The translations under genes were made by a program, and so were the position numbers. Shown here piece by piece: positions 1 to 35,242 of a stretch of 35,242 nt of DNA. Positions within the stretch are counted from its first letter, which is position 1; each line of letters starts with the position of its first letter. The stretch covers positions 1 to 35,242 of the forward strand of contig CAMNEA010000027.1 of NCBI GenBank assembly GCA_946536145.1. Reading direction: 5' to 3'. The notes under the pieces were generated by a model. It was not told the DNA's origin and did not search any database. It worked only from the letters and a program-made list of their open reading frames with translations. This DNA is from an uncultured Butyrivibrio sp. (GTDB lineage: Bacteria > Bacillota > Clostridia > Lachnospirales > Lachnospiraceae).

Positions 1-39
1 TACAGTTTGACTCACTTCAAAGAAGCGAGTCAAACTGTA
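1..39. repeat. Hairpin core of a dispersed repeat (copy 1)
   Basis: Inverted repeat: TACAGTTTGACTC (1-13) pairs with GAGTCAAACTGTA (27-39). Inside it, after one A/C mismatch, CTTC pairs with GAAG around an AAA loop. The same core, with loop GAA, occurs at 28382-28420, where it sits inside a longer palindrome. Only the hairpin and the right arm are inside this window; the left arm, if present, lies upstream. The form (long hairpin flanked by GTCCCC/GGGGAC motifs in intergenic DNA) resembles REP-like or MITE-like elements, but no transposase is present here. Confidence 0.85.
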
Positions 40-43
40 ACGT

Positions 44-118
44 CCCCATTGACTCCCCATTGACTCCCCATTGACTCCCCATTGACTCCCCATTGACTCA
101 CCCACTGACTCATTGACT
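44..118. repeat. Tandem 11-bp repeats (CCCCATTGACT)
   Basis: Five perfect 11-bp units CCCCATTGACT run from 44 to 98. They are followed by two decayed units (99-110 and 111-118). The array follows the hairpin at 1-39 directly and stops three bases before the Shine-Dalgarno sequence of the RsmH-like gene. In the second copy of the element (28420-28454) the equivalent arm has one full unit followed by CATTGACT, so this copy has expanded. Each unit contains TTGACT, similar to a -35 hexamer, but no matching -10 was found. Confidence 0.9.
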
Positions 119-133
119 TACAAAGGAGCAAAA

Positions 134-1171
134 GTGGAAGAACATAAGAGAAGGGCTCATTATAAGGGAAAATACCCAAGGAAGTTTGAAGAAAAATACA
201 AAGAGCACGATCCTGTAAAATATGCTGATACCGTTGCGCATGTAATCTCTAAGGGATCGACACCTGCCGGTATGCACATTTCTATCATGGTAAAGGAGAT
301 ACTGGAGGTACTTCGCATATCCCCCGGAGAACATGGACTTGACTGCACGCTTGGCTATGGCGGGCATACTATGAAAATGCTTGAAAAGCTGAAGGGAGAG
401 GGCTGTATCTACGGTCTTGATGTGGATCCGATCGAATCGGCAAGAACTGTGGAAAGGCTTCGCTCAGCTGGCTACGATGAGAACATCTTCAGGTTCAGGC
501 TCATCAACTTCGCGCAGATAGACAAGGTCGCAGATGAAGCCGGAAAGTTTGACTTTGTACTGGCAGATCTTGGCGTATCCTCGATGCAGATAGATGATCC
601 CTCCAGAGGATTCTCCTACAAGATTGATGGTCCGCTGGATTTGCGTCTTGACCCTGAGCATGGACAGTCTGCTGCTGAGAGACTTCGCAGCATGACAAAG
701 GAAGAGTTCGCCGGAATGCTCATAGAGAACTCCGATGAGCCCTATGCAAAAGAGATATCCGACAAAGTCTTTTCTCTTATGAAGAAGGGTGATCCGATGG
801 ACACCACAACAGCGCTTAAGGCAGCGATTGAATCTGCTCTCTGGAAGGTGCCAAAGGATGAGAAAGAACAGACGATCAAAAAGAGCTGCGCAAGAGTATT
901 CCAGGCTCTTCGAATAGATGTAAACAGCGAATTTGAAGTGCTGTATTCATTCCTTGAAAAACTCCCGGATATTCTCAATCCGGGAGCAAGAGTTGCGATA
1001 CTTACATTTCATTCGGGAGAGGACAGACTGGTCAAGAAGTCCTTTAAAGAGCTGAAAAAGGCGGGCATCTACAGCGACATATCCGAGGATGTTACACGCC
1101 CTTCTTCAGAAGAGCAGAGACTAAATCCCAGGAGCAGATCTACGAAGATGCGCTGGGCAGTAAAAAGCTGA
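134..1171 (+). CDS. RsmH (MraW)-family 16S rRNA C1402 N4-methyltransferase paralogue
   Basis: S-adenosylmethionine-dependent methyltransferase of the RsmH/MraW family, 345 residues. The family methylates the N4 of cytidine 1402 in 16S rRNA. The SAM-binding motif DCTLGYGGHT lies at about 70-79 and the family signature DLGVSSMQIDDPSRGFSY starts at D145. Near the C terminus are LTFHSGEDR and the NPRSRSTKMRWA ending typical of RsmH. An N-terminal basic extension of about 45 residues precedes the normal start region. The GTG at 134 is chosen because AAAGGAG (122-128) lies 5 nt upstream; a TTG at 113 in the same frame falls inside the repeat array and has no RBS. It stands alone, away from any cell-division (dcw) cluster where rsmH usually sits, so it is probably a second, divergent copy; its exact target is uncertain. 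Confidence 0.88.
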   Translation: MEEHKRRAHYKGKYPRKFEEKYKEHDPVKYADTVAHVISKGSTPAGMHISIMVKEILEVLRISPGEHGLDCTLGYGGHTMKMLEKLKGEGCIYGLDVDPIESARTVERLRSAGYDENIFRFRLINFAQIDKVADEAGKFDFVLADLGVSSMQIDDPSRGFSYKIDGPLDLRLDPEHGQSAAERLRSMTKEEFAGMLIENSDEPYAKEISDKVFSLMKKGDPMDTTTALKAAIESALWKVPKDEKEQTIKKSCARVFQALRIDVNSEFEVLYSFLEKLPDILNPGARVAILTFHSGEDRLVKKSFKELKKAGIYSDISEDVTRPSSEEQRLNPRSRSTKMRWAVKS

Positions 1172-1197
1172 TGACTTCTTCCCGCATAAGTCTCCTG

Positions 1198-2160
1198 TCA
1201 CAGACCGAGTTTATTTATTGCATACTCTGCCTGTTCCTTTGTGAACTTTGAGCCGTAATCTGATGTCAGAACTTCCATCAGCATATCTTTTGACAATTCC
1301 ATTACTTCCATATATGTGTTTGCTGCCGATACTGCCTGCTCGTTCCAGTCTATCGGAAGTGTCTTTTCAAGATACTCAACCGCCTCTGTTGCAGCTTCCT
1401 TGGAGTAACCTGATCCGTATTCTGAGGAGAGTTGCTCGATGAGTCCGGCTTTGGAGTAAGCTTTGATGCCGAGATACTTTTCGCCGTCACTTATGGCTTT
1501 TTGTGTCTCATCTGAAAATGCTGCCTTATCATCTGCCGGCGCATTAGCGGCGCCTGCTGCAGCATCACTCTTTTTTGAAGTTCCAAGAGTCTTAAGGAAA
1601 TCCGGTAGATAATCATACTTGTTATCCGGGTTCTCGCATAGCATATAGCAGTAAGCGTTGTCACCGTCAATCGTGGCAAACATGGTTCCTGTAAAAGGCA
1701 TTCCCTCGACGGTTATGTCAAATACGGCATAGGCCCCCTCAAGTGATCCGATCGTCTTGTAGGAGCTTTCGGTAAGACTGCCGTCATTGCCAATAGCAGA
1801 CAGCATTGACTGGACAAAGAGATTACGCTGCATTTCATCCTTGAAAGACAGCTCACTTGCGCCATCAAATGTTTCAATGAGGAGCATTGCAAAAGTATCA
1901 TCCATGCAGTATGCCCGGAACTCATCGCCTGTGTTTATATCGGACTCCCAGTAAGTTGGAACCGACATGGAAAAATCTTTGACAGTAACGGTTGTGCTCT
2001 CAGTAAATCCCGCCTTGTCAGGAAGGGTGCTCTTACCTGATGAAGCCATGACAGTGCTTCCTGCAAGGAGGTTTAAAGCCATGAACACTGCCAGCGCAAG
2101 AACTGCATATAACGTTTTTCTTATGTGTCTTGTGGTTTTCATTTTTCCTGAATCTGCCAT
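1198..2160 (-). CDS. Secreted or membrane-anchored protein with two C-terminal Ltp repeats
   Basis: 320-residue exported protein. An N-terminal hydrophobic segment (YAVLALAVFMALNLLA) ends in a plausible signal-peptidase site (TVMA/SSG). There is no lipobox cysteine, so despite the family name it is probably not a lipoprotein. The middle part (about 40-200) has the look of a PsbP-like or DcrB-like fold but is not recognised with certainty. The last 100 residues hold two copies of the roughly 45-residue Ltp repeat (host cell surface-exposed lipoprotein family), with SSEYGSGYSKEAATEAVEYL and TSDYGSKFTKEQAEYAINKL. The ATG at 2160 is preferred because GGAGGAG lies just upstream; an in-frame TTG at 2196 lacks an RBS. 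It converges on the RsmH-like gene with a 26-bp gap and no clear terminator. In phages, Ltp proteins block DNA injection; in chromosomes the role is unclear. Confidence 0.8.
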   Translation of the reverse strand: MADSGKMKTTRHIRKTLYAVLALAVFMALNLLAGSTVMASSGKSTLPDKAGFTESTTVTVKDFSMSVPTYWESDINTGDEFRAYCMDDTFAMLLIETFDGASELSFKDEMQRNLFVQSMLSAIGNDGSLTESSYKTIGSLEGAYAVFDITVEGMPFTGTMFATIDGDNAYCYMLCENPDNKYDYLPDFLKTLGTSKKSDAAAGAANAPADDKAAFSDETQKAISDGEKYLGIKAYSKAGLIEQLSSEYGSGYSKEAATEAVEYLEKTLPIDWNEQAVSAANTYMEVMELSKDMLMEVLTSDYGSKFTKEQAEYAINKLGL

Positions 2161-2347
2161 AAGCGTCTCCTCCATTTCTTGACGAAAATCTGACAAAATA
2201 TTAGCTTCCTTATGAATAATTATAGATGAAGATTATTAACATAAATGTAAGAATGTATTAAATTTTTATAGTATTTATCGTGCATATTTATTTGATAATA
2301 CGAAGGCTTTCGGGATCCTTCGGGAAAAAATGAACCGGCGCTATATC

Positions 2348-2376
2348 TTGTATTATGACTTAAATATCTTTACAAT
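2348..2376 (+). promoter_or_regulatory. Candidate promoter of the malQ-sbcD-sbcC operon
   Basis: TTGTAT (2348-2353), a 17-nt spacer and TACAAT (2371-2376). The -10 matches five of six consensus bases; the -35 is weak. The 265-bp divergent gap (2161-2425) also holds a short hairpin, CGAAGG (2301-2306) with CCTTCG (2317-2322), of no clear function, and TATAAT on the minus strand at 2219-2224 that may serve the Ltp gene. Confidence 0.45.
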
Positions 2377-2425
2377 ATAGAGTGGAAATTACTTCTAAAA
2401 TAAATAAATGAGGAGCATTTATAAA

Positions 2426-3973
2426 ATGGGTAGAGAGAGTGGAATATTGATGCCGGTCTTTTCTCTGGCATCCAGATTCGGAATCGGATGTTTTTCGAGG
2501 GAGGCCTATGAATTCGTTGATTTTCTGGAAAGATCAGGCCAGGGCTACTGGCAGGTTCTCCCATTTGGACCGACAGGCTACGGCAATTCGCCATATCAGC
2601 CATATTCGGCATTTGCCGGCAATCCCTATTTCATATCACTCGAGGATCTGATAGAGGAAGGTCTTTTGGAGTGGGATGATGTAAACAGCGTGGATTTTGG
2701 AAACGACCTTGAGAAGGTTGACTACGGCAAACTCTATGAGAAGCGCTTTACAGTACTTAAAAAAGCCTATGACAACTTTATCAAAAAAGGCGAGACAAAG
2801 AGCTTTGAGGAGTACAAAAAGAAGCAGAAATACTGGCTTGATGACTATGTACTATACCTGGCGATAAAGGATGAACAAAAGGGCAAGAGCTGGATCGACT
2901 GGCCTGAGGACCTCAGGAAAAGAGATGAGAAGGCTATTAAGAAGATCATCCCTGAATATAAAGAGATTATGGAGTTTCAGGAGTTTTTGCAGTTTAAGTT
3001 CGATGAGCAGTGGGACAAGCTCCATGAATACGCCAAAAAGAAAAACGTTAAGATAATTGGCGATCTTCCTTTCTATACCGCTATGGACAGCGCTGATGTC
3101 TGGTCACATCCGGAGGCATTTCTTATCGACAAGGACGGAGAGCCAAGTGCAGTAGCAGGATGCCCGCCCGATGCATTTTCCAGTGAGGGACAGCTCTGGG
3201 GCAATCCCCTCTACGACTGGACGGCTCAAAAGAAGGATGACTACTCCTGGTGGATAAAGAGAATTGAGAGAAACTATGAGTGGTACGACTGCATCAGGAT
3301 TGACCACTTCCACGGTTTTGCAGAGTATTATGCTGTGCCTTATGGTGACAAGAATGCACTGGGCGGCAAGAGCTGCAAGGGACCCGGAATGGATCTTTTC
3401 AATGTCCTTGAGAAAAAGCTCGGCAGGCTGAATATGATCGCAGAGGATCTGGGTACAGTGACTGAGGAGAATCAGAAGCTCCTTGAGGACTCAGGACTTC
3501 CGGGCATGAAGGTTCTGCAGTTCGGATTTACGAGCTGGGACAGCTGCTATGTGACACACAGACACGAGAGGAACTGCGTTGTATATACGGGAACGCACGA
3601 TAATACACCAACCTATGCCTGGGTACAGGAGATAAATGACGGAGAGAGAGACTTCACAAGGCGCTATGTCAACTCGATGCACACAGATTACGGCGCTCTT
3701 GTGTGGGATATCATAAGGGAAGCTTACAGATCGGTGGCTGATCTGTGTATCGTTCCTTTAGTGGATTATCTTTGCAAGGGCAGAGAGGCAAGGATCAATA
3801 CTCCCGGAACTGCAGAAGGCAACTGGCAGTGGAGACTTCTGCCGGGGTATCTCTCCGATGATCTTGCGAGGAGCATAAGACTTCTTGCAGAGACCTACAG
3901 CAGGATCCCGAAGGCCATACCGGCAGAGGAAAAAGAGGAAACAGAAGATAAAGAGGATAAAGAGGCAGAATGA
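2426..3973 (+). CDS. malQ: 4-alpha-glucanotransferase (amylomaltase, GH77)
   Basis: Cytoplasmic disproportionating enzyme that transfers alpha-1,4-glucan segments between maltodextrins, feeding glycogen or maltodextrin breakdown. 515 residues, normal for the family. GH77 catalytic residues are visible: nucleophile D293 in RIDHFHGF, acid/base E340 in AEDLGTV, and D392 in GTHDN. The substrate-site sequence GDLPFYTAMDSADVW is also present. The start at 2426 has AGGAG (2411-2415) 10 nt upstream; the ATG at 2408 overlaps that RBS. The last 20 or so residues form a Glu/Lys/Asp-rich tail (EEKEETEDKEDKEAE) beyond the catalytic barrel. Its stop overlaps the sbcD start by 4 nt (ATGA), so the two are translationally coupled. 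It probably works with GlgP (26004-28313), encoded elsewhere in the window. Confidence 0.96.
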   Translation: MGRESGILMPVFSLASRFGIGCFSREAYEFVDFLERSGQGYWQVLPFGPTGYGNSPYQPYSAFAGNPYFISLEDLIEEGLLEWDDVNSVDFGNDLEKVDYGKLYEKRFTVLKKAYDNFIKKGETKSFEEYKKKQKYWLDDYVLYLAIKDEQKGKSWIDWPEDLRKRDEKAIKKIIPEYKEIMEFQEFLQFKFDEQWDKLHEYAKKKNVKIIGDLPFYTAMDSADVWSHPEAFLIDKDGEPSAVAGCPPDAFSSEGQLWGNPLYDWTAQKKDDYSWWIKRIERNYEWYDCIRIDHFHGFAEYYAVPYGDKNALGGKSCKGPGMDLFNVLEKKLGRLNMIAEDLGTVTEENQKLLEDSGLPGMKVLQFGFTSWDSCYVTHRHERNCVVYTGTHDNTPTYAWVQEINDGERDFTRRYVNSMHTDYGALVWDIIREAYRSVADLCIVPLVDYLCKGREARINTPGTAEGNWQWRLLPGYLSDDLARSIRLLAETYSRIPKAIPAEEKEETEDKEDKEAE

Positions 3974-5097
3974 AATTCATTCATTTATCAGATCTGCATT
4001 TGGGAAAGCGTGTAAATGAATTTCCTATGCTGGAAGACCAGCAGTATATTTTAAAAGAAATACTTGCGATCATTAAAGATGAGGATCCCGATGGGGTCCT
4101 CATCGCCGGTGATGTATATGACAGAGCCATCCCAAGCGAGGAAGCAATGCAGCTTTGGGATGACTTTCTTATTAGTCTTGCCAAAAAAGAAGTGCCGGTT
4201 TATGCCATCAGCGGCAACCATGACTCTGCGGTACGTTTTTCAGACCACGGAGCACTTGTCGAAAAGACCGGGATACATCTGTCACCGGTTTATGACGGAA
4301 GCGCCGGTAAATATACACTGAGCGACGAATTTGGAAATCTTAATATCTACCTGCTTCCGTTCGTCAAACCGCCGGTGGTCAGAGCTCTTTTCCCGGAAGA
4401 GGAAATCGAGACTTATACAGACGCATGCCGTGCTGCGATAGAACACATGGGCGTCGATGAGAAGGAGCGCAACATAATTGTCTCACATCAGTTCGTGACC
4501 GGGGCTGTTCGGTGCGATTCAGAGGAAATTTCTGTGGGCGGTCTCGACAACGTGGACGTCTCTGTATATGACGCTTTTGACTATGTGGCGCTTGGTCACA
4601 TCCACGGAGGTCAGTCTGTGGGAAGAGAGACAGTGCGATACTGCGGAACTCCTCTCAAATACTCACTCTCCGAGAAGGACCACAAGAAGTCCGTGACCGT
4701 TGTAGAGATGGGGAAAAAGGGCGATGTCAGTATCCGTGAGATAAGTCTTATCCCGATGCATGATATGAGGCAGATAATCGGAAGCTATGACGAGCTGATG
4801 CTGCGGGACAACTATGAGAAAACATCGACGGACGACTATATCCATGCTGTGCTGACTGATGAGGATATTGTCATTGATGCCATGGCCAAGATGCGCGTGG
4901 TCTACAAAAACCTGATGGGTATAAGCTACAGAAACACGAGAACAGAGAGGGACCAGGTTGTGGCTGATGCCATGGATGTTGAGAAGAAATCTCCGCTTGA
5001 ACTGTTCGAAGAGTTTTTTGAAAAGCAGAATAACAAAGAGATGACAGATGAGCAGAGGCAGTTTGTGACGGAGCGGATCCGGGAAATATGGAAGTGA
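3970..5097 (+). CDS. sbcD: Nuclease SbcCD subunit D (Mre11-like)
   Basis: Metallophosphoesterase subunit of the SbcCD complex, which opens hairpin and palindromic DNA and processes double-strand ends. 375 residues. Phosphoesterase motifs appear in order: SDLHLG (D8, H10), GDVYD (47-51), GNHD (82-85), H173 in VSHQF, and GHIH (209-212). The C-terminal part (about 280-375) is the capping/SbcC-binding region. The start codon overlaps the malQ stop (ATGA), and the gene is followed after only 4 nt by sbcC, so the two subunits are made together. The palindromic repeats in this window are the kind of structure SbcCD cuts, but that link is only circumstantial. Confidence 0.96.
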   Translation: MKFIHLSDLHLGKRVNEFPMLEDQQYILKEILAIIKDEDPDGVLIAGDVYDRAIPSEEAMQLWDDFLISLAKKEVPVYAISGNHDSAVRFSDHGALVEKTGIHLSPVYDGSAGKYTLSDEFGNLNIYLLPFVKPPVVRALFPEEEIETYTDACRAAIEHMGVDEKERNIIVSHQFVTGAVRCDSEEISVGGLDNVDVSVYDAFDYVALGHIHGGQSVGRETVRYCGTPLKYSLSEKDHKKSVTVVEMGKKGDVSIREISLIPMHDMRQIIGSYDELMLRDNYEKTSTDDYIHAVLTDEDIVIDAMAKMRVVYKNLMGISYRNTRTERDQVVADAMDVEKKSPLELFEEFFEKQNNKEMTDEQRQFVTERIREIWK

Positions 5098-5101
5098 GAA
5101 T

Positions 5102-7864
5102 ATGAGACCTTTAAATATCAGCATTTCAGCTTTTGGACCATATGCAGAATATACGAACATTCCAATGGAAGAGTTGGGAGACAGGGGGCTGTATCTGATT
5201 ACAGGAGATACCGGCGCAGGAAAAACGACCATTTTTGATGCGATATGTTTTGCGCTGTTCGGGGAACCCAGCGGCAACACGAGAGATGCTTCCATGTTCC
5301 GCTCCAAGTATGCTGCCCCTGAGACTCCGACAGAGGTTGAGCTTACTTTCAGACACATGGGCAGGATATATAGGATAAAAAGAAATCCCGAGTACATGCG
5401 TCCTGCCAAAAAGGGCGGTGGTGAGACCAAGCAGCTCGCAAAGGCAGAACTTACCATGCCTGATGGAAGTGTTATCACCAGGGTCAGGACCGTCACTGAA
5501 AAAGTTGAGGAGATCCTTGGAATCAACAGGGATCAGTTTTCACAGATCGCCATGCTTGCCCAGGGGGACTTTCTGAAACTCCTTCTTGCTTCTACCGAGG
5601 ACAGGATCAGGATATTCCGCAATCTCTTTAAGACAGGGGGCTATCTTACGCTGCAAAATGAGATGGACAACTCCTACAAAGAACTCTACGGCAAAGTTCA
5701 GGATGGCAGGAAGAGCATCGAGCAGTATGTGGGCGGAATACAGGCAGACAGGGACAACGTGTTATCAATTGAGGCCGACAAGGCAAGGAAGGGAGAACTC
5801 GTAACAGAGGATGTAATAGCACTCCTTGAGAGGCTCATTGACTATGACCGCACCCTCAAACAGGAAACAGACGGCTTACTTAAAAAGACCTCCAAGGAAC
5901 TCGAGGACATAAACAGAAAAATAGGATCTGCCCAGGCGCTTGAGAAGGCAAAGCTCTCAAGAGAACAGGCACTTAAGAGCCTTGAAGTGGAAAGACCGAA
6001 AGAAGCGGTGCTTAATGAAAAGTTCCAAAAGGCAAAGGAGTCACTGGGGGAAAAGTCTGTCTATGAGAAAAAAGCTACAACCATCGAGAATGATTTTCCC
6101 AAATATGGAAGATCCGATGAGCTGAGGCGTGAGATTAAAGAGCTCAAAAAAAGCCTTGAAAAGCAGAAGGAGCAGATAGAAAAAGACAAAGAGCTGAGAA
6201 AGAAAAAATCAAAGCAGCTGCAGGAGTTCAAAGAGGAGCAGGCGGCGTTTAAGGATACCAGTGCGGAGATAGAGAAGATACTGGGAAGGATCCGGAAAAC
6301 TGACGAGGAGCTGACGGATATTGGCAGCCTTAGCCGGGCTCTTGTGAAATTCTTTTCCGACAGGGCGGAATATGAAAAAAAGCAGGAGATCTATAAGGCT
6401 GAGGATGCGGAATTTATGAGGCTTAGCACCATCTATCTGGAGATGGACCGTAAATTCAGAAGTGCCCAGGCGGGAATACTTGCAAGAAACCTGTCTGAGG
6501 GAGAAGAGTGCCCTGTCTGCGGATCTGTACATCACCCAAAGCTCGCCCATCTGTCTGATGAAGTGCCCTCGGAAAAAGAGGTTGAAAATGCCGGGAAAAA
6601 TTCCGAAAAGGCGAGAAACAGAAGAGATAAGAGCGCTGAGGAACTCAGCGGGATGAGAAAAGGTCTTGAGACGGTTGAGGAGGAACTAAGGAAAAAGTGC
6701 GACAGGCAGCTGTCCATAAGCGACCCTGATAAGGCAGCAGATGTGATAGATGAAAGAGCTGATGAAATAAAGAAAGAGAATCTTTCGCTCAGACAAAGAC
6801 TTAAGGAGGAAGAAGAAAGGAAGAAGCGCGGCGCGGAACTTGACAGACTGATACCCGGGCTTGAAAAAGAAATAGAGAGTATCGATTCCGGAATATCCCA
6901 AGAAAACACTAAGCTGTCGGGGGATACCACCAAAGCGCAGCTTAGCGAAAAAGAGCTTAAGACGCTGCTTGAGAGCCTTAAGTTTGAGACCAGGGACGAT
7001 GCAATAAAGGAGCAGAAGATGCTTCTTTCAAAGGCAAAGGCACTGCAGGATGCCTACGATGCGGCAGACCGGACCCTGAACGGACAGCGGAATATGATCA
7101 CTGAGCTTGAGACCAGAGTAAAGGAATACGAAAAGAACATCAGGGAGTCTGCGCTGACAGATATAGAAAATGACAGGGAGCAGCAAAGGAGCCTTAAGAA
7201 GAAACAGGATGAATATATCAGGCAGGGCGAGATCGTTGCCGGGCGCATTGATAACAATGTGCGGATAAAAGAGAACATTATTAAGAGGTCAGCGGCTCTT
7301 TCAGAGATGGAAAAGAAACTGCAGTGGTTAAAGACTCTCTCCGATACAGCAAACGGCAAACTTACGGGCAAGGATAAGGTAAGGCTTGAGACATATATCC
7401 AGACCACATATTTTGACAGGATAATAAGACATGCAAACTTAAGGCTCGTGACTATGTCAGGTGGTCAGTATGAGCTGGTACGCCTCAAGGAAGCTGACAA
7501 CACCAAAAGCCAGAGCGGTCTTGACCTTGGAGTCATAGATCACTACAACGCAAGTCAGAGAAGCGTGAGAACCCTGTCAGGCGGAGAGTCCTTCATGGCA
7601 TCACTTTCCCTGGCTCTTGGCCTCTCGGATGAGGTACAGTCCTCTGCGGGCGGCATTCAGATAGACACTCTTTTTGTAGATGAAGGCTTCGGATCTCTTG
7701 ACAGTGATGCCCTGGACATGGCATACAAGGCTCTGGCGGGACTCATCGAGGGCAACCGCCTTGTCGGTATCATCTCTCATGTTGACGATCTTAAGATGCG
7801 CATCGACCGACAGATCATCGTCACCAAGGACAAGAGCGGCTGCAGCTCTGTACGTATAGTCTGA
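5102..7864 (+). CDS. sbcC: Nuclease SbcCD subunit C (Rad50-like SMC ATPase)
   Basis: SMC-like ATPase partner of SbcD, 920 residues, somewhat shorter than the E. coli protein because the coiled-coil arms are shorter. The Walker A motif GDTGAGKTT is at about 35-43. Two long charged coiled-coil arms (about 170-460 and 480-770) flank a zinc hook CPVCG (C470, C473) that dimerises molecules. The C-terminal lobe has the ABC signature LSGGES (825-830) and Walker B FVDEGFGSLD (D860, E861). The gene ends 6 bp from the stop codon of the convergent helicase gene, leaving no room for a terminator, so the two transcripts probably overlap. Confidence 0.96.
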   Translation: MRPLNISISAFGPYAEYTNIPMEELGDRGLYLITGDTGAGKTTIFDAICFALFGEPSGNTRDASMFRSKYAAPETPTEVELTFRHMGRIYRIKRNPEYMRPAKKGGGETKQLAKAELTMPDGSVITRVRTVTEKVEEILGINRDQFSQIAMLAQGDFLKLLLASTEDRIRIFRNLFKTGGYLTLQNEMDNSYKELYGKVQDGRKSIEQYVGGIQADRDNVLSIEADKARKGELVTEDVIALLERLIDYDRTLKQETDGLLKKTSKELEDINRKIGSAQALEKAKLSREQALKSLEVERPKEAVLNEKFQKAKESLGEKSVYEKKATTIENDFPKYGRSDELRREIKELKKSLEKQKEQIEKDKELRKKKSKQLQEFKEEQAAFKDTSAEIEKILGRIRKTDEELTDIGSLSRALVKFFSDRAEYEKKQEIYKAEDAEFMRLSTIYLEMDRKFRSAQAGILARNLSEGEECPVCGSVHHPKLAHLSDEVPSEKEVENAGKNSEKARNRRDKSAEELSGMRKGLETVEEELRKKCDRQLSISDPDKAADVIDERADEIKKENLSLRQRLKEEEERKKRGAELDRLIPGLEKEIESIDSGISQENTKLSGDTTKAQLSEKELKTLLESLKFETRDDAIKEQKMLLSKAKALQDAYDAADRTLNGQRNMITELETRVKEYEKNIRESALTDIENDREQQRSLKKKQDEYIRQGEIVAGRIDNNVRIKENIIKRSAALSEMEKKLQWLKTLSDTANGKLTGKDKVRLETYIQTTYFDRIIRHANLRLVTMSGGQYELVRLKEADNTKSQSGLDLGVIDHYNASQRSVRTLSGGESFMASLSLALGLSDEVQSSAGGIQIDTLFVDEGFGSLDSDALDMAYKALAGLIEGNRLVGIISHVDDLKMRIDRQIIVTKDKSGCSSVRIV

Positions 7865-7870
7865 TATGCG

Positions 7871-9985
7871 TCACCTGTGGTATTTGATGCTCTTACCGCT
7901 TCTGTAACATTCCTGGCAGATGCTGAACTGATAGGACCACTTGAGTTTTTTGCCGCAGCGGGGGCAGGTTCTAAGGCTCAGCTTCTGTTTGTCCAGGATC
8001 ACAAACATCTTATCTGAGATGGATCTCTTTATATCTATTATCTCTGAGAGGTCTTCCTCCTCCCCGAAGAATCTCGCAAAGGCATAGAGTACATCGTATA
8101 TGGCGCTGCAAAGCTCCAGCGTCTGAAGCGAGCCCTTTGCATCGGGATCTATAAACGAGCAGTTGTACATATCCATCGTCTCGTGGAGCCTTGAGGGTCT
8201 GTTAAAGGCAGTTGATCTGTAAAGATCCAGGAAGATGTCAAAGATGGTGCTGTTGTCGGGATTGACCGGTATCCTTATGAACTTTCTGATGAGCTCTCTG
8301 TCATCAGCTATGCTCTCAAGTGCCCTCGCGACCTTTATCTTCTCCGAGATGTCACCCTTGTCGTAGAAATCCGCTGCGGGTATCTGATTCCATAGCTCAA
8401 GTATGGTGGATACCTTTCCGTCCTTTTCAAGGAACTCGGTGGGTATGCTTATCATTGCTTTTTTGATTGAGGGCACCCTCTGGGAGAGGAGATTTTCTAT
8501 GAGCCAGTAGTCATAGTAGCTTGTCACAAGGCCGGTATCGTAAAGACCGTATCTGCCGGCTCTCCCGGCTATCTGTTTGACCTCTGATGCCGTCAGAGGC
8601 CTCTCATGTACTCCGTCAAACTTGATGGTTTGCAAAAAGACAATGCGCCTTATGGGAAGGTTCATCCCCATTCCTATGGCATCTGTTGCAACCACTACAT
8701 CTGTCGAGCCGTCGGCAAATTTTCCGGCTTCTCTGTGCCTGACATCATAGGGAAGGGACCCGTATATGATGCTGCACTTTACGCCGTGAGCCTGAAGCTC
8801 GGCAGCGACACTGTGCACATCTTTTCTTGAAAAGACTATCAGGGCATCGCCCTTTTTTACATCGTCCGGGAATCTGAAATCCGTTGCGGACTCATCCATC
8901 ATAAGAGGAGTTTTCCTCTCGTGGTAGTGTACTTCGTAGGTGTCGCTGCAGGAGTCTATCATCTGGATAAGTGTCTTTTCCGCATCGCAAGATGCACACA
9001 GATGTATCACCGGCGCGCGAAGACCAAGGATCGCACTCGTCCAGGAGCCTCCTCTTTGCTCATCCGCGATCATCTGTGCCTCATCGATGACTGCCATATC
9101 CCACTGCTGTTCAAGATTCATCATCTCGATCGTCGAGGACTGGTGAAAAGATCCGCCTTCAAATATCTGCTCCTCGCCCGTTATCATTGAGCAGGGACAA
9201 CCCTCCCTGTTGAGCTTTTCGTACTGCTCGTAGGCAAGAAGACGAAGAGGTGCAAGGTAGATTCCGCTGGGCGCGTTCCTCAGATCCTCCATTGCCTGAT
9301 AAGTCTTGCCGGAATTGGTCGGACCTATGTGGAGGATGAAATGTCTTTTCATCTCTCGGGCAAGAGGAAACAGCTCGGGGTAGTGGTCCGGGGTTGAAGT
9401 CTGAAGGTTCTCTAAAAGAAGCTGCTTGGCAGCCATTGTCTTCTTAAGCCTCTCGGCATCGTGCGCATAGTGCGGATTCCTGATGAGCTGCCTGTAGACG
9501 ATAAGCTCTGTGAGAGTGGATCTTATGTATTCTTCAACGTCCTTGGATCTCTTGGTCTTGCGAAGGTAATTCAGGATTATCTTTGAGGCTGCTTTCTGCT
9601 TGTATTCTATGGCAAATTCCAGGACAGGAATGTTGTCGCTTCCAAGGATGACACTGTAGATGACATGCGCAAGGTCAGGGATCATCTCCCTGAGCACATT
9701 TGTATTGATCCTTGAGGGGAGGGTCTGACAGTATTTTTCGATGTTGCTCCTGTGTATCTCCTGTTTCTGGACATAACCAAAGCCTGTCTTTGCCTGAACA
9801 TAGAGTCTCTCGCCTGAGAGTATGTCCAGAAGAGCCTCGTAGACAGCCTCCGAGACATCATTTCTGTGCTTTTTCCAGTATTCGTTAAATTCTCTCTCGG
9901 GAAAAGCCTTTTCGGCCTTGCGTACCATGTCCTTCTGTCTGGCTTTTCTGGAGGCATAACTTCTGTATTTTCCGTTCTTTTTCAT
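7871..9985 (-). CDS. SUV3-like superfamily II RNA helicase with C-terminal zinc ribbon
   Basis: 704-residue DExH-type helicase resembling mitochondrial SUV3, the helicase partner of RNA-decay exonucleases. Walker A is GPTNSGKT (221-228), motif II is DEAQM, followed by CASCDAEK. Motifs V and VI are VVATDAIGMGMNLPIRRIVF and QIAGRAGRYG. The first 210 residues form a helical N-terminal region with no domain I can name. The C terminus carries a four-cysteine zinc ribbon (CPRCGKKL then CQECYRSG), which I would not expect in SUV3 itself and which may bind RNA. The ATG at 9985 has a modest AGGA upstream. It is probably monocistronic and convergent with sbcC. A role in RNA unwinding or decay is inferred from the family. 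Confidence 0.85.
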   Translation of the reverse strand: MKKNGKYRSYASRKARQKDMVRKAEKAFPEREFNEYWKKHRNDVSEAVYEALLDILSGERLYVQAKTGFGYVQKQEIHRSNIEKYCQTLPSRINTNVLREMIPDLAHVIYSVILGSDNIPVLEFAIEYKQKAASKIILNYLRKTKRSKDVEEYIRSTLTELIVYRQLIRNPHYAHDAERLKKTMAAKQLLLENLQTSTPDHYPELFPLAREMKRHFILHIGPTNSGKTYQAMEDLRNAPSGIYLAPLRLLAYEQYEKLNREGCPCSMITGEEQIFEGGSFHQSSTIEMMNLEQQWDMAVIDEAQMIADEQRGGSWTSAILGLRAPVIHLCASCDAEKTLIQMIDSCSDTYEVHYHERKTPLMMDESATDFRFPDDVKKGDALIVFSRKDVHSVAAELQAHGVKCSIIYGSLPYDVRHREAGKFADGSTDVVVATDAIGMGMNLPIRRIVFLQTIKFDGVHERPLTASEVKQIAGRAGRYGLYDTGLVTSYYDYWLIENLLSQRVPSIKKAMISIPTEFLEKDGKVSTILELWNQIPAADFYDKGDISEKIKVARALESIADDRELIRKFIRIPVNPDNSTIFDIFLDLYRSTAFNRPSRLHETMDMYNCSFIDPDAKGSLQTLELCSAIYDVLYAFARFFGEEEDLSEIIDIKRSISDKMFVILDKQKLSLRTCPRCGKKLKWSYQFSICQECYRSGKSIKYHR

Positions 9986-10080
9986 AAAAATCCTGCTTCA
10001 TCTGTTTTTAATCATTCTAGCCTAAAATGTGAGGATTTGCATTTAATTTTACACAAATAATAATTGCATACAGCTCGCTC

Positions 10081-10196
10081 CAGTAACGTATTCGCGCATT
10101 CATTAAAGTTCGACTTCGTCGAAGGAATGCGCTCACCACTGAATCATTTTCTCACGAAATGCGCAGCAGAGTGCGCATTTCTGTCTGAACAGTAAC
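10081..10196. repeat. Structured intergenic element flanked by CAGTAAC direct repeats
   Basis: The 326-bp gap between the helicase and the first kinase has no gene. It holds two hairpins. In the first, GCGCATTC (10094-10101) pairs with GAATGCGC (10125-10132) and encloses an inner TTCGAC/GTCGAA stem with a TTC loop. In the second, AAATGCGC (10157-10164) pairs with GCGCATTT (10173-10180). The 7-mer CAGTAAC occurs on both sides (10081-10087 and 10190-10196), which could be a target-site duplication of a small mobile element. No coding potential was seen. Confidence 0.6.
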
Positions 10197-10197
10197 A

Positions 10198-10225
10198 TTG
10201 ACAGCTCCTTTATATTTTTTAGGAT
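10198..10225 (+). promoter_or_regulatory. Candidate promoter of the three-kinase operon
   Basis: A perfect -35 TTGACA (10198-10203), a 16-nt spacer and TAGGAT (10220-10225). It lies just outside the right direct repeat of the structured element and would give an untranslated leader of about 80 nt. An AT-rich stretch, TATGATAAT (10250-10258), closer to the gene lacks a good -35. Confidence 0.45.
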
Positions 10226-10311
10226 GTTCTAAATATTGCAGTTATAGGGTATGATAATTAATAGGGGAAATAGCGTTTTATTATTTGAACTGTTCTGATG
10301 CGGAGAGCTTT

Positions 10312-12627
10312 ATGAGAGTATTGATTTTTGTATTGATTTGTCTGGGCAGTGCACTGATGGTTTACAATATCGTCCAATACTACAGGTTCCTTATCCATGT
10401 CACGAAGATGGAGAGCCTTGGTGAGACCAGAAAGGCGGCAGTGATTCCTATTGTTCTGCTTGCCTGCTTTCTGGTTGGATATCTTATAGTCGGTTTTCTG
10501 GGTAAGCCGGATATTGTTGTTGCGCTGATCCTCTTTGGAGGAAGTATATATGTCTCACTTGTTCTTCTGTTTTTATACAAGATCGTGGGCAAGCTTGAAA
10601 ACAATGAGATTCGGCTTGAGATGCTCTACACTGAGCTTAGAAATGATCTTGAGGATCTTACCAAGAATTCGCTCTCGGTCTTCAGGATAAATGTTACAAA
10701 AGATCTGATCGAGGAGCGGGGAGGCACGGATCTGTACAAGAGTGACCTTGATGCCGGGAGCTATTCGCAGCTCCTGGAGAATCGCAGTGGATCTCTCTTT
10801 TTCGTTAATGATACACAGAGCAGAAAGCTCTTTTCCAGAGAGGGGCTTCTTGAGTATTTCCATGACGGTCATACATCCGCTGAGGAGATACTGTTCTGCA
10901 AAAGAGATTCGGGGCAGACATGCTTTGTCAAGCTCAGAGCATCTCTTGCAGTGCAGCCTGTCACGGGAGATGTGGTGGCATTTATAACCGAGAGCCTCTA
11001 TAACGATGAAATGGTAAATATGGCTCTGATGAATAAGGCACTTGCAGGTCAGTACGACATGATTGCCTACCTTGTTGACGACAGATTCGGAGTTGTCATC
11101 GGGGACATTGGTTCAGGAAAAAAGGGAAATATTGTCAGTGACAACAAAGAGGGACTGTATGAGGACTATATCAATCATAAAGTTGCGCCTGCTATATGCG
11201 GCAGCCCGGAGGAAAAGGCCAAAGTTCTTGACAGCCTGAGCCGGAAGAGTATTGAAAGCTGCCTGACAACACAGGAACCCTACGAGGTAAACTTCACCGC
11301 TGAGGTTGAAGGGGAGACATATTATAAGCGATTCGTGTTTTATACGGTAGATCCAAAGGCAAGATTCTATCTGCTTCTTAAGTCGGACACGACCGATGCA
11401 AGGCGCCAGGAAGCAGATAGGAGCCGGCGACTTGAGGAAGCTCTTGAAAAGGCTAAAATTGCAAGCAGCGCAAAGACAACCTTCCTCTCAAATATGTCCC
11501 ATGATATCCGCACGCCTATGAATGCCATAATAGGCTACATAAATCTTGCAAGACAGGAAGATTCAAAGCCGGAGCAGGTCATGGAGTATCTCGATAAGAT
11601 AGATTCATCAAGTCATTATCTGCTTGCGCTTATCAACGATATCCTTGAGATGAGCAGGATTGAGAGCGGCAAGATCGAACTTGAACCTGTTCCTGTGGAC
11701 CTTAGGATCCTGCTTGACAAGATCCGGGATATGTTTGCGTCCCAGATGAGCGAGAAGAAAATAGATTTTGAGGTTTCCTATGACGGAGTCAGGAACCCGG
11801 TGGTCGTATGTGATGAGAACAGGCTTAACCGTGTTATTCTTAATCTGTTGTCAAATGCGTACAAATTTACACCTGAAGGCGGCAGGGTATCTGTATCGAT
11901 GAAGCAGTACAACTGCCCGAGGATAGGTCATGGCGGTTATGAGCTTCGGGTAAGGGATACCGGCATAGGCATGAAAGAGGAGTTTGCAAAGCACGTCTTT
12001 GACGCTTTTGAACGTGAAAGGACCAGCACTGTGAGCGGTATCCAGGGCACAGGGCTTGGAATGGCGATAACCAAGAACCTTGTTGAGCTTATGGGCGGCA
12101 CTATTGAAGTTGAGACTAAAGCCGGAAAAGGAACTGAGTTCATAATACGGCTGTCCCTTCCATACAATGATGAGAAGGAGACGGCTGCCATTAGGAAATC
12201 CGAGCAGCCGGGAGAAGAGGAAGCAGAAGCCGACTTTTCCTCTGTTCAGGTGCTACTTGTCGAGGACATCCGTGTAAACCGTGAGATTGCTTCCGCAATT
12301 CTTCGCAAGATGGGATTTGTGCTTGATACTGCAGAGAACGGCAGGATGGCAGTTGAGAAGGTGGCAAATTCAAAGCCCGGGTTTTACAAGCTCATACTCA
12401 TGGATATTCAGATGCCGGAGATGGATGGATACGAGGCTACCCGCAGGATAAGGAGCCTTGAGGATCCGGAACTGTCCGGGATACCTATTATTGCCATGAC
12501 TGCAAATGCCTTTAGTGAGGATGTCCAGAAGGCAGAAAAAGCAGGGATGAACGGACATATTTCAAAGCCTCTTGATGTTGCGCAGATGAAAAAGACACTG
12601 ACCAGAGTTTTAGTGACATGCAGGTAA
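10312..12627 (+). CDS. Membrane hybrid sensor histidine kinase 1 (TM-PAS-like-HisKA-HATPase-REC)
   Basis: 771-residue sensor kinase with an attached receiver. Three transmembrane segments occupy about residues 3-85. A short coiled coil follows, then one or two PAS-like domains (about 105-365), judged from pattern only. HisKA has its phospho-accepting H397 in [13 protein letters not shown]. The ATPase domain has an intact N box ([19 protein letters not shown]), DTGIGM and GTGLGMAI. The receiver (about 646-765) has acidic pocket E651/D652 and acceptor D698 in [16 protein letters not shown]. The ATG at 10312 is preferred over an in-frame TTG at 10285 because GGAGAG lies 4 nt upstream. First gene of a run of five; the next kinase starts 55 bp downstream. 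It has no output domain, so phosphate must pass to another protein, possibly the Hpt domain of the third kinase. Confidence 0.93.
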
Positions 12628-12682
12628 TAACAGGAAAAATTCTTTTTCATGCAAATTATTATAAAACTCGTTGGAGAAAACA

Positions 12683-14728
12683 ATGGATGATCTTAAAAGT
12701 GAACAGCTGATGCTGTCTGTTGCGACACTGGCAGCAATTGCCTGTGCTATACATAATGTCCTGAAAGGATGGGAATTCTGGGTGCCCTGGGTAATACTTG
12801 TCAGTACAGCAGCACTCTGGTGGATTCATATTACACAGAAGTTTCAGCGCGATATGAGGATCACGCTTTATTTCGTATACTCCGCGTTTATTGTATTCTA
12901 CAATGATATTCATGGGATCAGCCCCCTGGAGCTGACTTTGTCTTTTGCGCTTTTCCTGTCGGTAACTGCTCTTGCAGACCGTTTGATACTGCTCGATATT
13001 GCACTTATGGAATACCCTGTGGTAATGCTGTTCCAAGTCTATGTCACCTCCAGGAATAAAACCTCTGATTACAGTGTTTTCTCGATAATTTATGCTGCAT
13101 TTCAGTTCCTGATCATTATGATCTTTTATCTGATTTCCCGTATAGGACTAAATCACAGAATAAGTGAAAGGATCGGAAGAAAAAAGTGGATGGAAGCGGT
13201 CAATGCCAACGACCGTGATATGGAGGACTTTTTATCCAACATATCTCACGAGCTGCGGACTCCAATAAACGTGATAAACGGAATGACCGCTCTTATGCAA
13301 AAGACAGGAGACTGCCCTGAGATAGCATCGATCCAGGAGGCAGGGGTGAGGCTTGCGCATCAGGTGGAAGATATTCAGGACTATACTGAGATCATGCGCG
13401 GAGCCATAGTTCTTGATGAAGAGAACTACATATTTACCTCTCTTATCAATGATGTGGTGGCAGGCTACAGTTCTTCGTGTCTTAGCAGCAAGCTTGAGCT
13501 GGTAGTAGATCTTGACCCAAAGACACCGGCTATTCTGTGCGGTGATTTCAAAAAGCTTCACAAGATATTCAGACATATAATTGACAACGCTTTCAAATTT
13601 ACCAGGGAAGGCGGGATTTATTTAAAGGTATTTACCATGCCTCAGGACTATGGTGTAAACCTGATAATCGAGGTGACGGATACAGGCATTGGCATGTCCA
13701 GGGAGGATATGTCCAGGGTTTCAAACGGTCTTTATCAGGCCAACAAAAAGCGTGACAGGAGCACCGGAGGAATAGGGATTGGTCTGCCTATAGTTTACGG
13801 AATGGTCCATAAGATGGGAGGCTTCGTTGTGATAAACAGCGACGGACACGGAGGAACCAAGGTCAGGGTGGCCATTCCGCAAAATGTGATAGATCCCTCG
13901 CCTTGTCTATCACTTGGCGATGAAAATAAAAAATCGTATGTACTCTATTTCAAACTCGGAAGGCACAAAGTGCCTGAAGTCAGGGATTATCTAAGATCCA
14001 TGGCGCTTAATCTGGCTACGGGTCTGAACAGAAAGCCCTATATCGCCTGTGACAAAAGTGAACTGGAGCAGGTTCTCGATGATAAGTCCATATCCTGCAT
14101 TTTTGCCGGACAGGAAGAGTATGAGGCTGACAAGGACGCTCTTGATGCGCTCTCCGTAAATGGCTATGAGGTAGTAATTGCGGCAGCTCCGGGATTTAAG
14201 GTGTCGCCCGGCAGCAGGGTTGTCTGCGTGCCGGTGCCTCTTTATGCCTTCCCTATTGTAAAGGTCATGAGCGGGTCTGTTACAGATAAGGGCAGCGGCA
14301 AGGCCGGAAGTCTTGATCTAACGGGAATAAAGGCTCTCATAGTTGATGACGAACCCATGAATATCATGGTTGCCGAAGGAATCTTTAAGAACTACGGAAT
14401 GGTTGTTGACAGCGTCACGAGCGGCAAAGATGCTATCACAAAGTTTGAAAACGAAGAGATGGATGTCATATTTATGGATCATATGATGCCTGAGATGGAT
14501 GGCGTTGCCGCTATGAAGATCATCAGGAGAATTGCGGCAAGAACTCAGAGAAATCCTGTGATAATAGCTCTTACTGCCAATGCCCTTAGCACCTCCAAAG
14601 AGATGTTCATCAGGGAGGGCTTTGACGGCTTTATTGCAAAACCCATAGATATGGCTGATTTTGAGCATGTTATGAAGAGCGTCCTTCCCGGGGCGGTAAA
14701 ACGCAGAGAAGGGAGGAGCAAGGCATGA
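12683..14728 (+). CDS. Membrane hybrid sensor histidine kinase 2 (TM-HisKA-HATPase-degenerate REC-REC)
   Basis: 681-residue kinase. The first 160 residues are hydrophobic, about six membrane passes, with no obvious extracellular sensor domain. HisKA has H189 in SNISHELRTPINV. The ATPase domain has HKIFRHIIDNAFKFTREGG, DTGIGMS and GGIGIGLPIVYG. Between about 414 and 540 lies a segment with receiver-like alternation but no DD pocket or acceptor aspartate, probably a dead receiver. The C-terminal receiver (about 550-670) is complete: VDDEPMN and D599 in VIFMDHMMPEMDG. The ATG at 12683 has GGAGA 5 nt upstream; an in-frame TTG at 12671 overlaps that RBS. The stop overlaps the start of the third kinase by 4 nt (ATGA), so the two are translationally coupled. 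Confidence 0.92.
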   Translation: MDDLKSEQLMLSVATLAAIACAIHNVLKGWEFWVPWVILVSTAALWWIHITQKFQRDMRITLYFVYSAFIVFYNDIHGISPLELTLSFALFLSVTALADRLILLDIALMEYPVVMLFQVYVTSRNKTSDYSVFSIIYAAFQFLIIMIFYLISRIGLNHRISERIGRKKWMEAVNANDRDMEDFLSNISHELRTPINVINGMTALMQKTGDCPEIASIQEAGVRLAHQVEDIQDYTEIMRGAIVLDEENYIFTSLINDVVAGYSSSCLSSKLELVVDLDPKTPAILCGDFKKLHKIFRHIIDNAFKFTREGGIYLKVFTMPQDYGVNLIIEVTDTGIGMSREDMSRVSNGLYQANKKRDRSTGGIGIGLPIVYGMVHKMGGFVVINSDGHGGTKVRVAIPQNVIDPSPCLSLGDENKKSYVLYFKLGRHKVPEVRDYLRSMALNLATGLNRKPYIACDKSELEQVLDDKSISCIFAGQEEYEADKDALDALSVNGYEVVIAAAPGFKVSPGSRVVCVPVPLYAFPIVKVMSGSVTDKGSGKAGSLDLTGIKALIVDDEPMNIMVAEGIFKNYGMVVDSVTSGKDAITKFENEEMDVIFMDHMMPEMDGVAAMKIIRRIAARTQRNPVIIALTANALSTSKEMFIREGFDGFIAKPIDMADFEHVMKSVLPGAVKRREGRSKA

Positions 14729-17700
14729 AGTATTTGGAACGGTATAAAAGACAGTTATTTGCATACCTCAACGATTCAAACATCAATATCGCTGACAGAT
14801 CCTTTATGGTGTTTTCAATCTCCATGGTCATTGCCCTGTACCTGGCGATACCCTGCGGAATGATAATGAAAGAGCCGCCCGTGGCGACAATTGCAACAAT
14901 GCTTGGGGCGATATTCTTTACTCTTTATGTGGTTTATGTCTACAAAAGGAAAAAGATAAAACAGGCGAGGATTATTCTTGCGGGGATACTGTCCATGATA
15001 TTCCTCCCTGTGATGTATTTTACCAACGGCGGAGCTTCCGGAGGTACTCCCATATGGATCATCCTGGGCGGCTACTATATGGTACTGATATTGGATGGCA
15101 TGACAAGGAGAGTCATGTGTTTATCAAGCGCGATCATCATGCTGGTATGCTGGATCGTTTCGTACTACCATCCGGAATATTTAGTTGAGTTTGACAGGCC
15201 GGACAGATATTTTGACACCTATGTGGCGCTTATAATCGTATCTTCTGTACTGGCGGTGGTAACGGCCTTCCAGACAAGACTCTACCAGAGGGAAGTAAGG
15301 CTCTCCAATGAGAAGACAGAAGAACTTGAAGCGATGAATAAGGCGCAGAGCCGCTTCTTTTCCAGCATGAGCCATGAGATCAGGACACCTATTACGACTA
15401 TACTTGGCTATAATGAGATCATATTAAGGCAGCAGGACGCATCGGATGAGATCCGAAAGGATGCGATGAATATCCAGGGGGCAGGTAAGCTCCTTTTGTC
15501 CCTGATAAACGACATCCTCGATGTGAGCAAGATCGAGGCCGGCAAGATGGAGATCATCCCGGCGGACTACAGCGTAGCGTCACTTCTTTCGGAGATAGTC
15601 AATATCATCTGGCTAAAGGCAGAGAGAAAGGGACTTCAGTTCAACGTTGACGTAGATCCGAATGTTCCGGCGACACTCTATGGTGATGAGGTCAGGATAA
15701 AGCAGGTACTGATAAATCTTCTGAATAATGCGGTCAAGTACACCAGACAGGGATCTGTAAGCCTTCATATGGAGTGCGAGTACCTTGAAAACGGAGATGT
15801 TCAGCTGACTATAACTGTTTCCGACACCGGCATCGGCATAAAGGCTGAGTCACTGCCACATCTTTTTGATATCTTCAGACGTGTGGATGAGGGTAAGATC
15901 CGCCATATAGAAGGGACTGGTCTTGGCCTTTCCATAGTAAAACAGCTTATTGATCTTATGGACGGTAAGATAAGGGTAAACAGTGTCTACTCCCAGGGGA
16001 CATCTTTTGAGGTGTCACTAAAGCAGGGCGTTTCCTCCAAAAATCTGATAGGCAATTTCAACGTCTCAAGCCTTGGCGATATGTCCGCGGCTGAGAGATT
16101 TGAGCATTTATTTACGGCACCGGGTGCAAGGATACTCATAGTAGATGACAATGAGATGAATCTGGAGGTGGAAAAGAAACTTCTCGAGGGCACGGATATG
16201 ACAGTGGATCTGGCATCTTCCGGACAGGAGGCACTTGGACTTACGCTTCGCAACCGCTACGATGTTATCCTGATGGATCATCTGATGCCTGAGATGGATG
16301 GAGCTGAGTGCTTTGAGAAGATCCGCAGCCAAAAGGGCGGAATGAATCTTAATGTACCAATCATTGCTTTTACAGCCAATGCCGGAAGCGAAGTGGTCCA
16401 GCTTAGCAACAGTACAGGTTTTGACGGCTACCTGGTAAAACCTGTCTCGGGACATGAACTGGAGGATATGCTTCTTTTGCATCTTCCAAAGGACAAGATT
16501 GTGAGCAGCCCGAACCTTGTGATGGCAGACGCGTTCAGAAATACTGCGGGAAGATATTCCAGAAAGAAGGCCGTGGTGGTTGCTGCCAACAGCGTCAGCG
16601 ATCTGCCGCCGCATCTTGCCGATAAGCTTGGTATAAGCATCATCCCCTGCAGGGTATTTACCAATGAAGGCGTCTTTTATGACAATGTCGATATAGATGC
16701 TGAAGAACTTGTCAGGTATATGAAGGACAAGGATAAGATAGTAAGCACTGAGCCTCCGACAACGGAGAGCTATGTGAAGTTTTTTGCTAAGGAACTTGAA
16801 AAGGCTCATCACCTCATTTACATCACATTTTCCAGCAGGATCAGTGAGGAGTATGACAGGGCTGTTAAGGCTTCCAAGAGTTTTGGAAATGTGTCGGTGG
16901 TTAATTCTGAGACGCTCTCTAGTGCATGCGGAATACTTGCTCTCATTGCGGTACGCCTTGCCCGCCAGAATATGCCTGCCGAAAAAATAGTGGCAGAACT
17001 TGAGAGCGCCAAAAAGAGGATACACTGCAGCTTCATAACCAAGAGCACCGATATCATAACAAGGCAGGGAAGGCTTAATCCTATGATCAACAGAATTATG
17101 AATATTCTCTGGCTGCATCCGGTTCTTAGGCTGCGAAATGATAATATAGAAGTGGGACGGCTGTTTTTTGGCAATGTGAAAAGGTGCTACGAGCGGTATC
17201 TTGAGCATGCTTTTAAAGGAAAAATGGCACCTGATCCATCGCTCCTTATTGTTCCATACGTCGGTATGGAGGAGGAAGATCTCTTGTGGATTGAGGAGTG
17301 GATCAGGGAGAGAGCACTGTTTGAACACGTTATTTTCCTGCGGACATCTGCCGGCGTTGCAGCCAACTGCGGAGAGGGCTCCTTTGGACTTCAGTATCTT
17401 ATTAAGGGTGAGAAAGACTACTCTCTGGGTGCATTTTTTGATGAGGACTTGTCTTCGGATAAAGAAACATCTTCTGATACTGACACATCGGCCGATCAGA
17501 ATTTAAGTAAGGCCAAGGAGTCTTTCGAAGGGGCGAAGGATACGCCTGATGTTCCTGTAAATCTTAAGGAAGAAGACATCTTTGATATCGACGGAATTAC
17601 TATAGAAGACGGCCTTAAGTACTGCGGAAGCATGGATGCCTTTAAAAAGTTCCTCAATACTTTTTATGACACTATAGACAGTAAGTCAGATGAGATCGAA

Positions 17701-17907
17701 GATGCATATAGAAGGAAAGATATATCTTTTTATACTATCAAGGTACATGCCCTTAAGAGCACATCGAGGATCATCGGCGCAAGAGAACTTTCGAAGCTTG
17801 CAGAATCTCTGGAGATGGCCGGAAAAGATGGCAATCAGGCTTATATCGATGAAAACACCGGCAAACTGTTAGAACTGTTCAGAAGCTATAAAACTATTGC
17901 CCACTAA
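14725..17907 (+). CDS. Hybrid histidine kinase 3 with DegV domain and Hpt domain (TM-HisKA-HATPase-REC-DegV-Hpt)
   Basis: 1060 residues, in order: about six transmembrane segments (25-195); HisKA with H217 in SSMSHEIRTP; an intact ATPase domain (NLLNNAVKYT, DTGIGIK, GTGLGLSI); a receiver (469-585) with VDDNEMN and D518 in VILMDHLMPEMDG; a DegV/EDD-fold domain (about 615-890); an acidic Ser/Asp/Glu linker (903-945); and an Hpt domain (about 950-1060) with H1008 in KVHALKSTSRIIGA. The DegV assignment rests on VVVAANSVSDLPPHLADKLG (a DSTADLP-like start), VSTEPPT (TSQPS-like), ITFSSRIS (HISSKLS-like, S703/S704) and TRQGRLN (RRGGR-like, R780/R783). DegV and FakB proteins bind a fatty acid. Where FakB-type proteins have a conserved TH before the last glycine loop, this protein has N881 (AANCGEGSFG). 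A lipid-sensing role is inference. Confidence 0.9.
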   Translation: MKYLERYKRQLFAYLNDSNINIADRSFMVFSISMVIALYLAIPCGMIMKEPPVATIATMLGAIFFTLYVVYVYKRKKIKQARIILAGILSMIFLPVMYFTNGGASGGTPIWIILGGYYMVLILDGMTRRVMCLSSAIIMLVCWIVSYYHPEYLVEFDRPDRYFDTYVALIIVSSVLAVVTAFQTRLYQREVRLSNEKTEELEAMNKAQSRFFSSMSHEIRTPITTILGYNEIILRQQDASDEIRKDAMNIQGAGKLLLSLINDILDVSKIEAGKMEIIPADYSVASLLSEIVNIIWLKAERKGLQFNVDVDPNVPATLYGDEVRIKQVLINLLNNAVKYTRQGSVSLHMECEYLENGDVQLTITVSDTGIGIKAESLPHLFDIFRRVDEGKIRHIEGTGLGLSIVKQLIDLMDGKIRVNSVYSQGTSFEVSLKQGVSSKNLIGNFNVSSLGDMSAAERFEHLFTAPGARILIVDDNEMNLEVEKKLLEGTDMTVDLASSGQEALGLTLRNRYDVILMDHLMPEMDGAECFEKIRSQKGGMNLNVPIIAFTANAGSEVVQLSNSTGFDGYLVKPVSGHELEDMLLLHLPKDKIVSSPNLVMADAFRNTAGRYSRKKAVVVAANSVSDLPPHLADKLGISIIPCRVFTNEGVFYDNVDIDAEELVRYMKDKDKIVSTEPPTTESYVKFFAKELEKAHHLIYITFSSRISEEYDRAVKASKSFGNVSVVNSETLSSACGILALIAVRLARQNMPAEKIVAELESAKKRIHCSFITKSTDIITRQGRLNPMINRIMNILWLHPVLRLRNDNIEVGRLFFGNVKRCYERYLEHAFKGKMAPDPSLLIVPYVGMEEEDLLWIEEWIRERALFEHVIFLRTSAGVAANCGEGSFGLQYLIKGEKDYSLGAFFDEDLSSDKETSSDTDTSADQNLSKAKESFEGAKDTPDVPVNLKEEDIFDIDGITIEDGLKYCGSMDAFKKFLNTFYDTIDSKSDEIEDAYRRKDISFYTIKVHALKSTSRIIGARELSKLAESLEMAGKDGNQAYIDENTGKLLELFRSYKTIAH

Positions 17908-17927
17908 TAAAAAAGGAGAGACAGGTT

Positions 17928-20327
17928 ATGAAAAAGAAAGTTGTAGCAGTAGTGTTGGCGGTATCTATGATGTCAATATCAGCCTTTGCCGGAGGGTGCG
18001 GCAGCAGTACGATCAGTTCAGGTGATGACGTATCCACAGAGACGTCCCAGGGAAAAGAGCAGGCCGCTTCTTCGCAGGAAGAGAGTACATCCGCGCGGAA
18101 TTCTGATGGCAGCAGTGCAGATAACGGGGCGCAGGAATCCGGGGAAGATCAGGACGGCGAACAGGCAAAAAGCGACAGTGAAAGTACGAAGGACACCGGC
18201 GCAGAGAGTGACAGTGGCAGCGAAGATGATGGGAGCGACGGGATAGAGCTGTCTGCAGACTCGCTTCTTGGAACCAAAGAAGTAATATATTATGACGAGG
18301 ATCTTGTCCCTTGTGTTAAGTCGTACACGGTTTCGGAGGACTTCTCTGATGTTTATGTCCCCGACAGGTTCAAATTTACCTTTGCGCTTGATGAAGACAG
18401 CGATTATGAAAATGGAATTGAGCTTAGAAAAGCCCTTGCTAAAAATCTGTTTGCCGTTCAAGGGGGGTATGGTGACAGCGAATTCTTTGATGTCTATGAG
18501 GGAAACAGGTACAGCCAGTTTCCGAGTTTTGTCACAGTGGATTCTCTGATGCACACATATCATCTTTACTTCGCTTATCTGATGAAGACTACGGAGAAAG
18601 AGTACATTTCGGAAGAACTAAAGAGCCTGAGCCGCAAGATGCTTGAAGAGTCAAAAAACCAGTATAAGCAGCTTATGGGCAGTGACTGGGAAAAAGCAGC
18701 GCTTCGAAATCTGGCATTCTTTTATATTGGAAGCATTCTTCAGGATGATACAGTTGATTATCCCGTAACTGACAGCTCTTTTGCCGAGATTGTCAGCAGT
18801 GAGATGAAAAAGATAATGGCAGCTGAGGGCATAGACACCTGTGCCATCAGTGGCGAGTATGAGGATTATTCACAGTACAAGCCAAGGGGATACTATGAGG
18901 GTGATGAGGAGCTTGAGAAGTATTTCCGCGCAATGATGTGGTATGGAAGGATTCCATATTCTACTGACGCAGAAGAGACTGTCAAGAGCGCCATTTTAAT
19001 GAATCTGGCAATTGACAGGGCAGGTAAGGAGAGCTGGGAAGCAATCTACAAGATAACCGCATTCTTTGCGGGTAAATCCGACGATGCCGGGTATCCTGAT
19101 TTCATGCCGCTGATAAGTGAATGCTACGGCAAGGTGCCTGCAGAAGCTGACCTTACCGGTGACAGCGGCGCACTGAAGTCATTTATGGCATCTGTCTCCT
19201 CTATCAGGGGGCCGAAGGTTAATTCAATTCCTGTTGAAGATGGGGATGATCCGGTTAAGCCTTCCTTCAGATTCATGGGGCAGAGATTCACCATTGATGC
19301 CGCTATCATGCAGAGGCTTGTCTACAGCGCGGTCAAGGACAACGGCGCGGGTGAAAAGAGATTTCTTCCCGATACTCTTGACGTAGCCGCAACACTTGGA
19401 TCGGAAGATGCCATGAAGATTCTTGACGAGAGCGGAGCTACGGGCTTCGAGGGATATACTGACAACATGACTCTGCTTAAGGAGATTTATACCGCCGATG
19501 ACCCGGCGATTTGGAATGCAAGTTTATATTCAGGGTGGCTCAATACCTTAAGACCCATGTTTGAAAAGAAGGGCGAGGGATATCCATCCTTCATGCAGTC
19601 GGATGAGTGGTCAAAAAAGAACCTTGAGACGTTTGCAGGCTCTTATGCAGAGCTTAAACATGACACAATCCTCTACGCCAAGCAGGTAATGGCAGAGATG
19701 GGCGACGGCGATGATGGTGAGATCATTGACGACAGGGGATATGTTCAGCCTGAACCCGTAGTTTACAGCAGATTTATCTTCCTCTCGGATACGACAAGGG
19801 ATGGACTTAAGTCTTACGGGATGCTATCAGATGATGCCGAAAAGGATCTGGACAGACTCTCAGAGATAGGAAGGCGTCTTCTTACAATTTCTGAAAAAGA
19901 GCTCAAGGAAGAGACCTTATCAGATGAAGAATATGATTTTATCAGAGAATATGGCGGAGACCTCGAGCATTTCTGGCGTGAAGCTATGGACAATGGTGTA
20001 GAAGATCTTGCGTACAGTTATCAGGCACCCTGCCCGGTTATCGCAGATATCGCAACCGATCCCAACGGAACAGTTCTTGAAGTAGGAACAGGTCCTGCCA
20101 ATTACATCTACGTGATATTCCCGATTGATGGTGAGCTCCATGTGGGCAGGGGATCAGCCTACAGCTTCTATCAGTTTGAGACTGACATATCGGACAGACT
20201 TACTGATGCCGAGTGGCGCGAAAGACTTGAGGGCGGCCATCTCAATGAAAACTGGGAGTGGATTGAAAATGAGAATAAGCCGGTTCAGCCTGACTGGACA
20301 CAGAGCTATCGCATAGGAAACAGGTAA
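17928..20327 (+). CDS. DUF3160-domain lipoprotein
   Basis: 799-residue surface lipoprotein of unknown function. The signal peptide ends in a lipobox FAGGC with C24 as the lipid-modified residue. A low-complexity Ser/Asp/Glu/Gly linker (about 25-110) would span the cell wall. The rest matches the DUF3160 pattern, with the characteristic FVTVDSLMHTYHLYFAYLM near residue 205 and a long alpha-helical body. No enzyme active site was recognised. RBS AAAGGAGAG lies 9 nt upstream, and only 20 bp separate the gene from the third kinase, so it belongs to the same transcript. Its stop shares one base with the CapA start (TAATG). The position suggests a sensed or regulated envelope component of the kinase system, but this is inference. 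Confidence 0.85.
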   Translation: MKKKVVAVVLAVSMMSISAFAGGCGSSTISSGDDVSTETSQGKEQAASSQEESTSARNSDGSSADNGAQESGEDQDGEQAKSDSESTKDTGAESDSGSEDDGSDGIELSADSLLGTKEVIYYDEDLVPCVKSYTVSEDFSDVYVPDRFKFTFALDEDSDYENGIELRKALAKNLFAVQGGYGDSEFFDVYEGNRYSQFPSFVTVDSLMHTYHLYFAYLMKTTEKEYISEELKSLSRKMLEESKNQYKQLMGSDWEKAALRNLAFFYIGSILQDDTVDYPVTDSSFAEIVSSEMKKIMAAEGIDTCAISGEYEDYSQYKPRGYYEGDEELEKYFRAMMWYGRIPYSTDAEETVKSAILMNLAIDRAGKESWEAIYKITAFFAGKSDDAGYPDFMPLISECYGKVPAEADLTGDSGALKSFMASVSSIRGPKVNSIPVEDGDDPVKPSFRFMGQRFTIDAAIMQRLVYSAVKDNGAGEKRFLPDTLDVAATLGSEDAMKILDESGATGFEGYTDNMTLLKEIYTADDPAIWNASLYSGWLNTLRPMFEKKGEGYPSFMQSDEWSKKNLETFAGSYAELKHDTILYAKQVMAEMGDGDDGEIIDDRGYVQPEPVVYSRFIFLSDTTRDGLKSYGMLSDDAEKDLDRLSEIGRRLLTISEKELKEETLSDEEYDFIREYGGDLEHFWREAMDNGVEDLAYSYQAPCPVIADIATDPNGTVLEVGTGPANYIYVIFPIDGELHVGRGSAYSFYQFETDISDRLTDAEWRERLEGGHLNENWEWIENENKPVQPDWTQSYRIGNR

Positions 20328-21769
20328 TGAGAAATCTCTTTTCCAAAGACAATAGAAGATGGCTGCTGCCACTGATTTTTGTGGCGGCAGCCATTTGCTG
20401 CGCCGCAGCGGTTTTTTGGTATCTTCCAAGACCAAAGGGAGCCTGGCAGGAAAAGCGCTTTGTGATCTATGAAGGTATTGATGGAGTTCTCACAAAAAAG
20501 AGATTCAGAATAATAAACGGTAAAGGCAAAACAACCTACAAGAGCGATACCGGCTTCCTTGTACAGGATGCCTTTTCAACAGACCTTGACAGGGACGGGG
20601 AAAAAGAGATCATTCTTCTTTTGTGGAAAATCGGAAAATACGGCAAACACAGACCGTTCTGGGTGGAGCGCGATGAGATTACTTTTTCCCAGCATGTCTT
20701 TATCTACTCAGTATCTGAGAGCGGAAGCATCAGAAACAGATGGGGCGCCTCGGAGATTGGCAGAGAGATAGCAAGGATGAAGCTTATGGAAAAGAATGAC
20801 AGCCTCATTCTCACTGAGGATGTAAATGGAAACTGCGCCGTCTGGAGATGGGAGTCCTTTGGGCTAAAGACAATAGACAGCGACGTATCCTTTGCGGTCT
20901 TTGGCGACAATATCATCCACAGTCAGATATACGAATACGCTGACAGGAAGATGAACGGCTGCTATGACTTTCTCTATGAACCGTTTTATGAGGATATTCA
21001 AAGCGTCGATATTGCTGCCTTTCAGCAGGAAACCATGCTTGTGGACAAGGCGTCGGCAGTGAGCGGATATCCTATGTTTGGATCTCCTGTCGCAGTCGGA
21101 GAGGCAATTGCCATAGCAGGCTTTGACATAGCATCCTGTGCCGGCAATCATGCTTTGGACAGAGGCATTTACGGTATAAACGTCACAACGAAATTTTACC
21201 GTGACAAAGGTATCATCTGCCTGGGGGTACAAAGCGGAGACGAGAGTGCGTTTAGGCCTTACGAGATATTGACGAAAAACGGAATATCTTTTGCGCTCTT
21301 TGACTACACCTATGGAACGGGAGAGATGGACATCTCCAAAGATTATCCCTTCGCTGTCCACTATCTGCCGCGAAACAGCAGCGAGGAGGAAACGCTGGTA
21401 AGAGATCTAAGGAGCGCAAGAGCTGAGGCTGACTTCGTCATAGTCTTTGTCCACTGGGGAAATGAGTATGAGAGTGATGTTACCTCAGACCAAAAGCACA
21501 TGGCGCAGCTCTTTGCCGAGGGCGGGGCTGACGCAGTCATTGGGACACATCCCCATGTGCTGCAGGAAACAGAGATGATGAAAAGACCTGACGGAGGGGA
21601 TATGCTCATCTATTACTCCCTTGGAAATTTCAGGGCATACCAGGGACAGACGGAGGAGACAAAGACCGGAGGTGAGGCGCTTTTTACAGTGGAACATTCC
21701 TATGACGGAGTAAGGATAAAGGATTTTGAACTGAAAAAAATAGATGCCTATGTGAAACCTGAGTATTAG
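20327..21769 (+). CDS. CapA-family metallophosphatase-like membrane protein
   Basis: 480-residue protein anchored by one N-terminal transmembrane segment (about 11-32). Residues 40-185 form a beta-rich region that includes the calcium-loop-like STDLDRDGEKEIILL, as in FG-GAP/VCBS repeats. The CapA (PGA_cap) domain runs from about 188 to 440: FGDNIIHSQIYE, the metal-site motif CAGNHALDRG, VFVHWGNEYE and IGTHPHVLQETE. CapA proteins act in poly-gamma-glutamate or other cell-surface polymer metabolism; here the substrate is unknown and no capB/capC genes are nearby. It overlaps the DUF3160 gene by one base and is the last gene of the five-gene run. No clear terminator follows. Confidence 0.88.
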   Translation: MRNLFSKDNRRWLLPLIFVAAAICCAAAVFWYLPRPKGAWQEKRFVIYEGIDGVLTKKRFRIINGKGKTTYKSDTGFLVQDAFSTDLDRDGEKEIILLLWKIGKYGKHRPFWVERDEITFSQHVFIYSVSESGSIRNRWGASEIGREIARMKLMEKNDSLILTEDVNGNCAVWRWESFGLKTIDSDVSFAVFGDNIIHSQIYEYADRKMNGCYDFLYEPFYEDIQSVDIAAFQQETMLVDKASAVSGYPMFGSPVAVGEAIAIAGFDIASCAGNHALDRGIYGINVTTKFYRDKGIICLGVQSGDESAFRPYEILTKNGISFALFDYTYGTGEMDISKDYPFAVHYLPRNSSEEETLVRDLRSARAEADFVIVFVHWGNEYESDVTSDQKHMAQLFAEGGADAVIGTHPHVLQETEMMKRPDGGDMLIYYSLGNFRAYQGQTEETKTGGEALFTVEHSYDGVRIKDFELKKIDAYVKPEY

Positions 21770-21788
21770 CAGTTCATTATTATTTAAT

Positions 21789-21817
21789 TTGATGACTTAC
21801 GATAAAAAGTTTAGAAT
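21789..21817 (+). promoter_or_regulatory. Candidate promoter placing transcription start at the cyclase start codon
   Basis: TTGATG (21789-21794), a 17-nt spacer and TAGAAT (21812-21817). The predicted start of transcription is about 21824, the A of the ATG. No Shine-Dalgarno sequence is visible between the -10 and the ATG. A second possible -10, TATACT (21818-21823), touches the ATG but has no -35 at the right spacing. Confidence 0.4.
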
Positions 21818-21823
21818 TATACT

Positions 21824-23461
21824 ATGAGAAGTATGCGGCTTTGTATTTTAATTTCATATATTCTGATGGCGGTTCTGTGCCTTGCGCCTGTTAAGGTGAG
21901 GGCAGAGAATGATTTGGAGCGCCAGTACCGGATTCTTTTTCTTTCCTCCTACGAGTATTCAAATGCTGCAGTTCCTGAACAGCTTGATGGGTTTGAAAAG
22001 GGGCTGGAGGGCATTAATGTGGATATCAGCTACGAGTTCATGGATGCTGACAAGTACTACAGCAGCACGGATATCATGAACTTCGACAGGTACCTTCGCC
22101 ACAAGGTCTTTACCGTGGGGGACTACGATCTTCTGGTGGTGGCTGATGATCCGGCTCTTCGGTATGCGATAAACAACAGGAGCGTTCTCTTCCCTGATGT
22201 GCCGATGGTCTTTATGGGCATAAACAGCACAACTGAAGCGACCACGGCTTTTGCAATGAACAATACGACAGGCATTGCGGAAACACCCGATTTCGAAGGC
22301 AACTATGAGCTGATGAAGAATCTTTTCCCGAGTCGGAATCATATCAACGTCGTGCTGGATTCCTCGGTTGCCGGTCAGGGCGATTATGTCGAGTTTATGA
22401 AGTTTAAGGAGCAGCACCCGGAGCTTTCAAGCACCATCATCAACACATCATACTACACGGCAGGCGGGCTGAAGGACCTTCTTGGATCACTGGGAGAGAA
22501 TGATCTTATCCTGTTTCTGGACTTCACTCTGGATGGAGATAAAAACAGCTATTCCATGAAAAGCGCCGCGGCCTTTCTGTCTGAATATGCACCTGACATT
22601 CCGATATTCAGACTTGCGTCTTCCGATATAGGGCATGGCGTTTTGGGAGGTATTTCTTATTCCTACAATGATGCGGGCAGGATAACGGGTGAGGCTGCAA
22701 AGAGGATACTGCAGGGTGAGGATGCTGATGAAATGCCGCTCATGACCTCGGCGGTGACAACGGCGTTCTTTGAACAGGGCAGCATGGACAGATTCGGAAT
22801 AAAGTATTCCCAGCTTCCGTCGGGGACGGTCGTCATCAATGAACACGACAACCTGGCAAGGTTTTACAGGAATAACAGGCTCATAAGCAACCTTGCGATT
22901 GTAATCATACTTTTGATGATCGTTATCATCCTCCTGCTCTACATTTCCAATTACCACAGAAAGAAAGCGGTAAGGACCGATTTCCTCACCCAGATGCCCA
23001 ACAGGAAGAAACTCATTGAGGATATGAATCAGGTGATCAACCTCTCATTCCCCTATGGGATCATCATGATGGATGTGGATCATTTCAAAGACATCAATGA
23101 TACGTATGGGCACAAGGTAGGAGATGAGATCATCGTCGGAGTCGGGGAAAGGTTAAAGAAATTTAGCAAAAATGATATTACGTTTGCAAGGCTCGGCGGA
23201 GATGAATTCTGCGGACTGTTCCTGGCGCCGTCTGAAGAAAAGGCCGTGAAAATCTGTAAAGAAATCATCTCCGGCAGCAAGAAGAGCTTTAAGACCTCTG
23301 CCGGAGATATCAAACTTACAGTGAGTATCGGATGTGCCATGTTCCCTGTGGATACGGATAACAGGCAGATTGTAATGGAGTGCGCGGACAGGGCACTTTA
23401 TGTGACTAAGGAAAACGGAAGAAACGGATATACCTTATTTGGCAGCATAGATAAGTCCTGA
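21824..23461 (+). CDS. Membrane diguanylate cyclase with extracytoplasmic binding-protein-like sensor
   Basis: 545 residues. A signal anchor (about 8-26) is followed by an outside domain (about 30-350) that resembles ABC-type substrate-binding proteins of the tryptophan/sugar-like uncharacterised group (RILFLSSYEYSN, DYDLLVVADDPALRYA, PMVFMGINS). A transmembrane helix (about 353-375) leads to a GGDEF domain (about 385-545). The catalytic loop RLGGDEF (458-462) and MDVDHFKDIND metal site are intact, so it should make c-di-GMP. The RxxD inhibitory site is absent (KNDI at the aligned place). The start is uncertain: ATG 21824 has no RBS, and the next ATG at 21833 shortens the protein by only 3 residues. 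The 3' end overlaps the opposing sugar-binding gene by 27 bp. Ligand unknown. Confidence 0.9.
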   Translation: MRSMRLCILISYILMAVLCLAPVKVRAENDLERQYRILFLSSYEYSNAAVPEQLDGFEKGLEGINVDISYEFMDADKYYSSTDIMNFDRYLRHKVFTVGDYDLLVVADDPALRYAINNRSVLFPDVPMVFMGINSTTEATTAFAMNNTTGIAETPDFEGNYELMKNLFPSRNHINVVLDSSVAGQGDYVEFMKFKEQHPELSSTIINTSYYTAGGLKDLLGSLGENDLILFLDFTLDGDKNSYSMKSAAAFLSEYAPDIPIFRLASSDIGHGVLGGISYSYNDAGRITGEAAKRILQGEDADEMPLMTSAVTTAFFEQGSMDRFGIKYSQLPSGTVVINEHDNLARFYRNNRLISNLAIVIILLMIVIILLLYISNYHRKKAVRTDFLTQMPNRKKLIEDMNQVINLSFPYGIIMMDVDHFKDINDTYGHKVGDEIIVGVGERLKKFSKNDITFARLGGDEFCGLFLAPSEEKAVKICKEIISGSKKSFKTSAGDIKLTVSIGCAMFPVDTDNRQIVMECADRALYVTKENGRNGYTLFGSIDKS

Positions 23462-24619
23462 TGCGTTGCGTCCATAGTATCCTGTTTCAAAAAGTTCTTT
23501 TTCAATATTTTCGGCTGTGATGGCAATGGGGTGGAGAAGGAAAGACGGAACCACCTTGTTGCCATTGTTGTAGTCGGTAGTATTGTAGGAGCAGTCAAAA
23601 GCCCAGCCGGCTCTCTCAATGAGATTCTCACCGGGGGTGTTCCCCTCCAGTATGTCTTTTCCCAAAGAAACGGTCACGACCGACTCCCGCTTGAGGTGCT
23701 TGTAAACAGTCATGCTCTGCTCGCCGTTTAGTATGTTATAGATATTGGCAATATCTGCATCCTGTCCCGTAATGACCACTTTGTTGAGACCGGGATAATC
23801 TGAGATGACTGCCCTGGCAGCTCCAAGTGCGGTTGAGTCGTTGGCGCAGAGCAGCGCATCAAGCCGAGTACCTTCAGGATAATAAGAATTAAGTATGATC
23901 TGTACTCTCTGCTGCGCAATGTCTGTGGACCACTGTGCCGTGGCAGTTTCGTAGAAACCTTTCTGACCTGAAGGCACGCACAGCCTTCCGGAGTCAATAT
24001 AGGGTTTGAGCGTGTCAAAGGCACCCTGATAAAAATATCTGGCATTGTTGTCAACCGGATCGCCGGTGACAAATTCTATATTTCTGACATTTCTTGAAGA
24101 TTTAAGCCGAAGGGCCTTGATGATATATTCCGCCTGCAAAACCCCCACCTGGTAGTTGTCAAAAGAAACGTAGTAGTCCACACAGTCAGTATTCATGATA
24201 AGCCTGTCGTAGGCGATGATCCTGACACCGTTTCTGTGTGCCTCTTCAAGGATACCTGAAATCGCTGCGCCGTCGACGGCAGTTACAACCAGAAGATCAG
24301 CCCCGCCATTTATCATATCCCTAAGATTAGAAATCTGTGTGTCTATAAGATTGTTGGCGTACTCCAGCATCACTTCAAACCCGGAGCGCTCAAACTGTTC
24401 TTTAAGAAAGTAGCCGTCCCTGTTCCAGCGCTCAAGCAGCCTGTCGGGCATGGAGATCCCGACAACCGTCCTGCCGTCATCTGCGCGGGGCACAAAGGTA
24501 TCTTCTTTTGGCGCGCTCTCCTGCGCGGGAGCACTGCCTCCTGCAGCCTGACCGCAGCCTGTAAAGACAAGTACAGCTGTAAGGAATATTATTGATAGTT
24601 TTCTGAATATATTTTTCAT
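23435..24619 (-). CDS. Sugar-binding lipoprotein (ChvE/XylF-like, Peripla_BP_4)
   Basis: 394-residue solute-binding lipoprotein. The lipobox VFTGC gives C22 as the anchor, followed by an Ala/Ser/Pro/Glu linker. The type I periplasmic-binding fold is clear: VVGISMPDRLLERWNRDG, DLLVVTAVDGAAISGILEEA, VRIIAYDRLIMNTDCVDYYV, FDNYQVGVLQAEYI, LLCANDSTALGAARAV and VVITGQDADIANIYNI, as in xylose, glucose/galactose and ChvE binding proteins. No ABC permease or ATPase gene lies beside it, so it is an orphan that either uses a transporter elsewhere or serves as a sensor ligand carrier. RBS AAAGG lies 9 nt upstream. It is divergent from the LacI gene across a 149-bp gap and overlaps the cyclase gene tail to tail. 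Confidence 0.92.
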   Translation of the reverse strand: MKNIFRKLSIIFLTAVLVFTGCGQAAGGSAPAQESAPKEDTFVPRADDGRTVVGISMPDRLLERWNRDGYFLKEQFERSGFEVMLEYANNLIDTQISNLRDMINGGADLLVVTAVDGAAISGILEEAHRNGVRIIAYDRLIMNTDCVDYYVSFDNYQVGVLQAEYIIKALRLKSSRNVRNIEFVTGDPVDNNARYFYQGAFDTLKPYIDSGRLCVPSGQKGFYETATAQWSTDIAQQRVQIILNSYYPEGTRLDALLCANDSTALGAARAVISDYPGLNKVVITGQDADIANIYNILNGEQSMTVYKHLKRESVVTVSLGKDILEGNTPGENLIERAGWAFDCSYNTTDYNNGNKVVPSFLLHPIAITAENIEKELFETGYYGRNASGLIYAAK

Positions 24620-24649
24620 GTAAATAACCTTTACTTCATACCGTTAGTT

Positions 24650-24678
24650 AATATATATTTTACCACTAATACACCCAA
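24650..24678 (-). promoter_or_regulatory. Candidate promoter of the sugar-binding lipoprotein gene
   Basis: On the minus strand: TTGGGT (24673-24678), a 17-nt spacer and TATATT (24650-24655). Moderate match, about 30 bp upstream of the start codon. No GAAAACG-type operator is near it. Confidence 0.4.
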
Positions 24679-24695
24679 TGTGGCAGTGGCAGCTA

Positions 24696-24724
24696 TAGAC
24701 AAAAAAGTAATGAGGAATTATACT
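24696..24724 (+). promoter_or_regulatory. Promoter of the LacI-family regulator gene
   Basis: TAGACA (24696-24701), a 17-nt spacer and TATACT (24719-24724); both hexamers match five of six consensus bases. Predicted transcription starts near 24731, just before the operator at 24737-24750. Confidence 0.65.
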
Positions 24725-24736
24725 CAAAGTATTAAT

Positions 24737-24750
24737 GGAAAACGATTTCC
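24737..24750. promoter_or_regulatory. LacI-type operator in the regulator's own leader
   Basis: GGAAAACGATTTCC, an inverted repeat differing by one base in its core from the GAAAACGTTTTC sites upstream of glgP. It begins about 6 bp after the predicted transcription start and ends 18 bp before the start codon, so bound regulator would block its own transcription. LacI-family proteins typically bind such palindromes with a central CG. Confidence 0.75.
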
Positions 24751-24768
24751 GTAAGAACCGGAGGAATA

Positions 24769-25758
24769 ATGGTATCAATAAAAGATGTAGCAAAGGAAGC
24801 AGGAGTGGCTATCTCCACAGTTTCCAAAGTGCTCAACAATTATCCCAATGTAAGTGAAAAGACCAGGAAGAAGGTCATGGATGTGGTTGACCAGCTTGGC
24901 TTTGTTCCCAATGCCATGGCTGCCAGCCTCTCATCCAAGAAAACGGGAAGAGTGGCGCTTCTGATAAGGCTCAATCTGAGCACGCAGGCGAGCGATGAGA
25001 TCAGCATGCAGTATATAACAGGAGCGGTGCAGCGGGCAAAAGAGCTGCAGCTTGATGTCATAACCGTATTTACTTCGATGATAGAGGATATGACTGCGGC
25101 AGAGGTCACAAACTATTTTGAGTCCCAGGGGATAAAGGGCATTATTGTCTATGGAATGACAACCAGGGACAAGATTGTGAAAAAGCTTATCGACAGCGGT
25201 AATTTCAAGATGGTTGTGATAGATGCTCCAATGGTGAACAGGACAACCTCGTCCGTAAGCATCGACCACAAGAAGGCGCAGATAGACATAGCCCGGAAGA
25301 CAATACAGGAAAACAAGTGCAAAAAGATCCTCTACATAGCCGGGGAGGACGACGGATATGTGACGGCGGAAAGGCTTGAAGGGATTAGAGAGCTTTGCGC
25401 AGAGGAAAAGCTTAAGCTCACAGTAAGAAAAGGGCATTTCTCTGAGCTTAGGGCAAGAGAGATAACCATGCGCTATGCCAAAAGCAATGACTGTGTGGTG
25501 TGCGCATCAGACCTAATGGCGATAGGGGCGATGAAGGCTCTGATCGATATGGATATTTTCAGACCGGTCTGCGGGTTTGACGGCATTATCCTTATGGGAT
25601 ATGTCGGCAAGCAGATGAATACGGTCAGACAGGATTTCGTTAAGATCTCGGAGGAGGCTGTTGAGGAGCTGGGACGCCTGATGCAGGGACAAGAGGGACG
25701 AAGGGTCCTGATGCCTCACACCCTGGTCCGCATCAGATATGAAGATATAATCATATGA
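24769..25758 (+). CDS. LacI-family transcriptional regulator
   Basis: 329 residues. The N-terminal helix-turn-helix and hinge follow the family pattern closely: IKDVAKEAGVAISTVSKVLN, then PNAMAASLSSKKTGRVALLI. The effector domain (about 60-329) is a periplasmic-binding-like fold with GIIVYGMTTRD, CKKILYIAGEDDGYVTAERL and CVVCASDLMAIGAMKAL. RBS GGAGG (24760-24764) lies 4 nt before the ATG. It has an operator in its own leader, and two perfect copies of that operator precede the next gene, glgP, so it most likely represses itself and glgP. The effector is unknown; a sugar or sugar phosphate from glucan breakdown is a reasonable guess. Confidence 0.93.
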   Translation: MVSIKDVAKEAGVAISTVSKVLNNYPNVSEKTRKKVMDVVDQLGFVPNAMAASLSSKKTGRVALLIRLNLSTQASDEISMQYITGAVQRAKELQLDVITVFTSMIEDMTAAEVTNYFESQGIKGIIVYGMTTRDKIVKKLIDSGNFKMVVIDAPMVNRTTSSVSIDHKKAQIDIARKTIQENKCKKILYIAGEDDGYVTAERLEGIRELCAEEKLKLTVRKGHFSELRAREITMRYAKSNDCVVCASDLMAIGAMKALIDMDIFRPVCGFDGIILMGYVGKQMNTVRQDFVKISEEAVEELGRLMQGQEGRRVLMPHTLVRIRYEDIII

Positions 25759-25763
25759 GCTGC

Positions 25764-25810
25764 CCGACAAAAGTGTACAGCCAGGGTCTGGGCAGACATA
25801 CTTTTGTCGG
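25764..25810. terminator. Hairpin after the LacI gene (possible terminator)
   Basis: CCGACAAAAGT (25764-25774) pairs with ACTTTTGTCGG (25800-25810), an 11-bp perfect stem, with a smaller CCAG/CTGG stem in the loop. It starts 5 nt after the LacI stop codon. There is no T-run after it, so it may be a weak or factor-dependent terminator, or an mRNA-stabilising stem. Confidence 0.45.
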
Positions 25811-25847
25811 TCGACTCACAGTATGATGTAAGGGGCAAAAGTCTTAC

Positions 25848-25876
25848 CTCCACTTAGAGTAAGTTTTTAAGTGGGG
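25848..25876. other. Hairpin just upstream of the first glgP operator
   Basis: A 9-bp stem: CTCCACTTA (25848-25856) with TAAGTGGGG (25868-25876), one T/G wobble, 11-nt loop. A G-rich end (GTGGGGG) follows. It could finish termination of the LacI transcript or be part of the glgP control region; no stronger statement is possible. Confidence 0.45.
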
Positions 25877-25882
25877 GTTGCG

Positions 25883-25894
25883 GAAAACGTTTTC
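25883..25894. promoter_or_regulatory. LacI-type operator O1 of glgP
   Basis: Perfect palindrome GAAAACGTTTTC. Its centre is exactly 40 bp from that of the second operator (25923-25934), close to four helical turns, so two dimers would bind the same face of the DNA. It matches the operator in the LacI gene leader except for one base. Confidence 0.85.
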
Positions 25895-25921
25895 TTGTGG
25901 TAATGTATATGTGTTGATAAT
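25895..25921 (+). promoter_or_regulatory. Probable glgP promoter between the two operators
   Basis: A -10-like GATAAT (25916-25921) touches the second operator. Upstream, TTCTTG (25892-25897, 18-nt spacer) or TTGTGG (25895-25900, 15-nt spacer) could be the -35; neither is a good match. The placement between paired operators supports it more than the sequence does. Confidence 0.45.
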
Positions 25922-25922
25922 A

Positions 25923-25934
25923 GAAAACGTTTTC
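25923..25934. promoter_or_regulatory. LacI-type operator O2 of glgP
   Basis: Second perfect GAAAACGTTTTC palindrome. It follows the candidate -10 by one base, so it covers the transcription start and would block initiation when occupied. Confidence 0.85.
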
Positions 25935-26003
25935 CACAGAGGCGGAAATGATCACTTGTTTTTGTAAAGTTAAATGAAACAGTATAAGAACGGAGGTAGT
26001 TAA

Positions 26004-28313
26004 ATGTCCAAACACACAAACATGCAGCGTGACGTACTGGTCACAAATCTTGAGAACCAGCTCGAGGAGATCTCGCAGGATAAGTTCGGCAAGAGCCTTA
26101 AGGAGCTGACCAATCACGAGACTTACTATGTACTTCTTGAGATGACAACACGCCTTATGGATGTTGCGGAAGTATATAACGGTGAGAAGAAGGTCTACTA
26201 TATTTCAATGGAGTTCCTCATCGGCAAGCTTCTTTCCAATAATCTGATAAATCTTCGGGTATACGACAGGGTCAAGGCTATCCTTGAGGCCAACGGCAAG
26301 AGCCTTGCCGAGATTGAAGAGTGCGAGCCCGAGCCATCACTCGGAAACGGTGGACTTGGAAGGCTTGCGGCATGCTTCCTTGACTCAATTGCAACTCTTG
26401 GACTTGCCGGAGAAGGAATCGGTCTCAATTACCACTTTGGACTCTTTAAGCAGGTGTTCAAGGATCACCTGCAGAATGCTGAGAAGAACGACTGGATCGA
26501 AGAGCAGTCCTGGCTTGAGAAGACAGATACTACCTTTGAAGTGTCTTTTGGCAAAGAAAAGGTTGTATCGCGCCTCTACAACATGAGCATCGTAGGTTAT
26601 GACACAGGAGTCAACAAGCTCCGTCTCTTTGATATAGAGTCAGTCGACGAGAGCCTTGTCAAGAAAGGAATCGACTTTGACAAGACCAAAGTGGACAAGA
26701 ATCTGACTCTTTTCCTCTATCCGGATGACTCTGATGAAGCGGGCAATCTCCTTAGGATCTATCAGGAGTATTTCCTGGTTGCCAACGCGGCGCAGCTTAT
26801 ACTGAGGGAGCAGAAGGAGCGTCAGTACGATCTTCATGAGCTCTACAAGCACGCTGTTATCCAGATAAATGATACGCATCCCACTATGATCATCCCGGAG
26901 CTTGTAAGGATCCTCGTTGAGGAGAAAGCTTTTTCAATGGATGAAGCGATAAATGTAGTCAGCAGAACATGCGCTTATACCAATCACACGATCCTGGCTG
27001 AAGCCCTAGAGACATGGCCTCTTGAGTACCTTGAGAAGGTTGTACCGCAGCTCGTTCCTTATATCAGGGAACTCGACAAGAGGATCAGGGCTAAGTACAA
27101 GAACCCCAAGATCCAGATCATTGACAAGCAGAAGAAGGTTCACATGGCATTTATCGACATTCACTACGGATTCTCGATAAACGGTGTCGCTGCCATACAC
27201 ACTGAGATACTTAAGAACAGTGAGCTCAATGACTTCTACAAGATCTATCCTGAGAAGTTCAACAATAAGACCAATGGCATAACCTTCAGAAGATGGCTCC
27301 TTTCCTGCAACCATCCGCTCTCTGATTTCCTCTCGGAGACCATCGGAGACGGCTACAAGAAGGATGCCAACAAGCTCGAGAAACTCCTTGACCATATCGA
27401 CGATGAGGCTGTGCTTGACAGACTTGCCGATATCAAGATGACCAAGAAGAAAGAACTCGCAGCATATCTCAAGAAGCATGAGAATGTTGAAGTTGATCCC
27501 GAGTCTATCTTTGACATACAGGTAAAGAGACTTCATGAGTACAAGAGGCAGCAGATGAATGCCCTCTATATCATCCACAAGTACCTCGAGATAAAGGGTG
27601 GCAAGAAACCGGTCAGACCGCTCACATTTATATTTGGCGCCAAGGCAGCCCCTGCCTATGTCATCGCCAAGGATATCATCCATCTTCTTCTTGTGCTTGA
27701 GGAGATCATCAACAATGATCCCGATGTAAATAAGTACATGAAGGTGATAATGGTTGAGAATTACAACGTAAGTTATGCTGAGAAACTCATTCCTGCCTGT
27801 GATGTTTCGGAACAGATTTCTCTTGCGTCAAAAGAAGCTTCGGGAACCAGCAACATGAAGTTCATGTTAAACGGAGCTGTGACACTTGGAACGGATGACG
27901 GAGCCAATGTCGAGATCCACGAGCTTGTCGGCGATGACAATATCTATATATTTGGAATCAGTGCTGATGAGGTAATCGAGCACTACAAAAAGGCAGATTA
28001 TGTGTCAAAAGACTACTACAAAAAGAGTCCTGTTATAAAAGAAGCTGTCGATTTTATTGTCAGCAAACAATGCCTCAAGGTCGGACACAAAGAGAATCTG
28101 CAAAGACTCTACAAGGAACTTCTCAATAAGGACTGGTTCATGACCCTCATGGATCTCGAGGATTACATCGCCAAGAAGGATGAGATATTTGCAGACTACG
28201 AGGACAGAGAGAAGTGGAAGAAGATGATGCTTACTAACATTGCAAAAGCAGGATACTTCTCATCAGACAGAACTATTGCGGAGTACGACAGGGATATCTG
28301 GCATCTGAGCTAA
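26004..28313 (+). CDS. glgP: Glycogen/maltodextrin phosphorylase (GT35)
   Basis: 769-residue pyridoxal-phosphate enzyme that releases glucose 1-phosphate from alpha-1,4-glucans in the cytoplasm. Family landmarks: [21 protein letters not shown] near the N terminus, the active-site stretch [13 protein letters not shown], and the cofactor lysine K619 in [20 protein letters not shown] followed by DDGANVEI. Length is slightly below the usual 800-850 residues. RBS CGGAGG lies upstream of ATG 26004. It is preceded by two operators of the adjacent LacI-family regulator, implying sugar-responsive repression. It is monocistronic: a repeat element and then a strong terminator follow. It would work together with MalQ (2426-3973) in glucan breakdown. 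Confidence 0.97.
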
Positions 28314-28323
28314 AGATGATGTG

Positions 28324-28454
28324 AGTTAGTTATGAGTCAATGAGTCAATGGGGACGTTTCAGTTATAGTCAATGGGGACGTTACAGTTTGACTCACTTCG
28401 AAGAAGCGAGTCAAACTGTAACGTCCCCATTGACTCATTGACTCATAACTGACT
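28324..28454. repeat. Large palindromic repeat element (copy 2)
   Basis: The outer left arm (28324-28358) is the reverse complement of 28420-28454 with one mismatch in 35. Inside, 28367-28394 pairs perfectly with 28408-28435 (28 bp); after one mismatch come a 4-bp CTTC/GAAG stem and a GAA loop, making a 69-nt near-perfect hairpin. The motif GGGGACGTT appears twice on the left and its complement once on the right, so one part of the left arm is duplicated (28359-28382). The core is the same as at 1-39. It lies 10 bp after the glgP stop codon and before its terminator. Confidence 0.9.
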
Positions 28455-28477
28455 AATTGCCCGCAAACTTCCGCTAA

Positions 28478-28527
28478 AATAAGGTCAAAACGCTTGCAAC
28501 TTGGGCGTTTTGACCTTATTATTTTTA
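28478..28527 (+). terminator. Rho-independent terminator of glgP
   Basis: Perfect 16-bp stem: AATAAGGTCAAAACGC (28478-28493) with GCGTTTTGACCTTATT (28505-28520), 11-nt loop, followed by ATTTTTAT. The A-rich bases on the 5' side could let it work in both directions. Confidence 0.88.
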
Positions 28528-28575
28528 TATCACAGGAAATTGCTTTCTTAAGCTGGGGTTTAGTGAGGTGAGGGT

Positions 28576-30315
28576 ATGGAAAAAAAGTTCTTAGATGCAG
28601 GCAGCAATGGCGTTATTCCGCTAGGTCTTCCGGGAGGTTTTTTCATTTACGAGGCAACCGGCCATGAGAGTGTGTTCTATGCCGGTCCGAATGTTCTCGC
28701 GCTCTACGGATGTGAGAATATGGGGGAATTTATTGAGCTGACGGGCGGTACTTTCAAGGGCATGGTCCACCCTGATGACTACAACAGGATAGTCAATCAG
28801 ATCCAGGCCCAGACTCTTTTTGGTGAGAAGAAACATGATTATGTGAGATACAGGATCATAACCAGACAGGGAGTGGAGAGGTATGTAGAGGATTTTGGAC
28901 ATATCCTTCACAGATCGGATGGTAAGAGCTTCTACTATGTTTATCTGGTAGATGTGGATCAGAATGAATACTATAACAAGAACCGCAATTCCTTTGCGGA
29001 GGCAGAGATCCTTTCATCCAACAGGGAGACGGATGAACTGACAGGGCTGCTCAATATGTCCAGTTTCTATCAGAAGGCGCAGATATTCCTTGGATCTGTA
29101 GAGAGCCGCAGGGAGCTGATATCGATCATTCATTTTGACATCCCCAACTTTAAACTCTTTAACGAGAAACACGGATTTAGTCTCGGAGATGAGCTTTTGT
29201 GCGATCTTTCGAAGGCTATCCTGAAGTCATTCGGCATAGGAGGCATTGTATCGAGGTTTTCCGATGATCATTTTGTTGTATGCGCAACAGGTGACAGGGA
29301 GAGCATTGTAAAAAGGGTCGAGGATGTATACAGGAAGATGCTGCAGACTGATGACATCAACAAGAAGGTCAGGGTCAAGGCAGGAATCTACTACATGGAT
29401 GACAGAAGGAGTGAGATCGGTCTTGCCTGTGACCATGCAAGGCTGGCCTGCAACTCTATCAAGCACAGACATGACATCAACTACTGCATTTACGATGAAA
29501 TGCTTCGCGAGAGTCTCAGGAAGCAGCAGTATGTGCTGGATCACATTGATGTGGCACTTGAGAATAATTTTATCAAGATATTCTACCAGCCTGTAATAAG
29601 GGTTAAGACAGGAGAGATATGCGGCTATGAGGCTTTGGTGAGATGGATCGATCCCAATATCGGAATGCTGTCACCCGGCGATTTTATAAGTACTCTTGAG
29701 CAGTACCACCTTATTCATCTTGTGGATACCTACGTTATCAGGCAGGTGTGCAGGGACTATGCAGAGCTTCACGAAGCCGGACGTGATATAGTACCCGTTT
29801 CGGTCAATATTTCAAGACTTGATTTTGAGCAATGTGATATATTTGGAATCATTGAGAGTACGAGAAGAGAATTTGACATGCCACGCAATCTCCTCGATAT
29901 TGAGATTACCGAGAGCGCGCTGGATCAGCAGGGCGGCTTCATCAAGAGTGAATGTGACAAGATGCGGGAACTCGGATACAGCGTATGGATTGATGACTTC
30001 GGGTCTGGATATTCTTCTCTCAACACCGTGGCTGAATACAATTTTGATGTCCTCAAGCTGGATATGGTATTCATGAGAAGCCTTGAGAACAACACCAAAA
30101 CAGCAAAACTTATGAGCTACATCATGGATGGAGCCAGAGCCATGAATGTTGCGCCCTTGTGTGAAGGCGTTGAGACGCAGGCGCAGTTCGATTTCCTCAA
30201 GGAGATTGGATGCGAGAGAGCGCAGGGATATTTCTTTGGAAAGCCGATGCTGATGGAAGAGACTCGGGCAATGACCATGGCTAAGGGGATGAAGTGGGAA
30301 CACAGAGATGAGTGA
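28576..30315 (+). CDS. c-di-GMP phosphodiesterase with PAS-like, degenerate GGDEF and EAL domains
   Basis: 579 residues, no membrane segment, so cytoplasmic. A PAS-like domain (about 15-135; GFFIYEATGHESVFYAGPNV, HPDDYNRIV) precedes a GGDEF-fold domain (about 150-305) whose catalytic motif is SDDHF (229-233) instead of GGDEF, so it should not make c-di-GMP and may act as a regulator. The EAL domain (about 320-570) is complete: YEALVRW (E352), the NISRLDF metal-site asparagine region, EITESA, the acidic pair in WIDDFGSGYSSL (D473, D474), LKLDMVFM and EGVETQAQ. It should hydrolyse c-di-GMP. RBS AGGTGAGGG lies close to ATG 28576. It overlaps the acetyltransferase start by 8 nt, so both are probably on one mRNA. 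Confidence 0.93.
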   Translation: MEKKFLDAGSNGVIPLGLPGGFFIYEATGHESVFYAGPNVLALYGCENMGEFIELTGGTFKGMVHPDDYNRIVNQIQAQTLFGEKKHDYVRYRIITRQGVERYVEDFGHILHRSDGKSFYYVYLVDVDQNEYYNKNRNSFAEAEILSSNRETDELTGLLNMSSFYQKAQIFLGSVESRRELISIIHFDIPNFKLFNEKHGFSLGDELLCDLSKAILKSFGIGGIVSRFSDDHFVVCATGDRESIVKRVEDVYRKMLQTDDINKKVRVKAGIYYMDDRRSEIGLACDHARLACNSIKHRHDINYCIYDEMLRESLRKQQYVLDHIDVALENNFIKIFYQPVIRVKTGEICGYEALVRWIDPNIGMLSPGDFISTLEQYHLIHLVDTYVIRQVCRDYAELHEAGRDIVPVSVNISRLDFEQCDIFGIIESTRREFDMPRNLLDIEITESALDQQGGFIKSECDKMRELGYSVWIDDFGSGYSSLNTVAEYNFDVLKLDMVFMRSLENNTKTAKLMSYIMDGARAMNVAPLCEGVETQAQFDFLKEIGCERAQGYFFGKPMLMEETRAMTMAKGMKWEHRDE

Positions 30316-30940
30316 ACTAAGTATTAGAATGGCAGCTCCTAGTGATGCTCAGGAGCTGCTTTCAATTTATGATTATTATGTAAAAGAAACAGCGATAACC
30401 TTTGAGTATGATACTCCGTCGGTAGAGGAGTTCCAAAGGAGAATATCGGGCGTACTTGAGAAGTTTCCGTATCTTGTGGTCGAAGAGACCGATAGCGGAA
30501 AAGACATAACGGATACCCTGAATGAAACAGGCAAACAGGGATCACCGGATGCAGCTTTAAGACGCAGGATCCTGGGATATGCCTATGCATCTCCATTTCA
30601 TACAAGATCGGCATATCAGTGGTGCGTTGAGATGTCTATCTATCTCCACAAGGATGCCAGGAGAAGAGGACTTGGCAGGATGCTCTACAATGAGCTGGAG
30701 AGACGGCTTAAGGACATGGGAATCCTCAACCTCAATGCATGTATAGGATATCCGGAAAAAGAGGATGAACATCTTACTTTTGCAAGTGTCGAATTTCATA
30801 AGAAGATGGGATATACGATGGTAGGAGAGTTCCATAAGTGCGGCTTCAAATTCGGAAGGTGGTACAATATGGTATGGATGGAGAAGCTTATAGGAGAGCA
30901 CACAGACCATCCCGATAATATATTCGTTGACGAGCTGTAA
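30308..30940 (+). CDS. GNAT N-acetyltransferase, phosphinothricin/methionine-sulfone type
   Basis: 210-residue acetyltransferase. The start matches the Pat/MnaT subfamily: IRMAAPSDAQELLSIYDYYV, then ETAITFEYDTPSVEEF. The acetyl-CoA loop is RRGLGRML (119-126), and the C-terminal motif FHKKMGYTMVGEFHKCGFKF with WYNMVWMEK is typical. Such enzymes acetylate small amines, for example methionine sulfoximine-like compounds. A stretch of about 25 residues (SGKDITDTLNETGKQGSPDA) between beta strands is extra compared with relatives of about 165-185 residues. The start codon lies inside the end of the EAL gene. The substrate is not certain. Confidence 0.85.
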   Translation: MSELSIRMAAPSDAQELLSIYDYYVKETAITFEYDTPSVEEFQRRISGVLEKFPYLVVEETDSGKDITDTLNETGKQGSPDAALRRRILGYAYASPFHTRSAYQWCVEMSIYLHKDARRRGLGRMLYNELERRLKDMGILNLNACIGYPEKEDEHLTFASVEFHKKMGYTMVGEFHKCGFKFGRWYNMVWMEKLIGEHTDHPDNIFVDEL

Positions 30941-30958
30941 GTTTCCGCGATATCATAA

Positions 30959-30988
30959 ATTATTGGATTTCCTCAGAAATTCAATAAT
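30959..30988. terminator. Perfect short hairpin after the GNAT gene (possible terminator)
   Basis: A 13-bp stem (one G/T wobble): 30959-30971 with 30976-30988, loop CTCA. It is AT-rich and has no T-run on the plus strand. It lies 18 nt after the GNAT stop and about 95 nt before TrpB2, so it may end the upstream mRNA or shape the TrpB2 leader. The rest of this 143-bp gap has no promoter or T-box that I can support. Confidence 0.45.
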
Positions 30989-31083
30989 CGTATCGGAACA
31001 GGTCCCGGCAAAGCGAGGGGCGTGTCCTGCCAAAGATTTCTTTAAAAGACTGAGAAATTATTTTTTAATAAATGGAGGGAAAA

Positions 31084-32451
31084 ATGAGCACAATACCGTA
31101 TAAGATATACCTTGAAGAATCTGAGATGCCTACGAAATGGTACAATGTCCGCGGCGACATGAAGAAGAAACCGGCACCTCTTTTAAATCCGGCTACGCTT
31201 AAGCCCATGACCATTGATGAACTCTCGGGAGTGTTCTGCCGTGAGCTTGCCGAGCAGGAGCTTGATGATACTTCGAGGTTTATAGAGATACCTGAGGAGA
31301 TCAGGAATTTCTACCGCATGTACCGCCCATCACCGCTTGTAAGGGCGTACTGCCTCGAGGAGAAGCTTCAGACTCCCGCACATATCTATTACAAATTTGA
31401 GGGCAATAACACCTCCGGAAGCCACAAGCTCAATTCTGCGATTGCTCAGGCATATTATGCCAAGAAGCAGGGGCTTAAGGGTGTGACAACTGAGACCGGT
31501 GCGGGACAGTGGGGAACAGCCCTCTCAATGGCATGTTCATACTTTGATCTCGACTGTCAGGTTTACATGGTCAAGGTTTCCTATGAGCAAAAGCCATTCA
31601 GACGCGAGGTTATGAGGACCTATGGAGCCAAGGTAACACCTTCCCCATCAATGGAGACAGAGGTTGGAAGGAAGATTAATGCGGAGTTCCCGGGTACAAC
31701 AGGAAGCCTTGGATGCGCTATATCTGAAGCTGTAGAGGCTGCAACTACTCAGGAGGGTTACCGCTACGTTCTTGGATCGGTTCTTTCCCAGGTACTGCTG
31801 CATCAGTCTGTAATAGGTCTTGAGACCAAGGCTGCACTTGACAAATACGGCATCAAGGCAGATATGATAATAGGCTGCGCAGGCGGCGGATCCAACCTTG
31901 GTGGACTTATTTCTCCTTTTGCAGGTGAGATATTAAGGGGAGAGAACAACTATGAGATCATAGCAGTTGAGCCCGCTTCATGCCCCAGCCTTACAAGAGG
32001 CAGGTACGCTTATGACTTCTGTGATACCGGCAAGGTATGTCCTCTTGCCAAGATGTATACTCTCGGAAGCGGCTTTATTCCTTCGGCCAACCACGCAGGA
32101 GGACTTCGCTACCACGGCATGAGCTCTGTTGTTTCTGAGCTGTATGACCAGGGACTTATCAAGGCAAGGAGCGTTGAGCAGACTTCAGTATTTGAGGCAG
32201 CAGAGATGTTTGCAAGGGTTGAAGGTATTCTTCCTGCTCCTGAGTCAAGCCATGCGATAAGAGTTGCGATCGACGAGGCTCTTAAATGCAAGGAGACAGG
32301 CGAGGAAAAGAACATTGTATTTGGCCTCACAGGTACAGGCTACTTTGACATGGTCGCTTATCAGAAATACAATGACCGCGAGATGACAGATTATATTCCT
32401 ACGGATGAGGAGCTTCAGGTTGCCCTTTCCAAGCTTCCCAAGGTAGATTGA
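31084..32451 (+). CDS. TrpB-like pyridoxal-phosphate synthase, TrpB2 type
   Basis: 455-residue beta-subunit-like tryptophan synthase of the TrpB2 group, longer than TrpB1 (about 400). The cofactor lysine is K115 in NNTSGSHKLNSA; the catalytic glutamate lies in TETGAGQWG; the phosphate loop is CAGGGSNLGG. C-terminal landmarks AEMFARVEGILPAPESSHA and FGLTGTGYFDM are also present. TrpB2 joins indole (or a related nucleophile) with serine to give tryptophan. No trpA or other trp gene is in the window, so it probably works alone, perhaps salvaging indole. GGAGGG (31074-31079) lies 4 nt before ATG 31084, so this start is preferred over the ATG at 31072. The PH-domain gene follows after 13 nt. Confidence 0.93.
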   Translation: MSTIPYKIYLEESEMPTKWYNVRGDMKKKPAPLLNPATLKPMTIDELSGVFCRELAEQELDDTSRFIEIPEEIRNFYRMYRPSPLVRAYCLEEKLQTPAHIYYKFEGNNTSGSHKLNSAIAQAYYAKKQGLKGVTTETGAGQWGTALSMACSYFDLDCQVYMVKVSYEQKPFRREVMRTYGAKVTPSPSMETEVGRKINAEFPGTTGSLGCAISEAVEAATTQEGYRYVLGSVLSQVLLHQSVIGLETKAALDKYGIKADMIIGCAGGGSNLGGLISPFAGEILRGENNYEIIAVEPASCPSLTRGRYAYDFCDTGKVCPLAKMYTLGSGFIPSANHAGGLRYHGMSSVVSELYDQGLIKARSVEQTSVFEAAEMFARVEGILPAPESSHAIRVAIDEALKCKETGEEKNIVFGLTGTGYFDMVAYQKYNDREMTDYIPTDEELQVALSKLPKVD

Positions 32452-32464
32452 TTGGAGGTGCGAT

Positions 32465-32926
32465 ATGGCAAGAATTGCTAATCCGCAGCAGTATGAAGAG
32501 TCCAAAGAGGCGAAGGGAAATCTTAAGTATTCAGAGAGAAGCAGATGGCTTCTCTTTGGGCTCCCCTGGACCTTTACAAAGTATGAGATAAGAGAAAATG
32601 ACTTTACCATCATTAAGGGATTTCTTACAGTCAGAGAGAATGACTGCTATATGTACAAGATAAGTGATGTGGAGATCACAAGTACGCTCTTGCAGAGACT
32701 TGCAGGACTCTCTACCATCGTGCTGTACACTTCTGACGTGACGGACAGGACCATTGTCATGAAGAATATCAAGCACGGCAAAGAGATCAAGGACTTTATC
32801 CTTCAGGCATCAGAGTCTGCAAGGCTTCGCAGAAAAACCGTGAGTATGCAGAATATCGGTTTTGGTGCCGGTGATATCCATGATGTTGACGCCATTGATG
32901 ATGTCGATGGACATTTTGATAATTGA
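32465..32926 (+). CDS. Bacterial PH-domain protein
   Basis: 153-residue cytoplasmic protein with a bacterial pleckstrin-homology-type domain (bPH_2/DUF304 pattern, about 30-120): RWLLFGLPWTFTKYEIRENDF, IIKGFLTVRENDCYMYKISDVEI and TIVLYTSDVTDRTIVMKNI. The C-terminal tail (about 130-153) is rich in Asp (IHDVDAIDDVDGHFD). RBS GGAGG lies 7 nt upstream. It is probably co-transcribed with TrpB2, and a terminator follows. No function can be given beyond a likely protein or membrane interaction role. Confidence 0.8.
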   Translation: MARIANPQQYEESKEAKGNLKYSERSRWLLFGLPWTFTKYEIRENDFTIIKGFLTVRENDCYMYKISDVEITSTLLQRLAGLSTIVLYTSDVTDRTIVMKNIKHGKEIKDFILQASESARLRRKTVSMQNIGFGAGDIHDVDAIDDVDGHFDN

Positions 32927-32967
32927 AGGTTCTACTGCCATATGTATTTTTGCTTTGTATAAATAAT

Positions 32968-33025
32968 GTGATGTTAGGGGTGTGGCTGAGCTTAGCGCGT
33001 AGCAATCCGTAACATCACTTTTTAA
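32968..33025. terminator. Shared terminator between convergent genes
   Basis: GTGATGTTA (32968-32976) pairs with TAACATCAC (33010-33018), followed by TTTTTAATTGTTTTT. The loop is long (33 nt) and contains a small stem around GCTGAGCTTAGC. It lies between the PH-domain gene and the opposing Gx-transporter gene. Confidence 0.7.
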
Positions 33026-33031
33026 TTGTTT

Positions 33032-33523
33032 TTAGTTTATGGAAATCCTGCTGGCAATTATCCCGCCGATGATTCCGATGAGTATCCCGCTTATTATGCC
33101 GCTGGCCCAGAGAAAGGGAAGATAGAGGGCAATTGCGCTTGTGTTCATGACAACCATTGCCACGAGTATCTGCCCTATGTTGTGGCTTACGGCGCCTGCA
33201 GTACTGACACCTGTGATGCCAAATCTTTTGGTGCGTTTGAGAAGTATCATCACAAGGCCGCTTAAGGCACCACCCGCAAGTGAGAAGGAAAACGACATGG
33301 CATTTCCAAATAGCAGCGCTACCATAATGATCCGGGCGACATTTATTATGATGGCTCCCTTTTCACTGTCGGCATAGAGAGCAAAAAGTACGACCACATT
33401 GGTGAGTCCGAGTTTCATGCCCGGGACTGCCATAAAGGCCGGGATCTGTGATTCCACAAAGCTCATAATAAGGGCCAGCGCCGTGAGAACACCATATAAA
33501 GCTATGCGTCTTGTCTTGTCCAA
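33032..33523 (-). CDS. Gx transporter family membrane protein (heptaprenyl diphosphate synthase component I type)
   Basis: 163-residue integral membrane protein, about five hydrophobic helices rich in glycine and alanine. The start (RRIALYGVLTALALIMSFVE) and GMKLGLTNVVVLFAL are hallmarks of the Gx-transporter family, which is annotated as heptaprenyl diphosphate synthase component I and is related to ECF-type substrate-binding membrane subunits. The substrate is unknown. It follows the NusG-II gene with 2 nt between them, so both are one transcript on the minus strand. This pair is common in clostridia, often near flavin/Rnf genes, which are not seen here. Confidence 0.88.
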   Translation of the reverse strand: MDKTRRIALYGVLTALALIMSFVESQIPAFMAVPGMKLGLTNVVVLFALYADSEKGAIIINVARIIMVALLFGNAMSFSFSLAGGALSGLVMILLKRTKRFGITGVSTAGAVSHNIGQILVAMVVMNTSAIALYLPFLWASGIISGILIGIIGGIIASRISIN

Positions 33524-33525
33524 AT

Positions 33526-33903
33526 TTATCCCCCCACAACAGCATCATATTCAGAAGAGCAGTCGCCTGTTATCTCAACGACAACCCTGTTCGGAAGACA
33601 TATTATTGATTGGCCGACAGAGTTGATCTTGCCCATTTTCTCACACAGATGATCGGGGCATGAAGTGTCTGTAAGATAAGCGCTGCCGCCTTTTATCTCA
33701 AGGCGGTTGGTGCCGCCTCCAAATCCGTCAATCACTACAGATATATCCTCGGATAGCGGATATGTGGCAATGACCTTTGCATCCACACTGACCTGTACTT
33801 GTGTGCCTTCTTTTCCGGTAAGCTGCAAAAAAACAGTTATAAGTGCGAATACCGCAAGAAAAGCGATTATCAGATAAAGATCGTTTTTGCTGAAAGATTT
33901 CAT
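33526..33903 (-). CDS. Membrane-anchored NusG domain II protein
   Basis: 125 residues. One N-terminal transmembrane helix (about 9-28, LYLIIAFLAVFALITVFLQL) is followed by an extracytoplasmic NusG_II domain: VIATYPLSEDISVVIDG, LEIKGGSAYLTDTSCPDHLC, and QSIICLPNRVVVEI. The three cysteines (CPDHLC and ICLP) are conserved in the family. It is not the transcription factor NusG; only this small domain is shared. It is the first gene of a two-gene minus-strand unit with the Gx transporter, and presumably works with it at the membrane. RBS CGGAA lies a few bases upstream. Confidence 0.87.
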   Translation of the reverse strand: MKSFSKNDLYLIIAFLAVFALITVFLQLTGKEGTQVQVSVDAKVIATYPLSEDISVVIDGFGGGTNRLEIKGGSAYLTDTSCPDHLCEKMGKINSVGQSIICLPNRVVVEITGDCSSEYDAVVGG

Positions 33904-34009
33904 TTAAGATTCCGTCGTCTTCCTTGTTGTAATTTTACTACTTGTCACCATATCTAAAAGTTTAATACTAACTTCTGATCGAATAAAGCAAAATAATTAT
34001 AATTTCTGC

Positions 34010-34037
34010 TTGCAATTTTATCCATTGTATGTATAAT
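34010..34037 (+). promoter_or_regulatory. Strong promoter of the 11-mer repeat protein gene
   Basis: TTGCAA (34010-34015), a 16-nt spacer and a perfect TATAAT (34032-34037). Predicted transcription begins about 34044, leaving an untranslated leader of about 147 nt. The 287-bp gap 33904-34190 also carries TATAAT on the minus strand (33996-34001), with no convincing -35, that could serve the NusG-II gene. Confidence 0.7.
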
Positions 34038-34043
34038 AATCAT

Positions 34044-34190
34044 TTGTCGGTATTCTTCCGACTAGCATCACGGGATTTCTCCCGATGATTTCCAGACTAT
34101 TTTTATTTAGTAACTTGTGGCAGGATTGCCTTCTCTTTTGTTGTCCTGCTGCAGAAACTTGCATGACAGAAAGGAAAAGGTATGAATTAA
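34044..34190 (+). promoter_or_regulatory. Structured 5' leader with a two-codon mini-ORF
   Basis: Three potential hairpins follow the predicted start: GTCGG (34046-34050) with CCGAC (34058-34062); CGGGA (34071-34075) with TCCCG (34080-34084), extended by CAT/ATG around a CA bulge; and GCAGGA (34120-34125) with TCCTGC (34144-34149). The third can be replaced by a shorter GGC/GCC stem (34119-34121 with 34128-34130). AAGGAAAAGG (34171-34180) then precedes ATG AAT TAA (34182-34190), which touches the real start codon. I do not recognise a known riboswitch class here. Confidence 0.45.
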
Positions 34191-35242
34191 ATGGGAAAAT
34201 GGTCAAAACAAAACAATTCAGTCAAACTTCTTTTGAAAAAACTAAGAAGGCATGACACATTTGTAGTTGCGGTCGCAGTTGTGATAGCACTGTGCCTGTG
34301 CGGGGGGCTTATCTATGTAAGCACACCGGTGGTAACGGCAACGGCACGTGAAGAGCTTGAAGAAGCTGAAAAAGAGAACAGCGAAAAGACGATTCAGAAG
34401 CTCGATGAACTGAGCAGTTACCTCGATGGAATAGACAAATCCATCACGGAGAACAGGAACAGTGTAGATTCATTTTACAAGAAGACGGGAGAGAACGCTG
34501 AGCGCAGCGACAAGAACACTGAGAAGATCACCGACACTGTAAACGACAAGGTATCAGGCCTTGGTAAAGAACTTGGAGACCTCCACAATTCGATCTTTGA
34601 TGCCAAGACGGATATAGATGATCTGAAAAAGAAAATTGAAAAGGATGGCATAGATTCAGAAAAGAAGATCAATGAGAGATTTGAAGGTATTTCTGCAGAA
34701 CTTGATGACATCAGAAAAAAGTCCGGTGACGCCAGCAGCACTACGCAGAACCTGCTCGATGACATCAAGGAGCTTTTGACAAGCGGGAATAATGATATCG
34801 AGAAGTCATTGACAGAAAAGAACGCGGAAGTGAAAAAGGAGCTGGAACAGGACAGCATAAGTCTTGGCGAAAAGGTTGAAGAAACGAAAAGTGCCCTCTC
34901 TGATGAGATCGGGGAGAAGGCTAACTCACTGTCTGAAACTGTCAATAGAAAGACAGATGAACAGACAGGCACTCTCACAGAGAAAATCTCAGAGGACGCA
35001 GAAAATATCTCTGAAAGAATCGAAAATGAGTCAGGGAATCTTGCAGGCAGGATAGATGAAAAGGCCGGCGCAGTTAAAGAGAAAATCTCCGAGGAATCAG
35101 GAAAAATCACTGAGAAGATGGATGAGACAAGCGCTTCACTTAAGGAGAAGATAGAGAGTGAGTCAAAAAGTCTCTCCGATAAGACAGATGCCCAGACCGG
35201 CGCTCTCGCAGAGAAAATCTCCGAGGAATCAGGAAAGATCAC
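34191..35242 (+). CDS. Membrane-anchored protein of 11-residue helical repeats (partial, runs off the window)
   Basis: Open frame without a stop to the window end; 350 codons visible. A basic N terminus (VKLLLKKLRRHD) and one transmembrane helix (about 24-44, FVVAVAVVIALCLCGGLIYV) anchor it, probably with the long part outside the cell. Residues 50-225 are charged coiled coil. From E227 to the end the sequence follows an 11-residue (hendecad) period, for example EKVEETKSALS, DEIGEKANSLS, EKISEDAENIS, ERIENESGNLA, GRIDEKAGAVK, EKISEESGKIT, EKMDETSASLK, EKIESESKSLS. One 15-residue step breaks the phase. Near-identical 32-nt stretches at 35079 and 35211 are 132 bp (four units) apart, showing recent duplication. 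Such repeats give right-handed coiled coils or amphipathic helices. The start codon follows a mini-ORF. Function unknown; a cell-surface spacer or envelope tether is possible. Confidence 0.85.
   Translation, partial: MGKWSKQNNSVKLLLKKLRRHDTFVVAVAVVIALCLCGGLIYVSTPVVTATAREELEEAEKENSEKTIQKLDELSSYLDGIDKSITENRNSVDSFYKKTGENAERSDKNTEKITDTVNDKVSGLGKELGDLHNSIFDAKTDIDDLKKKIEKDGIDSEKKINERFEGISAELDDIRKKSGDASSTTQNLLDDIKELLTSGNNDIEKSLTEKNAEVKKELEQDSISLGEKVEETKSALSDEIGEKANSLSETVNRKTDEQTGTLTEKISEDAENISERIENESGNLAGRIDEKAGAVKEKISEESGKITEKMDETSASLKEKIESESKSLSDKTDAQTGALAEKISEESGKI

Follow-up and report, generated by a model that had tools for sequence, protein, structure and literature searches.

The window (the whole stretch of 35,242 nucleotides that was analysed) encodes a DegV-containing hybrid histidine kinase, the latter of two kinases that make up a conserved operon. 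It lies immediately downstream of a partner hybrid kinase, whose gene it overlaps by 4 nt. The two genes and the domains delineated in them are as follows:

12671..14728, + strand: partner hybrid kinase of 685 aa, listed with a TTG start, although translation could begin further downstream
13916..14281, + strand: pseudo-receiver of the partner, a receiver-like domain without a recognisable receiver sequence
14725..17907, + strand: DegV-containing hybrid histidine kinase, 1060 aa, ATG start, domain order TM-HisKA-HATPase-REC-DegV-Hpt
14809..15267, + strand: membrane region (aa 29-181) with five or six transmembrane segments by hydropathy only
15343..15543, + strand: HisKA, aa 207-273 (Pfam 1.9e-17), phospho-His H217
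15682..16026, + strand: HATPase_c, aa 320-434 (Pfam 2.5e-27)
16132..16473, + strand: receiver (REC), aa 470-583 (Pfam 4.6e-23), phospho-Asp D518
16579..17400, + strand: DegV/FakB-type domain, aa 619-892 (PF02645, Pfam 2.8e-39)
17650..17844, + strand: Hpt, aa 976-1040 (Pfam 2.9e-6), phospho-His H1008

The first-pass annotation had described the downstream gene as a fusion of histidine kinase, receiver, DegV and Hpt domains; this observation is confirmed, and the interpretation attached to it is supported in part. A single 1060-codon frame with five Pfam matches contains the complete set of hybrid phosphorelay kinase modules (HisKA, HATPase, REC and Hpt), with the acceptors H217, D518 and H1008 in place. 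Equivalents of H217 and D518 are each present in all 115 fusions with a HisKA match, that of H1008 is found in all 8 Hpt-type members aligned, and a counterpart of the gene in another genome of the genus shows 73% identity. Chance or an annotation artefact is ruled out as the origin of the fusion by the DegV E-value of 2.8e-39 and the recovery of 120 unique fusions in one clade. Five of the six membrane passes previously proposed lie above the hydropathy threshold used; the sixth falls below it but is plausible by eye and hence possible.

The partner kinase comprises a membrane part, HisKA and HATPase domains, the pseudo-receiver and a REC domain, with no Hpt match. An hhalign comparison of its middle domain with the REC profile recovered no significant match, and a fold comparison of the same domain pointed to a receiver. 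Its phospho-acceptors H193 and D603 are retained in all 106 upstream kinases aligned, a set that includes two tandem DegV kinases. By sequence, both proteins are membrane-bound hybrids with intact phospho-His and phospho-Asp sites.

A family of paired kinases with one Hpt domain per pair

The DegV-kinase fusion was recovered in at least 34 other genomes from a 200-genome sample of the same bacterial family. Within the genus, a match running through the DegV domain is present in at least 27 of 41 genomes and continues into the Hpt in at least 23 of them (hand count), and the window's own genome encodes two such fusions. The best 79 of 250 relatives include many from Lachnospiraceae, others labelled Eubacterium, Acetatifactor, Clostridia and the like, and several from Oscillospiraceae or Oscillibacter; cultured carriers include Oscillibacter sp. 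1-3, Pseudoflavonifractor sp. 524-17 and Schaedlerella arabinosiphila. When 398 genomes from across the phylum were sampled, no frame among the matches listed outside the bacterial family exceeded 580 codons, and none of 20 DegV frames fetched from this sample contains a kinase domain. Two labels deserve comment: an ordinary pair in a MAG labelled Treponema (L138) might reflect horizontal transfer or misbinning, and a locus titled 'uncultured Bacteroides' (L075) has a DegV domain 100% identical to that of L034, from the window's bacterial family, making the label doubtful. The fusions were drawn from best matches and not at random (one list of relatives being the best 80 of 250); 120 are unique by sequence, and 32 genus loci, which may overlap with these, were added later to give 152. 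For three loci (L125, L139, L147) a greedy ORF listing shows no DegV frame. A tree built from 52 stand-alone DegVs, 14 of the 28 Hpt-type fusions and 40 of the 124 others (106 sequences in total) unites the fusions in a single group and, inside it, the Hpt-bearing versions in a single subgroup, UFBoot being 100 for both. The fold and this tree indicate that the DegV domain of the kinases is derived from a stand-alone FakB-type fatty-acid-binding protein. No DegV-histidine kinase fusion appears in the DegV passages of PMC3146951, PMC12688256, PMC10146087 and PMC9912610, and, whatever its ligand, this widespread family of kinases, whose candidate input domain is of a new class, seems to be undescribed in the papers reached by searches of open-licence PMC.

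Comparison of the loci revealed a complementary distribution of the Hpt domain. In 97 of the 120 unique fusions the DegV kinase lacks an Hpt and the kinase upstream carries one, and in 8, including that of the window, the Hpt is on the DegV kinase and the upstream kinase has none. Of the remaining 15, 7 are preceded by a fragment or by a frame of another kind, and 2 are second tandem copies. The other 6 have no upstream frame: four of these fusions are cut short, and two, L055 and L057, are lone, divergent genes that truly break the pairing. In the genus set, fetched after the rule had been seen, 19 and 11 loci fit the pairing with no exceptions, and 2 of the 32 loci have no upstream kinase on the contig. 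The two genes are closely apposed, the DegV kinase starting no more than 30 nt from the stop of the upstream kinase in 95 of 106 cases and overlapping it in 72. Given these 97 and 8 complementary pairs, the Hpt belongs to the pair, and the REC-DegV-Hpt order is not essential to the role of the DegV domain. The first-pass annotation had treated the protein as a single fusion in which ligand binding by a DegV domain placed between receiver and Hpt might gate phosphotransfer. The two-kinase operon looks instead like the working unit, and a general role of DegV as a REC-to-Hpt gate was rejected, since 112 of the 120 have no Hpt match after DegV, their frames ending a median of 4 residues past it (a few are cut by contig ends); the order is a property of one subclade. 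As a test of whether the window's Hpt descends from that of the partner, a profile of the partner Hpts was run against the Hpts of the DegV kinases; their scores of 86-100 bits do not exceed those of several Hpts belonging to other kinases nearby.

Some loci depart from the usual arrangement. In two (L086, L096) a single Hpt-bearing partner is followed by DegV kinase genes in tandem. The lone genes L055:4790-7375 and L057:4451-7060 encode divergent HATPase-DegV proteins that match neither HisKA nor REC and are not preceded by a partner kinase. Downstream of the L055 copy is a 459-aa gene with a weak dCache match and a GGDEF match, and downstream of the L057 copy a 459-aa ORF.

With respect to the genes upstream of the pair, 14 of 104 partners have no further gene or lie at a contig edge and 90 have one, of which 88 were scanned after two copies were dropped. 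These encode a receiver in 67 cases, an HD_5 domain in 44, GGDEF in 8 and the chemoreceptor signalling domain (MCPsignal) in 8, and an HD-GYP signature is apparent in the consensus. The turnover of c-di-GMP is therefore the natural candidate output in many relatives. Neither an HD-GYP nor a REC-GGDEF gene adjoins the window's pair, and 11 HD_5 matches occur elsewhere in its genome. Upstream of the pair a third hybrid kinase is encoded (10285-12627), and relatives differ in the gene they have there. The 25 upstream-gene families listed, out of 34, include no recurrent fatty-acid gene. Downstream of the window's DegV kinase are DUF3160, PGA_cap and GGDEF genes, and the downstream genes of four Hpt-type relatives differ from these by Pfam. 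The DUF3160 protein (17928-21769) starts 20 nt past the DegV kinase and is directly followed by the PGA_cap protein; the GGDEF protein (21824-23461) has an ABC_sub_bind part and is a possible ligand-regulated diguanylate cyclase.

The candidate fatty-acid site of the DegV domain

To FakB1 of Staphylococcus aureus, numbered as in the passages of PMC8892158 that treat the site, the pocket residues of the fusions were assigned by alignment. Those passages describe R173 and R205 as completely conserved across the FakB family, with R205 being key to FakA binding and membrane contact, and a network of T62, S95, S171 and H270 around the fatty-acid carboxylate, mutations in which destabilise FakB. In the parts of PMC9136124 concerned, R173A carries out exchange and is inactive in the kinase assay, and the top of the acyl tunnel is formed by three named segments. 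The proposed DegV assignment of aa 615-890 holds, with the Pfam match spanning 619-892, both sequence and model supporting the FakB/DegV fold, and the tunnel segments present: in the fusions these measure 31-36 residues versus 36 in FakB1 for segment a, 22 in all for b, and 7-10 versus 10 for c.

Several of the site residues named at the outset survive this comparison. T675 indeed corresponds to T62, and N881 occupies the place of H270 as had been recognised, Asn being present here in 112 of the 120 unique fusions. The carboxylate serine was misplaced at S703/S704, since S95 aligns with S707. In the case of R780/R783, R783 is the equivalent of R173, and R780 does not figure among the site residues published in those passages. 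The most telling change was missing from the first-pass annotation: K203 and R205 of FakB1 are replaced by L813 and F815. Here the alignment was anchored on the next glycine (G816); HMMER set FakB1 one residue off near 203-205, and position 205 is non-basic in that register too. Both positions are basic in 50 of 51 stand-alone DegVs, a conservation that may be overstated because these came from best scorers (31 being two from the own genome plus 29 loci of the best Pfam scorers, and the other 20 being among the best profile matches of the phylum-wide sample). By comparison, both are basic in none of the 152 fusions, and neither is basic in 150. Position 173 is without a basic residue in 24 of the 28 Hpt-type fusions; the window keeps R783. 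R173, K203, R205 and H270 are retained in all of 20 top-scoring stand-alone relatives, in which the His is likewise followed by Cys, suggesting that the loss is tied to the fusion and not to a deviant FakB lineage. A site-blind scan for positions conserved in the 51 stand-alone versions and lost in the 120 fusions recovered 62, 92, 165, 171, 196, 203, 205 and 264, with position 62 being Thr in stand-alone DegVs and mostly Ser in the fusions.

By alignment, the fusions have lost the basic docking residues for FakA and the membrane surface, and the carboxylate-site His is now Asn. The loss of R205 takes away the route for fatty acid uptake from membranes described for FakB in the passages cited. 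The acyl-tunnel segments are kept. So are the carboxylate hydroxyls in the majority of fusions and throughout the sampled part of the window's subclade, with a complete hydroxyl grip in 51/51 stand-alone DegVs, 28/28 Hpt-type fusions and 85/124 other fusions. The earlier suggestion of lipid binding without acyl phosphorylation is the better reading of sequence and model, favoured because the docking residues 203 and 205 are gone across the family and not because of the H270 to Asn change alone. This change and the loss of R173 could weaken binding. Among the non-Hpt fusions, 39 of 124 are without at least one grip feature and 16 are without both hydroxyls; therefore part of the family cannot hold a carboxylate in the manner of FakB, and now has a different ligand, or no ligand at all. 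Most of the 12 non-Hpt fusions that were added from the genus of the window lack the grip, Ser occupying position 95 in only 4 of them and Asn position 270 in only 3. In five loci (L064, L065, L067, L069, L071) both hydroxyls are lost and a 422-452-codon gene, the size of the chemoreceptor gene in L061, lies upstream of the partner; ligand loss and output change may go together in these.

The 16 fusions devoid of both hydroxyls would be accommodated if the DegV domain were a scaffold or interaction module, for example contacting the partner kinase, and its pocket were vestigial or empty. Such a module would also suit the tight pairing with the partner and the now mostly hydrophobic nature of the two formerly basic surface residues, as expected of a new buried interface. 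However, the grip is complete throughout the Hpt-type and in the majority of the other fusions and the tunnel segments are near FakB1 length, and we regard this reading as unlikely, although scaffold and ligand roles may coexist. Less probable still is a ligand other than free fatty acid, such as an acyl phosphate, another acyl carboxylate or a gut metabolite, bound at a repurposed Asn-Cys-Gly-Pro site. The prevalent Asn at position 270 and the fusion-specific conserved positions, which include H798, Q872, K873 and S875 (L872 and R873 in the window), are in keeping with this, but T/S62 and S95 hold the fatty-acid carboxylate in FakB1 according to the passages of PMC8892158, and the tunnel segments persist. 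That the fusion still functions as a FakB for FakA, merely tethered to a kinase, was rejected as highly improbable, no fusion of the 152 having both docking residues basic and separate canonical DegVs being retained in the genomes, even though 29 of the 31 genomes searched have a FakA-like_M match (one short 107-codon frame only in the own, incomplete genome).

A candidate acyl-carboxylate sensor and its relation to known systems

The residues gripping the acid end are kept in most members and those for hand-over are lost; therefore the FakB-like domain embedded in this membrane sensor kinase of many gut bacteria probably works as a sensor. The best explanation, which we advance with moderate confidence, is that a FakB-derived DegV domain in a two-kinase operon holds a regulatory acyl-carboxylate ligand and thereby steers a relay with a shared Hpt. 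In such a mechanism the domain would hold the ligand, most simply a free fatty acid, without delivering it to FakA, and its occupancy would shift the kinase/phosphatase balance of the pair. Phosphate would then pass from His to Asp on the receivers, to the one shared Hpt of the pair (which in the window's subclade is on the DegV kinase and not on the partner), and on to a downstream receiver, which in many relatives might be the adjacent HD-GYP c-di-GMP phosphodiesterase. If this is correct, gut Lachnospiraceae could sense fatty acids intracellularly, in connection with phosphorelays and probably c-di-GMP, and a metabolic carrier would have been turned into a receptor by loss of the face that meets its enzyme. 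The rule of one Hpt per kinase pair makes the cooperation of the two kinases directly testable.

In comparison with the stand-alone FakB/DegV proteins, typified by FakB1 of S. aureus (PF02645), the window domain shares the complete fold, the tunnel segments and the equivalents of T62 and S95, with T675 and S707 of the carboxylate network kept and H270 replaced by N881. It differs in being embedded in a hybrid kinase and in the loss of K203 and R205, and FakA service is not expected of it. As regards the two family-wide arginines, 173 is kept as R783 and 205 is F815, so that the domain appears to be a FakB by fold and descent but not, by the R205 criterion, in function. Other DegV relatives provide different contexts: DhaQ of Lactococcus (2iu4, 'dihydroxyacetone kinase operon co-activator') is not part of a histidine kinase, and a 594-aa DAK2-FakA_M-DegV protein (L073:5617-7398) is another DegV fusion from the same bacterial family, but one in which DegV is joined to Fak-type enzyme domains rather than to a signalling kinase.

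A similar layout is seen in the RpfC/RpfG system. The relevant part of PMC5391125 describes Xanthomonas RpfC as a five-TM hybrid kinase with REC and Hpt domains that is bound by the fatty acid DSF, the signal passing to RpfG, an HD-GYP phosphodiesterase. Like RpfC as described there, the DegV kinase has a multi-pass membrane input without a large outer domain and the HisKA-HATPase-REC-Hpt set, and many relatives have an adjacent HD-GYP gene (the HD_5 genes noted above), which is absent beside the window's pair. Unlike in RpfC/RpfG, two kinases here share one Hpt, and the part that would bind fatty acid is a FakB-type domain in the cytoplasm. We claim no common descent beyond the shared domains. 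As a bolder and quite tentative proposal, FakB, a lipid-scavenging protein, might on a single occasion in gut Firmicutes have become the intracellular fatty-acid receptor of a sensor kinase, with the kinase pair and its shared Hpt controlling c-di-GMP enzymes as a Gram-positive counterpart of RpfC/RpfG. Set among these systems, the proteins described here make up a family of hybrid histidine kinases whose candidate input domain derives from FakB.
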